From an uncultured Eubacteriales bacterium (lineage in GTDB: Bacteria > Bacillota > Clostridia > Christensenellales > Aristaeellaceae): a DNA stretch of 59,155 bases. The notes beneath the pieces are model-generated. The model did no database searches. It was given only the letters and a program-made list of their open reading frames with translations, and had not been told where the DNA came from. This document shows positions 1 to 59,155 of this stretch, in pieces. Both the position numbers and the translations under genes were made by a program. Every line of letters starts with the position of its first letter. Position 1 is the first letter of the stretch. The stretch lies in NCBI GenBank assembly GCA_902793325.1, contig CADBCY010000026.1:1-59155 (forward strand), in the 5' to 3' direction.

Positions 1-3177
<3,177 letters not shown>

Positions 3178-3244
3178 GCGCATCGCCTTTCTTTCACGAT
3201 CGTGGTTGGTCGGGCTTCGCGGGAACGCCACGGGGGACGGTTTT

Positions 3245-5686
3245 TCAGTCCGCGCGCTCCGCCTTCAGCCTGCTCTTGTTTTCGTACATATTCTGGTCGG
3301 CGCGTTCGAATACCGGGGCCACGCTGGCGTCGTTTTCGCGCTTCGCCATGCCGCAGGCGATGACGATGCCGCCGGTTTGCCGCGCAAGGGCGTTCTGGTC
3401 GCGCATCCGCCCAATCAGCTCCTCGATGCGCCCGTAGTCGCTCCCCTGCGCGATGATCGCGAACTCGTCGCCGCCGACGCGGAACACGGGGCTGTGCTTG
3501 AATACATCGCAGATGATGGTGCAGGCGTCCCGGAGGTACTGGTCGCCCGCCTTGTGCCCGGCGGTGTCGTTGACCTTCTTCAGGTCGTTGACATCCAGGA
3601 TCACGATGGCGAACTCCGGCGCGCGGTGCGCCGCGATCTGCCGGTTCAGCCGCTCCTCGGCCTCCAGATAGGCGTGCCGGTTCTTCACGCCCGTCAGCGC
3701 GTCGACGTTGGCCTCGATCCGCGCCTTGGCCAGGTGCCGGACGTATTCCTCCTCCTGGCGGACCTGCGCGTCGATGTCGTTGATGCCGACGATCAGCCGG
3801 CGCCCCTCCTTTTCCTCCACCATGGCCGCCTTGAGCTGCACGTAGAGGGGGCTGCCGTTCAGCATGAGGCGGTAGCTCAGCGTGAAGATGCCGTGGCGCT
3901 CGATCTCCGACAGGATGTTCTCGGGCGTGAATATCGAGAGGAAGCGGTTCAGGTCCTCCGGATGGCTGTAGGTGCGGGCTGCCTCCCGGGCGACGGCGAA
4001 GAAGTCCGGGCCCTCCTTGGCCTGCGTGAACGTCTCGAAGCTCGCAGACGCGCTGAATTCGCGGTAGCGGCCGGTCTGCGGATCCACGACGTAGACGCAG
4101 AGCAGGTCGCCGGTGAGCGCGCTGATCCGGGCGGAGGCGATCTGCTCCTCCTTCACCCGCTCGACCGCGCGGCGCTGCCGCATCTCCTCGTCGATGTCCG
4201 TCACGCCCAGCACGATGTAGCGTTCGTCGTCCTCCATGCGGGAGATCCGCATGCTGACGAAGATCGGCCCGCTCTCCGAGATCAGGCGGTAGGTCATGAC
4301 GAACGTCCTGTTCCGGTCCAGCGCCGCCACGAGCGTCTTTCGGTCCATGGCCCGGATCACCGCCGCGCGGTCGTCGGGGTACACGATCTTCTCCGTTTCC
4401 AGCCGGCACAGCTCGAAGAAGTGCCAGCCGCGCTGCACTTCGGTGAGCGTGCCGTTGTCGTCCGAGCGGTACTTGATGAATTCCTCGCTGTCGAGGTTGA
4501 CGTAGAACAGCTCCGTGTATCCGCGGGCCAGCGCCTGCGCGATGTGGGTGTAGATGACGCCGGTGCCGCGCGCCTTTTCATAGGCGCCCTTGGTCGTGGC
4601 GTTCTCGCGCAGGATGCGCACCATGTCCGTCACGTCCTGGCTCATGCACAGCACGCAGAGCTGCCCGGCGAAGTTGTTGTACTTCAGCTTGGTCGTCTGG
4701 AACTGCCGCTGGTTGCCGTCGGCGTCGCGCACGTCCTCGAAGAAGATGTAGGGCTCGTCCATCGAGAGGGTCATCCGGTCGTCCTCGGCGAAGCGCTCCG
4801 CCATCTCGGCGCCGAAGATCTCCGCGGCGGTGAGCCCGGCCACCTCGGCGGGGCCCTTCTTGTGGGCGAACGCCGCGAAGGCCTGGTTGCAGGCGAGGTA
4901 CACGCCGGTCTGGGCGTCCTTGGTGAAGGTCATGGCGGGCATGTTGTCCAGCAGTGAAACGATGGTGTCCTTCAGCGCCGCGATCCGGGCGGCTTCCTCC
5001 AGCCCGCGCCTGTACTCCTCCTTCTCGTCGTTGACGACGAAGGTGTGCAGCAGGCACGTGCCCAGCATGTAGGCGATCGAATAGAGCGGCAGGTAGGGGA
5101 ACCAGAGCTGCACGAACAGGAATACGGCCATGATGAGGCCGAAGGACCCCAGCGCGCGGTACTTGTACTCCTTTCCCTTCTCGCAGCGCCGCTGCAGGAC
5201 GGAGGAGAACGAGAGGACGGAGATGAGCGTCAGCAGCAAAATCTGGCCGGCCAGCAGGACGTAGCGGACCGGGAGCGGGCGGAACACGCTGTCCGCGTCG
5301 ACGGTGAACAGCATCGGCACGAAGAGATTGGCGGCGGCGATGAACGCGATCAGCCCCGCGATGAATCGCCCGGCGTATTCGAGCGCGCGCCCGAACGCTT
5401 TCTTTTCATCCAGGAACACGACGGCGTATTGCGTCCAGAACAGCATGCCCGCCGCCATCGCGACGAAGTAGACGGTCGTGTCCGCGAAGAGCAGCGTCGC
5501 CAGCTTCCGGGATTCGAGAAAGCCCCACAGCACGTCCGTGACGTAATAGACCAGCACGGCGAACAGGAACTTCCTGTACGCCTTCCAGGCAGGCTTTTCA
5601 AGGACGCCCTCGCCGGTGCGGAGGATGTCCTGGTTTTCGATCAGCAGTATCAGAATCGCGAGCAGCCCAATCGCGGAATAATACAT
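3245..5686 (-). CDS. Membrane PAS-PAS-PAS diguanylate cyclase (GGDEF)
   Basis: This is an 813-residue protein. I chose ATG 5686 (MYYSAIGLL) because GAGGACAACAGG precedes it and it opens on the first membrane helix; an in-frame ATG at 5773 gives a poor leader. About seven transmembrane helices fill residues 1-230. Two PAS-type modules follow that closely match those of the kinase at 1-3177, then a third PAS-like segment and a GGDEF domain. The active-site motif RVGGDEF is intact and Mg-binding D-x-N-D-L-K-K is seen upstream, so it should make cyclic di-GMP from two GTP. The usual product-inhibition RxxD five residues before the motif is absent (FKHS in its place). It is probably a membrane sensor in the same signalling neighbourhood as the divergent or downstream kinase; the ligand is unknown. 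Confidence 0.88.
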   Translation of the reverse strand: MYYSAIGLLAILILLIENQDILRTGEGVLEKPAWKAYRKFLFAVLVYYVTDVLWGFLESRKLATLLFADTTVYFVAMAAGMLFWTQYAVVFLDEKKAFGRALEYAGRFIAGLIAFIAAANLFVPMLFTVDADSVFRPLPVRYVLLAGQILLLTLISVLSFSSVLQRRCEKGKEYKYRALGSFGLIMAVFLFVQLWFPYLPLYSIAYMLGTCLLHTFVVNDEKEEYRRGLEEAARIAALKDTIVSLLDNMPAMTFTKDAQTGVYLACNQAFAAFAHKKGPAEVAGLTAAEIFGAEMAERFAEDDRMTLSMDEPYIFFEDVRDADGNQRQFQTTKLKYNNFAGQLCVLCMSQDVTDMVRILRENATTKGAYEKARGTGVIYTHIAQALARGYTELFYVNLDSEEFIKYRSDDNGTLTEVQRGWHFFELCRLETEKIVYPDDRAAVIRAMDRKTLVAALDRNRTFVMTYRLISESGPIFVSMRISRMEDDERYIVLGVTDIDEEMRQRRAVERVKEEQIASARISALTGDLLCVYVVDPQTGRYREFSASASFETFTQAKEGPDFFAVAREAARTYSHPEDLNRFLSIFTPENILSEIERHGIFTLSYRLMLNGSPLYVQLKAAMVEEKEGRRLIVGINDIDAQVRQEEEYVRHLAKARIEANVDALTGVKNRHAYLEAEERLNRQIAAHRAPEFAIVILDVNDLKKVNDTAGHKAGDQYLRDACTIICDVFKHSPVFRVGGDEFAIIAQGSDYGRIEELIGRMRDQNALARQTGGIVIACGMAKRENDASVAPVFERADQNMYENKSRLKAERAD

Positions 5687-5759
5687 CCTGTTGTCCTCGT
5701 TTCGCCGTTTGAGCATCCGGGCATGGACCGGGAAGCTTGCGCATGCGCCCAATCTACCC

Positions 5760-5765
5760 ATTATA
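5760..5765 (-). promoter_or_regulatory. Putative -10 box for the diguanylate cyclase gene
   Basis: On the minus strand TATAAT reads at 5765-5760, about 75 bases before the chosen ATG at 5686, in an AT-rich patch. No good -35 box is visible at 17-18 bases, so this is a weak assignment. Confidence 0.35.
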
Positions 5766-5901
5766 ACTATCATATCATAAATCGGCCCCCATGGCTACCC
5801 CATACGGGCAAAACGCGCAAAAAAGATGCGGGCCCGGGCGATGGCCGCGCGGACCCGGATCGCCCGGGCCGCACGAAGCGCGTCGTTATGCGATGATTCA
5901 C

Positions 5902-5931
5902 TTGACTAACCGCCGGCGGCTGTGATACAAT
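5902..5931 (+). promoter_or_regulatory. Promoter for the NiCo riboswitch and CDF gene
   Basis: TTGACT (5902-5907), 18-base spacer, TACAAT (5926-5931). The predicted start near 5938 lies just before the riboswitch aptamer, which supports the assignment. Confidence 0.7.
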
Positions 5932-5944
5932 TCACGCACGTGAA

Positions 5945-6046
5945 ACATGAACAGGCGCGGGAAGCATTCCCGTAGCCGGGCCTGAGGGCAGGGGACATTG
6001 ATCCGCGGGACAGTAGTAGCGAAGCAAACTACTGCCCCGCGGTTTT
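5945..6046 (+). ncRNA. NiCo (czcD) riboswitch with terminator
   Basis: The leader holds the conserved-looking blocks GAACAGGC, GTAGCCGGGCCTGAGGG and GCGGGACAG, in the order known for the cobalt/nickel-sensing czcD (NiCo) riboswitch. The last arm, CCGCGGGACAGTAGT (from 6003), can pair with ACTACTGCCCCGCGG, which ends at 6042 and is followed by TTTT. This gives a combined aptamer arm and intrinsic terminator. The family is known to turn expression on when Co2+ or Ni2+ binds across the four-way junction. The downstream gene is a cation diffusion facilitator, the usual partner. Identification is from remembered consensus; a covariance-model search would settle it. Confidence 0.85.
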
Positions 6047-6081
6047 CATAATCTCATCGGAATAAAGGGGGATCTGCGCCC

Positions 6082-6963
6082 ATGCAGGAATCGTCTTTTG
6101 ACGCGGTCGCCACCAGGGTGTCCGTCGTGAGCATCATCATCAACCTGCTGCTGGCCGCGTTCAAGTTCGTCGCCGGCGTCGCGGGGCATTCCGGCGCGAT
6201 GATCAGCGATGCCGTCCACTCCTCCTCCGACGTGGTGGGGAGCCTCATCGTCATCGTGGGCGTGAAGATGTCGGAGCGCGCGTCGGACAAGGACCATCCC
6301 TACGGCCACGAGCGGATGGAGAGCGTCGCCTCCCTCATCCTGGCGGTGGTCCTGGCGGTGGCGGGCCTGGCGATGGGCAGGGAGGCGCTGCAGTCGATCG
6401 CCTCGCGCAGCTACAGCACGGCCGCCGCGCCGGGCGTGATCGCCATGGTTGCCGCGATCGTCTCCATCGTCGTCAAGGAGGGCATGTTCTGGTATACCTG
6501 GATGCACGCCCGGCAGATCCGCTCCGACGCGCTGAAGGCGGAGGCGTGGCACCACCGCTCCGACGCGCTGTCGTCGGTCGGCGCGCTGATCGGCATTGGC
6601 GGGGCGCTCCTCGGCGCGCGCGTGCTGGAGCCCGTCGCCAGCATCGTCATCTGCCTGTTCATCTTCAAGGTCGCGGTGGACATCTTCCGCGAAGCGATCG
6701 ACAAGATGGTCGACCACGCCTGCGACGAGGCGACCGAAAAGGCGATCTGCGGCTGCGTCGAGCGGCAGGCGGGCGTCGTGAAGGTGGATATGCTGCGCAC
6801 GCGGGAGTTTGGGCGGAAAATCTACATCGACCTGGAGATCTCCGCCGACGGCGGCCTGACGCTGAGGGAAGCGCACGGCATCGCGCAGCAGGTCCACGAC
6901 CGGGTCGAGGCGGAATTCCCGGACGTGAAGCACATCATGGTCCACGTCAACCCGGCGGAATGA
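6082..6963 (+). CDS. Cation diffusion facilitator (CDF) metal exporter, probably Co/Ni
   Basis: A 293-residue protein of normal CDF length, starting at ATG 6082 behind AAAGGGGGA. Six membrane helices are seen. The metal-site pairs of the family are present: MISDAVHSSSD in helix 2 (D-x-x-x-S/D type) and a later HHRSDALSS in helix 5 (HxxxD). A hydrophilic C-terminal dimer domain ends with a HIMVHVNP stretch. CDF proteins export divalent metal in exchange for protons across the cytoplasmic membrane. The NiCo riboswitch directly upstream indicates induction by cobalt or nickel, so detoxification of these metals is the likely job. It appears to be a single-gene transcript ended by the hairpin at 7021-7063. 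Confidence 0.92.
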   Translation: MQESSFDAVATRVSVVSIIINLLLAAFKFVAGVAGHSGAMISDAVHSSSDVVGSLIVIVGVKMSERASDKDHPYGHERMESVASLILAVVLAVAGLAMGREALQSIASRSYSTAAAPGVIAMVAAIVSIVVKEGMFWYTWMHARQIRSDALKAEAWHHRSDALSSVGALIGIGGALLGARVLEPVASIVICLFIFKVAVDIFREAIDKMVDHACDEATEKAICGCVERQAGVVKVDMLRTREFGRKIYIDLEISADGGLTLREAHGIAQQVHDRVEAEFPDVKHIMVHVNPAE

Positions 6964-7020
6964 GCGCGGCGCGCGGGCCATATCCCGCGACCGTGCTTGC
7001 CTGCCTGAATTGCCGCATAT

Positions 7021-7063
7021 CGCAAGAACCCGCCCGGCGCGCCCGGGCGGGTCCTTGCGTTTT
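7021..7063 (+). terminator. Intrinsic terminator after the CDF gene
   Basis: Long GC-rich hairpin (GCAAGAACCCGCCCGG pairing with CCGGGCGGGTCCTTGC) followed by GTTTT. Confidence 0.85.
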
Positions 7064-7098
7064 GGGGCGAGGCGGCCTTTTCTTCGGAGCACCCGTTA

Positions 7099-7127
7099 TT
7101 TACAACCCGGACGCCGCATGCTATAAT
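7099..7127 (+). promoter_or_regulatory. Promoter of sbcD-sbcC
   Basis: TTTACA (7099-7104), 17-base spacer, TATAAT (7122-7127), about 100 bases before the sbcD start. Confidence 0.75.
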
Positions 7128-7225
7128 TGATTTGTTAAGATTATTCGCGACCGATGCCGGGAACCTGTGGCGGGTTCCGCGGCGCGCGAAACACGGGGCA
7201 TGATGCCTGGCGAGGAGGGCTGTCC

Positions 7226-8347
7226 ATGCGCTTTCTACATATCGCGGACCTTCATCTGGGCAAGCAGATGAACGACCTGTCGCTGCTGCCGGATCAGGAG
7301 TACATATTGGATCAGATCGTTTCCGTCGCGGAAAGCGAACGGGTGGACGCCGTGCTGATCGCCGGGGACGTGTACCAGCGCTCTTCCCCGCAGGCGGAGG
7401 CCATGGCGCTGTTCGATGCGTTCGTGTCGCGGCTCGTGGGCCTGGGCATGCGGGTCTTTATCATCAGCGGCAACCACGATTCCGCGCAGCGCATCTCCTA
7501 TTTCGCCTCGCTCATCCGATCGTCCGGCGTGTACGTGACGGAGGCGTTCGACGGCGCGCTGCAAAGCGTCCCGCTGCGGGACGGGGACGGAGAGATCGTC
7601 GTATGGATGCTGCCGTTCCTGCGGCCCGCGCAGGTCAGGCGCAAGCTGCCCGAGGCGAAGATCGCCACCTATCAGGACGCCGTGGAGGCGGTGCTCGCGC
7701 GGGCGCCCATTGATCCGAAGAAGCGGAACGTCCTCCTGTGCCACCAGTTCATCACGGGCTGCGAGACGTCCGATTCCGAGGAGCGCACGGTGGGCGGGCT
7801 GGACGACATCGCCGCCACCGTGTTCGACGCCTTCGACTATGTGGCCCTGGGGCACATCCACAAGCCGCAGAGGGTGCTTCGGGAAACGCTGCGCTACGCC
7901 GGCTCGCCGCTCAAGTATTCTTTTTCCGAGGCCAACCACAAAAAGAGCGTGACGATCGTCGATTTGAATGAAAAGGGCGATGTCGCCGTGCGCACCGCGC
8001 CGCTGTATCCGCTGCACGACGTGCGGCTGATCGAGGGGATGCTGGACGATTTGATGCGCCTGCCCTATTCCGAGGACTACCTGTGGGTGACAGTGCACGA
8101 CGAGCTGCCGCCGCCGGACGCGCGGGTGACGCTGAGCGTGAACTTCCCCAACATGATGAAGTTCTCCGTCGTCAATTCCCGCACACAATACGACGTCGAC
8201 GTGCTGGCCACCCAGAGCATGGAGAACAAGACCATCCCCGAGCTGTTCAGCGATTTCTACCGCATGCAGAACAACGACCGGGCCCCCGGCGAGGCCCATA
8301 TGAAGGTGCTCGAGAAGGTATTGAAAGAACTGGAGGAAAGAGCATGA
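7226..8347 (+). CDS. sbcD: Exonuclease SbcCD, nuclease subunit D
   Basis: A 373-residue Mre11/SbcD-type metallophosphoesterase. ATG 7226 is chosen because GGAGGG sits seven bases upstream and the protein opens directly with MRFLHIADLHLGKQ. Phosphoesterase motifs appear in order: DLHLG, GDVYQRSSP, SGNHDSAQR and GHIHKPQ, which bind the two Mn ions. With SbcC it forms the complex that opens DNA hairpins and processes blocked double-strand ends. The stop overlaps the sbcC start (ATGA), implying translational coupling. Length and motifs are normal for Firmicutes SbcD. Confidence 0.95.
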   Translation: MRFLHIADLHLGKQMNDLSLLPDQEYILDQIVSVAESERVDAVLIAGDVYQRSSPQAEAMALFDAFVSRLVGLGMRVFIISGNHDSAQRISYFASLIRSSGVYVTEAFDGALQSVPLRDGDGEIVVWMLPFLRPAQVRRKLPEAKIATYQDAVEAVLARAPIDPKKRNVLLCHQFITGCETSDSEERTVGGLDDIAATVFDAFDYVALGHIHKPQRVLRETLRYAGSPLKYSFSEANHKKSVTIVDLNEKGDVAVRTAPLYPLHDVRLIEGMLDDLMRLPYSEDYLWVTVHDELPPPDARVTLSVNFPNMMKFSVVNSRTQYDVDVLATQSMENKTIPELFSDFYRMQNNDRAPGEAHMKVLEKVLKELEERA

Positions 8348-10974
8348 AGCCGCTGTATCTGATTCTCTCCGCCTTCGGCCCGTATGCCGGCGAGACCGCG
8401 GTGGACTTCTCCGCGTTCGGCGAGGACGGCATCTTCCTGATCGCCGGGGACACCGGCGCGGGCAAGACCACGATCTTCGACGCCGTCAGCTTCGCGCTCT
8501 ACGGCGAGGCCTCCGGCGGCAGGGAGCGTCGAAGGAGCAAGTCCTTCCGCTCGGATTACGCCTCGCCCAGGACGGAGACCTATGTGGAACTGACCTTCCG
8601 CCACAGGGGCGAGACCTGGCGCGTCCGGCGCAATCCCGAATACGAGCGCCCGAAGAAGTCCGGCGAGGGCACCACCACCCAGGCCGCCGGCGCGAGGCTG
8701 ACCAACCTGGATTCCGGCGAGGTGTTCGAGGGCCTGTCGGACGTGAACGGCAGGGTGTATGCGCTCCTTGGCCTGACGCAGGACCAGTTCACCCAGACGG
8801 TGATGATCGCGCAGGGGGATTTCCTGAAGATCCTGAACGCCTCCTCCGACGACCGGAGGGCGCTGTTCCAGAAGCTGTTCAATACGTCGGTCTATGCCGA
8901 CCTGCAGCGCAGATTGCAGGAGATGAACGGCGCCTGCAACAGGGAGAGGGAGGACCTGGACCGCCGCATCGCCATCGCGGCGGGCAAGATCGATCCGGAG
9001 CCCGACTTTGCGGAGCGGGAGAACATCGCGCTGTACGCAACGGACGGCAGGTACGCCGACCTGCTGGCGGAATGCCTGGCGCGTCTGATCGAGGACGAAC
9101 GCGAAGCACGCGGCCGCGCAGAGCGGGAGAAGAAGGCGGCGGAGGCGCAGACGGACGCCTTCATCGCGGCCATCGAGCAGGGCAAGCGCGTCAACGCGGA
9201 CTTTGACGCGCTGCGGCGGGCGGACAGCGCCCTGGCGACGCTCCTGGACGGGCAGAGCGCCATGGACGACCTGTCGGACAGGCTGGACAGGGCGCGCAGG
9301 GCGCAGGGCCTGGTTGCGGATGAAACGCTGGTGCGCAGCAATGCCGCGGACCTCCAAAGGCAGCGGGCGGCGCTGGACGCGGCGGGCGAATCCCTGGAAT
9401 CGGCAAGCCGGGCCCTGCCGGAGGCGAAGGCCCGGCAGGAGGCGGCGGAAGCCCGCGCGCCGGAGGCGGACGCGCTGCTGGCCGACGCGCGGCAGCTCTC
9501 CGACTGTATCCCGGTATTAAAGGATCTTGAAAAACAGCGGAAGGCGCTGGAGCAGCAGCAGAAGCGGCAGCAGGAGCTGCTCGAGGCCAGCGACCGGGCG
9601 GATTCCGCCTATTTCGCGGCCAAGGAGGGCTACTACCGCAGCCAGGCGGGGCTGCTGGCGGCGCAGCTCGAGGACGGCAAGCCCTGCCCGGTGTGCGGCG
9701 CGCTGTCGCACCCGCAGCCCGCGCGCCTGACCGACGAGGCCGTCACGAAGGAGGAAATGGAAGAAGCAGACCGACGCCATCGCGCGGCCGCCGACGCGCT
9801 GCACGCGGCGGGCAACGCCCTGGCCGCCGTCCGCGCCGCGGTGGACGCGGGCACGGCGCGCCTGCGCGGGATGAATGTCGCGGAGGGCGAAACGGAGCGG
9901 CATCTGGAGGCGCGGGTCCGCGAGCTGGAGGCCCGGGCGAAGCGGTACCGGGACGACATCGAAAAGACCAAGAAGGATTGCGACGACCTGAGGATACAAC
10001 TGGAGAAGAGCCGGACCGTCGTAGAGCAGGGCCGGGAGCGCCTCGCGTCCCTGACGGAAACAGGGGCCCGCCTGGAGGAACAGTTCCGCGAACACCTGGC
10101 CGCCGCGGGATTTGAGGACGAGCGCGCATACCGGCTGGCCAGGCTGCCGGAAAACGACATGGCCGAGATCGAAAAGCGGCTGAAGCAATACGGCGAGGAG
10201 CGGAAATCGCTGACCGATCAGGTGTCCGGCCTCCGCGAAAAACTGGCCGGGCAGGAGAGGATCGATCTTCCCGCGCTGGAGCAGCGGCAGCGGGAATGGA
10301 AGGCGAGGAAGGAAGCCGCGGAGGCGACCGAGGCCGCGCTGACGAAGAAGCTGGCGCTGCACGAGGACGCGCTGGGGGAGATCCGGGACGCCCGCGGGCA
10401 GAAAAAGCGCAGGGAAGAGCGCTGGGCGGTGGTCCGGGACCTGTACAAATGCTGCGCGGGCATCGCCGGGGGGAACCGGCGGGCGAAGCTGACGTTCGAG
10501 GCCTACGTGCAGCAGTACTACTTCAAGCAGGTGGTGGCCGCGGCCAACAAGCGGCTGACGGTGCTGACCGACGGGCTGTTCACGCTGCGCTGCAAGGAAG
10601 AGGCCCGAGACCGGGTGCGCCAGAGCGGCCTGGACCTGGACGTGCTGGACCGGGGCACCGGCCAGTGGCGGGACGTGAGCACGCTGTCCGGCGGCGAATC
10701 CTTCCTGGCCAGCCTGGCGCTGGCGCTGGGGCTGTCCGACGTCGTGCAGGCCCAGAGCGGCGCGATCCGCATGGACGCCATGTTCATCGACGAGGGCTTC
10801 GGCACCCTGGACGACAACGCCCTGCGCAACTCGCTGCGGGTGCTCGCGGACCTCGCCGGCGGCAAGCGCCTCATCGGCATCATCTCGCACGTGCACGACC
10901 TCGAGGAGCGCATCGAGAAGCAGATCGTCGTGTCCAAGACGCTGAAGGGATCGGTCATCGATATCCTCGCGTGA
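8344..10974 (+). CDS. sbcC: Exonuclease SbcCD, ATPase subunit C
   Basis: An 876-residue SMC-like ATPase beginning at ATG 8344, which overlaps the sbcD stop. An upstream in-frame extension lies inside sbcD and is rejected. The N-terminal Walker A is GDTGAGKTT. Long heptad-rich coiled coils flank a zinc hook CPVC at about residues 448-451, where two molecules join through Zn. The C-terminal lobe has the signature LSGGESFLASLALALGLS and Walker B MFIDEGFGTLD. ATP-driven opening of the head lets SbcD reach DNA ends. The gene pair forms one transcript from the promoter at 7099. Confidence 0.95.
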   Translation: MKPLYLILSAFGPYAGETAVDFSAFGEDGIFLIAGDTGAGKTTIFDAVSFALYGEASGGRERRRSKSFRSDYASPRTETYVELTFRHRGETWRVRRNPEYERPKKSGEGTTTQAAGARLTNLDSGEVFEGLSDVNGRVYALLGLTQDQFTQTVMIAQGDFLKILNASSDDRRALFQKLFNTSVYADLQRRLQEMNGACNREREDLDRRIAIAAGKIDPEPDFAERENIALYATDGRYADLLAECLARLIEDEREARGRAEREKKAAEAQTDAFIAAIEQGKRVNADFDALRRADSALATLLDGQSAMDDLSDRLDRARRAQGLVADETLVRSNAADLQRQRAALDAAGESLESASRALPEAKARQEAAEARAPEADALLADARQLSDCIPVLKDLEKQRKALEQQQKRQQELLEASDRADSAYFAAKEGYYRSQAGLLAAQLEDGKPCPVCGALSHPQPARLTDEAVTKEEMEEADRRHRAAADALHAAGNALAAVRAAVDAGTARLRGMNVAEGETERHLEARVRELEARAKRYRDDIEKTKKDCDDLRIQLEKSRTVVEQGRERLASLTETGARLEEQFREHLAAAGFEDERAYRLARLPENDMAEIEKRLKQYGEERKSLTDQVSGLREKLAGQERIDLPALEQRQREWKARKEAAEATEAALTKKLALHEDALGEIRDARGQKKRREERWAVVRDLYKCCAGIAGGNRRAKLTFEAYVQQYYFKQVVAAANKRLTVLTDGLFTLRCKEEARDRVRQSGLDLDVLDRGTGQWRDVSTLSGGESFLASLALALGLSDVVQAQSGAIRMDAMFIDEGFGTLDDNALRNSLRVLADLAGGKRLIGIISHVHDLEERIEKQIVVSKTLKGSVIDILA

Positions 10975-11072
10975 CGGCGCTTCGTCGCGCGCATCGGGCC
11001 TTCGCAGCCGTCGGCCCGCGCCACTCACGGGTGGGGACAAGCCGACAGGCGGAGAAGTTGGTCTAAACGGGA

Positions 11073-11101
11073 TTGAAATGGGGCGGGAGGTATGGTAGAA
11101 T
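11073..11101 (+). promoter_or_regulatory. Promoter of the membrane EAL gene
   Basis: TTGAAA (11073-11078), 17-base spacer, TAGAAT (11096-11101), about 100 bases before the start at 11210. Confidence 0.65.
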
Positions 11102-11209
11102 AAACATGGGTCCTCCGACGCGGATCCCGACCGCTTTCGACGAAATGGCCGGCGCTGCGTCGTCCGCATGTTCAGGGCGCTGAGTCGACGCGCCAAGAAG
11201 GAGATCGGT

Positions 11210-13405
11210 ATGCAAAAGTTCTTCCGCTTCATCGCGCGCATCCTGGGCTTTGAAAAGCTGAGCAAGTATGAGCGCGATTACCTGCACGCGGCAAACATCC
11301 GCAGCTGCAGCTATATGGGCTTTATCGTCGTCTTGCTGGAGCTGTGGATGCTGGTGCGGCAGACGCAGACGAAGATCCTCCCGAAATACGAGGCGGGCGA
11401 AGCGCTTTTTGGCCTGCTCGTAAAATACACGTCGAAATACTGGCTGTTCCTGTTGATCGGCGTGGGGCTGATGCTGTTCTGCCTGTTCTATCAAAGGGAC
11501 AAAAGGCTCTCGAAGGGACGCTTCATCGCGCTGGTTACAGCGGGCGCGGCCTGCATGCTGTATACTTCGGTATTGAGCCTGGAGACGTTTACCGGGACGA
11601 GCGAAGCGATCACCCCGGTGATGGCGACCATCATGAACGTCATGCTGGTGTCGATTTACGTATTCCTGTTCGTGATCGGCGCGGCGATCGTGACCTACGC
11701 CCTGTTCAAATACCTGAAAAACAAGAGCATCGTCGTATTGGAATACGTGGCGATCATTGCCTTCACGCTGGTCTGTCTCGCCTTCGGCATCTTCGTGTCG
11801 TACAGCGACTTCTGGGGCGGGAAAGAGATCATATGCTTCCTGACGATGGTGCTGTACGTCGGCTGCCTGCTCATCTATCGCCCCTACGTGTCCGCGCTGA
11901 TCCTCGGCGCCAGCTTCCTGGGGTTCCACTATATCCTGCTGACCTATCAGGGCGGGTTGACTTTCCAGCAGCAGGAAGTCGTCATCCGGGGCGTTACGCG
12001 CAGGATCATATCCGGCGACTCCGTGAACTACGTCACGTTCTTTATCTCCCTTACCACGATCTGCTTCGCGATTTTCCACGGCCGCCTGACCGAAGCGAGA
12101 AAATCCAAGGCGCTGGAGAAGAGCGCGAAGGAGGACCAGCTCACCGGCCTGTACACCTACAGCTATTTTTCCGAGCTGGCCGGGGAAAGCATTCGCGATT
12201 GCACCGGCGATCTCGGCGAGAACGTCTTCCTGTTCTTCGACGTGCACAACTTCAAGGCCTTCAACGATCAAAGGGGTTTTGAAGAGGGCGACAGGTTCCT
12301 GGTCGCGATCGGGAAGTACATCTCCGACGTGTTCTCCGATTCGCTGTGCGGTCGACAGGCGGACGACCATTTTGTCGTATTGACGAAGACGGACGGCCTG
12401 CAGGAGAAGCTGCGCCTGTTGAACGACCGGGTGCATGATTATGATGATGAGATCCTGCTGGGCATCAACTGCGGCGCGTGTCACCTGCGCACCAACAGCG
12501 AGGATCCGCGAATTCTGATCGACAGGGCGCGCTATGCCGCCCAGCTCATCAGGAATCGCTTCCAGACGATCTACAGCGAATACGACAAGACGATGAGCGA
12601 AGCGTATCACAAGCGCCTGTACATCATCAACAACATCGACAACGCCGTGAAGTACGGCTGGATCGTTCCCTTCTACCAGCCGGTCGTGTGGTCGGATACG
12701 GAAGAGGTTTGCGGCTGCGAGGTGCTGGCCCGCTGGATGGATCCGGTATACGGCCAGTTGTTCCCGAACGAGTTCATACCGGTGCTGGAGGAATACCGCC
12801 TGATCCACAAGCTCGACAAGGCGATCTACGAATTCGCGTTCAAGGACCTGAGGAAGGCCATCGATTCCGGCAAGCCCGCCATCCCGGTATCGCTGAATTT
12901 CTCGAGGCTGGACTTTGAATTGATGGACGCGGCCACGGAGCTGGACGACCTGGCCGCAAAATACCGCATCCCCAAAGAACTGATCCACGTTGAAGTGACC
13001 GAGAGCGCGCTCATGGACAACTTCACGAAGCTGAACGAGGCGACCGGCCGGATTAAGGAGCTGGGCTACTCGCTGTGGCTGGACGACTTCGGAAGCGGCT
13101 ATTCCTCCCTGAACGTCCTGAAGGATTATCAATTCGACGTCGTAAAGATCGATATGCGCTTCCTGTCCAACTTCGAGAGCAGCGAGAAATCCAAGACGCT
13201 CATCGATTGCATCATCAAGATGGCCGACAGGATCAATATGCTGACCCTGACCGAAGGCGTCGAAACGAGAACGCAGGCGGAATTCCTGAGGGCGATCGGC
13301 TGCAATCGCCTCCAGGGCTATCTGTTCGGCAGGCCAATGCCGATCGACGCGCTGTACGAGCGCATCGACAACGGCGAACTGACCGTGTCCGACAAACTCG
13401 TGTGA
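11210..13405 (+). CDS. Membrane GGDEF(degenerate)-EAL cyclic-di-GMP phosphodiesterase
   Basis: A 731-residue protein from ATG 11210, which has AAGGAG eight bases upstream; a start at 11168 lacks this. About eight membrane helices fill residues 30-290. A GGDEF-like domain follows in which the signature is replaced by RQADDHF, so it should not make cyclic di-GMP. The C-terminal EAL domain looks complete: EVLAR (Glu near residue 504), SLNFSR, VEVTES, LDDFGSGYSS, KIDMRF, EGVET and LQGY supply the known metal-binding and catalytic positions. It therefore probably cleaves cyclic di-GMP to pGpG, with the upstream domain possibly sensing GTP or acting structurally. It stands alone between its own promoter and a strong terminator. 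Confidence 0.9.
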   Translation: MQKFFRFIARILGFEKLSKYERDYLHAANIRSCSYMGFIVVLLELWMLVRQTQTKILPKYEAGEALFGLLVKYTSKYWLFLLIGVGLMLFCLFYQRDKRLSKGRFIALVTAGAACMLYTSVLSLETFTGTSEAITPVMATIMNVMLVSIYVFLFVIGAAIVTYALFKYLKNKSIVVLEYVAIIAFTLVCLAFGIFVSYSDFWGGKEIICFLTMVLYVGCLLIYRPYVSALILGASFLGFHYILLTYQGGLTFQQQEVVIRGVTRRIISGDSVNYVTFFISLTTICFAIFHGRLTEARKSKALEKSAKEDQLTGLYTYSYFSELAGESIRDCTGDLGENVFLFFDVHNFKAFNDQRGFEEGDRFLVAIGKYISDVFSDSLCGRQADDHFVVLTKTDGLQEKLRLLNDRVHDYDDEILLGINCGACHLRTNSEDPRILIDRARYAAQLIRNRFQTIYSEYDKTMSEAYHKRLYIINNIDNAVKYGWIVPFYQPVVWSDTEEVCGCEVLARWMDPVYGQLFPNEFIPVLEEYRLIHKLDKAIYEFAFKDLRKAIDSGKPAIPVSLNFSRLDFELMDAATELDDLAAKYRIPKELIHVEVTESALMDNFTKLNEATGRIKELGYSLWLDDFGSGYSSLNVLKDYQFDVVKIDMRFLSNFESSEKSKTLIDCIIKMADRINMLTLTEGVETRTQAEFLRAIGCNRLQGYLFGRPMPIDALYERIDNGELTVSDKLV

Positions 13406-13502
13406 GGCGGGGCCGAATCCCCGTCGCGCCCCGGAAACGACGGCTGTGGCCTTCCGATTCCAAAAACAGAACCGCCTACCGACGGCTGTGTTTGACCGAT
13501 AT

Positions 13503-13537
13503 AAAACAGAACCGCCCACTAAAGGCGGTTCTGTTTT
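13503..13537 (+). terminator. Intrinsic terminator, possibly bidirectional
   Basis: Perfect stem AACAGAACCGCC / GGCGGTTCTGTT with a seven-base loop and TTTT tail; AAAA on the other side could serve the minus-strand channel gene. A partial second copy of the left arm (AAAACAGAACCGCC) sits at about 13465. Confidence 0.9.
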
Positions 13538-13612
13538 GCGATGTCCCCGGGCGGTCCGTCCGGCCCGCTTCCTGCCGCTTGACCGGTGGCGCGGTCGCAT
13601 GGCGTCGCTTGC

Positions 13613-14038
13613 CTACCGGTTCTGGAAATCGCGGACCCGCCGGGAGACTTCCTCCAGCTCTTCCCTGGAGAGCTCCGGCAGATGCTCCAGCTTGTCCACG
13701 AACGCGCTCAGCGTCTCCTTATTCCGAACGGCGGTGATCTGCGTGTAGTAATTGACCACCACGCCGGTGACCAGGGCGATCACCAGCGCGGCGTCCACGG
13801 ACAGCAGGACCGACAGCACCCGGGACAGGAAGTGCTGGACGGTGACGTCCCCGAAGCCGATGGTGGTCACGACGGCATAGCAATACCACAGCGCCTTGCC
13901 ATAGGTATTGATGTCCGGCTCCCGGACCCATATGACCGCGGCGGTAATCAGGATCTGCACGATAAAACCGACCCAGATCCTGTCGGCGCCGGTATGCCGG
14001 AGGACCTGTCGCAGGATTCGATAGCGCTTGGCTCGCAT
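13613..14038 (-). CDS. Two-TM potassium channel pore protein
   Basis: A 141-residue protein from ATG 14038 with the plan of a minimal ion channel: TM1 (VGFIVQILITAAVIWV), pore helix with selectivity filter TTIGFGD, and TM2 (LLSVDAALVIALVTGVVVNYY). A short charged cytoplasmic tail follows, without an RCK/TrkA-N domain. TIGFGD is the potassium-selective filter of the Kch/KcsA class. The gene starts ten bases after the stop of the dipeptidase gene and probably shares its transcript. Its ribosome site, AGGTAGG, overlaps the end of that gene. Gating is not evident from the sequence; a tetramer in the membrane is expected from the family. Confidence 0.85.
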   Translation of the reverse strand: MRAKRYRILRQVLRHTGADRIWVGFIVQILITAAVIWVREPDINTYGKALWYCYAVVTTIGFGDVTVQHFLSRVLSVLLSVDAALVIALVTGVVVNYYTQITAVRNKETLSAFVDKLEHLPELSREELEEVSRRVRDFQNR

Positions 14039-14047
14039 GTGGGCCGC

Positions 14048-15594
14048 CTACCTTTCAAGGGAAATCAACAGTCGTTCCAGCAGATGCCACGTCTTTGGAA
14101 TCGAAGCGAGGGACAGCGTTTCCTCGGGCGAATGGGCGGCGATGACGTCCGGGCCGATGCTGACCATGTCGAGGTCGTCGGCCAGCTCGAAGAAGACGCC
14201 GCATTCAAGCCCCGCGTGGATGGCTTCCACCTTGATCTCCTCGCCGTTCTGTTCCCGGTAGATCTGCTGGATGAGCGGCACGATCTCGCTGTCGGCCTTC
14301 GCCGGCCACGGCCTCGAGACCTCCGTAATGTCGATCGCGAGGTCGTTTTCCGCCGCCAGCGCGCGATCCCGTTCTTCGAGCTCCGCCAGCCGCTCGGGGG
14401 AGGAGCTTCGGGGCATCTGCCGGATTTCGATTCCCTCGGCGTCCGCGCGAATCTGCCCCAGGTTGGACGAGCTCTCCACCAGACCGTCGACGACCTCGGA
14501 CATCGTGAACACGCCGTCGACGGATCCGGTCACATAGGCGAGGATGCGCTGCGCCTGTTCCGCCGCAAAGACCTTCGGCGCGGTCTCGGCGTCGGCTGCC
14601 GTCAGCGCCAGGTTGTCCTCGATGCCGGCGTAGGTCTCCCGCAGCGCGGCCTCCCTCTCCTCGACAAACCGCTCCAGCGCCGCCCGGTCGGACGCATCGA
14701 CCCGTATGATCGCCTGCGCCTGCGTGGGGATGGCGTTGTCGGCGACGCCGCCGGTCAGCGAAACCAGCTCGAAGGGGATCTCCATGCCGAGCGCAACCAG
14801 CGCGTCGGCCAGGGCGACGATGGCGTTGCAGCGCCCCTCGCCGATCATCACGCCGGAATGGCCGCCCGCGAGGCCCGACAGGACGATGGAAACCGCCGAA
14901 TCCTTCGTGGCGTCCGCCAGCAGCGGCGCGTCACTGACGATCACCGTGGCATCCGCGGCGGAGCTGACGGTGACGGTATCGCTCTGCTCGCTGTCGATGT
15001 TGACCAGGTACTTCACGCCCGCCACATCCGCCGACGTGACGGCCATCGCCCCGGACATGTCGATCTCCTCGTCCGTGGTGAATATGATGCGCAGCGGACC
15101 GTGCGCCATATGGCCCTTCACGACGGACAGGATCATGGCCACGCCGGCGCCGTCATCCGCGCCCAGGGTGGTACCGTCGGCGGTCAGGGTCCCGGCCTCC
15201 CGGTCCACGACGATGTCGATCGCGTCGGTCAGCGGGTCGAAGACGCGGCCCTCTTCGGCGACGCAGACCATGTCCAGGTGCGCCTGCAGGGCGACCAGCG
15301 GCAGCTCCTCGTACCCCTCCGTCGCGGGGATGTCGAAAAAAGATCGTGGGCCTCGTTCTGCCGGACCTCGTAGCCCTGCGCCTCCGCCCAGCCCTTCAGG
15401 AAATCGCTCACGGCCTGCTCGTGCTTCGACTGCCTTGGGCTGGCCGCCAGGAGCCTGAAATTCTCCAGGAAGTCGTCCACGATGGCCGAGTCTTCCGGCG
15501 ACATGCCGCCGACGGCGGCTTCGCCCAGCGCAGAGAACACCATCACCGCGGCCAGCAGGCACACCAACACCGTCAACCTCAGCTTTGCGCTCAT
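14048..15594 (-). CDS. pepD: Secreted PepD-like aminoacyl-histidine dipeptidase (M20), frameshifted
   Basis: From ATG 15594 the frame encodes a signal peptide (LTVLVCLLAAVMVFSALGEA) and the PepD N-terminus (SKHEQAVSDFLKGWAEAQGYEVRQNEAHDLF). It then breaks at a six-base A run (T on the coding strand) at 15336-15341. The rest continues in another frame: FFDIPATEGYE, QAHLDMV with metal-site H-x-D, GADDGAGVA, TTDEEIDMSG, GGHSGVMI and HAGLECGVF, to the stop at 14048. Adding one T would restore one protein of about 515 residues, typical for PepD. The family hydrolyses Xaa-His dipeptides with two zinc ions and is normally cytoplasmic; the apparent export signal is unusual. The break may be a sequencing error, a true pseudogene, or slippage. 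Confidence 0.8.
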
Positions 15595-15762
15595 GTCCGT
15601 TCACCTTACACAGAATTTGTCTTTATGGTACCGCCTGGCTCTCGCCGTGCATTCCGCGGCCCGGCGACCCGGTCGACCGCGCCGCGCGCTGGCCTTGCGA
15701 TCATTATACCAGCATCGCCCGACCCGCACAAGCCCGAAATCCCGGCTCAGGCCCCGCCGTTT

Positions 15763-16124
15763 TGAACAGCACCCCATTTGTTAGACAGTATGGTATACTA
15801 CTAACGAAAAGGGTGTTGTTTTATGCCAAGAGGGATACCAACGGATGTTGGGGACAAAGGGCATTCGACAGAGCATGAGCCGAAGGGGCAACTGCCTGGA
15901 TAACGCTGTGATGGAGAACTTCTTCGGTTTTCTCAAAAGTAAGCTTCTTATATGCAAGACTTCGACTCCCTTGAACGCTTCAAGGCGGAACTCATCGACT
16001 ACCTTGATTGCTACAACAACCGCAGGATCAAACTAAACCAAAGGGCCTGATGCCTGCTCTGCACAGATACCAGTCCCTTCAGGTCGCTTGATTCGATAAT
16101 TGTCTGACTTCTGGGTTCACTTCA
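15763..16124 (+). mobile_element. IS3-family (IS150-like) internally deleted remnant
   Basis: Ends form an imperfect inverted repeat: TGAACAGCACCCC...GTTAGACAGT on the left and, reversed, TGAAGTGAACCCAGAAGTCAGACAATT on the right. Inside, a fragment of the orfB transposase is readable in shifted frames ([24 protein letters not shown], then [20 protein letters not shown]), which is the C-terminal DDE/K region of IS3-family transposases. The N-terminal two-thirds and orfA are missing, so it cannot move by itself. It shares its right 165 bases almost exactly with the remnant at 22239-22475. It fills the otherwise gene-free stretch between pepD and metI. Confidence 0.8.
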
Positions 16125-16166
16125 CTGCGGTCATCCGGTTTGTCGCGCTTCCTGTGCTACGGGGAA

Positions 16167-16817
16167 TCAGCTCAATCGGTTGTAGATCCAGTTGCCGATG
16201 GATTGGATCAACTGCACGAATACGATCAGCACCGCGCTGGTGGCGATCAGGTATTCGATCTTGTACGCCTGGTAGCCCTTTCGAATGGCCACGTCGCCCA
16301 GGCCGCCCGCGCCGATGGCGCCGCCCATGGCGCTGTAGCCCACGAGGGAGATCATGGTGAGGATGATGCCCGCCAGGATGCCCGGCAGCGCCTCCTTGAA
16401 GTACACGCGGGTGAAGATCTGGAGGTCGCTGGCGCCGAAGCTGCGCGCCGCCTCGATGAGGCCGGGGTCCGTCTCGCGCAGCGCGGACTCGATGACCCTG
16501 GCCACGAAGGGTATGGCCGAGATGGTCAGCGGCACGATGGCCGCCCGCGTGCCGATGGCCTTGCCGGCGATGGCGCGGGTCAGCGGGATGACGATGACCA
16601 TGAGGATGATGAAGGGGAAGGAGCGGAACACGTTCACCACGAAGCTCAGCACCGAGTACACCGGCTTGTTGGGCCTGAGGCCGTCCGGCGCGGTGAGGGT
16701 GAGCAGCACCGCCGGGATGATGCCCAGGATCACCGAGAACAGGGTGCTCCACAGCACCATGGTCACCGTCTCGCCAAAGGCCTTGGTAATCATTTGCCAC
16801 ATCTGCGGATCCAGCAT
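16167..16817 (-). CDS. metI: Methionine ABC transporter permease MetI
   Basis: A 216-residue membrane protein with five to six helices and the inner-membrane ABC permease EAA loop (EAARSFGASDLQIFTRVYFKEALPG). The GYSAMGGAIGAGGLGDVAIRKGY stretch near the C-terminus is characteristic of MetI. It is separated by one base from metN and follows it in the operon metQ-metN-metI. The complex imports D- and L-methionine: MetQ binds outside, MetI forms the pore, MetN hydrolyses ATP. It is the last gene before the IS remnant, and no clear terminator is visible after it. Confidence 0.95.
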   Translation of the reverse strand: MLDPQMWQMITKAFGETVTMVLWSTLFSVILGIIPAVLLTLTAPDGLRPNKPVYSVLSFVVNVFRSFPFIILMVIVIPLTRAIAGKAIGTRAAIVPLTISAIPFVARVIESALRETDPGLIEAARSFGASDLQIFTRVYFKEALPGILAGIILTMISLVGYSAMGGAIGAGGLGDVAIRKGYQAYKIEYLIATSAVLIVFVQLIQSIGNWIYNRLS

Positions 16818-16818
16818 G

Positions 16819-17787
16819 TCAGTTCCCCTCCTCTACGATACAGCCCGCCTTCTTCAGGTAGGCCAACACCCGCGGGGCGTCCTCTTCCTTCACGTTCAGC
16901 ACCAGGCTGCCCAGGATCTGCCCGCGGAAGTCGTTCAGGTCCGCGCGGCAAATGGAGAAGTCCACGTTCAGGTCGCGCGCCATCATGCTGATGACCGGGG
17001 CCTCCTCGGCGTTCTCGGTGAAGAAGATGCGCACGTTGCGCCCGGTGGTGGGCAGCGTCTCGTCGGTCTTGCCCAGGAAGGCGTTGATGTCCGCGTTGGG
17101 CATCACGAACAGGTCCTCGGGCCTGCCCTCCTGGATGAGCCGGCTGTCCTTCAGGAAGGACACGCGCTCGCAGATCTGCTTCACCACCTCCATCTGGTGG
17201 GTGACCACCACCACGGTGATGTTCATTTCGTCGCGGATGCGGGTGAGCAGGCTCAGGATCCCCTGGGTGATGCGAGGGTCCAGCGCGCTGGTGGCCTCGT
17301 CGCACAGCAGGATGTGGGGGTTCAGCACCAGGGCGCGGGCGATGGCCACGCGCTGCTTCTGGCCGCCGGACAGCTCCCGCGGCCGGGCCTTCAGCTTGTC
17401 CGAGAGGCCCACCAGTTCGATCAGCTCCAGGATGCGCTCCCGGTGCTCGGGCTTCCTGGGGTTGAGTCCCGCGAAGCGCATGGGCAGCGCCACGTTGTCG
17501 AACACGTTGAGCCGGGACAGCAGGTTGAAGTTCTGGAAGATCATGCCCATCTGCTTTTGCAGCTTGTGCAGCTCCGCCGTGGACAGCGCGCCGACCTCCC
17601 GCCCGTCCACCTTCACGCTGCCGGACTGGTACTTCTCCAGCCCGTTGATGCAGCGCAGCAGCGTGGACTTGCCCGCGCCACTCTGGCCGATGATGCCGTA
17701 GATCTCGCCGTAATTGATGGTGAGGCTGATGTCGTCCAGCACCGTCAGCTCGCCGAAGCGCTTGCAGAGATGGCTAATTTCAATCAT
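16819..17787 (-). CDS. metN: Methionine ABC transporter ATP-binding protein MetN
   Basis: A 322-residue ABC ATPase with Walker A GQSGAGKST, signature LSGGQKQR, Walker B ILLCDEATSALD and switch His in VVVVTHQ. A C-terminal NIL (ACT-like) domain of about 75 residues (NVRIFFTENAEEAPVIS onward) binds methionine and closes the transporter when the cell is replete, as known for MetN. It lies between metQ and metI on one strand. A hairpin at 17817-17848 between metQ and metN may lower its expression relative to the binding protein. Confidence 0.95.
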   Translation of the reverse strand: MIEISHLCKRFGELTVLDDISLTINYGEIYGIIGQSGAGKSTLLRCINGLEKYQSGSVKVDGREVGALSTAELHKLQKQMGMIFQNFNLLSRLNVFDNVALPMRFAGLNPRKPEHRERILELIELVGLSDKLKARPRELSGGQKQRVAIARALVLNPHILLCDEATSALDPRITQGILSLLTRIRDEMNITVVVVTHQMEVVKQICERVSFLKDSRLIQEGRPEDLFVMPNADINAFLGKTDETLPTTGRNVRIFFTENAEEAPVISMMARDLNVDFSICRADLNDFRGQILGSLVLNVKEEDAPRVLAYLKKAGCIVEEGN

Positions 17788-17816
17788 GGATTCTTCTCTC
17801 CCCGTTTACAGTCAGC

Positions 17817-17848
17817 AAGGGCAGGAGGGAAAACCCCTCCTGCCCTGC
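17817..17848 (-). terminator. Intercistronic hairpin between metQ and metN
   Basis: Stem GGGCAGGAGGGG / CCCTCCTGCCC with a TTTT loop, reading on the minus strand right after metQ. No long U tract follows, so partial termination or mRNA protection is more likely than a full stop. Confidence 0.6.
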
Positions 17849-17870
17849 CGCGATTCGCGCAGGTTGGCGA

Positions 17871-18710
17871 TCAGTCCAGCAGATCGGTCGCCGGGATGAC
17901 GGAGCCGGGATAGTTGGCGTTGATGAAGTCCACGACCGCCTGGGTGGAGAAGGCGGCGACCAGCGCCCGGGTCTTCAGGGTGTCCTCGTTGCCCTGCTTG
18001 ACCACGATGGGGTTGACGAAGGGGTTGCCCTCCGCGTTGGCGGACTCGAGGATCAGCGCGTCCTCGGCGGGATTCAGCTCGGCCAGCAGCGCGTAGTTGC
18101 CGTTGATGACGGCGGCGTCCACGTCCGGCAGGCTGTTGGCCACGTTGGCGGCTTCCAGCTCCACGAACTCAAAGTTGTGGGGGTTCTCGGCGATGCTCTG
18201 CAGGTCGTAGAGGCCGTCGGTCTCCGCCAGGGTGATCAGGCCGTTGTCCGCCAGCAGCTTGATGGCGCGGGACTCGTTGGAGGCGTCGTTCGGCATGGAG
18301 ATGGAAGCGCCGTCCGCCAGCTCGTCGATGCTCTGGATCTTGTTGGAGTACAGGCCCAGGGGCTCCAGGTGGATGCCCTTCACCGCCGCCAGGTGCAGGC
18401 CGGCGTTGGCGTTCTGGTCGTCCATGTACAGGTAGTGCTGGAAGTAGTTGGCATCCAGCTCGCCGGCCTCCAGCGCGGTGTTGGGCTGTACGTAATCGGT
18501 GAATACCACGGTCTCCACCTTCCAGCCGGCGGCCTCCAGGGCGGGCTGCACCGCGCCCTCGATGATCTGGGCGTGCGGGATCTCGGTCGCGCCGATGACG
18601 ATGGTGTTGTCGTCGCCCTCGGGCGCGGGAATCTCCGCCGCAAAGGCGGCGACGGAGGAGAGGATCAGGGCCAGGGCCAGCAGGCCGACGAGAATCTTGT
18701 TCAGCTTCAT
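17871..18710 (-). CDS. metQ: Methionine-binding protein MetQ (no lipobox)
   Basis: A 279-residue solute-binding protein. ATG 18710 is chosen because AGGAGG lies nine bases upstream and the signal peptide starts there. The mature part has family blocks VIGATEIPHAQI, ANYFQHYLYMDDQN, SMPNDASNESRAIKLL, and the NPIVVKQGNEDT region. It captures methionine for MetNI. Unusually for this family, the signal region (LALALILSSVAAFAAEIP) ends in an AFA-A type cleavage site and contains no cysteine, so it should not be lipid-anchored. The promoter at 18771-18800 drives it. I saw no S-box or other methionine riboswitch in the short leader. Confidence 0.93.
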   Translation of the reverse strand: MKLNKILVGLLALALILSSVAAFAAEIPAPEGDDNTIVIGATEIPHAQIIEGAVQPALEAAGWKVETVVFTDYVQPNTALEAGELDANYFQHYLYMDDQNANAGLHLAAVKGIHLEPLGLYSNKIQSIDELADGASISMPNDASNESRAIKLLADNGLITLAETDGLYDLQSIAENPHNFEFVELEAANVANSLPDVDAAVINGNYALLAELNPAEDALILESANAEGNPFVNPIVVKQGNEDTLKTRALVAAFSTQAVVDFINANYPGSVIPATDLLD

Positions 18711-18770
18711 GGGGTTTACCTCCTGTGGTTGAGTGCTCGTGCTGCGGAGGTTCTCTCCGCGACTGGGGAT

Positions 18771-18800
18771 AGAATACCACAGCCGCCGCGGCTTGTCCAA
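18771..18800 (-). promoter_or_regulatory. Promoter of metQNI
   Basis: On the minus strand TTGGAC, 18-base spacer, TATTCT, about 60 bases before the metQ start. Confidence 0.6.
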
Positions 18801-18833
18801 TATGGGATGCCGATAAATACCTATAGATTATTC

Positions 18834-19661
18834 CTATAACTCTGCCTTGTCCTTTAACCCAAGGTTCATACTGCCCGTGCGGTAGCCGGCGAGGTCGAGG
18901 GCGGCGTAGTCGAAGCCCAGCCCGAGCAGGAAGGCGCCGATCTCCGCCCTCAGCGCGGGGTCCAACAGGCGCGGCATGTCCTCCGGCGGCAGCTCGACGC
19001 GCGCGAGGTTGCCGTGCACGCGCACCCGAAGCTGGCGGAAGCCCAGCTCCGCGAGGCGGCGCTCCGCGCGCTCCACCCGCGCCAGCTTCTCCGCGGTGAT
19101 GGCCTCGCCGTAGGCGATGCGGGAGGCCAGGCAGGCGCAGGAGGGCTTGTCCCAGGTGGGCAGGCCCAGCGCCCGGGACAGCGTGCGAATCTCCGCCTTT
19201 TCAAGCCCCGCCGCCCGCAGCGGGCTCAGCGCGCCCAGCTCCGCCACCGCCCGCATGCCGGGGCGGTAGTCGCCCTCGTCGTCGGCGTTGCTGCCCTCGA
19301 CCACGGTCTCGAAGCCCGCCGCGCGCGCGACCTCGATCAGCTTCCCCAGCAGCGCCCGCTTGCACAGGTAGCAGCGGTTCGCGGGGTTCGCGGCGAAGCC
19401 CTCCACGGCCAGGTTGTCGAAGGGCACCACCGCCTGCCGCACGCCCAGCGCCCGGCACAGCGCGGCGGCATCCTCCCCCTCGCGGCGGGGGAATACGCGC
19501 CCGGCGGCCGTGACCGCCAGCACCCGCTCCGCGCCGAGGGCGTCCAGCGCCGCGCGCAGCAGGAAGGAGGAATCCACGCCGCCGGAGAACGCCACCGCCG
19601 CGCCGCCCAGCGCGCGCAGGTCCGCCTTCAACCGTTCATATTTCTCTTGCAGCCGATCCAT
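18834..19661 (-). CDS. larE: LarE-type ATP-dependent sulfur transferase
   Basis: A 275-residue PP-loop protein from ATG 19661 with GGAGG six bases upstream. The ATP-binding motif SGGVDSS is near residue 25. Two cysteine sites follow: NRCYLCK (CxxC) in the middle and the conserved DKPSCACLASR region, where the sulfur-donating cysteine of LarE lies. LarE adenylates the pyridinium dicarboxylate precursor and adds sulfur to make the nickel-pincer cofactor of lactate racemase-type enzymes. No larB, larC or lactate racemase gene is in the window. The gene is divergent from the Rrf2 regulator with about 180 bases between starts. A different sulfur-transfer role is possible. Confidence 0.85.
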   Translation of the reverse strand: MDRLQEKYERLKADLRALGGAAVAFSGGVDSSFLLRAALDALGAERVLAVTAAGRVFPRREGEDAAALCRALGVRQAVVPFDNLAVEGFAANPANRCYLCKRALLGKLIEVARAAGFETVVEGSNADDEGDYRPGMRAVAELGALSPLRAAGLEKAEIRTLSRALGLPTWDKPSCACLASRIAYGEAITAEKLARVERAERRLAELGFRQLRVRVHGNLARVELPPEDMPRLLDPALRAEIGAFLLGLGFDYAALDLAGYRTGSMNLGLKDKAEL

Positions 19662-19774
19662 ATTCGCCTCCGCGTCCCGCCGGGGATGATCCAGGCCATT
19701 ATAGCCCACGCCCGCCGCCGCGTCAACAGGCGGCCCGTCGCTTAATATTGGGTGACAAAAAAAATCCATCTCCC

Positions 19775-19803
19775 TTGAAATTATATTGAATCAGTGCTAT
19801 CAT
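19775..19803 (+). promoter_or_regulatory. Promoter of the Rrf2 gene
   Basis: TTGAAA (19775-19780), 17-base spacer, TATCAT (19798-19803), about 35 bases before the Rrf2 start. Confidence 0.7.
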
Positions 19804-19838
19804 AGAGATATTAAAGAAATCTGAACGAGGTGCCGGTT

Positions 19839-20264
19839 ATGAAGATTTCCACGAAGGGGCGCTACGCCCTGCGGATGATGACGGACATCGCGGAAAACCA
19901 GGCGAAGGGCTATGTGGCGCTGAAGGATGTCGCCGCGCGTCAGGGCATTTCCAAGAAATACCTGGAGCAGATCGCGCTGCGGCTGAGCCAGGCGGGCATG
20001 CTGCAGGCGGTGCGCGGCTTCCAGGGCGGCTACATGCTGGCCCGCGAGCCGGAAACGTACACGGTGGAGCAGATCCTGGAGGTGGTCGAGGGCTCCCTGG
20101 CCCCGGTCTCCTGCCTGGAATCCTGCGCCGCGCCCTGCGCCCAGCGGGAAAACTGCAAGACGCTGCCCGTATGGATGGGTCTGGAGCGGCTGATCCACGA
20201 CTACCTGGGCGGCATCACCCTGGCGGACGTGGTGGCCGGTCGCACGGGCGACGCGGAGAATTAA
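19839..20264 (+). CDS. Rrf2-family transcriptional regulator with four cysteines
   Basis: A 141-residue protein; ATG 19839 follows GAGGTGCC and begins with the family start MKISTKGRYALRMM. The winged helix (VALKDVAARQGISKKYLEQI, LRLSQAGMLQAVRGFQGGY) is typical. A cysteine cluster C-x3-C-x3-C-x5-C (CLESCAAPCAQRENC) sits where IscR-type members hold an Fe-S cluster. CymR, the cysteine-metabolism branch, lacks these cysteines, so redox or Fe-S sensing is more likely. Its divergent partner larE is a sulfur-transfer gene. The target genes cannot be told from this window. Confidence 0.9.
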   Translation: MKISTKGRYALRMMTDIAENQAKGYVALKDVAARQGISKKYLEQIALRLSQAGMLQAVRGFQGGYMLAREPETYTVEQILEVVEGSLAPVSCLESCAAPCAQRENCKTLPVWMGLERLIHDYLGGITLADVVAGRTGDAEN

Positions 20265-20340
20265 ACGCACTCTTCACAATCCGCGTTCCCCGCGGGTCTT
20301 GCGCCCCGGGCCGAGGTATGCTACAGTAGGTAAAGAAGGT

Positions 20341-20369
20341 GGAATCCCGGACACCCGGGGTTCCTTTTT
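20341..20369 (+). terminator. Intrinsic terminator after the Rrf2 gene
   Basis: GGAATCCCGG / CCGGGGTTCC stem followed by TTTTT. Confidence 0.8.
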
Positions 20370-20453
20370 CGACCCGCGATTTGCGGAAGACGGCGGAGAT
20401 CCCGGCCGGCGCACGCGCCGGGACTTCCCGATCCCCCGAAAGGAGCGACGCCC

Positions 20454-22214
20454 ATGATGCAGGGACCCACGCCGCGGCTGCGCGCTTACGCGGGGCGCCT
20501 CGGACGGGTGCTGGCCTACCAGCTGCTGTCCAAGGGGCTGCTGCTGCTGTGCCTGTGGGTGATGCGCCAGCTTGCGGGCTCGCTGCTGTGGGTCATCGGG
20601 CGGGGACACTTCAACAGCGGCGACATGCCCTACCTGATGCGCACCTGGCAGGGCTGGGCGCTGCTGGGCGCGGGCTTCGCGGGCCTGCTGGCCTACAGCG
20701 TGGTGGACCTGTGCGCAACGGTGCTGCTGAGCCGCAGCGTGCTCTGCGGGCGGCGGGAATCGCTGTGGAGGATCCTGCGCCAGGCCGTCGCGCTGCTGCC
20801 GCGCTTCCTGGGGCCGCACGGTGCGCTGGCGGTGCTGCTGGTGTCCCTGATTCTGCCGCTGACGGGCACCGCGCTGGGCATCTCGCTGACCACCGGGTTC
20901 AGCATCCCCAACTACCTGCGCACCTACCTGGTGGGCAACCTGCCGCTGCGGCTGCTGTTCGACGCCGGGGTGCTGCTGCTGTGGGCGCTGGGCGTGATGC
21001 ACGTCTTCACGTTCCACGGCGTGGCGCTGGGCGGCAAGAGCGTGGCCGAGTCGATGCGCCTGTCGCGCCGGGTGATGGCCCGCAACGCCTGGCCGGTGCT
21101 GCGCCGGATCCTGCTCTGCCTCGCCGGGTGGGCGCTGGCGCTGGCGGCGCTGATCCTGGCCTTCGTGAAGCTGCCCTACTTCCTGCTGGACGTCAGCGGC
21201 GCGCTGGGCGCGCCCGCGCGCTTCGGGAACCTGATGATCATGGCGGTGATCCTGCTGAGCTTCGGGCTGTGGGGCCTGCTGTTCCTGCCGGTGCAGATCA
21301 TGAACCTGACGCTGATCCAGGACGACTTCACCGACATCGTCGTCCCCGACTTCCGCCCGCCCGCCCCCCGCGGCCGCCGGTTCTGGGCGCTGGCCGCCCT
21401 CGCCGCGCTGACGGGCTGCGCCGTGCTCAGCGGCGCGCTGACCGCGCCGTTCTACTTCATCTTCCCCTGGTCGGACGACCCGGAGCTGATCGCCCACCGC
21501 GGCGCGGGCGTGCTGAGCACGGAGAACACGCTCACGGCGCTGGAGACCGCCATCGCCCGGGGCTGCTACGCCTCGGAGATCGACGTCCAGCGCACGCTGG
21601 ACGGGGCGTACATCGTGCTGCACGACGCCACCTTCGCGCGGGTGGCCGGCGTGCGGCGCAAGCCCTCGGAGATGACGCTGGAGGAAATCAGGCAGCTCCG
21701 GGTGGGCGGCGTCGACCAGGTGGCCACGCTGGCGGAGATGCTGGACGCCGCGAAGGGCCGGATCCACCTGTACATCGAGCTGAAGGGGGAATCCATCGAC
21801 CTGCGCATGGCGGAGGACCTGTACCGCATGGCGGCGGAGCGCGACATGCTGAAGCAGTGCGCGTTCATCAGCCTGCACTACTGGATCATCGACGCCATGG
21901 AGAGCCTGCACCCCGACGCGGAGACGATCTACCTGAGCTACTACTCCTTCGGGCGACTGGAGAACCTGAACTGCGACGGGCTGGGCATCGAGGCCGCCAG
22001 CGCCACGGCGCGCAACATCCGGCGCATCCACCTGGCGGGCAAGCGGGTGGACGTGTGGACCTGCAACACCATCGGCGCCATCAGCCAGGTGGTGCTCAGC
22101 GAGGCCGACGGCATCATCACCGACGAAATCGAACGCACTGAGGGCATGATCGACGCCTTCAAGCGCCGGGAGTTCCTGGGCCGCATCATGAACCGTATCC
22201 TGCCGGAGTTCTGA
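20454..22214 (+). CDS. Membrane-anchored glycerophosphodiester phosphodiesterase
   Basis: A 586-residue protein from ATG 20454 behind AAAGGAG. Residues 1-330 hold about seven membrane helices of the GDPD-associated membrane domain (DUF/GPDPase_memb type). Residues about 340-565 are the catalytic barrel: HRGAG (His near 348), STENT, EIDVQ, LHDATF and IELKGE supply the catalytic histidines and the metal-binding acids. It releases an alcohol and glycerol-3-phosphate from glycerophosphodiesters, at the outer membrane face judging by the topology. Lipid or teichoic-acid turnover are likely substrates. It is an isolated gene between a terminator and an IS remnant. Confidence 0.9.
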   Translation: MMQGPTPRLRAYAGRLGRVLAYQLLSKGLLLLCLWVMRQLAGSLLWVIGRGHFNSGDMPYLMRTWQGWALLGAGFAGLLAYSVVDLCATVLLSRSVLCGRRESLWRILRQAVALLPRFLGPHGALAVLLVSLILPLTGTALGISLTTGFSIPNYLRTYLVGNLPLRLLFDAGVLLLWALGVMHVFTFHGVALGGKSVAESMRLSRRVMARNAWPVLRRILLCLAGWALALAALILAFVKLPYFLLDVSGALGAPARFGNLMIMAVILLSFGLWGLLFLPVQIMNLTLIQDDFTDIVVPDFRPPAPRGRRFWALAALAALTGCAVLSGALTAPFYFIFPWSDDPELIAHRGAGVLSTENTLTALETAIARGCYASEIDVQRTLDGAYIVLHDATFARVAGVRRKPSEMTLEEIRQLRVGGVDQVATLAEMLDAAKGRIHLYIELKGESIDLRMAEDLYRMAAERDMLKQCAFISLHYWIIDAMESLHPDAETIYLSYYSFGRLENLNCDGLGIEAASATARNIRRIHLAGKRVDVWTCNTIGAISQVVLSEADGIITDEIERTEGMIDAFKRREFLGRIMNRILPEF

Positions 22215-22238
22215 CGCAAAACGGCGTGTCGGTACAAC

Positions 22239-22475
22239 CGAACAGCACCCCAACGCTGTCACGGAGAACTTCCTCGGCTAACTCAAATTTGAGCTTTTCT
22301 GCCTGCAGAACGATGATTTCATAGACCACTTCAAGGCGGAACTCATCGACTACCCTGACTACTACAACAACCGCAGGATCAAGCTAAACCAAAGGGCCTG
22401 ATGCCTGCTCTGCACAGATACCAGTCCCTTCAGGTCGTTTGATTCGATATTTGTCTGACTTTTGGGCTCACTTTA
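22239..22475 (+). mobile_element. Short IS3-family remnant, second copy
   Basis: The left end GAACAGCACCCC is joined directly to the transposase tail (AACGCTGTCACGGAGAAC), skipping about 125 bases present in the copy at 15763-16124. The right 165 bases match that copy with few changes, ending in TTTGTCTGACTTTTGGGCTCAC. Stop codons interrupt the transposase frame. Both copies keep the same two ends, so they may have been moved in trans or decayed separately from full elements. Confidence 0.75.
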
Positions 22476-22512
22476 CGCCGGTTTGAGCGCCCGGGTTTTT
22501 TTGTTTTTGGGG

Positions 22513-22541
22513 TGGAAAACAATGACAATCTGTGATATAAT
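22513..22541 (+). promoter_or_regulatory. Promoter of the PAS-GGDEF-EAL gene
   Basis: TGGAAA, 17-base spacer, extended -10 TGATATAAT (TATAAT at 22536-22541), just after the IS remnant and about 110 bases before the start codon. Confidence 0.65.
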
Positions 22542-22652
22542 AGTTAAAATTCGGGGAACTATATGCGCTCGGAGCGCGCCCCCAAACCGGCGCAGACGCG
22601 GCGACGGATGCAGGATGGACTCAGACTAAACCCGGAAGGCAAGGCAAGCAAC

Positions 22653-25600
22653 ATGAAGCAATACGAGTTTACCAAAGATCAGCGGATGCTCATCGAGGCG
22701 ATGCGACAACCCTTTGTCGTATGCCAGATCATGGATAAAAGAGTCGTGCCCCTTGCCGTATCGGACGGGTTTTGCAGGCTGTTTGGCTATCAGGACCGCG
22801 CGCAGGCATATGCTGACATGAATCAGAATATGTACAAGGACGTCCACCCCGACGACGCCGCGCGGTTCACCAGCGCGCTGCTCCAGTTTGTCACCGAGGG
22901 CGGCCGGCTGGAGATCATCTATCGCACCCGGAAAAAGAACGGCCCCGGGTACATGGTGATCCACCTGGCCGGCGAGCACGTGTACACGGAGGACGGCGCG
23001 CACCTCGCCCACATCTGGTATACGGAGGAGGGCGACTACAATGACGGGATCGGTTCAGGGCTGAGCAGCATGCTGAACAAGGCGCTCCATGAGGGCAGCA
23101 TCGTCAAGGCCAACCGGTACGATACCCTGACCGGGCTTCCGAACATGTCGTACTTCTTTGAGCTGGCGGAAAACGCCAGGCTGGCGATGCTGGACAAGGG
23201 CGGGCTCCCGGCGCTCCTGTACATCGACCTCAGCGGCATGAAGCACTATAACCACAAATACGGCTTTGCCGACGGCGATAAGCTGCTGCAGTCGTTCTCG
23301 ACGCTGCTGAGCAATGTCTTTCATGCGGAGAACTGCTGTCACGTCGGGGCCGACCACTATGCCGCGATTGCCGACGAGAACGGGCTGGAGGCGCTGCTCG
23401 ACCGCCTGTTTAGGGAATGGCGGCAGATGAGCGCGAAGCACCATCTTCCGATCTGCATCGGCATCTATCCGAACCGGCTTGAAGAAGTGCCGGTAGGCAT
23501 GGCCTATGACAGGGCGAAAATCGCGTGCGACGCGCTCAAGGGGACGTATTCCTCGTCCTATAAGGTCTACAGCAGCGAGCTGAACGATGGGATCGCCAAG
23601 CAGCAGTATGTGCTCGAGAACTTCGAGCGCGCGCTCTCCGAGAACTGGATCCAGGTCTACTATCAGCCGATCATGCGTGCCATCAACCAGAAGGTCTGCG
23701 ACGAGGAGGCCCTGGCGCGTTGGATCGACCCGGTCGAGGGGTTCCTGTCCCCGGCGGAATTCATCCCCTATCTCGAGGATGCGGGCCTGATCTACAGGCT
23801 GGACCTGTACGTGCTGGAGCAGGTTTTGGAGGACATCAAAAACAAGGCGGCCGAAGGCTTCTACATCGTGCCGCACTCGATCAACCTCTCCCGCGCCGAC
23901 TTTGACGCCTGCGATATGGTCGAAGAGATACGGCGCCGCGTGGACGCCGCCGGCGTCAGCCGCGACAGGATCAGCATCGAGATCACGGAGAGCGTGATCG
24001 GGAGCGACTTCGACTTCATGAAAGCGCAGGTCAAGCGCTTCCAGGCCCTCGGCTTTCCCGTGTGGATGGACGACTTCGGCAGCGGCTATTCCTCGCTGGA
24101 CGTGCTGCAGAGCATCAAGTTCAACCTGCTGAAGTTCGACAAGGGCTTCATGCGCAGGCTGGACGAAAACGACGGCAGGATCATACTGACCGAGCTGATG
24201 AAGATGGCCTCGGCCCTGGGCGTGGATACGATCTGCGAGGGCGTGGAGACGGAGGAACAGGTTCATTTTCTCCAGGAAATCGGCTGCTCCAAGCTGCAGG
24301 GGTTCTTCTTCAGCAAACCCAATCCCATCGGGTACGCCCTCGAATACCACAGGACGCACAGGCAGACCGGCTACGAAAACCCCGAGGAATCCGCCTATTA
24401 CGAATCGATCTGCGGCCTGAACCTGTACGATATCAGCGTCATCGCGCGCGGGGAGAAGACATCGCTGCAGAATGCCTACACCACGCTGCCGATGGGCATT
24501 ATCGAAGTCAAGGACGACTGCACGCGCTTCATGCGCACCAACCAGTCCTACCGCGATTTCTTCAAGCGCTTCTTCGGGCTCGAGCTGTCCAGCCTCGGGT
24601 CGGATTTCGTGAAGTACGACGCGGCCTTCATGCACAATGTCGTAAAGACCTGCTGCGATCAGGGCATCCGCACCTTCTATGATGAGAAGATGCCGGACGG
24701 TTCGATCGTGCATTCCTTCGCGCGCCGGATCTGCGTCAATCCGGTCACAGGGACCACCGCCATCGCCGTCGCGGTGCTGTCCATCCGGGAGCCGAACGAG
24801 AAGCTGCTGGTCGAGCAGGTGCTCTCCGTGATCGAGCAGTTTGGCGAGCATATGCCCGGCGGCTTCTTCATCTACAGGGCGGACGAAAGCGAGCAGCTGC
24901 TGTACGCCAACAAGGCCGTCTGCGACATATTCGGCTGCGACAGCCTGGAGGAGTTCAAGGCCCTGACCGGCTTTACCTTCCGGGGCATGGTGCATCCGGA
25001 CGATTACAAGCGGATCTCCGCCTCGATCACGGACCAGGTCGGGGAAAGCCAGGCGGACCTTGACTTCGTGGAATACCGGATCATCCGCAAGGACGGCGAG
25101 ACCCGATGGATCGACGATTACGGCCACTACGTCGAATACGACGACCAGAACAACCTGTTCTATGTGTTCATATCGGACATCACGGGCAAGCATGAGCAGG
25201 CGGAATCCGACAAGGCCCTGCGCGCCGCCGTCATCGAGGCGCTGACCAAGCCCTACGATTCGGTCTGGCTCATCACCGACATCGAGAGCGAGAAGTTTGA
25301 GCTGTTCCGGATCGACCGGGAGATGGAGCACCTCATGCCGGCCAACGTCGCCGTGAAGATCCAGAGGTTCTCCCAGGCCTTCGCGTTCTATTCCAGGCTG
25401 GTGCTGGAGGAGGACCGGCAGCGGTTCCTGGACGCCGTCGCGCCGGAGAGCATCGTCGACAACGTGGAGAAACGGCTGATCTACTCCGTGCCGTTCCGCC
25501 GGGTGTTTGACAGCGGGATCCGGTACTACAGGGTGGAGTTTGCCAAGCTCGACCTGCCCGGCGGGAAGACCGGCATCGTGTGCGGCTTCAAGAACGTAGA

Positions 25601-26057
25601 CGAAGAGACGCGCAGGGACCAGCAGATCCAGCGCTCCCTCGACCAGCGCGCCGCCGTCATCGAAGCCCTCACCCGGCCCTATGACTCGGTCTGGCTCATC
25701 AACGACCTCGAGAACCAGCGCTTTGAGCTGTACCGCATCGACGACGAGACGGCGCACCTCATGCCCGCGCAGGCGGCGACAAAAGCCGCGCGGTTTACCG
25801 ACGCCTTCGCCGTCTACTCCAGGCTGGTGCTGGAGGAGGACCGACAGCGGTTCCTGGAGGCGATCACGCCGGAGAACATCCTCAGGAACACGGAATCCAG
25901 GCCGATCTACTCCGTGCCCTTCCGCCGGGTCTTTGAGGACGGGATACGGTACTATCGGGTGGAGTTTGCCAAGCTGGACCTGGGCAACGGCGAAATCAAC
26001 ATCGTGACCGGCTTCAAGGATGTGGACGAAGAGATGCGCAGGGAGCAGCGGCGATAG
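22653..26057 (+). CDS. PAS-GGDEF(degenerate)-EAL protein with C-terminal PAS modules
   Basis: An 1134-residue cytoplasmic protein. ATG 22653 is chosen from a purine-rich GGAAGGCAAGG leader; an in-frame ATG at 22563 gives a basic, unlikely extension. Order: PAS (about 10-160), GGDEF with the signature changed to HVGADHY (probably inactive), and an EAL domain with EALAR, SINLSR, IEITES, MDDFGSGYSS, KFDKGF, EGVET and KLQGFFF. After these come one atypical and one ordinary PAS region, and two closely similar modules of about 130 residues at the C-terminus. Each of those modules contains PYDSVWLI, YSRLVLEEDRQRF, IYSVPFRRVF and RYYRVEFAKLDL. It probably degrades cyclic di-GMP under control of several ligands. 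Sensory domains after EAL, at the end of the chain, are unusual. It precedes the FIST-GGDEF gene by 78 bases. Confidence 0.88.
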   Translation: MKQYEFTKDQRMLIEAMRQPFVVCQIMDKRVVPLAVSDGFCRLFGYQDRAQAYADMNQNMYKDVHPDDAARFTSALLQFVTEGGRLEIIYRTRKKNGPGYMVIHLAGEHVYTEDGAHLAHIWYTEEGDYNDGIGSGLSSMLNKALHEGSIVKANRYDTLTGLPNMSYFFELAENARLAMLDKGGLPALLYIDLSGMKHYNHKYGFADGDKLLQSFSTLLSNVFHAENCCHVGADHYAAIADENGLEALLDRLFREWRQMSAKHHLPICIGIYPNRLEEVPVGMAYDRAKIACDALKGTYSSSYKVYSSELNDGIAKQQYVLENFERALSENWIQVYYQPIMRAINQKVCDEEALARWIDPVEGFLSPAEFIPYLEDAGLIYRLDLYVLEQVLEDIKNKAAEGFYIVPHSINLSRADFDACDMVEEIRRRVDAAGVSRDRISIEITESVIGSDFDFMKAQVKRFQALGFPVWMDDFGSGYSSLDVLQSIKFNLLKFDKGFMRRLDENDGRIILTELMKMASALGVDTICEGVETEEQVHFLQEIGCSKLQGFFFSKPNPIGYALEYHRTHRQTGYENPEESAYYESICGLNLYDISVIARGEKTSLQNAYTTLPMGIIEVKDDCTRFMRTNQSYRDFFKRFFGLELSSLGSDFVKYDAAFMHNVVKTCCDQGIRTFYDEKMPDGSIVHSFARRICVNPVTGTTAIAVAVLSIREPNEKLLVEQVLSVIEQFGEHMPGGFFIYRADESEQLLYANKAVCDIFGCDSLEEFKALTGFTFRGMVHPDDYKRISASITDQVGESQADLDFVEYRIIRKDGETRWIDDYGHYVEYDDQNNLFYVFISDITGKHEQAESDKALRAAVIEALTKPYDSVWLITDIESEKFELFRIDREMEHLMPANVAVKIQRFSQAFAFYSRLVLEEDRQRFLDAVAPESIVDNVEKRLIYSVPFRRVFDSGIRYYRVEFAKLDLPGGKTGIVCGFKNVDEETRRDQQIQRSLDQRAAVIEALTRPYDSVWLINDLENQRFELYRIDDETAHLMPAQAATKAARFTDAFAVYSRLVLEEDRQRFLEAITPENILRNTESRPIYSVPFRRVFEDGIRYYRVEFAKLDLGNGEINIVTGFKDVDEEMRREQRR

Positions 26058-26135
26058 GCCGCGCCCGGCGCGAATGCCGCGACGGAAACAGGGACGACCG
26101 GAGTTGTGCGACAGGAAGGGCGGAGGTCGACCAAT

Positions 26136-27887
26136 ATGAAGCAGATCAACGTTGAATACAACCGGCGACAGCCCATCCCGGAGCAGATGGCGGAGGTATT
26201 GCGCGAGTTCCGGACCGGGAAGTACGGGAGCGTTTTGATCCACGTCTTCAGCGGCCTGCCGGAGGAGGAGGCGCTGGTTCGGCTGTGCGGCGAGCTGAGG
26301 GACTGCTGCGGAACGGATCTGATCGCCGGGAGCATGTCTGCCGGCGAGATCATGGACGGCCACGTGATCCGGCAGGGAATCCTGATCAGCGCCATACTGT
26401 TCGAGCAATCGGAAATCGGGATACTGCGCTTTGACGACGTGAAGGGCCGGGAAGTGCAGACGGGCATCCGCGTCCGCGAGGCGCTGGACGCCATCCCCGA
26501 CCTGAAGGGCGCCGAGATGCTGTTCCCGGGCACGGAGATGGATACCGAGCACATGTTCGCGGAGATCAGCCGTTGCAGGAAGGACATCCAGATATTCGGC
26601 GGGTATCCCGGCGGGCACAAGCTGAACATGCCGGAGCACTTCATCTTTAATGCCGACGGGGCGCTGTACAACTCCATGATCGTTGTCACCTACGCCGGGA
26701 AGGACCTGCATTTCGACATGGACAAATCCATCGGGTGGGTGTCGCTGGGCATGGCCTTCAAGATCACGAGGGCCGAGGGCAAACACCTGATCGAGCTGGA
26801 CGGTCGGCCCGCGGCCGAGGTGTACGAGCGGTTCCTGCAGATCGACAGGAAAGAGCACCACAATGCGGAGGAAGCCTTTGAGTTCCCGCTGATGGCGCGC
26901 CAAAACGGCGAGGAAAGGCTGCGCAGCGTCGTACATATCGAGGAGGACGGCTCCTTCTGGCTGCATGGCTTTGTGAAGGACGGCATGGACATCCATCTCA
27001 CCTATGGCGATCCGTCAAACATCGTGGAAAAGGTCAACGAGAGGCTGGAGGCGATGCGCCGCTTCAAGCCGCAGGTCGTGCTGCTCTACTCCTGCGTCGT
27101 GCGCAAGTCGTTCTGGGAGGACTTCGTCGATATGGAGATGGAGCCGTTCGCGCGCCTGTGCAGCACCTCCGGCTTCCACACCTGGGGCGAGATCCTGAGG
27201 AACAGCCAGACGGGCGAGCTCGGTGAAAACAACATCACCATGCTTTCGATCGGCATGCGCGAGGGCGACGCGCCGGAAGCGGAGCTGCCGGAAACCCGCG
27301 TGGACGATACGGGCCTGCAGGGCCAGGCCTCCGTGCTCAGGCGGCTGACCAGGCTCGTCTATACGACGATGGAGGAGCTGCAGCGGGCGCATAACCAACT
27401 GAAATACATCGCGGAACGGGACGCCCTGACGGGCCTGTATAACCGGGGAAAGATCGAACAGCTCATCAACGACGCGCTCGAGCGGGGAGAGGTCATATCC
27501 CTGTCCATGCTCGACCTGGACTTCTTCAAGAGAATCAACGACACCCACGGCCATGACGTGGGGGACAGCACGCTGCGCGAGGTCGCGGAGATCATGCGGG
27601 ATTCGATCCGCGGGTACGACGGCGCTCAGGCGGGCCGATGGGGCGGGGAGGAGTTCTTCATACTGCTGCCCGGCATCGACGGGGACAAGGCCATGGCCTT
27701 TGCCGAGCGCCTGCGCCGCGCCGTGGACTGCCGGATTTTCCCCCACATCGGGCACCTGACCGTCAGCCAGGGCGTGGTCACGACCACGGGCAACGAAGCG
27801 TGGAAGCAGGTGTACAAGGCCGTCGACGACGCGCTGTACAGGGCGAAGGAGGCCGGGCGGAACCGCGTCGAGAGAGCGATCCTGTAA
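26136..27887 (+). CDS. FIST-domain diguanylate cyclase (FIST-GGDEF)
   Basis: A 583-residue protein from ATG 26136 with GGAGG nine bases upstream. Residues 1-385 form a FIST sensor (N and C parts; GSMSAGEIMDG, FGGYPGG and VVLLYSCVVRKSFW are typical), a domain thought to bind small molecules such as amino acids. A short helical linker leads to a GGDEF domain with DALTGLYNR, DLDFFKRIND and the active motif RWGGEEF near residue 503. An RGYD lies before it but seven rather than five residues away, so product inhibition is doubtful. It probably makes cyclic di-GMP. It lies behind a phosphodiesterase gene, perhaps on one transcript, so the pair could set the local cyclic-di-GMP level. A terminator follows. 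Confidence 0.9.
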   Translation: MKQINVEYNRRQPIPEQMAEVLREFRTGKYGSVLIHVFSGLPEEEALVRLCGELRDCCGTDLIAGSMSAGEIMDGHVIRQGILISAILFEQSEIGILRFDDVKGREVQTGIRVREALDAIPDLKGAEMLFPGTEMDTEHMFAEISRCRKDIQIFGGYPGGHKLNMPEHFIFNADGALYNSMIVVTYAGKDLHFDMDKSIGWVSLGMAFKITRAEGKHLIELDGRPAAEVYERFLQIDRKEHHNAEEAFEFPLMARQNGEERLRSVVHIEEDGSFWLHGFVKDGMDIHLTYGDPSNIVEKVNERLEAMRRFKPQVVLLYSCVVRKSFWEDFVDMEMEPFARLCSTSGFHTWGEILRNSQTGELGENNITMLSIGMREGDAPEAELPETRVDDTGLQGQASVLRRLTRLVYTTMEELQRAHNQLKYIAERDALTGLYNRGKIEQLINDALERGEVISLSMLDLDFFKRINDTHGHDVGDSTLREVAEIMRDSIRGYDGAQAGRWGGEEFFILLPGIDGDKAMAFAERLRRAVDCRIFPHIGHLTVSQGVVTTTGNEAWKQVYKAVDDALYRAKEAGRNRVERAIL

Positions 27888-28059
27888 GGCCAAAGCCGCC
27901 CGCGCCGGACGGCTTCGAGGGGATCCCGTATCCCCCGGAAGGGCCGGAGCGCCGGCTTCGGCGGGGTGGTTTGCAGCAGAGTGGTCTGCGGCGAGGGGCG
28001 TTTCGCGGTCCCTACGAAATCCGGCGGCCCCGTCACGTTTTCCATCTCGAATTACAACA

Positions 28060-28104
28060 GGCATCCGGAGGCAGCACATTGCCTCCGGATGCCTTTGCAT
28101 TCTT
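28060..28104 (+). terminator. Intrinsic terminator after the FIST-GGDEF gene
   Basis: Perfect 13-bp stem GCATCCGGAGGCA / TGCCTCCGGATGC, six-base loop, then CTTTGCATTCTTT. Confidence 0.85.
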
Positions 28105-28131
28105 TCGATTTCGCCCGCTCCCGCCGCGCCG

Positions 28132-28601
28132 TCAGGCCTTTGGCCGGGCTTCCTCCGCCTCGTAGACCAGCTTGCCCGGCGTCCGGATCAGGGGCTCCGT
28201 TTCCACGGGCTTCGTGAGGTGGGCGTTCATACCCGACTGCAGGGATTGCTGAACGTCCGCTTCCGGCATGCGCACGTCCATCAGGATCGCCGCGTAGTCG
28301 CCGACGTTGCTCCTTTCAAACATCTCGACGGCGATTTTTCCGTTGCTGGCGTGGTCGGCCTTGATGTTCTCCATCTCGAGCGTAGTGGTCCGTCAGCGTG
28401 CGCACTTCCTGGTAGTCGGAGGCTGGCCTGGCAGGTCGCGTTGATCAGCAGGAGCGAGAGCATGAGCGCCATGGCCGCCATGGCGAGGTTGGCGTTTCTG
28501 ACGGATATGCCGTGCCTGCCCCGCGCCGTGCCGCCCGATGACCGCTTATCGATGAGCATATGGTCTTGGTCTGCCTCTCTGCGCACATTATAATTCGGCA
28601 T
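28132..28601 (-). pseudogene. Decayed hybrid histidine kinase (N-terminus joined to receiver tail)
   Basis: From ATG 28601 the frame gives a basic leader and one membrane helix (NLAMAAMALMLSLLLINATC), then shifts frame (SDYQEVRTLTDHY). Near 28385 it jumps to LEMENIKADHASNGKIAVEMF, which matches the second receiver of the kinase at 57782-59155 (LEMEDMEADHAENGRIAVDMF). Inside the receiver another deletion removes about 30 residues, joining ILMDVRMP to ADVQQSLQSGMNAHL. The kinase core is gone. It cannot encode a working receiver. It is a third copy, in this window, of the hybrid-kinase family found at both ends. Confidence 0.75.
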
Positions 28602-28865
28602 ATCTGGCAGTCTCTTTGGCAGGGGCTGTCAAGAAAGCGGATATGCCGCGGCTCGGCCTGCCGTTGTCCGCGCCGGAAAAGCGCATATCACACTTGATAT
28701 TATCAATTATCCACCTATTGGATAAAATTGGCAATACGCAGATGGGCGCGCCGATGCCGAAAATGCGGAAAAACGCGGCGCGATCCCCGGCGGATGCGGA
28801 TTTCGAGGATCGAACCGATTGCGCCCATAGGGGAACGGGACGAACGCGCTTCACACAAAATTGAC

Positions 28866-28893
28866 TTGCATTCTTCCCAGCGCGGAATATAAT
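28866..28893 (+). promoter_or_regulatory. Promoter of the methyltransferase/ZIP operon
   Basis: TTGCAT (28866-28871), 16-base spacer, TATAAT (28888-28893). TTGACT at 28861 is an alternative -35 box but at 21 bases. The 260 bases between the pseudogene and this promoter hold no gene. They include a perfect palindrome TTGATATTATCAA near 28694. Confidence 0.65.
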
Positions 28894-28907
28894 ATAGATA
28901 AACAAAA

Positions 28908-28980
28908 CTAACTCATCGAGCGGGCGAAGCAAGCGCGCCCGATCAAACGGCGGAGGCCTTTTTTCATGGGCTTGAGTTAG
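28908..28980 (+). ncRNA. Structured mRNA leader, possible three-way junction
   Basis: An eight-base outer helix CTAACTCA (28908-28915) / TGAGTTAG (28973-28980) can close over an inner hairpin (CGGGCG / CGCCCG) and a second small one (GGC/GCC) followed by TTTTTT. The outer strand ends two bases before the GGAG ribosome site. Such an arrangement could control translation of the operon. I do not recognise a known riboswitch class, and covariation has not been tested. Confidence 0.45.
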
Positions 28981-28992
28981 GCGGAGCTAATT

Positions 28993-29691
28993 TTGACGGA
29001 GATGATGAAGGTGCGAACACAGACATCCAGGCAGAGGATCCTGCTGGGCTGCGCGGCGATGGCGCTGGCCATCATCGGCGACTACCTGCTGGGCTACGGG
29101 ACGATTGAGATGACCTCCGACCCGTGCGCGTACATGGGCATCGCGTGGAACGTCGCGCCGGACTGGCGGTACGCGGCGTCGTCCGTGCTCGGCTTTCTCA
29201 GCGCGGCGCTGTTTGCCGTGGCGGCGGTGGAGCTGATGCGCGTGATGGAGGACAGGTACGTGCTCGGGGGATCGAAGCTCTACAGGCTGTTCAGGATCGC
29301 CAACTGGGGCGGGATACTGTACTTCGCGTTCATCCACATCGGCATCTGCATGCTGCCGGTGGTGTTCAACGCGGGCATGGAGGCCACCGGGGACGTTCCC
29401 ACCGCGGTCGACATGGCGCTGCGGGTGTTGAAGAGCATCGCCGTGCCGCTGGCGATCGGGTTCATCGTATGCGACGGCTTTGTGACGATGGCGTGGATCG
29501 GCATGGTGGTCACGGGAAAGCTGCCGCTGAAAAAGATCGCGCTGGTCCTCAATCCCATAATGATCGCGCTGGTCGGGCAACTGATGAACGCCATTGCCAA
29601 CGGCCTGGATTCCGGCTTCGAGTCCCTGGGCTGGGGATTGATGTACCTGGTGTGCGCCATGAGATTGGTCGGAAAGGGTGAGCGCGTATGA
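28993..29691 (+). CDS. Seven-TM membrane protein of unknown function (DUF6796-like)
   Basis: A 232-residue protein with about six to seven membrane helices. The start is probably TTG 28993 (GGAG six bases upstream); ATG 29002 or 29005 are alternatives. It opens with a basic leader and a helix with GDYLLGYG, and has a conserved-looking DPCAYMGIAWNVAPDWRYAASSVLGF segment. I associate it with the DUF6796 group of Firmicutes membrane proteins but not confidently. Its last codons overlap the start of the first methyltransferase (ATGA), so the two are translationally coupled. No enzymatic motif is visible. Confidence 0.7.
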   Translation: MTEMMKVRTQTSRQRILLGCAAMALAIIGDYLLGYGTIEMTSDPCAYMGIAWNVAPDWRYAASSVLGFLSAALFAVAAVELMRVMEDRYVLGGSKLYRLFRIANWGGILYFAFIHIGICMLPVVFNAGMEATGDVPTAVDMALRVLKSIAVPLAIGFIVCDGFVTMAWIGMVVTGKLPLKKIALVLNPIMIALVGQLMNAIANGLDSGFESLGWGLMYLVCAMRLVGKGERV

Positions 29692-30368
29692 CGAGACGGG
29701 AACAGATCAAAAGCGCGTACAGGCTGACCGGCGGGAACGCCGGCTTCTACGACGGCATGATGACCTATTCGACCTTCCTGGGCAAGGCCGTCTGCCGCAT
29801 GGTGTGGGACATGAACCGCGAGAAGAACCTCGATTATCTGGAGCGGGCGCTGTCGGGCGTGCCGGAGGACTTCGCCGGGAAACTGCTGGAGGTGCCGGTG
29901 GGCACGGGCGTGCTGACCATGCCGGTCTACCGGGAGCTGCCGCGGGCGGACGTCACCTGCCTGGACTATTCCGAGGCCATGATGGCGTCGGCGCAGGAGA
30001 AGGCCAGGACGGCGGGGCTTCAAAACGTGCGCTTCCTGCAGGGCGACGTGGGCGCGCTGCCGTTCGAGGACGAACGGTTCGACATCGTGCTCTCCCTCAA
30101 CGGCTTCCACGCCTTCCCGGACAAGGAGGCGGCCTACCGCGAGACGTTCCGCGTGCTCAGGCCGGGCGGCACGTTCTGCGGGTGCTTTTACATCAAGGGC
30201 GGCTGCGCGCGGACGGACTGGTTCATCCGGCACCTCTACCAGCCGAAGGGCTTCTTCACCCCGCCCTACGAGACGGAGCAGAGCCTGCGGGCGCGGCTCA
30301 GGAGCATGTACGGCGAGGTGGAAGTGAGCCGCGTGGAGGGCATCGGCTGCTTCAGGTGCGTGAAATGA
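29688..30368 (+). CDS. SAM-dependent methyltransferase, class I
   Basis: A 226-residue Rossmann methyltransferase starting at ATG 29688, overlapping the preceding stop. Motif I is LLEVPVGTGVLTMPVY; the acidic SAM-ribose position is CLDYSEAMM; DVGALPFED and LSLNGFHAFPDK are motifs II/III; LRPGGTF marks post III. It resembles UbiE/phospholipid N-methyltransferase-like enzymes, including the RPGG turn. The substrate is unknown. Eleven bases separate it from a second methyltransferase gene with little sequence similarity beyond the fold. Confidence 0.85.
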   Translation: MTRREQIKSAYRLTGGNAGFYDGMMTYSTFLGKAVCRMVWDMNREKNLDYLERALSGVPEDFAGKLLEVPVGTGVLTMPVYRELPRADVTCLDYSEAMMASAQEKARTAGLQNVRFLQGDVGALPFEDERFDIVLSLNGFHAFPDKEAAYRETFRVLRPGGTFCGCFYIKGGCARTDWFIRHLYQPKGFFTPPYETEQSLRARLRSMYGEVEVSRVEGIGCFRCVK

Positions 30369-30378
30369 GGGCGGGGGC

Positions 30379-30987
30379 ATGAAGAAGCGGATCTGGGACC
30401 TGTACGCGCCGATCTACGAGAAGGCGATGCGGGCGGACGCGCACATCTACGAATTCATGTACGGGCGCATCCCGCAGGTCATCCAAGGCAGGGAAGTGCT
30501 GGAGATCGCCACCGGCCCCGGCCTGCTGGCGAAGCACGTCGCCCCGGCGGCCAGGCGCATGGTCGCCACCGACTACTCGGACGGCATGATCCGGGAAGCC
30601 CTAAAGGGCGAGCGCCCGGCCAACCTGACCTTCGAGGTCGCCGACGCCACGGCGCTGCCCTACGCGGACGCTTCCTTCGACGCCGTGCTGATCGCCAATG
30701 CGCTGCACGTGATGCCGGAGCCGGAGAAGGCGCTTTCCGAGATCGACCGCGTGCTGCGCCCGGGCGGCGTGCTGATCGCGCCGAACTTCGTGGAACACAG
30801 GGGCGGCTTCGTCAGCCGGGTGTGGTCGGGGATTCTCAAGATCGCCGGGATCCGGTTCGAGCACCAGTGGTCAGGGCAGGAATACCTCGACTGGCTGGAG
30901 GCCCACGGCTGGCGCGTGACGTTCTCCAGGCAGATGGCGGCGCGAATTTCGATCATGTACGCGGAGTGCGCGAGAAAGGCGGAGTAA
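30379..30987 (+). CDS. SAM-dependent methyltransferase, class I (PmtA/UbiE-like)
   Basis: A 202-residue Rossmann methyltransferase from ATG 30379. Motif I is VLEIATGPGLLAKHV, followed by ATDYSDGMI, ADATALPYADASFD and LRPGGVLIAPNF. The N-terminal WDLYAPIYEKAM and the C-terminal GWRVTFSRQ pattern recall small phosphatidylethanolamine N-methyltransferase-like enzymes. It sits between another methyltransferase and a metallo-hydrolase, each separated by a few bases, so all act in one pathway or on one substrate. The substrate cannot be told from the sequence. Confidence 0.85.
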   Translation: MKKRIWDLYAPIYEKAMRADAHIYEFMYGRIPQVIQGREVLEIATGPGLLAKHVAPAARRMVATDYSDGMIREALKGERPANLTFEVADATALPYADASFDAVLIANALHVMPEPEKALSEIDRVLRPGGVLIAPNFVEHRGGFVSRVWSGILKIAGIRFEHQWSGQEYLDWLEAHGWRVTFSRQMAARISIMYAECARKAE

Positions 30988-30989
30988 CC

Positions 30990-31850
30990 ATGTCCAGAAA
31001 AGATACCGAGGACCAGCGAAAATCCATGAGCCGGCTGTTCCGGGGCACGCAGATCTTCAAGCCCCTGAACACCGGGCGCATCGACGAACACGTCGCCTGC
31101 GTGCGGGAGTGGATCGCCAACATCTTCTTCTACACGAAGAACGGCGTGACGATCATGATCGACGCGGGCTACAACTACCCGCGCCTGAAGGAGAAGATGG
31201 GCTGGCTGGACATCGACCCGGCGTCCATCCGGCACATTTTCATCACCCACCAGGACACCGACCACGTCGGCGCGCTGGAGAAGGACAGCGACCTGCTGTT
31301 CAAAGACGCCACGGTCTACCTGAGCGAGATCGAGAACCGCTACCTGACCGGCGAGGCGCGGCGGCGGGTGATCTACCACCTGTACAAGCTGCCGATGGTC
31401 AGGACCGACAACAGGCGCGTGACGCTCACGGACGGTCAGGTGCTCGACATCGAGGGCATCAAGGTGGAGTGCATCCTCGTGCCGGGGCACACCTGGGGGC
31501 ACATGGTGTATCTCATCGACGACGAATACCTGTTCACCGGCGACACCATCTGGTTCGGCGCGGACGGCGGCTACAGCTTCATCAGCACGCTGGCGGAGAG
31601 CAACAAGGTGGCCGTCCAGAGCCTCGAAAAGCTGGAGAAGAACCTGCGGGCGCGGAAGGGCCGCATCGCCGTGATCACCGGGCACACGGGCTGGTCGGAC
31701 GACCTGGACTTCGTTTTTGCCCATCGGGACAGGCTGTGCTCGCTGTTCAGAAAGCGCGTGCCCGACCCCGAAGCGCCCTACGACGGGTACATCGAGGACG
31801 ACGACACCGAGGAACAGGCGCGGACGGTGCCGCTGAAAAGGAAGCGCTGA
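30990..31850 (+). CDS. Metallo-beta-lactamase-fold hydrolase
   Basis: A 286-residue protein from ATG 30990 (GGAG five bases upstream, overlapping the previous gene's stop region). Metal ligands: THQDTDH (the HxDxDH variant in which the second His is Asp), PGHTWGH, FTGDTIW and ITGHTGW. This variant is common among Firmicutes lactonase/glyoxalase-like members of the fold. Such enzymes hydrolyse thioesters, lactones or phosphodiesters with a di-metal centre. The charged tail (EDDDTEEQARTVPLKRKR) is unremarkable. It belongs to the same tight operon as the two methyltransferases. Confidence 0.88.
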   Translation: MSRKDTEDQRKSMSRLFRGTQIFKPLNTGRIDEHVACVREWIANIFFYTKNGVTIMIDAGYNYPRLKEKMGWLDIDPASIRHIFITHQDTDHVGALEKDSDLLFKDATVYLSEIENRYLTGEARRRVIYHLYKLPMVRTDNRRVTLTDGQVLDIEGIKVECILVPGHTWGHMVYLIDDEYLFTGDTIWFGADGGYSFISTLAESNKVAVQSLEKLEKNLRARKGRIAVITGHTGWSDDLDFVFAHRDRLCSLFRKRVPDPEAPYDGYIEDDDTEEQARTVPLKRKR

Positions 31851-31890
31851 GCGTCCCGGAACGAAACGACCGGCGATTGAGGGATGACGT

Positions 31891-32676
31891 ATGAACACAC
31901 AGATCGCGCTGGGCGTGCTGATCCCGTTTCTCGGCACGAGCCTGGGATCGGCGCTGGTCTTTTTATTGAAGAAGCAGCTCTCCGACCGCGTCCGGAAGGT
32001 CCTCACCGGCTTTGCCGCGGGGGTGATGGTGGCGGCCTCCTTCTGGAGCCTGCTGCAGCCCGCGCTGGACGCGAGCGCCGGGATGGGCGCGCTGTCCTTC
32101 CTGCCCGCGGCCGTCGGCTTCCTGGTCGGCATGGGGTTTCTGCTGCTGCTCGACATGATCACCCCGCACATGCACATGGACCGGCAGAACGAGGGCCCGC
32201 AGAGCGGCTTTAAGCGCACCACCAAGCTGATCCTGGCCGTGACGCTGCACAACATCCCCGAGGGCATGGCGGTGGGCGTGGTCTACGCGGGCTTCCGGGG
32301 CGGCAGCACGGGCATCAGCGCCGCGGGCGCGCTGGCGCTGGCGTTGGGCATCGCCATACAGAACTTCCCCGAGGGCGCCATCGTCTCCATGCCGCTGCTG
32401 GCGGAGGGCATGCCGAGGCGCAGGACCTTCTGGATGGGCGTGCTGTCCGGCGCGGTGGAGCCCGTCGCCGCCGTCGTGACGCTGCTGGCCGCGGGGCTGG
32501 TGACGCCGATCCTGCCGTATTTCCTGGCCTTTGCCGCGGGGGCGATGATGTACGTCGTGGTGGAGGAGCTGGTGCCCGAGATGTCGGAGGGCAGGCATTC
32601 AAACGTCGGCACCGTCGCGTTTTCGCTGGGCTTCGTGCTGATGATGATCCTGGATACGACGCTGAGCGGGGTGTAA
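31891..32676 (+). CDS. ZIP-family divalent metal transporter
   Basis: A 261-residue protein with eight membrane helices. The ZIP signature helices are clear: TLHNIPEGMAVGV in TM4 and AIQNFPEGAIVSMPLL in TM5, carrying the metal-binding His, Asn and Glu residues, and a short His-containing loop HMHMD between TM3 and TM4. ZIP proteins (ZupT, GufA) carry zinc, iron or manganese into the cytoplasm. It is the fifth gene of the operon from 28866. Its company with methyltransferases and a hydrolase is not a standard metal-uptake set. Confidence 0.9.
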   Translation: MNTQIALGVLIPFLGTSLGSALVFLLKKQLSDRVRKVLTGFAAGVMVAASFWSLLQPALDASAGMGALSFLPAAVGFLVGMGFLLLLDMITPHMHMDRQNEGPQSGFKRTTKLILAVTLHNIPEGMAVGVVYAGFRGGSTGISAAGALALALGIAIQNFPEGAIVSMPLLAEGMPRRRTFWMGVLSGAVEPVAAVVTLLAAGLVTPILPYFLAFAAGAMMYVVVEELVPEMSEGRHSNVGTVAFSLGFVLMMILDTTLSGV

Positions 32677-32747
32677 ATGCGGCATTGCATGGCCCGGGAG
32701 CGACGGGCCCGGCCGCACGGGCCGGAAATCAATAGTGATCTGCTGGG

Positions 32748-33398
32748 GTGAGGATTGTGAAGTACCTGGGAATGCCCGCGGGCATGTGGCTGCTGTTTGC
32801 CGTATCCTTTGAAAAACAGCTTTCGGAAACGCTTCCTTTCAGCACTGCGCGCGCAAAGGAGATCGCCGGGAAAGCCAAGCGCAGGTACAGGGAGATCATC
32901 CGCGACCTGCCGGAGTTTGAGAAGGGCGACCGCTTTAAAATGAACATCGTGAGCTGCGCGATGCTCGCCGCGTTTTTGCTGGAGCTGCCGGTGAGGCCGA
33001 CGGTCAATCAGGTGGCGGACTACTACCGCGAAGCCATGTCGATCGGCGCGATGAAGGCGTTCTGCCGCATGGCCGGGAGGCGCATGTTCACGCGCAGGGA
33101 TGTCGAGGGCATGAAAAAGACCGCGGCGCTGAACGCGGCGGACCGCAATCCCTATTCGTGGAACATGACCTTTCACCCGTATCCCGACGGCGGCGGCTAC
33201 GAGGCGCGGTTCACGAAGTGCGGCATCTGCGCGCTGATGAAGGAGCTTGGGCTGGGCGTCTACGTCCCCGCCATGTGCCGCCTGGACTACACCATGAGCG
33301 AGCTGGGCGGAACGAGCGAATTCGTGCGGGAATACACGCTGGCCTCCGGCGGGCCGTACTGCGACTGCGGATACAGGAGGAAGGCGCACAAGCCATGA
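32748..33398 (+). CDS. L-2-amino-thiazoline-4-carboxylate hydrolase family protein
   Basis: About 216 residues. The start is uncertain: GTG 32748, or GTG 32757 just after GAGG. The C-terminal half has family blocks FTKCGICALMKELG, PAMCRLDYTMSE and a final CDCGYR. The named enzyme opens the thiazoline ring on the route to L-cysteine, but many family members are uncharacterised. Conserved cysteines (CGIC, CRLD, CDCG) could bind metal or act in catalysis. It is the last gene of the methyltransferase/ZIP operon, ended by the hairpin at 33506. Confidence 0.8.
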   Translation: MRIVKYLGMPAGMWLLFAVSFEKQLSETLPFSTARAKEIAGKAKRRYREIIRDLPEFEKGDRFKMNIVSCAMLAAFLLELPVRPTVNQVADYYREAMSIGAMKAFCRMAGRRMFTRRDVEGMKKTAALNAADRNPYSWNMTFHPYPDGGGYEARFTKCGICALMKELGLGVYVPAMCRLDYTMSELGGTSEFVREYTLASGGPYCDCGYRRKAHKP

Positions 33399-33505
33399 TC
33401 GCGCCCCGTGCCGCCCCGGGCGGTTCGCACCGATGGAGCAGCGGCGCGGGCGAGGGGGAGGAGCCCGCGGCTTCGCGCCCGACGCAGAGAAAGAGGAGCC
33501 TGCAT

Positions 33506-33541
33506 AAAGAGGAGCCTGCCGGTTCGGCGGGCTCCTCTTTT
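33506..33541. terminator. Bidirectional terminator
   Basis: AAAGAGGAGCCTGCC / GGCGGGCTCCTCTTT stem with GGTTC loop, T tract on both strands. It serves the operon on the left and the DtxR-like gene, whose stop codon lies inside it. The left arm is duplicated at about 33490. Confidence 0.85.
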
Positions 33542-33935
33542 ATGCCTGTTCCTTTTGCGAATCGCGTGCCTGCGGGAGGGGAAACCGCTTCCTGATGGCG
33601 TACAACGAGGGGTTGCTCAGGGAGCCCGCGAGCGCGCCGGCTTCCTTCTTGGCGACGTCTTCGTCCACCCCGGCTTCGGTGAGCATGCGGTTGAAGAAGT
33701 CGTAGCGCTCGTGGAACGCGCTTGCGCGGCGCTCGCCGTCCGCCGTCAGGAGCAACGCGCCGTGGTTGCCGATGCTGACCAGCCCCTCCCGGAGCATCTG
33801 CTTGACGGCGACGCTGACGCTGGCCTTGGAGTACTCCAGCCAGGCGGCGACATCGACGGCGCGGACGACGAGAAAGCGCGTGCCCAGCAGCAGTATGGCG
33901 TGCAGGTAGCGATCCATGGTGCGATCATTCAGCAT
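33540..33935 (-). CDS. DtxR/MntR-like regulator lacking metal ligands
   Basis: A 131-residue protein with the DtxR winged helix (VVRAVDVAAWLEYSKASVSVAVKQMLREGLVSI, LLLTADGERRA) and dimer region (GVDEDVAKKEA). The usual ligands are replaced. The N-terminal Asp/Asn and Glu of YLE-type starts become R9 and H12, the ERH histidine becomes Y78, and the EACxxEH cluster reads EAGALAG (G100, A103, G104). It should still bind DNA, but control by Fe or Mn as in DtxR or MntR is unlikely. It is followed by the AraC-type gene upstream on the same strand, and both face the iron operon. It may be metal-blind, or sense by another mechanism. Confidence 0.85.
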   Translation of the reverse strand: MLNDRTMDRYLHAILLLGTRFLVVRAVDVAAWLEYSKASVSVAVKQMLREGLVSIGNHGALLLTADGERRASAFHERYDFFNRMLTEAGVDEDVAKKEAGALAGSLSNPSLYAIRKRFPLPQARDSQKEQA

Positions 33936-33956
33936 ACGGCATCCCTTCCATCGGTT

Positions 33957-34316
33957 TTATCGGCGGTCCGAACCGCAGCGGCATTCGGTGGGCGTCATCC
34001 CCGTCGTCCGCTTGAACACGTGGGAGAAGTGGGCGGACGAGACGAACCCGACCGCCTCGCCGACCTCGGAGATGCTCAACTCCGTATCGCGCAACAGGGC
34101 CTGGGCCTTTGTACAGCGCACGCGGTTGTGGTAGCCCAGCAGCGTCTGCCCGGTGCGGGATTTGAACAGCCGCAACAGGTAGCTGCCGTTGATGAACAGC
34201 GCTTCGGAGAGCGCCTGCAGGGAGAACTTCTCCGCGCTGTGGCTTTCGATATAGTCTATGGCCGCCTTTACGAGCGCATCCCCGGAATCCCGGTTTTCTG
34301 TGTTTTTCATATCCAT
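33957..34316 (-). CDS. AraC-type helix-turn-helix regulator (DNA-binding domain only)
   Basis: About 119 residues from ATG 34316 (or 34310; GGGGG upstream). It holds the two helix-turn-helix units of AraC: KFSLQALSEALFINGSYLLRLFKSRTG and SISEVGEAVGFVSSAHFSHVFKRTTGMTPTE. There is no separate ligand domain, so signal input must come through a partner or through its own amount. It shares a transcript with the DtxR-like gene and is divergent from the FTR1 operon. A 25-bp direct repeat next to the FTR1 promoter has the geometry AraC-type activators use, which makes this operon the likely target. Confidence 0.88.
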   Translation of the reverse strand: MDMKNTENRDSGDALVKAAIDYIESHSAEKFSLQALSEALFINGSYLLRLFKSRTGQTLLGYHNRVRCTKAQALLRDTELSISEVGEAVGFVSSAHFSHVFKRTTGMTPTECRCGSDRR

Positions 34317-34354
34317 CGCCCCCGAACGCCGGTACGGTCTGGAGTAAGTTATTA

Positions 34355-34372
34355 CTAACAAATATATGTTAG
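34355..34372. promoter_or_regulatory. Palindromic operator candidate
   Basis: CTAACA-N6-TGTTAG, just downstream of the minus-strand -10 box at 34376-34381; binding here would repress the AraC/DtxR-like genes. Two related TTAG/CTAA or TAACA/TGTTA sites lie at 34467 and 34505. Confidence 0.55.
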
Positions 34373-34375
34373 CAT

Positions 34376-34405
34376 AATATAACTCAAATTGCAAGCGATT
34401 TTCAA
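34376..34405 (-). promoter_or_regulatory. Promoter of the AraC-type and DtxR-like genes
   Basis: Minus strand TTGAAA (34405-34400), 18-base spacer, TATATT (34381-34376). Confidence 0.6.
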
Positions 34406-34461
34406 ACAAGTCAATATCAGGAAAGAAAACGGGCGCAACAAGTCAATATCAGGATAGAAAA
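34405..34461. repeat. 25-bp direct repeat, 32-bp period
   Basis: Two copies (34405-34429 and 34437-34461) of AACAAGTCAATATCAGGA followed by A/T then AGAAAA, with one mismatch. The period of 32 bases is three helical turns. The second copy overlaps the likely -35 box of the FTR1 operon. This looks like an AraC-family activator site. Confidence 0.7.
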
Positions 34462-34483
34462 GGCAGTTAGTTTATGCTAAAAT
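34455..34483 (+). promoter_or_regulatory. Promoter of the FTR1-P19 iron operon
   Basis: Weak -35 TAGAAA (34455-34460), 17-base spacer, TAAAAT (34478-34483). The poor -35 fits an activator-dependent promoter. Confidence 0.5.
34467..34480. promoter_or_regulatory. TTAG-N6-CTAA operator candidate
   Basis: Palindrome TTAGTTTATGCTAA overlapping the -10 box of the iron operon. It resembles half-sites of DtxR/IdeR boxes, so the adjacent DtxR-like protein is a candidate binder. Confidence 0.45.
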
Positions 34484-34504
34484 AGGCGATGGATTAGAGG
34501 TGGC

Positions 34505-34516
34505 TAACAAATGTTA
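34505..34516. promoter_or_regulatory. TAACA-AA-TGTTA palindrome
   Basis: Third related palindrome, in the leader of the iron operon, about 65 bases before the FTR1 start. Confidence 0.4.
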
Positions 34517-34579
34517 AATCCATTTAACGGTTCTGAGCGTGCGTCAGTCGGCGCTTGCCGATTGGGCAGGGAAGGAAGT

Positions 34580-36325
34580 ATGCACATGAAAAGGACGAGC
34601 ATTGCCCGGCTGGCGCTGGTCGGCCTGCTGGCGCTGATCCTGTTGGCGCAGGGCATGGCCGCGATGGCGGAGGCGGATACCCGCTGGGGGGACGCCGCCG
34701 ACGGGATCGACAAATTCCTGGACGCGGCCTTCGAGGACTACCTGGCGGGGAACGCCGACAGCGCCTATCAAAACGTTTCCAACGCCTATTTCAGGGTATA
34801 CGAAACCACCGGCTTCGAGCGGCAGACGATGAGCTATATCTCCGGCAACCGCAAGAACGCCGTGGAGATGCAGTTTTCCAACTGCAAGGCGGCGGTCAAG
34901 AAGGACAACGCCGAGCAGGACACCATCGTCTCCGTGCGCAGCGCGCTGGTCAAGCTGAAGGGCATGATCCGCGAGGACGCCAACAAGCTGGCGGGCCAGC
35001 AGGGCGGCGCGCAGAGCGAGATGAAGTGGTACAGGGGCGGCGAGATGGTTGCCTCTGACCCGTACCCGGAGTATTCCGCCGACCCCAACGCCGCCGCGAA
35101 GTACGAGAGCTGGTACGAGGCCGCGACGCTGGTCAAGGAGCTGCTCGACACGGCCTATATGGGCTACCTGGACAAGGACTTCACCGCCGCGGCGGACAAC
35201 CTGGAGACCGCCTACTACAGCGTGTACGAGGAATCCGGCCTGAGCCACAGGATCTATACCGACCTTTCGCTATCGGACCGGCTCGGGATGGAAAAGCAGT
35301 TTACGACCCTGAAGGGCCTCGTGGACACCGCGGAGGAGAAGTACCAGAAGAACAAGTTCCGCACCACCACCGACAAGGCCAAGAACAGCATCCTGAAGCT
35401 GGCAAAGCGCATCGACGAGCAGGAGGCCGCGGCGAAGGCGGCGGAAGCCCCGGAGGTCGCCGAAACCGAGGTCGTCGAGGAAAAGCCGTCCGACCCGAGG
35501 CTGCTTACCTTCCTGGCCGCGTTTGGCATCATCGTGCGCGAGGGGCTGGAGGCCATACTGGTCATCGCCGCCATCATCGCCTACCTGACCAAGTCCGGCA
35601 ACGGCCGGAGCCTCAAGAACGTGTACATCGGCGCGGTCGCCGGCATCGCGGCGAGTTTCGCCGCGGCGGCGGTGCTGGCCTGGGCGAAGCGGGCGTTCGT
35701 CGGCGCGGGCCTGGCGCAGGAGGTCATCGAGGGCATCACCGCGCTGATCGCCGTGTGCGTGCTGTTCTACGTGTCCAACTGGATGATCTCCAAGGCCGAG
35801 GCCGCGAGTTGGAGCCGCTACATCGACGGCAAGGTGCAGTCCTCGGTGGAGCAGGGCAGCGCGTTCGCGCTGGCGTTCACGGCGTTCCTGTCCGTGTTCC
35901 GCGAGGGCGCCGAGGTGGTGCTGTTCTACCAGCCGATGCTCTCCGAGGGCAATCCCGGCATGGTGTGGGCGGGCTTCGGCGCGGGCTGCGTGCTGCTGGT
36001 GTTCGTGTACCTGGCCATCACCAGGTTGTCCATCCGGCTGCCCATCAAGGTGTTCTTCACCGCCACGTCGATCCTGATGGCCGTCATGTGCGTGTCGTTC
36101 CTCGGCAGCGGCATCAAGGAGCTGGCCGAGGGCAATGTGTTCGACCTGGCGCTCAGGGTGCCGGGCATCCCGGAGAACGACGCGATCCAGGTATTCGGCA
36201 TCTATCCGTACCTCGAGACGCTGGTGCCGCAGCTCATCCTGTCCATCGTGCTGCTGGTGACGTTCATGATCGCCCACTACCGCGGTAAGATGGATGCGCT
36301 GCGGGCGAAGCTCGACCGGAACTAG
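34580..36325 (+). CDS. FTR1-family iron permease with extracytoplasmic domain
   Basis: About 581 residues from ATG 34580, which has AGGGAAGG upstream; a start at 34511 would put non-hydrophobic sequence before the signal peptide. After a signal peptide (ALVGLLALILLAQGMAAMAEA) comes an exported helical domain of about 300 residues built of two similar units (FLDAAFEDYLAGN... and LLDTAYMGYLDKDF...). Seven membrane helices follow, with the two FTR1 iron motifs REGLEAILVI and FREGAEVVLFY. FTR1/EfeU/FetM permeases pass ferric iron delivered by an oxidation or carrier step. It is the first gene of the nine-gene iron operon and is followed after about 90 bases by the P19 gene, the pairing seen in FetMP-type systems. 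Confidence 0.92.
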   Translation: MHMKRTSIARLALVGLLALILLAQGMAAMAEADTRWGDAADGIDKFLDAAFEDYLAGNADSAYQNVSNAYFRVYETTGFERQTMSYISGNRKNAVEMQFSNCKAAVKKDNAEQDTIVSVRSALVKLKGMIREDANKLAGQQGGAQSEMKWYRGGEMVASDPYPEYSADPNAAAKYESWYEAATLVKELLDTAYMGYLDKDFTAAADNLETAYYSVYEESGLSHRIYTDLSLSDRLGMEKQFTTLKGLVDTAEEKYQKNKFRTTTDKAKNSILKLAKRIDEQEAAAKAAEAPEVAETEVVEEKPSDPRLLTFLAAFGIIVREGLEAILVIAAIIAYLTKSGNGRSLKNVYIGAVAGIAASFAAAAVLAWAKRAFVGAGLAQEVIEGITALIAVCVLFYVSNWMISKAEAASWSRYIDGKVQSSVEQGSAFALAFTAFLSVFREGAEVVLFYQPMLSEGNPGMVWAGFGAGCVLLVFVYLAITRLSIRLPIKVFFTATSILMAVMCVSFLGSGIKELAEGNVFDLALRVPGIPENDAIQVFGIYPYLETLVPQLILSIVLLVTFMIAHYRGKMDALRAKLDRN

Positions 36326-36414
36326 GCGTTTCCGTAACGGGTCTCCGCGCCCCCTGCCCCGCGCGGGCGGCGTTGAAGATACAAACAAAAACACATCATT
36401 AGGAGGATTTGACC

Positions 36415-36960
36415 ATGAAGAAGTTTCTTGCCCTGCTGCTGGCCGTGATGATGCTCAGCGTTTGTGCGTATGCCCTGGCCGAGGAGGCCGGTTTCGACGA
36501 GTATGAGCTGGGCGTCGAGGGCGAGCAGGAGATCGGCTTCATGACCATGGCGATGGTCTACTTCCAGCCCGTGGACATGGCGCCCGCCGACCTGGCCGCG
36601 CCCAAGGAGGGCTCCGACCTGCACATCGAGGTGGACCTGACCGCCAACGAGAACCCCTACGGCTTCCCGGTGGACGGCTGGGTGCCCTACCTGAGCATCG
36701 ACTACGTCATCAAGGACACCGAGGGCAAGGAGGTCGTGACCGGCTCCATGATGCCCATGGCGGCGTCCGACGGCCCGCACTACGGCAACAACATCGCGCT
36801 GCCCGAGGGCGAGTACAGCATCACCCTGTCCATCAAGAACCCCGCGGAGAACGGCTACCTGCTGCACGTCGACGACGAGACCGGCGTCGAGGCGGACGAG
36901 TTCTGGACCGAGCCGCTGGAGGCGACCTGGACCGGCTGGAAGTTCGTCAAGGAGTGGTAA
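36415..36960 (+). CDS. P19/Tp34-family extracytoplasmic iron-transport protein
   Basis: A 181-residue secreted protein; ATG 36415 has AGGAGG eight bases upstream. A signal peptide (MKKFLALLLAVMMLSVCAYALA) precedes a beta-sandwich domain with family hallmarks VYFQPVDM, WVPYLSIDY, MMPMAASDGPHYGNN and HVDDETGVE. P19/FetP/Tp34 proteins bind copper and iron outside the membrane and feed an FTR1 permease. The Met and His residues of the metal site (MMPM, GPHYG) are kept. The only Cys in the leader does not make a lipobox (LSVC), so a free or otherwise anchored protein is expected. Confidence 0.92.
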   Translation: MKKFLALLLAVMMLSVCAYALAEEAGFDEYELGVEGEQEIGFMTMAMVYFQPVDMAPADLAAPKEGSDLHIEVDLTANENPYGFPVDGWVPYLSIDYVIKDTEGKEVVTGSMMPMAASDGPHYGNNIALPEGEYSITLSIKNPAENGYLLHVDDETGVEADEFWTEPLEATWTGWKFVKEW

Positions 36961-36996
36961 TTCCTTCTCACCGTTGAGACAACGGTTCCAAAAGCA

Positions 36997-37033
36997 TGCT
37001 GATACGCTGTCCGCGGGGGATGACGTATCAGCA
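36997..37033 (+). other. Intercistronic hairpin inside the iron operon
   Basis: Perfect 10-bp stem TGCTGATACG / CGTATCAGCA between the P19 and DUF2318 genes, with a smaller one (ACCGTTG-AGA-CAACGGT) at about 36970. Neither has a U tract. They may stabilise the abundant 5' part of the mRNA or mark a processing point. Confidence 0.5.
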
Positions 37034-37131
37034 TTATGTGCGTAATACGACGATTGTCGGCGCGCGCCCTCGCCCGCCGACCTTGAAACCTTCGGCTTTC
37101 CCAATCACGCATTCTCAGGGAGGCATGAACC

Positions 37132-38403
37132 TTGCTGAAATATCTATGGACAGTCACCCAGGATCTCTTGATCGCGGTGACGCTGGTGACCTGGATGCAC
37201 GCCGTACTGGCGCGGCGCCATGACAGATTCGGGCGCGTCTTTCACGGCGTCGGCATCCTCCTGGGCGTTGTCGCGTCGGCGGCGCTGGCTGCCGTGAAGG
37301 GCAATTCCAACAAGATCATATCCAGCCACTGGAACCACTATATCTACGCCTTCATCATGGGCTTTACGCTGGCGTTTCTCCTCTTCAGCCTGCTCGCCGG
37401 AAAGAAGTGGAGCAAGGTCCCGCTGTGCCTGTCCGGCGCGGGGCTCTCCGCGGCGCTGATCTTCTACCAGTTGCCCGGCGTGATGCTGTACCCCTTCAAC
37501 TTCAACACGATGGGCGAGGGCTACCTTTCGTCCTACTACATGGTGCGCATGGCGGGCTGGCTGCTGGCGCTCCTGCTGCTCGTTGCCTATTCGCGCATGC
37601 TGTACAACTGCGCTTTGCATATCCGACCCCTCCGCATTGTGAACGCGCTCCTGACCGCGGGGACGCTGGTCAACGCGGCGTACTGCTTCGGCCGCTTCTT
37701 CGCGCCCTGGGTCAACCACGCCAAGTGGCTGAAGTGGTCGGTGAAGTATACCGAGGAGGCCTACGGCTGGATCGGCGACTGGATGATGTTCACCGCCTAC
37801 CATTCCATGCTGTTCATCTGGCTCGTCGTCGCGCTGGCGGCGGCGTGCCTCATCATCTGCTTTGCGCAGAACGTCCGCGTGACGGAGCCGTGGGACAACC
37901 CCGCCCAGCGGCGCAAGCTGCGCGCGCGCAACCGCCACTTCCGCCGCACGGCCTGCGTCGCGCTGGCGGCGCTGATCCTGTTCACGGGCTTTTTGACGCT
38001 GGTCAAGGCCTACGACACCCGCGTGATCGAGCTGTCCGCGCCGGAGACGTTTACCGAGGAGGAGGACAGGATCCTCGTGCCCATGGAGGCCGTCAACGAC
38101 TTCCACCTGCACCGCTTCGAGTGGGAGACGCCGAACGGCGTGAACGTCCGCTGGATCGTGGTGCGCAAGCCCAATTCCGCCTCCTACGGCGTGGGGCTGG
38201 ACGCCTGCGAGGTCTGCGGCAACGCGGGCTACTACGAGCGAAACGGCCTGGTGGTCTGCCGCCGCTGCGACGTGGTGATGAACACCAACACCATCGGCTT
38301 CAAGGGCGGCTGCAATCCCATTCCCCTCAGGTACGAGGTGGAGGGCGGCAACCTGGTCTTTGCGATGGACGACCTGATCGCGGGAGAAAAAGAGTTTAAG
38401 TAA
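37132..38403 (+). CDS. DUF2318 membrane protein with CxxC pairs
   Basis: A 423-residue protein. The start is TTG 37132 with GGGAGG eight bases upstream. Eight or so membrane helices fill residues 1-290. The C-terminal domain, outside the membrane by prediction, carries DACEVCGNAGYYERNGLVVCRRCDVVMN, the two CxxC pairs of DUF2318, followed by GGCNPIP. DUF2318 proteins are thought to bind an Fe-S cluster or metal and take part in iron redox steps next to P19 and FTR1. It stands fourth in line for electron or iron transfer with the FMN-bearing permease encoded two genes on. The exact chemistry is not established. Confidence 0.88.
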   Translation: MLKYLWTVTQDLLIAVTLVTWMHAVLARRHDRFGRVFHGVGILLGVVASAALAAVKGNSNKIISSHWNHYIYAFIMGFTLAFLLFSLLAGKKWSKVPLCLSGAGLSAALIFYQLPGVMLYPFNFNTMGEGYLSSYYMVRMAGWLLALLLLVAYSRMLYNCALHIRPLRIVNALLTAGTLVNAAYCFGRFFAPWVNHAKWLKWSVKYTEEAYGWIGDWMMFTAYHSMLFIWLVVALAAACLIICFAQNVRVTEPWDNPAQRRKLRARNRHFRRTACVALAALILFTGFLTLVKAYDTRVIELSAPETFTEEEDRILVPMEAVNDFHLHRFEWETPNGVNVRWIVVRKPNSASYGVGLDACEVCGNAGYYERNGLVVCRRCDVVMNTNTIGFKGGCNPIPLRYEVEGGNLVFAMDDLIAGEKEFK

Positions 38404-38420
38404 TAAGGGGGAACGGGCAG

Positions 38421-39716
38421 ATGCTATTTCGAATGATTCGCGGCGTGCTGTTCCACCAGAAGGGCAAGATGCTGCTGATCGCCATTACCATCGCGCTGGG
38501 CGCGTCGCTGGCCACGGGCATGCTGAACGTGGTGATGGACGTGGAGGACAAGGTCAACAAGGAACTGAAAAACTACGGCGCGAACATCACCGTCAAGCCG
38601 AAGGACGCCTCGCTGCTGTCGGACATCTACGACGTGGGCGACGGCGGGGCGCTGAACGCGGCGTACCTGCGCGAGGACGAGCTCGGCAAGCTCAAGACCA
38701 TCTTCTGGGCGTTCAACATCGTGGACTTCACGCCCTTCCTCGACGCGCAGGCCGTCCTGCCGGACGGCGACGGCGCGAAGGTCGTGGGCACCTGGTTCAA
38801 CCACCACCTGGCGCTGCCCACCGGCGAGGAGCTGGACGCGGGCGTGCAGGGCATGCGCTCCTGGTGGGAGATCACCGACGGGCGCTGGCTGAACGAGGCG
38901 GACGAGAACGCCGACGGCGAGATCATGGTCGGCGCGCTGCTGGCGGAGCGGAAGCGCTGGACCGTGGGCGAGAGCGTAACGCTCACGGGCAGCCACGGCG
39001 AAAAGGAGATGAAGATCGTGGGCATCTACGACGCCGGCGGCGACGAGGACGAGCAGATCTTCGCCACGCTGGACGCCGTGCAGGCGCTGACGGACCGCGA
39101 GGGCAAGGTGGCGTCCATCGAGGTCTCCGCGCTGACCACGCCCGACAACGACCTGGCCCGCCGCGCGGCGAAGAATCCCGCGGCGCTCACCAGCCGCGAC
39201 TACGAAACCTGGTACTGCACGGCCTACGTCAGCGCCATCTGCTACCAGATCCAGGAGGTCATCACAGGCTCGGTGGCGAGCGCCGTCAGGCAGGTGGCCG
39301 AGAGCGAAGGCACGGTGCTGGACAAGACGAAGCTCTTGATGATCCTGATTACGGCCCTGAGCCTGATCGGATCGGCGCTGGGCATCTCGAACCTGGTGAC
39401 CGCCTCCGTCATGGAGCGCGCGCAGGAGATCGGCCTGCTGAAGGCCATCGGCGCGAAGGACCGGTCGATCACCGGCGTGGTGATGACGGAGATCCTGATT
39501 ACCGCGCTCATCGGCTTCGCGGCGGGCTACGGCATGGGCTTCGGCTTTGCGCAGCTCATCGGGCGCAGCGTGTTCGGCTCGGCCATCGAGATGAACACCC
39601 GGGTCATCCCCATCGTGGCGGGTCTGATCGCGCTGGTGACCATCGCGGGCTCCCTGCCCGCCATCCGCATGGTGCTGCGGCTCAAGCCCGCGGAAGTGCT
39701 GCACGGAGGACACTGA
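38421..39716 (+). CDS. FtsX/MacB-type ABC permease 1
   Basis: A 431-residue permease starting at ATG 38421 behind GGGGGAACGGG. It has one N-terminal helix, a large extracytoplasmic domain (about residues 45-290) and three C-terminal helices of the FtsX fold (LITALSLIGSALGISNLVTASVMERAQEIGLLKAIGA, then two more). This topology is that of MacB/LolCE systems, which move substrates on the outer face by mechanical coupling rather than through a pore. It pairs with the permease encoded at 39718-41114 and the ATPase at 41117. In the Campylobacter P19 cluster two such permeases and one ATPase occur in the same order. Confidence 0.88.
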   Translation: MLFRMIRGVLFHQKGKMLLIAITIALGASLATGMLNVVMDVEDKVNKELKNYGANITVKPKDASLLSDIYDVGDGGALNAAYLREDELGKLKTIFWAFNIVDFTPFLDAQAVLPDGDGAKVVGTWFNHHLALPTGEELDAGVQGMRSWWEITDGRWLNEADENADGEIMVGALLAERKRWTVGESVTLTGSHGEKEMKIVGIYDAGGDEDEQIFATLDAVQALTDREGKVASIEVSALTTPDNDLARRAAKNPAALTSRDYETWYCTAYVSAICYQIQEVITGSVASAVRQVAESEGTVLDKTKLLMILITALSLIGSALGISNLVTASVMERAQEIGLLKAIGAKDRSITGVVMTEILITALIGFAAGYGMGFGFAQLIGRSVFGSAIEMNTRVIPIVAGLIALVTIAGSLPAIRMVLRLKPAEVLHGGH

Positions 39717-39717
39717 C

Positions 39718-41114
39718 ATGACGAAGAGACGGATGTTTTTGAGAATGGTCACCGCGTCGCTGCTTCGCCGGCGCTCGAGGATGCTGATCGCGCTGTTGTC
39801 CATCGGCATCGGCGCGACGATCCTGGCGGGCATGGTGACGATCTACTACGACGTGCCGCGGCAGATGCGCGCGCAGATGCGCTCCTACGGCGCGAACATG
39901 CTGCTGATGCCCGCGGAGGGCGAGTGGGGGCGTCGCCCTATCGCTACGTGCGGCTGGACATGACCTCCCGCCAGCAGTCGTTCACCACCGCCGGCACCGA
40001 CTTCGAGCAGGTTCAGAAGACCAGCCCCTATTTCAGCGTGGAGGGCAGCTATCCCGAAGCGCCGCGCGAGATCCTGGTCGGCCGGGAGATCGCCGAGACC
40101 ATCGGCGCCCGGGTGGGCTCCGACATGGAGCTGACCTGGCAGCCGACGGTCAGGGAGGCGGACGGAGAGGCGTCCGACGACTGGACGCCCGGCGCGGTTC
40201 TTTCGGGCAGCGCCAAGGGCTTCGGCGACGCCATGGTGGTCGTGACCGCGACGCTGGACGATGAAGCGAAGATCGCCGAAATCAAGATCGACGCCTCCAC
40301 CCAGACGCCGGAATACGGCGGGCGGACCGCCGAGGACGCGCTGTTTTTGAAGCAGTTCATCGGCAAATCCCTGCCGCTGACCATGGGCGGGGACGTGGAC
40401 GCGCTTTCCGGCGCGACGGTCACCTCGACCGCCGTCGTGGAGGCGCTGAACGCGGCCCGCGCCGCCGATGCGGCGGCGCAACCAAAGACCACCCGCTACA
40501 GGGTCACGGGCATCCTCGTGACCGGCGGCGAGGAGGAGGGCTACGTGTTCATGTCCACGGACGATCTGCAGGCCCTGACCGGCGAGGACGTGCTGGACGT
40601 GGCCGAGCTCTCCGTCTCTGCGGACGAGGAGCAGCTCAACGCCTACGCCGAGGCGCTGACGGGCAACGGCGTGACGGCGCGGCTGGTGAAGCGCGTCACC
40701 AAGTCGGAAACGGCGGTGCTGGGCAAGCTGCAGGCGCTGGTGTTCCTGGTGACCGTCGTCGTGCTGATCCTGACGATGATCTGCGTGTCCACCACGATGA
40801 TGGCGGTGGTCTCCGAGCGGCGGCGGGAGATCGGCCTCAGGAAGGCGCTGGGCGCGTCGGACAATTCCATTCGCGGCGAGTTCCTGGGCGAGGGCATGTT
40901 CCTCGGGCTGCTGGGCGGCGCGCTGGGGGCGGTGCTGGGCTTCGTGTTCGCCCAGGTGGTGTCGGTGAACGTGTTCCACGCCTCGATCATGTTCCGGCCG
41001 CTGCTGTTGCCGGTGACGGTACTGGTGTCCATGATCATCGCCGCGGCCAGTTGCCTGATGCCAATTAAGCGGGCGGTGGCCATCGATCCGGCCCTCGTAC
41101 TGAAAGGAGAATAG
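39718..41114 (+). CDS. FtsX-type ABC permease 2 with FMN-binding domain, frameshifted
   Basis: ATG 39718 encodes an N-terminal helix and SYGANMLLMPAEGE. The frame breaks in a five-base G run at 39926-39930, and the rest (ASPYRYVRLDM onward) continues in another frame to 41114. One more G gives a single 465-residue protein. Between the FtsX helices the exported domain contains an FMN_bind unit: GFGDAMVVVTATLDDE, EYGGRTAEDALFLKQFIGK and DALSGATVTSTAVVEALN. SGAT-type motifs receive FMN on Thr (here near residue 234) from ApbE. Neither other permease in the operon has it. I infer an extracytoplasmic flavin that passes electrons during iron uptake. The break is probably a sequencing error, since the flanking operon is intact. 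Confidence 0.82.
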
Positions 41115-41116
41115 AA

Positions 41117-41791
41117 ATGGCGCTTCTTGAACTCAGGAATATATCCAAGATATACGGCGAACTGAAGGCGCTGGACAACGTGAGCCTCCACGTGGACAAG
41201 GGCGAGTGGGTGGCCATCATGGGGCCGTCCGGCTCCGGCAAGTCCACGATGATGAACATCATCGGCTGCATGGACAAGCCCACCCGGGGTGAGGTGCTGC
41301 TGGACGGCGAGGACATCTCAAAGCTCCCGGGCAAGCGGCTGACGGACATCCGGCGCGACAAGATTGGCCTGATCTTCCAGCAGTTCCACATGGTCACCTA
41401 CCTGACCGCCGTGGAGAACGTGATGGTCTCGCAGTACTACCACTCCATGCCCGACGAGCAGGAGGCCCTGGAGGCGCTGGGGCGCGTGGGCCTGCGGGAG
41501 CGCGCGAGGCACCTGCCCAGCCAGCTCTCCGGCGGCGAGCAGCAGCGCGTGTGCGTGGCGCGGGCGCTCATCAACCACCCCGAGCTGATCCTCGCCGACG
41601 AGCCCACCGGCAACCTGGACGAGGCCAACGAGAACATCGTGCTCGACCTGTTCCGCCAGCTCCACCGCGAGGGCACCACGCTGATCGTCGTCACCCACGA
41701 CCCCGAGGTCGCCGAAGCCGCCCAGCGCACCATCGTGCTGGAGCACGGCAGGGTGGCGCGGGAGATCGTCAACGAAAACTTTAAGGAGTGA
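41117..41791 (+). CDS. ABC ATPase (LolD/MacB class) 1
   Basis: A 224-residue ATPase with Walker A GPSGSGKST, Q-loop FQQFHM, signature LSGGEQQR, Walker B LILADEPTGNLD and H-loop VVTHD. It starts two bases after the permease 2 stop. It should drive the permease pair encoded just upstream, in the manner of MacAB/LolCDE mechanotransmission. No fused membrane domain is present. Confidence 0.93.
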   Translation: MALLELRNISKIYGELKALDNVSLHVDKGEWVAIMGPSGSGKSTMMNIIGCMDKPTRGEVLLDGEDISKLPGKRLTDIRRDKIGLIFQQFHMVTYLTAVENVMVSQYYHSMPDEQEALEALGRVGLRERARHLPSQLSGGEQQRVCVARALINHPELILADEPTGNLDEANENIVLDLFRQLHREGTTLIVVTHDPEVAEAAQRTIVLEHGRVAREIVNENFKE

Positions 41792-41794
41792 ACC

Positions 41795-42187
41795 ATGAAA
41801 AGACAGAGTATTCCGGCGCTGGCAATCCTTCTGCTCGCCGTCATCGTTTCCGTCGGCAGCCAGACCTTCCTGGGCGCCTGCGTCCACGGCGACGGCAGCT
41901 TCGGCGCGTGCCACTGGGCGTGCCGGGCGATGCTGGGCGAGGGCGTACTGCTGGCGGCGCTGTCGCTGCTGGCGCTGGCGATGAAGCGGGAGCGCGCGGG
42001 CCTGTACCTGGCGATGCTCCCGGCGTCGCTGCTGGGGCTGTTGACGCCCGGCACGCTGATCGCGCTGTGCAAGGCGCCGACGATGCGCTGCCGCATGCTG
42101 ACGCAGCCCGCGATGGAGATACTGTTCGGCGCGATGCTGCTCGTGTCGCTCGTCGGCTGGCTGCTGGCGCGCAAGGGGGAGAAGTAA
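41795..42187 (+). CDS. DUF4418 small membrane protein
   Basis: A 130-residue protein with four membrane helices. Cysteines cluster at the outer ends of helices: GACVHGDGSFGACHWACRA and CKAPTMRCRM. The CxxPTMxC element is typical of DUF4418, a family of unknown role that often accompanies the FTR1/P19/ABC iron genes. The Cys, Met and His residues suggest metal or redox work. It lies between the first ATPase and the third permease with spacings of three bases. Confidence 0.8.
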   Translation: MKRQSIPALAILLLAVIVSVGSQTFLGACVHGDGSFGACHWACRAMLGEGVLLAALSLLALAMKRERAGLYLAMLPASLLGLLTPGTLIALCKAPTMRCRMLTQPAMEILFGAMLLVSLVGWLLARKGEK

Positions 42188-42190
42188 CGC

Positions 42191-43390
42191 ATGGGAACTT
42201 CGCATCTCCCGATGAAGAACCTGCTCCGGCGGCCCGGGCGCACGGCGGCGCTGGTGCTGCTGACGGCGCTGCTGGCGGCGTCGGTGTTCGGCGGCTCGGT
42301 GGTGGTCGGCTCGCTGCGCAGCGGCCTCGAGAGCCTGCAGGCGCGGCTCGGCGCGGACATCATCGTGATGCCCGCCGAGGCCGAGAGCAAGGTCAGCTTC
42401 AAGAACATGCTGCTCCAGGGCACGACGGGCGCGTTCTACATGGACGCCTCGGTGCTGGACGAGGTGCGCGCGGCGCAGGGCGTGGAGATCGCCGCGCCGC
42501 AGACCTTCCTGGCCTCGCTGAAGGCCGACTGCTGCGCCATCAAGGTGCAGATCATCGGCATCGACCCCGACGCGGACTTCACCGTGAAGCCGTGGATCGA
42601 CGAAAGCTATTCGCAGGACCTCGGCGACATGGAGGTGGCCGTGGGCTGCAACGTGACGGCGGGCGTGGGGGAGACGCTCAAGATCTACGAACAGTATACG
42701 CACGTCGTGGCGAAGCTGGCCGAGACCGGCACCGGGTTGGACACGGCGGTGTACTGCAACATGGACACCATGAAGAAGCTGCTGGCCGCGGCGGAGGCGA
42801 AGGGCGTCAGCCATAAAATCACCAGCGGTTCCGACGTGATCTCCGCGGTGTACGTGAAGGTAAAGGACGGGGCCGACGTGGGCCGGGTGAACAACTGGCT
42901 GAACGGCCACATCCGCAAGGTCACCGCCGTGCGCGCCCGCAGCATGTTCACCGACGTTTCCGACAGCCTCGCCGGCATCTCCCGCGCGGCCTGGGCGCTG
43001 ATCGGCGCGGTGTGGGCGCTGGCGCTGGTGATCCTGCTGGTGACCTTCGCCATGATGATCCACGAGCGGCGGCGGGAGTTCGCGGTGCTGCGGTTGCTGG
43101 GCGTGTCCCGGCGCGGCCTGCGCGGGGAGATCCTCATGGAGACGGCGCTGTGCGGCCTCGCGGGGGCGCTCGTGGGCGTGGGCGTCGCGGCGCTGGGCGT
43201 GTTCCCGTTCACGACGCTGATCGAGACGAAGCTGGGCCTGCCGTACCTGACGCCCGCCGTCGGCGCGCTGTTGAAGCTGGCGGGCGGCACGATCCTGGCG
43301 ACGCTGCTGGTCGAGCTGCTGGCGGGAACGTGGGCGGCGGCGCGGCTGAGCCGCACCGACCCCGGCACGACGCTGAGAGAGGGGGCGTGA
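42191..43390 (+). CDS. FtsX/MacB-type ABC permease 3
   Basis: A 399-residue permease with the one-helix, exported-domain, three-helix layout of FtsX. The N-terminal LRRPGRTAALVLLTALLAASVF and the C-terminal MMIHERRREFAVLRLLGVSRRGLRGEIL are characteristic. The outer domain has KADCCAIKVQIIGID but no FMN motif. It forms a unit with the ATPase encoded four bases downstream and is related to, but clearly diverged from, permeases 1 and 2. Whether it works as a homodimer or with one of them is unknown. Confidence 0.88.
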   Translation: MGTSHLPMKNLLRRPGRTAALVLLTALLAASVFGGSVVVGSLRSGLESLQARLGADIIVMPAEAESKVSFKNMLLQGTTGAFYMDASVLDEVRAAQGVEIAAPQTFLASLKADCCAIKVQIIGIDPDADFTVKPWIDESYSQDLGDMEVAVGCNVTAGVGETLKIYEQYTHVVAKLAETGTGLDTAVYCNMDTMKKLLAAAEAKGVSHKITSGSDVISAVYVKVKDGADVGRVNNWLNGHIRKVTAVRARSMFTDVSDSLAGISRAAWALIGAVWALALVILLVTFAMMIHERRREFAVLRLLGVSRRGLRGEILMETALCGLAGALVGVGVAALGVFPFTTLIETKLGLPYLTPAVGALLKLAGGTILATLLVELLAGTWAAARLSRTDPGTTLREGA

Positions 43391-43393
43391 GGC

Positions 43394-44074
43394 ATGCTTC
43401 ATGCCGAAAACCTGTCCATGCGCTACTTCCGAAAGACCGGGCAGGCCAATCATTTCCACGCGGTGAAGGACGTGAGCCTGGCGCTCCGCCCCGGCGAGGT
43501 CGCGCTGCTCACGGGCCGCTCCGGCTCCGGCAAGACGACGCTCCTTCACATGCTGGCGGGGCTGCTGACGCCCACCGAGGGCCGGGTCCGGCTGGATGAC
43601 ACGGACCTGTACGCCCTGCCGGACGCCGCTCTGTCGCGCCTGCGCAACGCAAAGCTCGGCGTGATCCCGCAGGGCAGGAGTGCCGTCGATACCCTGACCG
43701 TACTGGAAAACGTGCTGCTGCCGCAGCAGCTTCGCGGCGAAAAGGGCGACGCGAAGGGCGCGCTCCGCTGGCTGGAGGCGCTCGGCATCGCAAACCTGCG
43801 GGACGCCCGCCCCGCCGAGCTCTCCGGCGGCGAGCTCAGGCGCATGGCCATCGCCCGCGCCCTGGCCGGGAACCCGGAGGTCGTCCTGGCGGACGAGCCC
43901 ACCGGCGACCTGGACGATGAAAACACCGCGGCGGTCTTGTCGCTTTTGCGCAAGGCCGCCGTGGAAGAGGGGAAAACGGTGCTGCTGGTCACGCACGACA
44001 GCGAAGCGCTGCCCTACGGGGATCGCATTTATCGCATGGAGAGCGGAGCGTTATCTGCGCAGAGCGAAGAATGA
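43394..44074 (+). CDS. ABC ATPase (LolD/MacB class) 2
   Basis: A 226-residue ATPase with Walker A GRSGSGKTT, signature LSGGELRR, Walker B VVLADEPTGDLD and H-loop LVTHD. The Q-loop reads IPQGRSA, unlike ATPase 1, so it is not a recent copy. It ends the iron operon and is followed directly by a terminator. It probably energises permease 3. Confidence 0.92.
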   Translation: MLHAENLSMRYFRKTGQANHFHAVKDVSLALRPGEVALLTGRSGSGKTTLLHMLAGLLTPTEGRVRLDDTDLYALPDAALSRLRNAKLGVIPQGRSAVDTLTVLENVLLPQQLRGEKGDAKGALRWLEALGIANLRDARPAELSGGELRRMAIARALAGNPEVVLADEPTGDLDDENTAAVLSLLRKAAVEEGKTVLLVTHDSEALPYGDRIYRMESGALSAQSEE

Positions 44075-44077
44075 GAA

Positions 44078-44108
44078 ATGAGGGAAGCTCTTCAGGGGCT
44101 TCCCTCAT
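44078..44108 (+). terminator. Terminator of the iron operon
   Basis: ATGAGGGAAGC / GCTTCCCTCAT hairpin four bases after the last stop; the tail is AT-rich (ATAATCTCGTTTATT). Confidence 0.8.
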
Positions 44109-44224
44109 ATAATCTCGTTTATTCTGATATTCTGCACTTCAGAGTATTCCGAAGCCTGTCGCCGATCAGGCCGCCCTGGGCCAAACCGCGATCCCCTGCC
44201 GAACGCCGCCGTGGGATCATTCCC

Positions 44225-45820
44225 TCAGCCCAGCGACGCGCTCACGAACCCGACGAACAGGGGATGGGGCTTGTTGGGCCTGCTCTTGAATTCCGGGTGG
44301 AACTGCACGCCGATGAAGAAGCGTTCGCCGGGGATCTCCACCGTTTCCACCAGTCTGCCGTCCGGGGAGAGGCCGGAGAGGCACAGCCCGGCGCGTTGCA
44401 GGGCGTCTCGATAGGCGTTGTTGAACTCGTAGCGGTGGCGATGGCGCTCGCTGATCTCCGATGCGCCGTAGCAGCGGGCGATGGCGGTATCGGGCTGCAA
44501 CGCGCAGGGATACTTCCCCAGCCGCAGCGTGCCGCCCTTGTCGATGTCGTCCGACTGGTCGGGCATGTAGTGGATCACCTGATGGGGGCTGTGCTCGTCG
44601 AACTCGTGGGAGTTGGCCCCCGCAAGCCCCGCGACGCTGCGGGCGTACTCGATCACCGCGATCTGCATGCCCAGGCAGATTCCGAAGTAGGGCATGTGAT
44701 GCTCGCGGGCGTACTTCGCCGAGAGGATCATGCCCTCGATGCCGCGGTTGCCGAAGCCGCCGGGCACGATGATCCCCTGCACCTTCGACAGTATGCCGGC
44801 ATGGTTTTCCTCCGTCAGCGCCTCCGAGTCGATCCATTCAATCTCGACCTTCGCGTCCAGCGCGTAGCCCGCGTGCCTGAGCGCCTCGGCGACGGAGAGG
44901 TAGGCGTCGTGGAGCTGCACGTACTTGCCCACCAGGCCGATCTTCACGGCCCCGGAGCGATGGTGGATGCGCTCGACCAGCGCCCGCCATTCCGTCAGGT
45001 CCGGCTCCGGCGCGTCGATGCCCAGCTCCCGGCAGGCGATGCCGGACAGGTTCCTCTCCTCCAGCATCAGCGGGGCCTCGTAGAGGTTCGGCAGCGTGCG
45101 GTTCTCGATCACGCAGTCGGGCTTGACGTTGCAGAAGTGGGCGATCTTGGTAAAGATGCCCTCGTCCGCGATCGGTTCGTCCACGCGCAGCACGATGATG
45201 TTCGGCGTGATGCCCATGCCCTGCAATTCCTTCACGGAGTGCTGGGTGGGCTTCGACTTGTGTTCGCCGGACGCTTTCAGGTACGGCACCAGCGTGACGT
45301 GCACGTACAGCGCGTTCTCCCGCCCGACCTCCAGCCCCACCTGCCGGATGGCCTCGATGAAGGGCTGGCTCTCGATGTCGCCGATGGTGCCGCCGATCTC
45401 GGTGATGACGACATCCGCGTCCGTCCGCTTGCCCACGGCATAGATGAACCGCTTGATTTCGTCGGTGATGTGGGGGATGGTCTGCACCGTGGAGCCGAGG
45501 TAGCCGCCCTGGCGCTCCCGCTGGATGACGTTGGAATAGACCTTGCCGGTGGTCAGGTTGGAGTAGCGGTTCAGGTCCTCGTCGATGAAGCGCTCGTAGT
45601 GCCCGAGGTCGAGGTCGGTCTCCGCGCCGTCCTCGGTCACGTACACCTCGCCGTGCTGGTAGGGGCTCATCGTGCCGGGGTCCACGTTGATGTAGGGGTC
45701 CAGCTTCTGCGCGGCCACCTTCAGCCCCCGCGCCTTCAGCAGCCGCCCCAGCGACGCCGCCGTGATGCCCTTGCCCAATCCCGACACCACGCCGCCGGTG
45801 ACAAAGATGTATTTCGTCAT
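44225..45820 (-). CDS. pyrG: CTP synthase
   Basis: A 531-residue enzyme from ATG 45820 (AAGGGAGGG upstream), beginning [19 protein letters not shown], the family start with its P-loop. The synthetase half has GGTIGDIES and a later [13 protein letters not shown]. The glutaminase half has GICLGMQ with the catalytic Cys and the NSHEFDEHS region typical of PyrG. It makes CTP from UTP, ATP and glutamine-derived ammonia in the cytoplasm. Its start overlaps the gltD stop by four bases, so it is the last gene of the ANTAR-gltB-gltD-pyrG operon, grouping a glutamine consumer with glutamate synthesis. Confidence 0.97.
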
Positions 45821-47196
45821 ATCGACCCTCCCTTGAGCCATTCATGAACCTCCGTCGCCGCCGCGCGGCCGTCCGCCAGCGCCCGCACCACCAGCGACTG
45901 GCCCGTGCGCATGTCGCCCGCGGAAAACAGGTTGTCCCGGAGGTGGTGCGAGCCGTCCGCGGGCATCATGACGCCGCGCGGACTGAGCGTCACGCCGAAG
46001 CGCTCCGCCGTCGCCGTCTCGCAGCCCACAAAGCCCGCCGCGATCAGCATGAGCTCGCAGGGCAGGGTCTGCTCCGTGCCGGGGATGGGGGAGAAGCCCT
46101 TCAGCTTCACCGTTTCGACGGCGCCCGGCAGGATGCGCTTCACCGTCGTCTCGTAGACGCGCGGGTCGGCGCCCTGGCGGTGGATGGCCTCCAGTTGCCC
46201 GTAGTCGGTGCGCAGCGTGCGCGGCCATTCCGGCCAGGGGTTGCCGGGCAGGCGATCGACCGGCGGGGCGGGCATCATCTCCAGCTGGACCACGGATTTG
46301 CACCCCTGCCGGAGCGCCGTGCCCACGCAGTCGTTGCCGGTGTCGCCGCCGCCCACCACGATCACGGCCTTGCCCTTCGCGCTGATCGAGGGCGCGTTGC
46401 CGGACAGCACCGCCCGGGTGGCCGCGGTCAGGTAGTCCACGGCGAAGCGCACGTCGTTCGCGCCGTCGTTTTCCACGTTCAGCGCCCGGGGCTTCTTCGC
46501 CCCGCCGCAGAGCAGCACGGCGTCGTAATCCCCGCGTATGCCGGGATCGGCCTCGGCGTTCGTCAGGAAGCGCACGCCCTCGGCCTCCATCAGCCGGATG
46601 CGGCGCTCCACGACGCACTTCGGCAGCTTCATGTTGGGAATGCCGTACATCAGCAGCCCGCCGGGCCGGTCCGCGCGTTCGATGACCGTCACTTCATTCC
46701 CCAGCCGGTTCAGCAGGTCCGCCGCCGCGAGGCCGGAGGGTCCGCTGCCCACGACCGCGACGCGCCTGCCCGTCCTGACCGCGGGGATTCTCGGGTGGAT
46801 CCAGCCCTTCTCAAAGCCGGTTTCGATCAGATACAGCTCGTTGTCCCGGTTGGTCAGCGCGTCGCTTTCCAGATTGCACGCCTTTTCGCACAGCGCCGGG
46901 CACACGCGGCCCGTGAATTCCGGGAACGGCGCGGTTTGCAGCAGCCGCTCCAGCGCTTCGCGCTCCCTTCCCCTGTAGAGGAGGTCGTTCCACTCCGGGA
47001 TCAGGTTGTTGAGCGGGCAGCCGAAGTCCGACTGGCAGAAGGGCACGCCGCAGTTCATGCAGCGGGACGCCTGCGCCCGGCGCGCCTCGACGGGCTGGGC
47101 GATGTGCAGATCCTCGAAGTCATGGAGGCGCGCTTCCTCGCCGCGATACGGATTCTCGATGCGGGCAATTTCCATAAATCCTGTAGGCTTTCCCAT
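45817..47196 (-). CDS. gltD: Glutamate synthase small subunit
   Basis: A 459-residue iron-sulfur flavoprotein. The N-terminal cysteines [16 protein letters not shown] and [12 protein letters not shown] bind the two 4Fe-4S clusters. FAD and NADPH sites are [12 protein letters not shown] and [11 protein letters not shown], and the C-terminal [16 protein letters not shown] closes the FAD site. It passes electrons from NAD(P)H to GltB, which makes two glutamates from glutamine and 2-oxoglutarate. It starts three bases after the gltB stop and overlaps pyrG. Confidence 0.96.
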
Positions 47197-47199
47197 CGC

Positions 47200-50100
47200 T
47201 CACACGACCCTTCGTTTCAGATAATCCAGATACTCGTCGGAGATGACGGCCTTGAATTTCGGCAGCCACGCCTCGAAGTCCGCGAGGATGTCCATGGCCT
47301 TGCGGGAATCGGTGTGCCGGGCGTGCATTTCAAGCAGCTGGCGCAGCTCGACCGCCTGCTCGCGGGTGAGGGCGTGCGCCTTGACCAGGCCGCCGTTGAT
47401 GTGCTGCTCAAGCATGCCGTCCTCGTCCAGCACCCAGGCGATGCCGCCCGACATGCCCGCGCCGAAGTTGTCGCCCACCGGCCCCAGCACCGCCACGCGC
47501 CCGCCGGTCATGTACTCGCAGCCGTGGTCGCCCACGCCCTCGACGACGGCTCGCCCGCCATGCCCGCGATGAAGGCATAGCCGCCCGTCGCGCCGTAGAG
47601 CGCCACGTTGCCGATCAGCGTATCCTGCGCGCTCCAGATCGAATCCACCGGCGGGCAGATCGCCAGCGTGCCGCCGGACAGGCCCTTGCCGAGGTAGTCG
47701 TTCGCCACGCCGTACAGCGCGATGCTCTGCCCTTTGGGGAGGAACGCGCCGAAGGACTGGCCGCCGCAGCCCTGCGCCTGGATGTGCCGCTCGCCCTTCA
47801 GGAGCGTGCCGAATGCGCGGTCGGTGGTCGTGAGATGTACGTGATCCTGCGCCAATCGGGCGTCGGTGCGCTCGTTCAGTGCGAAGTCATGCCTGGATTC
47901 CGGCTGCATGTGGATGTTCCGCGCGAAGCCGATGAGGTCGGACAGGTCCATCCGCGAATCGTCCTTCATCTTCAGCAGGTCGCTGCGGCCCACCAGCTCG
48001 TCCACCGTCCGGGCGCCCAGCTTCGCCATGATCTCCCGAAGCTGCTCCGCGATGAACACCATGAACCGCTCGACGTACTCCGGCTTGCCGATGAAGCGCT
48101 TGCGCAGCTCGGGGTTCTGCGTGGCCACGCCGAAGGGGCAGGTGCCCAGGTGGCACACCCGCATCATGCGGCAGCCCATGGTGATCAGCGGCGCGGTGGC
48201 GAAGCCGAATTGCTCCGCGCCCAGCAGCAGCGCCACGGCTACGTCGTGCCCGGACATCAGCTTGCCGTCGGTTTCGAGCGTCACGGTCTGCCTGAGGCGG
48301 TTGCGACAGAGCACCTGGTGCGTCTCGGCCAGGCCGATCTCCCACGGCAGGCCCGCGTGGTGGATGCTCGACAGGGGGGCCGCGCCGCTGCCGCCCTCGC
48401 CGCCGGAGATCAGTATGCCGCCCGCCCCGGCCTTCGCCACGCCGCTGGCGATAGTGCCCACGCCGGTGGACGAGACCAGCTTGACGGTGACCTTCGCGTC
48501 CTCGTTGGCGCATTGGAGATCATAGATCAATTCCGCGAGGTCTTCGATGGAGTAGATGTCGTGGTGCGGCGGCGGGGAGATCAGCGAGATCCCGGGCGTG
48601 GAGCAGCGGGTCCTGGCCACGCTCTCCGTCACCTTCGCGCCTGGCAGGTGGCCGCCCTCGCCGGGCTTCGCGCCCTGCGCCATCTTGATCTGGATCTCCT
48701 TCGCGCTCAGCAGATACTCCCGCGTCACGCCGAAGCGCCCGGACGCCACCTGCTTGATGGCGGAGTTCAGTTCCGTGCCGAAGCGCTCCTTGAGCTCGCC
48801 GCCCTCGCCGCTGTTCGATCGGCCGCCCAGCCGGTTCATGGCCTCCGCCATGCACTCGTGGGCCTCCTGCGAGATGGAGCCGTAGGACATCGCGCCGGTC
48901 CGGAAGCGCCGGACGATCTGCTCCACGGGCTCCACCTCGTCCAGCGGGACGGGATTGCAGAGATCGTAGCGGAAGTCCAGCGACGCGCGGATGGTGCGCG
49001 GCCCGTCGTTCTCCACCAGCGCGGCGTATTCGTCGAACTTCGCCTTGTCGTTCGTCCATACCGCCTGCTGCAACAGGTGGATGACCTTCGGGCTGTACAG
49101 GTGCTCCTCCGCCTGCTTCCCGGTGCGCAGCCTGTGCCTGCCGACGGACGGCAGCCCCGCCCGGACGGGGTTCAGGAACGCCTCGTCGTGCCAGTAACGG
49201 CTGTCGGCCTCCACGTCGTGCAGGCCCTTCCCGCCGAGCGAGCAGGGCGTGTTGGTGAAATACTGCCCGACGAACTGCCCGTCCAGCCCGACCGTTTCGA
49301 AGAGCTGCGCGCTCTGGTAGGCCTGCAGCGTGGAGACGCCCATCTTGGAGGCGATCTTCAATACCCCCGCCGTCAGCGCCCTGTTGTAGTTCGAAATGCC
49401 CGCGTCGCCGCACTCCCGGCGGATGATGTCGTGCGCCAGGTAGGGGTTCACCGCCCGCGCGCCGTAGGCGATCAGCATGGCGAGCTGGTGGGTGTCGCGG
49501 GGCTCGCCGCTCTCCAGGATCACGGAGACCGCCGTGCGCTTCTTGATGTGAATCAAATGCTGCTCCAGCGCGGAGACCGCCAGCAGCGAGGGAATGGCGA
49601 GGTGGCCGGCGTCCACGCCGCGGTCGGACAGGATCAGTATGTTGACGCCGTCGGCGCAGGCAGCGTCGCAGGCGGCGAAGAATTCCCGCATGGCCTGGCG
49701 CAGGCGGGTTTTGACGGGATACAACAGCGAGACCGTCCGCACGTGAAACGCGGGATGGTCGAGGTTCAGGATGCGCTGCAATTCCTCTCCGGTCAGCACC
49801 GGCGAGGGCAGCTCCAGCACGGCGCAGTTGTCCGGGTCGCGGGACAACAGGTTTCCGTCGTCGCCGATGTAGATGGAGCAGTCGGTCTTGCATTCCTCAC
49901 GCAGGGCGTCGATGGGCGGGTTGGTGACCTGCGCGAAGCGCTGCTTGAAGTAGTCGAACAGCGGTGGGTGCGCCTTGGAAAGCGCCGCCAGCGGCTCGTC
50001 CGCGCCCATCGAGACGATGGGCTCCGAGCCGCTTTCCGCCATCGGCAGGATCACGTCCCGCACGTCCTCGAAGGCGTAGCCGAAGGCCTTGCAGAGGGTT

Positions 50101-51467
50101 TGCACGTCCTCGGGTTCCCCGTCCGCCGACGCCCCGGGCAGCTCCTCCAGCCTGACAATCCGCCCGACCCATTCCCCATAGGGATGCTGCGCGGCGAAGT
50201 GCGATTTCAGCGCGTCGGATTCCAGCAGATCCCCGGTTTGCAGATCGGCCATCAGCACGTCCCCGCCCTTGAGCTTCCAGCGGCGGCGGATGTGGGCGTT
50301 TTCCTCGAACAGCACGCCCGCCTCGGAGGACAGGATCAGCCGCCGGTCGTCCGTCAGCGCGCAGCGAAGCGGGCGCAGGCCGTTTCGGTCCAGCGAGGCG
50401 CACACGCTGTCGCCGTCGGAATAGAGGATCGCGGCGGGGCCGTCCCAGGGTTCCATCATCGTGGCGTAGTAGCGGTACAGGTCATGCCAGGGCTTCTTTT
50501 CTTTTTCGCCCTGCCACGGCTCCGGCAGCAGCACCATGCCCGCCAGCGGCAGGGGGAAGCCGTTCATCGCCAGGAATTCCAGCGTGTTGTCCAGCATCTG
50601 CGAATCGCTGCCGTCGGGATCGACCACGGGCAGCGCCCGCTTCATGCCGTTGCCCATGACAGGGGAGCGCATCGTCTCCTCGCGGGCCTTCATGCGGTCG
50701 TGGTTGCCGCGGATGGTGTTGATCTCGCCGTTGTGCAGCAGCATCCGCTGCGGGTGCGCCTTCGACCAGCTCGGGAAGGTGTTGGTGGAAAAGCGGGAGT
50801 GGACCATGGCCATCTGCGAGACATAGCGCACGTCCTGCAGGTCGTCGTAGAACGAGCGGAGCTGGCTGACCAGCATCATGCCCTTGTACACGATGGTGCG
50901 CGAGGACAGCGAGCAGATATAGGTATCCGTGTCCTGCTTTTCGAACACGCGGCGGAGCACGTACAATTTGCGGTCAAACCCGGCGCCCGGCTCCGCGTCG
51001 GCGGGGCGCTTCAGAAAGCACTGGCGGATGCGGGGCATGGTGCGTCGCGCGCCCGCGCCGAGCTGCGCCGGGTGGCAGGGCACGTCGCGCCAGCCCAGCA
51101 CCGGGATGCCCTCCGAGGACGCGAGCTGATCGAATATGCGGCAGATGTTCTGTACGCCGACCTCGTCCTCCGGCAAAAAGAACATCCCGACGCCATAGTC
51201 GCCGGGCTTGCCGAGGGCGATGCCTTCCTCCCGCGCCCATGCGGCGAAGAATTCGTGGGGAAGCCGGGTCATGATGCCCACGCCGTCGCCGGTGGTGCCG
51301 AGGGCGTCGCTGCCCGCGCGGTGGGCCAGGCGTTCCACGATGGTCAGCGCCTGATCCACGGTGCGGTGCGTGGCCCTGCCGCTCAGATCGACGATCGCGC
51401 CGACGCCGCAGGATTCGTGCTCCAGTTCGGGGTGGTAGAGCGGGTACTGTCCGTCACGCATCGTCAT
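47200..51467 (-). CDS. gltB: Glutamate synthase large subunit, disrupted near the 3' end
   Basis: From ATG 51467 the frame gives ESCGVGAIVDL (catalytic Cys about residue 20 after a short propeptide), the central domain, the FMN barrel with GAKPGEGGHLPG, and the 3Fe-4S site CRMMRVCHLGTC. The C-terminal beta-helix begins with GYAFIAGMAGE, then the frame is lost near 47550. It resumes as AVVEGVGDHGCEYMTGG and runs to 47200. Compared with the family, about ten residues (RFAVRNSGAT-like) are also missing at the junction, so this is a deletion of roughly 30 bases, not a simple homopolymer slip. If real, the last 110 residues are lost. The neighbouring genes are intact. Confidence 0.9.
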
Positions 51468-51987
51468 GACCCCCTTGTATGATTTCCAATGCGTATTCCG
51501 TCATTTTCATGTGGTGGCGCATGGCGTAGAGCTGCATGCGCCGGTGGGCCTCCGGCTCGTCGATGCCGTATGTTTGCATCAGCAGGCGCTTTGCGCGCTC
51601 CACCAGCTTTCGGTCCTCGCCGCTTCGGTGGGGCAGGCGCATGGTGTGGAGCTGGGAGAGCATCTCGACCGCGCCGATCACCGCGCTGCCGGGACAGGGA
51701 TAGGCCAGCTTGAACACCCGGTCGGACTCGCAGGCCTCCAGCGCCTCCGGCCGACCGATCAACAGGAATTGAAAGAGATCGCCGAAGTCGGAGGCGAGCT
51801 CGTCCGGCTGGCTATCCGCCAGTCCGCCCGCCATGATGACGATGCCGTCCTCGCATTCGGTGAGCGTTCGCCGCAATCCGCCGCTGGACGCGCAATGCCT
51901 GTAAACCGCGAAACCGGAGGAAGCAAGCAGCCGGGAGAGCTGTGCGCGACTGGCTTCGGACGCGCTGACGATTACGATTCTGGCCAC
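51454..51987 (-). CDS. ANTAR-domain response regulator (antiterminator)
   Basis: A 177-residue protein from GTG 51987 (GGGAGG eight bases upstream). The N-terminal 115 residues look like a degenerate receiver (VIVSASEASRAQLSRLL) without a clear phospho-acceptor Asp. The C-terminus is an ANTAR RNA-binding domain: RKLVERAKRLLMQTYGIDEPEAHRRMQLYAM. ANTAR proteins bind paired hairpins in leaders and stop termination, often for nitrogen genes. Its stop overlaps the gltB start by 14 bases, so it is co-translated with gltB, and glnA lies just upstream on the same strand. The glnA and amt leaders both have strong hairpins that could be targets. Confidence 0.88.
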   Translation of the reverse strand: MARIVIVSASEASRAQLSRLLASSGFAVYRHCASSGGLRRTLTECEDGIVIMAGGLADSQPDELASDFGDLFQFLLIGRPEALEACESDRVFKLAYPCPGSAVIGAVEMLSQLHTMRLPHRSGEDRKLVERAKRLLMQTYGIDEPEAHRRMQLYAMRHHMKMTEYALEIIQGGHDDA

Positions 51988-52044
51988 CGGCTGCGCCTCC
52001 CTTCGTGTGACGAGTCAGGAATCGGGTATCAGGAGCTGGGAATC

Positions 52045-52083
52045 GGGAATTGGGAACGAGATCATTCCGCGTTCCCGATTCCC
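52045..52083. other. Inverted repeat between glnA and the ANTAR gene
   Basis: 14-base arms GGGAATTGGGAACG / CGTTCCCGATTCCC with one wobble pair, directly after the glnA stop. No U tract follows. It may slow transcription from glnA into the ANTAR-gltBD-pyrG genes. The flank repeats GGAATCGGG. Confidence 0.5.
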
Positions 52084-52093
52084 CGGTCCCGGA

Positions 52094-53425
52094 TCAGTAC
52101 ATCACCAGATACCGGTCGATCTCCCAGGAGCTGACGTGCGTCCTGTAGGCGTCCCATTCCTTTTCCTTGCCCTGGACGTACTGCGAAAGCACGTGCTCGC
52201 CCAGCGCGGCGCAGATCACGGGATCCGCCTTCAGGCACTTCACGGCTTCGTGCAGCGTGCCCGGCAGGCTCGCGATGCCCTTGGCTTCGCGGGTGGCGGC
52301 GTCCATGGCGAAGATGTTCTCGGTGATCTCGTCCGGCGGGGTCAGGCCCTTCTCGATGCCGTCCAGGCCCGCCGCCAGGCACACCGCCATGTTGAGGTAG
52401 GGGTTGCAGCTCGGGTCGGGGCAGCGCAGCTCCACGCGGGTGGCCTGTCCGCGGGCCGCGGGAATGCGGATCAGCGCGGAACGGTTGCTGGCGCTCCACG
52501 CCAGGTAGCAGGGCGCTTCATAGCCCGGCACCAGGCGCTTGTAGCTGTTCACCAGCGGGTTCGTGATGGCCGCCATGCCCCGCACGTGGGCCAGTATGCC
52601 CGCGATGAAGGAATAGGCTTCCTTGCTCAAACCCCTGGAATCGGAGGGATCGGCGAACACGTTCTTGCCGTCCTTGAACAGGCTCATGTTGGTGTGCATG
52701 CCGCTGCCGTTGATGCCGAACACCGGCTTGGGCATGAAGGTCGCGTGCAGGCCGTTCTTCTGCGCCAGCGTCTTGACCGCCAGCTTGAAGGTCATGATGT
52801 TGTCGGCGGCGGTCAGCGCGTCGGCGTACTTGAAGTCGATCTCGTGCTGGCCCTGCGCGACCTCGTGGTGGCTGGCCTCGATCTCAAAGCCCATCTGCTC
52901 CAGCGCCATGCAGATCTCGCGCCGCGTGCTCTCGCCGTGGTCCAGCGGGCCGAGGTCGAAGTAGCCGGCTTCGTCGCTGGTCGCGGTGGTCGGGCGCCCC
53001 TGCTCGTCGGTCTGGAACAGGAAGAACTCCATCTCCGGGCCCACGTTGAAGGAATAGCCCATGTCCGCCGCCTTCTGGAGCACGCGCTTCAGCGTGCCGC
53101 GGGGGTCGCCCATGAAGGGGGTGCCGTCGGGGTTGTACACGTCGCAGATCAGCCGGGCCACCTTGCCGTGCTGGGGCCGCCAGGGAAGGACGGCGAAGCT
53201 GTCCAGATCGGGGTGCAGGTACTGGTCGGACTCGTTGATGCGCACGAAACCCTCGATGGAGCTGCCGTCGATCATGATTTCGTTGTTCACGGCCTTCTCG
53301 ATCTGGCTGGCGGTGATCGCCACGTTTTTCAACTGGCCGAAGATGTCGGTGAACTGCATGCGGATGAACTCCACGTCGCCTTCCTTGACCAGGCGGATGA
53401 TATCCTCTTTCGTGTACTTGCTCAT
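52094..53425 (-). CDS. glnA: Glutamine synthetase type I (alpha)
   Basis: A 443-residue enzyme from ATG 53425 with GGAGG eight bases upstream. Family blocks in order: [81 protein letters not shown] and [16 protein letters not shown]. The adenylylation tyrosine motif of the beta type is absent and the length is that of GSI-alpha, which is controlled by feedback and regulators rather than by adenylylation. It makes glutamine from glutamate, ammonia and ATP. It has its own promoter and a leader hairpin. Confidence 0.97.
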
Positions 53426-53437
53426 AACAGCACCTCC

Positions 53438-53485
53438 AAAAACATTGAAGGGCAAGCGTGTCATTCAACATGACGCCCTTGCCCT
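53438..53485 (-). terminator. Attenuator-like hairpin in the glnA leader
   Basis: Reading the minus strand, AGGGCAAG and GCGTCAT pair with ATGACACGC and CTTGCCCT, followed within a few bases by TTTTT and then the ribosome site. It lies between promoter and start codon, so transcription must pass it. This is a candidate target for ANTAR antitermination. Confidence 0.65.
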
Positions 53486-53496
53486 GTCTTGCAAGA

Positions 53497-53526
53497 AGCA
53501 TAGCACATCGGCGGGCACCCTGTCAA
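53497..53526 (-). promoter_or_regulatory. Promoter of glnA
   Basis: Minus strand TTGACA (53526-53521), 18-base spacer, TATGCT (53502-53497). Confidence 0.75.
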
Positions 53527-53630
53527 GATATTTTGAATGTTAAATAATGCGATGCTGCGAAATCTACGCATTATGCGGCGGTATATAAGGAAGATTTGCA
53601 AGTTTACGTGATTTTAATTGCAAATAGGGA

Positions 53631-53659
53631 TTGACAGCGAATTCTCCGGGTGATAAAAT
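53631..53659 (+). promoter_or_regulatory. Promoter of the T-box-asnB transcript
   Basis: TTGACA (53631-53636), 17-base spacer, TAAAAT (53654-53659). Confidence 0.8.
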
Positions 53660-53664
53660 AACGC

Positions 53665-53935
53665 CAATTTCATAGCAAAGCGTTGCGGAAGAAAAGTACC
53701 CCGGCGCGGGATATCCCCTTGCGATGTCCCCACGGCGACACCCCAGAGAGCGGGCGATGGTGAGAATCCCGCGTGAGCCGCCGGGCGAAGAACCCTTCCA
53801 AGTCCAAGCTGAACGCTCCCGACGGAGCCAGTAGGGGCGGCGTGCAGGCGACACGTTACAATCGCCAGGGCTTGACAGAGCCCGGAAAGAGAAGCAAATC
53901 AGGTGGCACCACGGAGCGGCGGCCTTCGTCCTGAA
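53665..53935 (+). ncRNA. T-box riboswitch, probably tRNA-Asn responsive
   Basis: Stem I has the AGAGAG element near 53735 and GGTGAGAA at 53759-53766. The likely specifier AAC (Asn) is at 53791-53793 in GAAGAACCCTTCC. The T-box core AGGTGGCACCACGG is at 53901-53914; its TGGC would pair with the NCCA end of a tRNA with discriminator G, which tRNA-Asn has. The next gene is asparagine synthase, in line with this reading. Uncharged tRNA-Asn should raise expression. I see no U-tract terminator right after the core, so control may act by another hairpin or on translation. Confidence 0.85.
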
Positions 53936-53941
53936 ACGAGG

Positions 53942-54010
53942 TCACTTTGCCGGAGGCAAAGTGATCCCCGGCAAAACCGGGGATGGCACGGCTCAAATCG
54001 AGGATTTGAG
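53942..54010 (+). repeat. Three consecutive perfect hairpins before asnB
   Basis: TCACTTTGCC/GGCAAAGTGA, ATCCCCGG/CCGGGGAT and CTCAAATC/GATTTGAG, all with three- to five-base loops and nearly touching. They lie between the T-box core and the asnB ribosome site. They are not part of a standard T-box and may be a small intergenic repeat element or an extra control structure. Confidence 0.6.
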
Positions 54011-54058
54011 GCGCGCCATCATCAGAACGATTGCCGACCACGAACGGAGGTGCTTTTT

Positions 54059-55639
54059 ATGTGTTCCATCTTTGGCATTGAAGGCAAGACGATCCCCGAG
54101 GAAACGCTGCGCAAAGGCTTCGACCGAACCGTTTCCCGCGGCCCGGACATGAGCCGGTTCGTGGAAATCCCCTGCGGATACCTGGGCTTTCACCGCCTGG
54201 CCATCATGGGCCTGGACGCCACGGGCATGCAGCCGTTTCAACTGGACGACGACTATGTGGTCTGCAACGGCGAGCTGTACGGCTTCCGCCCGCTGCGCTC
54301 CCGCCTGATGGAGCGCTACGACCTGATCTCCCGGTCGGACTGCGAGATCCTGCTCCCGCTGTACCGCGAGTACGGCGTGGAGATGTTCAAGACGCTGGAC
54401 GCGGAATTCGCGCTGATCCTCTACGACGGCAAGCAGGACAAGCTCATCGCCGCCCGCGACCCCATCGGCATCCGCCCGCTGTACTATGGCGAACTGCCGG
54501 ACGGCGGCATGGCCTTCGCCAGCGAGCCGAAGAACCTGATGGGCCTGTGCGAAACGATCCTGCCCTTCCCGCCCGGCTGCTACTGGATGGACGGCGAATT
54601 CGTCCGCTACGCCGACCCCGCGCACGTCGACCAGTTCACCATGAAGGACGAGGACTACGTCTGTGCCAAGCTCCGCAGGCTGCTGATCGACGGCGTGGAG
54701 AAGCGGCTGGACGCCGACGCGCCCATCGGCTTTCTGCTCTCCGGCGGCCTCGATTCCTCGCTGGTGTGCGCCATCGCACAGGGGCTTTTGAAGCACCCGA
54801 TCAAGACCTTCGCCATCGGCATGGACATCGACGCCATCGATTTGAAGTACGCCCGCATGGTCGCCGACTACATCGGCTCGGACCACACCGAGGTCATCAT
54901 CTCCGAGAAGGACGTGCTGGAGGCGCTGCCCGCCGTGGTGGAGCTGCTGGGGACGTGGGACATCACGACCATCCGCGCGTCCATCGGCATGTACCTGGTG
55001 TGCAAATACATCCACGAGCATACCGACATCCGCGTGATCCTGACCGGCGAGATCTCCGACGAGCTGTTCGGCTACAAATACACCGACTTTGCGCCGAACG
55101 CCGCGGCGTTCCAGGAGGAGGCCGAGAAGCGCATCCGGGAGCTGCACATGTACGACGTGCTGCGCGCGGACCGCTGCATCTCCGTGAACAGCCTGGAGGC
55201 CCGCGTGCCCTTCGGCGATTTGAAGTTCGTGCGCTACGCCATGTCGATCGACCCGGAGCTGAAGATGAACCGGCACGACATGGGCAAGTACCTGATCCGA
55301 AAAGCCTTTGCCGGCGATCACATCCTGCCCGAAGAGATCCTCTGGCGGCAGAAGGCGGCCTTCTCCGACGCGGTGGGCCACTCGATGGTGTCCGACCTCA
55401 AGGCGCTGGCGGAGCGCACCTACACCGACGCGGAGTTTGCCGAAAAGGCCGCGAAATACGACTACTGCCGCCCGTTTACGAAGGAGAGCCTCATGTACCG
55501 CGAAATCTTCGAGCGGTATTATCCCGGCCAGGCCCGCATGATCGCGGACTTCTGGATGCCCAACAAAACCTGGCCCGGCTGCGACGTGGACGACCCCTCG
55601 GCCCGCGTGCTCTCCAACTACGGGGACAGCGGAAAGTGA
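54059..55639 (+). CDS. asnB: Asparagine synthase (glutamine-hydrolysing)
   Basis: A 526-residue enzyme from ATG 54059 (GGAGG upstream). It begins MCSIFGI, so Cys2 becomes the N-terminal glutaminase nucleophile after Met removal. The class II amidotransferase half shows LGFHRLAIMG and VVCNGELYG. The synthetase half has the PP-loop FLLSGGLDSSLVCA, LTGEISDELFGYKY and EARVPFGD. It converts aspartate, glutamine and ATP to asparagine. Its length matches short AsnB forms of E. coli type. It is controlled by the T-box upstream and followed by the ammonium transporter gene, which has its own promoter. Confidence 0.95.
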   Translation: MCSIFGIEGKTIPEETLRKGFDRTVSRGPDMSRFVEIPCGYLGFHRLAIMGLDATGMQPFQLDDDYVVCNGELYGFRPLRSRLMERYDLISRSDCEILLPLYREYGVEMFKTLDAEFALILYDGKQDKLIAARDPIGIRPLYYGELPDGGMAFASEPKNLMGLCETILPFPPGCYWMDGEFVRYADPAHVDQFTMKDEDYVCAKLRRLLIDGVEKRLDADAPIGFLLSGGLDSSLVCAIAQGLLKHPIKTFAIGMDIDAIDLKYARMVADYIGSDHTEVIISEKDVLEALPAVVELLGTWDITTIRASIGMYLVCKYIHEHTDIRVILTGEISDELFGYKYTDFAPNAAAFQEEAEKRIRELHMYDVLRADRCISVNSLEARVPFGDLKFVRYAMSIDPELKMNRHDMGKYLIRKAFAGDHILPEEILWRQKAAFSDAVGHSMVSDLKALAERTYTDAEFAEKAAKYDYCRPFTKESLMYREIFERYYPGQARMIADFWMPNKTWPGCDVDDPSARVLSNYGDSGK

Positions 55640-55698
55640 GGCGGCGCTGCCTGCTGGGGGGCAGGTGATTCCGGCACGCGGTTTAACATGCTGTTTTC

Positions 55699-55727
55699 TT
55701 GACAACGACATCCTTCGGGTATAGAAT
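55699..55727 (+). promoter_or_regulatory. Promoter of the Amt-PII gene
   Basis: TTGACA (55699-55704), 17-base spacer, TAGAAT (55722-55727). Confidence 0.8.
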
Positions 55728-55740
55728 ACTTGCAATTCCA

Positions 55741-55795
55741 ACAAAGCGCAAGGGCGCGCAGCGAGAGAGATCTCGCCGCCGCCCTTGCGCTTTGT
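55741..55795 (+). other. Large leader hairpin before the Amt-PII gene
   Basis: A perfect 16-bp stem (55741-55756 with 55780-55795) capped by a second hairpin GCGAGA-GAGA-TCTCGC. It begins only a few bases after the predicted transcript start. No U tract follows. Its left arm contains GCAAGGGCG, also present at the same place in the glnA leader. Confidence 0.6.
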
Positions 55796-55829
55796 CTTGG
55801 GAGAACTACGGGAAAGGACAGTGATTGAT

Positions 55830-57533
55830 ATGACATTTTCCGCTGTGAACACCATCTGGGTGCTGCTGGGCGCGGCATTGGTTTTCTTCATGCAGGCGGG
55901 CTTCGCGATGTGCGAGGCGGGCTTCACCCGGGCCAAGAACACGGGCAACATCCTGATGAAGAACCTGATGGACTTCTGCATCGGCACGCCGCTGTACTGG
56001 CTGGTGGGCTTCGGCATCATGTTCGGCGCGGGCACGGCGGCCTTCGGCTGGCTGGACCCGTTCATCATGAAGGACTACGCGCACATCCTGCCCGCGGGCG
56101 TGCCGGTCTGGGCGTTCGCCATCTTCCAGACGGTATTCTGCGCCACCAGCGCGACGATCGTCTCCGGCGCGATGGCCGAGCGCACGAAGTTCTCCGCCTA
56201 CTGCGTGTACTCCGCCGCGATCTCGCTGTTCATCTACCCGGTCTCCGGCCACTGGATCTGGGGCGGCGGCTGGCTGGCGAACCTCGGCTTCCACGACTTC
56301 GCCGGTTCCACCTGCGTTCACATGGTCGGCGGCGTGTGCGCGCTGATCGGCGCGAAGATGCTGGGGCCGCGCATCGGCAAGTACGGCGCGGACGGCAAGC
56401 CCCGCGCCATCCTCGGCCACAACCTGTCCATCGCGGCGCTGGGCGTGTTCATCCTGTGGTTCTGCTGGTTCGGCTTCAACGGCGCGTCCACCGTAGGCAT
56501 GGACAGCGACGAACTGATCGCCAGCGCGTCCCTGGTGTTCTTCAACACCAACCTGGCCGCCGCCGTCGCCACGTTGACCACCATGATCTTCACCTGGCTG
56601 CGCTACGGCAAGCCGGACGTGTCCATGACCTTCAACGCCTCGCTGGCGGGCCTGGTGGGCATCACGGCGGGCTGCGACGCGGTCAACCCCTTCGGCGCGG
56701 CGATCATCGGCCTGTGCTGCGGCTTCGCGGTGGTGCTGTCGGTGGAGTTCTTCGATAAGATCGCCAAGATCGACGACCCCGTCGGCGCGATCTCCGTGCA
56801 TGGCGTCTGCGGCGCGCTGGGCACGCTGCTGACCGGCCTGTTCGCCACCGGCGTCTCTACCATGAAGGGCGTGTTCTACGGCGGCGGCTTCAAGTTCTTC
56901 GGCGTGCAGCTCATGGGCGTCGGCGCGACCATCGCCTGGACGGCGGTCGTCATCGCGATCGTGTTCTCGATCATCAAGGCCACCATCGGGCTGAGGGCGG
57001 ATGCCGTGGACGAGGAGATGGGCCTCGACCGCTCCGAGCACGGATTGCACACCGCCTACGCCGGCTTCACGATCATGCAGGACAGCGTCGCGGAGGACGT
57101 CGGCGCGATGGAACCCGTCGTCATCGAGTCGGCGGACGCGCCTGCGAGGCCCGCGAAGGAGAAGGCGCCCGACGCGCCGGTCTACACCAATGTGCGCATC
57201 ATCTGCCGTCCGGCCAGCCTGGAGCCGCTCAAGCGCAACCTGAACAAGATCGGCGTCACCGGCATGACCGTCACCAATGTCATGGGCTACGGCGCGCAGA
57301 AGGGCAAGCCGGAATACTACCGCGGCACGCCCGTCGAGATCACGCTGCTGCCCAAGGTGCAGGTGGACATCGTCGTCAGCAAGGTGCCCGTGCGCATGGT
57401 GATCGAAACCGCCAAGCGCGTGCTGCACACGGGCCACATCGGCGACGGCAAGATATTCGTGACCGACGTCGAGAACGTCGTGCGGGTTCGCACGGGCGAG
57501 GAAGGATACGACGCATTGCAATCTGACGAATAA
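55830..57533 (+). CDS. amt: Ammonium transporter fused to a PII signal domain
   Basis: A 567-residue protein from ATG 55830 (AAAGGA upstream; GTG 55821 is an in-frame alternative). Residues 1-400 are an Amt channel with eleven helices: MCEAGFTRAKNTGNI, the conserved SGHWIWGGGWL, the FAGSTCVHMVGG His and the VHGVCGALGTLLTG pore His. After a proline/alanine-rich linker, residues about 455-565 are a GlnB/GlnK domain: VRIICRPASLEPLKRNL, GYGAQKGKPEYYRG, LLPKVQVDIVV and TGHIGDGKIFV. PII proteins normally plug Amt when nitrogen is plentiful; here the plug is tethered. The T-loop position of Tyr51, the uridylylation site, is Val (YRGTPVEI), so control would be by ATP/ADP and 2-oxoglutarate. Confidence 0.95.
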   Translation: MTFSAVNTIWVLLGAALVFFMQAGFAMCEAGFTRAKNTGNILMKNLMDFCIGTPLYWLVGFGIMFGAGTAAFGWLDPFIMKDYAHILPAGVPVWAFAIFQTVFCATSATIVSGAMAERTKFSAYCVYSAAISLFIYPVSGHWIWGGGWLANLGFHDFAGSTCVHMVGGVCALIGAKMLGPRIGKYGADGKPRAILGHNLSIAALGVFILWFCWFGFNGASTVGMDSDELIASASLVFFNTNLAAAVATLTTMIFTWLRYGKPDVSMTFNASLAGLVGITAGCDAVNPFGAAIIGLCCGFAVVLSVEFFDKIAKIDDPVGAISVHGVCGALGTLLTGLFATGVSTMKGVFYGGGFKFFGVQLMGVGATIAWTAVVIAIVFSIIKATIGLRADAVDEEMGLDRSEHGLHTAYAGFTIMQDSVAEDVGAMEPVVIESADAPARPAKEKAPDAPVYTNVRIICRPASLEPLKRNLNKIGVTGMTVTNVMGYGAQKGKPEYYRGTPVEITLLPKVQVDIVVSKVPVRMVIETAKRVLHTGHIGDGKIFVTDVENVVRVRTGEEGYDALQSDE

Positions 57534-57589
57534 TCGGAACGGCTTTCCCACAGGGGCAAAGGTCTTTCCCCGATTTCGTTCCGCACACG

Positions 57590-57630
57590 GCTGCGCCCCG
57601 GCTTTGATCGCATCAAGGCCGGGGCGCAGC
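57590..57630 (+). terminator. Hairpin terminator after the Amt-PII gene
   Basis: GCTGCGCCCCGGC / GCCGGGGCGCAGC stem about 55 bases after the stop. The U tract is weak (GTCGCTGT), so efficiency is uncertain. Confidence 0.6.
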
Positions 57631-57781
57631 GTCGCTGTATCCGATGGAATGTGCCAAGGCGGCGCCTCCGTCAATCCCGTCAATGGCGCCGGGCGTTTCT
57701 GCGCGTCAGTTATCCGATCCTGCGTCCTCCCGGATGAAACGTGCCTGTGGAAATCTCCTGTCGAACGCGGTGAAGCCGGCG

Positions 57782-59155
57782 CTATGCCCCCGCTTCCGCC
57801 TCATGGATCAACTCGCCGAGCGTCTTGTACAGGTGCTCCGGCTCCACGGGCTTGTTCAGGTGCGCGTTCATTCCGGCCTGCAGCGAGTGCTGCACATCCT
57901 CGTCAAACGCATTCGCCGTCAATGCAATGATGGGAATTCGCTTGGCGTCCGGCCTGTCCAGGGCGCGGATGGCCGCCGTCGCCTCGAGGCCGTCCATGAC
58001 CGGCATGCGCACATCCATGAGGATTGCGGAGTACGTGCCCGGCGCGCTGTCACGGAACATATCGACGGCGATCCGGCCGTTCTCGGCGTGGTCTGCCTCC
58101 ATATCCTCCATTTCGAGGACGTCCAACATGATCTCGGCGTTGATCTCCATGTCCTCCGCGAGCAGGATGCGGCGTCCGGCAAGCTCCGCCCGCTTCTTCT
58201 CCTTGAACAGGCTCATGTTGTTCCGGTGCGCGATCCGCTCGAACTCCGCGATGACATTGGAGGCAAACAGCGGTTTGGCGAGGAAGCTGTCCACGCCCGC
58301 CTGCGTGGCCTCCCCGATGATATCGTCCCAATTGTAGGCGGTCAGTATAATGACCGTCGTTTCGTTGCTGTAGCGCTCCCGGATCTCCTTTGCGGTGTCT
58401 ATGCCGTCTTTTTCGGGCATTTTCCAGTCGAGGAGCACCAGATTGTACGGCTCCTGCTTCAGGTGCTGCACCTCCAGCATGCGCAGGGCGTCGTCGCCGT
58501 TCATGCAGACGTCCGCCCGGATGCCGACTTCCCCGAGCACCGCCCGCGCATGCTCGGCGGCGATGTCGTCATCGTCAACGATGAGTATGCGAAGCATATT
58601 CGGATCGACTGCGCTCTCCCGGTCCGCCCCCTGGTGTTCGGCGTTTCTCAGCGTTACGACGACGGTGAACTCCGTGCCCACGCCCTTCTCGGACTCCACG
58701 CTGATCGTGCCGTTCATCATCTCCACGATGCTCTTTGTGATCGCCATGCCAAGGCCCGTGCTGCCGAATTTGTTGCTCCGCCCGCTTTGTTCCTGGGAGA
58801 AGGCCTCGAAGATCTTCGGAATGAACTCCTTGTCCATGCCGATGCCGGTGTCCCGGATGCAGAACTTCATCGTGGACTGATTGCCGAATACGGCGGTTCG
58901 CTCCAGCGTCAGCGTGACGCTGCCGGGCGCGTCGGTAAACTTGATGGCGTTGGAGAGGATGTTGATGAGCACTTCCTTCAGCTTCATATCGTCGCCGATG
59001 TAGTAGTCGTCGACGCGGCTTAAGATGCGGCACTCGTAGTGCAGGCCCTTGTCGCTGCACTGGGACATGACCATGGTGTTGATCTGCTCCAGCATGCCGC
59101 TGAAGGAGAATTCCTCCTTTCGGAGCACCAGCCGGCCGGACTCGATGCGGCTCAT
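57782..59155 (-). CDS. Hybrid histidine kinase with two receiver domains, 5' end cut by window
   Basis: At least 457 C-terminal residues, open to the window edge. The visible part begins at the end of the DHp helix (MSRIESGRLVL). The HATPase domain follows with NILSNAIKFTD, DTGIGMD, FEAFSQ and GSTGLGMAI. Then come receiver 1 (LRILIVDDDD, acceptor Asp in VLLDWKMPEKDG) and receiver 2 (RILLAEDMEIN, acceptor Asp in ILMDVRMPVMDG). It is a close paralogue of the kinase at 1-3177. The sensor part is outside the window. A phosphorelay through two receivers needs an Hpt partner, not seen here. Confidence 0.92.
   Translation of the reverse strand: MSRIESGRLVLRKEEFSFSGMLEQINTMVMSQCSDKGLHYECRILSRVDDYYIGDDMKLKEVLINILSNAIKFTDAPGSVTLTLERTAVFGNQSTMKFCIRDTGIGMDKEFIPKIFEAFSQEQSGRSNKFGSTGLGMAITKSIVEMMNGTISVESEKGVGTEFTVVVTLRNAEHQGADRESAVDPNMLRILIVDDDDIAAEHARAVLGEVGIRADVCMNGDDALRMLEVQHLKQEPYNLVLLDWKMPEKDGIDTAKEIRERYSNETTVIILTAYNWDDIIGEATQAGVDSFLAKPLFASNVIAEFERIAHRNNMSLFKEKKRAELAGRRILLAEDMEINAEIMLDVLEMEDMEADHAENGRIAVDMFRDSAPGTYSAILMDVRMPVMDGLEATAAIRALDRPDAKRIPIIALTANAFDEDVQHSLQAGMNAHLNKPVEPEHLYKTLGELIHEAEAGA

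Follow-up and report, generated by a model that had tools for sequence, protein, structure and literature searches.

In the present study, we report an FMN-binding domain built into FetC, a permease of the known P19 iron-uptake system. The fusion is solid in the relatives of the window's gene. Judged by sequence similarity, an RnfG-type origin of the inserted domain is favoured, and the FetC tree is consistent with one gain and an absence again in one inner branch. We consider it probable that FetC with its RnfG-type FMN_bind domain, once flavinylated, carries electrons for iron uptake. The fusion ties the poorly understood FetBCD permease of a widespread iron system to electron transfer, with RNF as a possible source. 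The operon of P19, FTR1, DUF2318 protein, permeases and ATPase is already known, as is its link to FMN proteins, according to the accessible parts of two papers (PMC6083913, PMC8238504).

The P19-associated iron operon

The window, i.e., the whole 59,155-nucleotide stretch of DNA analysed here, carries a P19-associated iron operon at 34511-44074 on the plus strand, as found by a Pfam profile scan of its open reading frames. Its features are as follows.

34511..36325, plus strand: FTR1-family iron permease of the FetM type, 604 aa (PF03239, E 3.4e-37)
36409..36960, plus strand: P19/FetP iron-binding protein, 183 aa (PF10634, E 7.4e-48)
37132..38403, plus strand: FetA, membrane protein with an FtrD-like (DUF2318) C-terminal domain (PF10080, E 1.7e-27)
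38421..39716, plus strand: FetB, permease 1, FtsX/MacB_PCD, without FMN_bind (PF02687, PF12704)
39718..39963, plus strand: N-terminal piece of FetC in frame 1, first membrane helix and beginning of the exported core; 81 aa, then stop
39923..39924, plus strand: site of a 58-bp gap against relatives, which breaks the frame (DNA alignment with L012, L013, L014, L015, L017, L019 and L030)
39924..41114, plus strand: remainder of FetC in another frame, rest of the core, FMN_bind insert and FtsX helices; 396 aa (FMN_bind 43.9 bits, FtsX 73.4 bits)
40218..40457, plus strand: FMN_bind domain (PF04205), lying within a hairpin of FetC's exported MacB-like core (E 6.2e-12, 47.7 bits)
40416..40418, plus strand: Thr codon of SGAT, candidate FMN attachment residue, read from the sequence
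41117..41791, plus strand: FetD, ABC ATPase (PF00005, E 1.2e-35)
41795..42187, plus strand: DUF4418 membrane protein directly after FetD (PF14387)
42191..43390, plus strand: permease 3, FtsX/MacB_PCD, without FMN_bind (profile scan)
43394..44074, plus strand: second ABC ATPase (PF00005, E 4.8e-33)

The traits of the P19 system are all recognizable: adjacent PF03239 and PF10634 proteins, the cysteine motif of the DUF2318 protein, and two permeases followed by an ATPase, the second permease being frame-broken. The FTR1, P19 and DUF2318/FtrD-like proteins lie where an earlier note, made from the letters of this DNA, had placed them. The window's FetA has the motif CxxC-x13-CxxC-x14-C, whose cysteines C359, C362, C376, C379 and C394 are invariant in 44/44 aligned FetA proteins; the published FetA-type motif is given as CxxC-x13-CxxC-x(14,15)-C (PMC6083913). 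The order of FTR1, P19, DUF2318 protein, two permeases and ATPase is the same as that of FetMP-FetABCDEF of Campylobacter jejuni (1649-1656), as far as described in the accessible parts of PMC6083913, PMC8238504 and PMC10783030, and the FetA cysteine motif and the association with FMN proteins in Firmicutes are likewise common to that system and the window's operon.

Liu et al. 2018 described six conserved genes of the P19 system in 33 species and a seventh whose product varies: it is an FMN-binding protein in Actinobacteria, Firmicutes, Spirochaetes and Synergistetes, and a thioredoxin in the majority of Proteobacteria (PMC6083913). In that published system the FMN protein is thus a separate seventh gene, whereas in the window the domain sits in the second permease and a DUF4418 protein, a permease and an ATPase follow FetD. 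Meheust et al. 2021 counted 260 P19 clusters with an FMN-binding-domain gene, among which fused genes could be present; the supplement of that paper, where P19 clusters are listed with Pfam annotation, could likewise include them (PMC8238504).

An FMN_bind domain in the exported core of FetC

PF04205 matched FetC above its cut-off of 22 bits, both when the genome was scanned (47.7 bits) and on the open reading frame 39924-41114 (43.9 bits), and the FMN_bind motifs that the earlier note had named in permease 2 are present in the sequence. Permeases 1 and 3 matched FtsX and MacB_PCD and not FMN_bind, as that note had supposed, and the profile scan of the window's contig gave no PF04205 match besides the one in FetC. 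The flavinylation motif of FMN_bind domains is D-x-x-[ST]-G-A-T, as in NqrC and RnfG. The window's FetC reads DALSGAT, and an SGAT-type motif is kept in 61/61 non-redundant fused relatives, the fourth residue being S, T or A. The modified residue is presumably the Thr of SGAT, which we assign after NqrC/RnfG. In the relative L091 a second FMN domain was considered and rejected, as its FMN_bind is a single domain with an interrupting loop.

The ABC permease parts are complete in an intact relative, L041, where both the FtsX C-terminal domain and the MacB-like core were matched. In the window's FetC, FtsX scores 73.4 bits and the MacB-like core gets no score, because the frame break splits the core. 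The FtsX-type membrane part and the MacB-like exported core are common to FetC and the type VII ABC proteins MacB, LolCE and HrtB, whereas FetC falls below the MacB and LolCE equivalog cut-offs (MacB NF007826, 50.8 vs 966). We know of no MacB, LolCE or HrtB member with a flavin domain. Our search of the full-text literature, outside whose coverage most subscription papers fall, found no description of FMN_bind in an FtsX/MacB permease.

The earlier note had tied its reading to a PF04205 match and to the presence of ApbE; PF04205 matched, and a profile search of the window's own genome found two copies of ApbE. Among the 26 fused genomes of a 60-genome set, 25 have ApbE and 26 have RnfC, and in G002, G013, G018 and G024 ApbE lies 7.1-7.4 kb from fetC. 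The one genome with fused FetC in which no ApbE was found, G005, is 96% complete and speaks against the reading of FetC as an electron carrier.

The frame break in the window's copy

A single continuous permease at 39718-41114, as the earlier note had it, is ruled out: the segment has 1397 bases in two frames, with a 58-bp gap against seven relatives. The window's FetC is either a frame-broken gene or a misassembly. It is quite possible that this one copy is a pseudogene in the source strain and that the FMN domain is idle there, the alternative being an assembly error. The gap does break the frame, and the window's copy is the only one with such a break among the 26 fused genes of the 60-genome set (1/26). 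Against a pseudogene, the genome is a metagenome-type draft in 67 contigs, and the insert and the remaining operon genes are open in the window. Assembly faults are common in drafts of this type.

The fusion across the family stands either way, since the fused genes of 25 further genomes in the 60-genome set are whole, or truncated only where a contig ends, and dN/dS is well under 1. Intact fused relatives of about 483 aa consist of the MacB core, FMN_bind and FtsX.

Distribution and phylogeny of fused FetC

In the 60-genome set, the fused gene occurs in 24 of the 28 genomes of the window's genus, its own included, and in 2 of the 8 other genomes of the family. It was also present at 74/79 loci of another collection, which gives no frequency since the fused gene was the bait there. 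Apart from the window's own genome, a census of P19 carriers took in 27 genomes (16 phylum, 6 class, 5 order). The state of FetC was readable in 23 of these; 19 are plain and 4 fused, and all 4 fused ones belong to the window's family; of the remainder, G755 was left out and L141, L156 and L166 gave no FetC.

A non-redundant set of 61 fused and 23 plain FetC proteins was compiled after dropping L163, L165, L173-L175, the loci L011-L040, fused rows shorter than 440 aa and rows at least 88% identical to a kept row. The tree was built from 57 of these proteins (34/61 fused, 23/23 plain) with the insert columns removed, and carries a long-branch warning among the plain rows. Fused FetC proteins fall under a branch with SH-aLRT 100, the nearest outside row being the plain L167, and the plain FetC of L114 and L119 are nested within the fused clade. 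Two state changes between fused and plain are needed, which would fit one gain of the FMN domain and one later loss. Plain FetC is taken as ancestral because the outer rows are all plain; the root itself was not inferred by a method. The insertion into the FetC core would thus have occurred most simply once, in the ancestor of a Clostridia clade known mainly from ruminant guts.

The FMN domain is dispensable, since L114 and L119 are without the insert and no FMN gene was seen within the L119 locus. These two members of the fused clade also speak against the electron-carrier reading of FetC. In L114, a protein with FMN_bind and FAD_binding_2 follows the second ATPase.

The gene after FetD in fused and plain operons

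The best-supported reading is that the built-in domain of FetC stands in for the separate FMN protein of many plain relatives. Among non-redundant loci with enough downstream sequence, an FMN gene directly follows FetD in 0/50 fused vs 9/22 plain operons; 11/61 fused and 1/23 plain rows were left out for want of FetD or of 700 nt downstream. Elsewhere near FetD, a large FMN protein lies on the opposite strand within 3 kb in 3/50 fused rows, and an FMN protein not directly after FetD is found in 2/22 plain rows (L162, L114). A Fisher test of the exclusivity of fused FetC and FMN gene gives p 5.8e-6, which carries no evidential weight because the operons share ancestry and roughly a single gain is seen on the tree.

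In the census, a small FMN_bind protein follows FetD in 10/19 plain operons, as found with a home-made profile that gave 0 matches on reversed sequences. Pfam was run on two of those 10, L145 and L162, and on L167 from the window's genus, and confirmed FMN_bind in all three. The two plain operons of that genus, L167 and L168, both have an FMN lipoprotein. These PplA-like lipoproteins are FMN_bind proteins beside the same permeases, after FetD in plain operons; unlike the FetC insert, they are separate small proteins and belong to another FMN_bind subgroup. The remaining 9/19 plain census operons lack an FMN gene after FetD, and therefore flavin is not required by the iron system as such. In two plain operons, L148 (8228-8500) and L150 (6686-6919), a small protein with two CxxCH motifs and sub-threshold cytochrome c7 matches stands after FetD; it is possibly a haem substitute for the FMN protein.

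In the window there is no separate FMN-binding gene after FetD; DUF4418, permease 3 and the second ATPase occupy that place, which is the place of the FMN lipoprotein in many plain-FetC operons. The same trio (41795-44074 in the window) accompanies most fused operons with enough sequence, and is also present in some plain operons (L115, L158, L162).

This comparison bears on a further explanation, in which the FMN domain would serve as redox sensor or structural lid and shift the ABC conformation by its oxidation state, no electrons passing to iron. That the insert sits within a hairpin of the exported core would suit such a role, and FtsX/MacB-type ABC modules transmit conformational signals across the membrane. 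However, in plain relatives the place after FetD is taken by free-standing proteins of electron-carrier types, i.e., FMN lipoproteins and the two-CxxCH proteins of L148 and L150, and a separate lipoprotein cannot be a built-in sensor. We therefore regard a sensor or lid as quite improbable. Electron delivery outside the membrane is favoured instead, since the domain replaces a separate FMN protein and since two-CxxCH proteins or thioredoxins stand at the place after the ATPase elsewhere. Furthermore, the fusion in operons that lack a free FMN protein argues for a common site of action of the ABC module and electron delivery.

Origin of the insert

For 20 inserts, the best outside matches are FMN domains from the family's tandem-FMN proteins, at 46-67% identity and 77-108 bits; the scores are 24-37 bits against operon lipoproteins and 26-45 bits against other FMN proteins. 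All five tandem-FMN proteins used pass the TIGR01947 RnfG cut-off (117.6-314.3 vs 102). Among NCBIfam models, the insert comes nearest to RnfG and the L167 lipoprotein to PplA, neither reaching the cut-off (for the insert, NF045876 39.6 vs 205 and TIGR01947 26.2 vs 102). Multi-flavinylated RnfG has been described, and a second electron path to outside acceptors was proposed with it (PMC8238504). The FetC inserts share their FMN domain type with such RnfG, being 46-67% identical to the tandem-FMN domains of the family, whereas FetC itself is a permease of the ABC class and does not come near the RnfG cut-offs.

In a tree with other FMN domains, inserts and tandem-FMN domains group against lipoproteins and other FMN domains with SH-aLRT 96.7, but an AU test does not reject inserts and operon lipoproteins as one group (p 0.465). 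An RnfG-type origin is hence favoured by sequence comparison, not proven. An earlier three-group topology test (p 0.852) does not discriminate, because any grouping among only three sets defines the complementary grouping as well. A single clade of all inserts is not rejected in the three-group test (p 0.898), although free trees set the L101 insert apart.

Alternatively, a simple fusion could have turned the FMN lipoprotein encoded in the operon into the insert, its electron partner staying unchanged. Plain operons do have the lipoprotein gene as a neighbour, and the AU result allows this grouping. Yet the similarity of inserts to lipoproteins is far lower than to tandem-FMN domains, the nearest NCBIfam models differ, the SH-aLRT grouping goes the other way, and the insert is internal in FetC rather than terminal. 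On these sequence grounds, an origin from the operon lipoprotein is disfavoured, and we hold it rather improbable.

Of the favoured RnfG-type source, the genomic home varies. In the window's own genome, a tandem-FMN RnfG stands after ApbE and before RnfC, RnfD and RnfE- and RnfA-like proteins, the latter two below cut-off; identity between its domains and the window's insert is no more than 42-45%, lower than for the L176 and L177 domains. RNF genes adjoin the tandem-FMN protein in two loci only, directly in L180 and with one gene between in L185, where RnfC and an RnfD piece follow. In L176, which gave several of the best matches, ApbE precedes the tandem-FMN protein and GMP synthase follows, while the contigs of L177 and L178 stop after it. 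It is thus not borne out that the donor certainly resided in an RNF operon, and the RNF link is weakened in that not every one of the nearest tandem-FMN proteins belongs to such an operon. The L176 protein (734-6252, genome G035) is an RnfG-type protein with seven FMN domains outside an RNF operon, and RnfC of G035 is on another contig.

A possible electron path through FetC

In Campylobacter, loss of fetA, fetB, fetC or fetD each impairs growth, and the function and substrate of FetBCD are called unclear in the accessible part of PMC10783030, which proposes that reducing power comes from FetBCD and is relayed via FetA. According to the same source, the thioredoxin-like FetE/FetF may be oxidases. 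Electrons could accordingly run either way; we infer that they would flow towards reduction, not oxidation, of iron.

A redox role of FetC in general is likely. In the mechanism that we propose, ApbE would likely link FMN covalently to the SGAT Thr of FetC. With moderate likelihood, FetC would hold this flavin at the outer membrane face and the flavin would be loaded with electrons from RNF. RNF is a plausible source because RnfG-type proteins there carry extra FMN domains of the same kind. The electrons would then reach the cysteine-rich domain of FetA, or directly the iron of P19, or both, FetA or P19-bound iron being the likely acceptor, and iron would go on through FTR1. The ABC cycle of FetB, FetC and FetD would, as a guess, move or dock the flavin domain.

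The outer-face electron path gated or driven by ATP, which the earlier note suggested, survives in part. A flavinylation domain does lie inside an FtsX/MacB permease of the iron operon and the comparison favours electron delivery, while the FMN link of such operons had already been described; a driving or gating role of ATP in the redox step of FetC is so far unsupported. In the most specific form of the proposal, FetC would be an ATP-cycled arm whose covalent FMN docks on the tandem-FMN RnfG and swings to FetA/P19, handing electrons to iron. We regard this form as unlikely. If true, one machine would couple ATP hydrolysis, RNF redox energy and iron import. To our knowledge, no flavinylated ABC permease has been known earlier, and FetC would be the first. 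Besides, the fused FetC offers a single polypeptide for measuring flavinylation, electron entry and ATP dependence.

Sequences upstream of the operon

Two divergent regulator genes lie upstream of the iron operon on the minus strand, an MntR/DtxR-like one that scores below cut-offs (33540-33935) and one of the AraC type (33957-34409). A ZIP-family metal transporter is found further upstream (31891-32676). Before FTR1, a 23-bp direct repeat with one mismatch was seen by eye at about 34407-34429 and 34439-34461, noted as 32 bp apart; it is a possible candidate operator.
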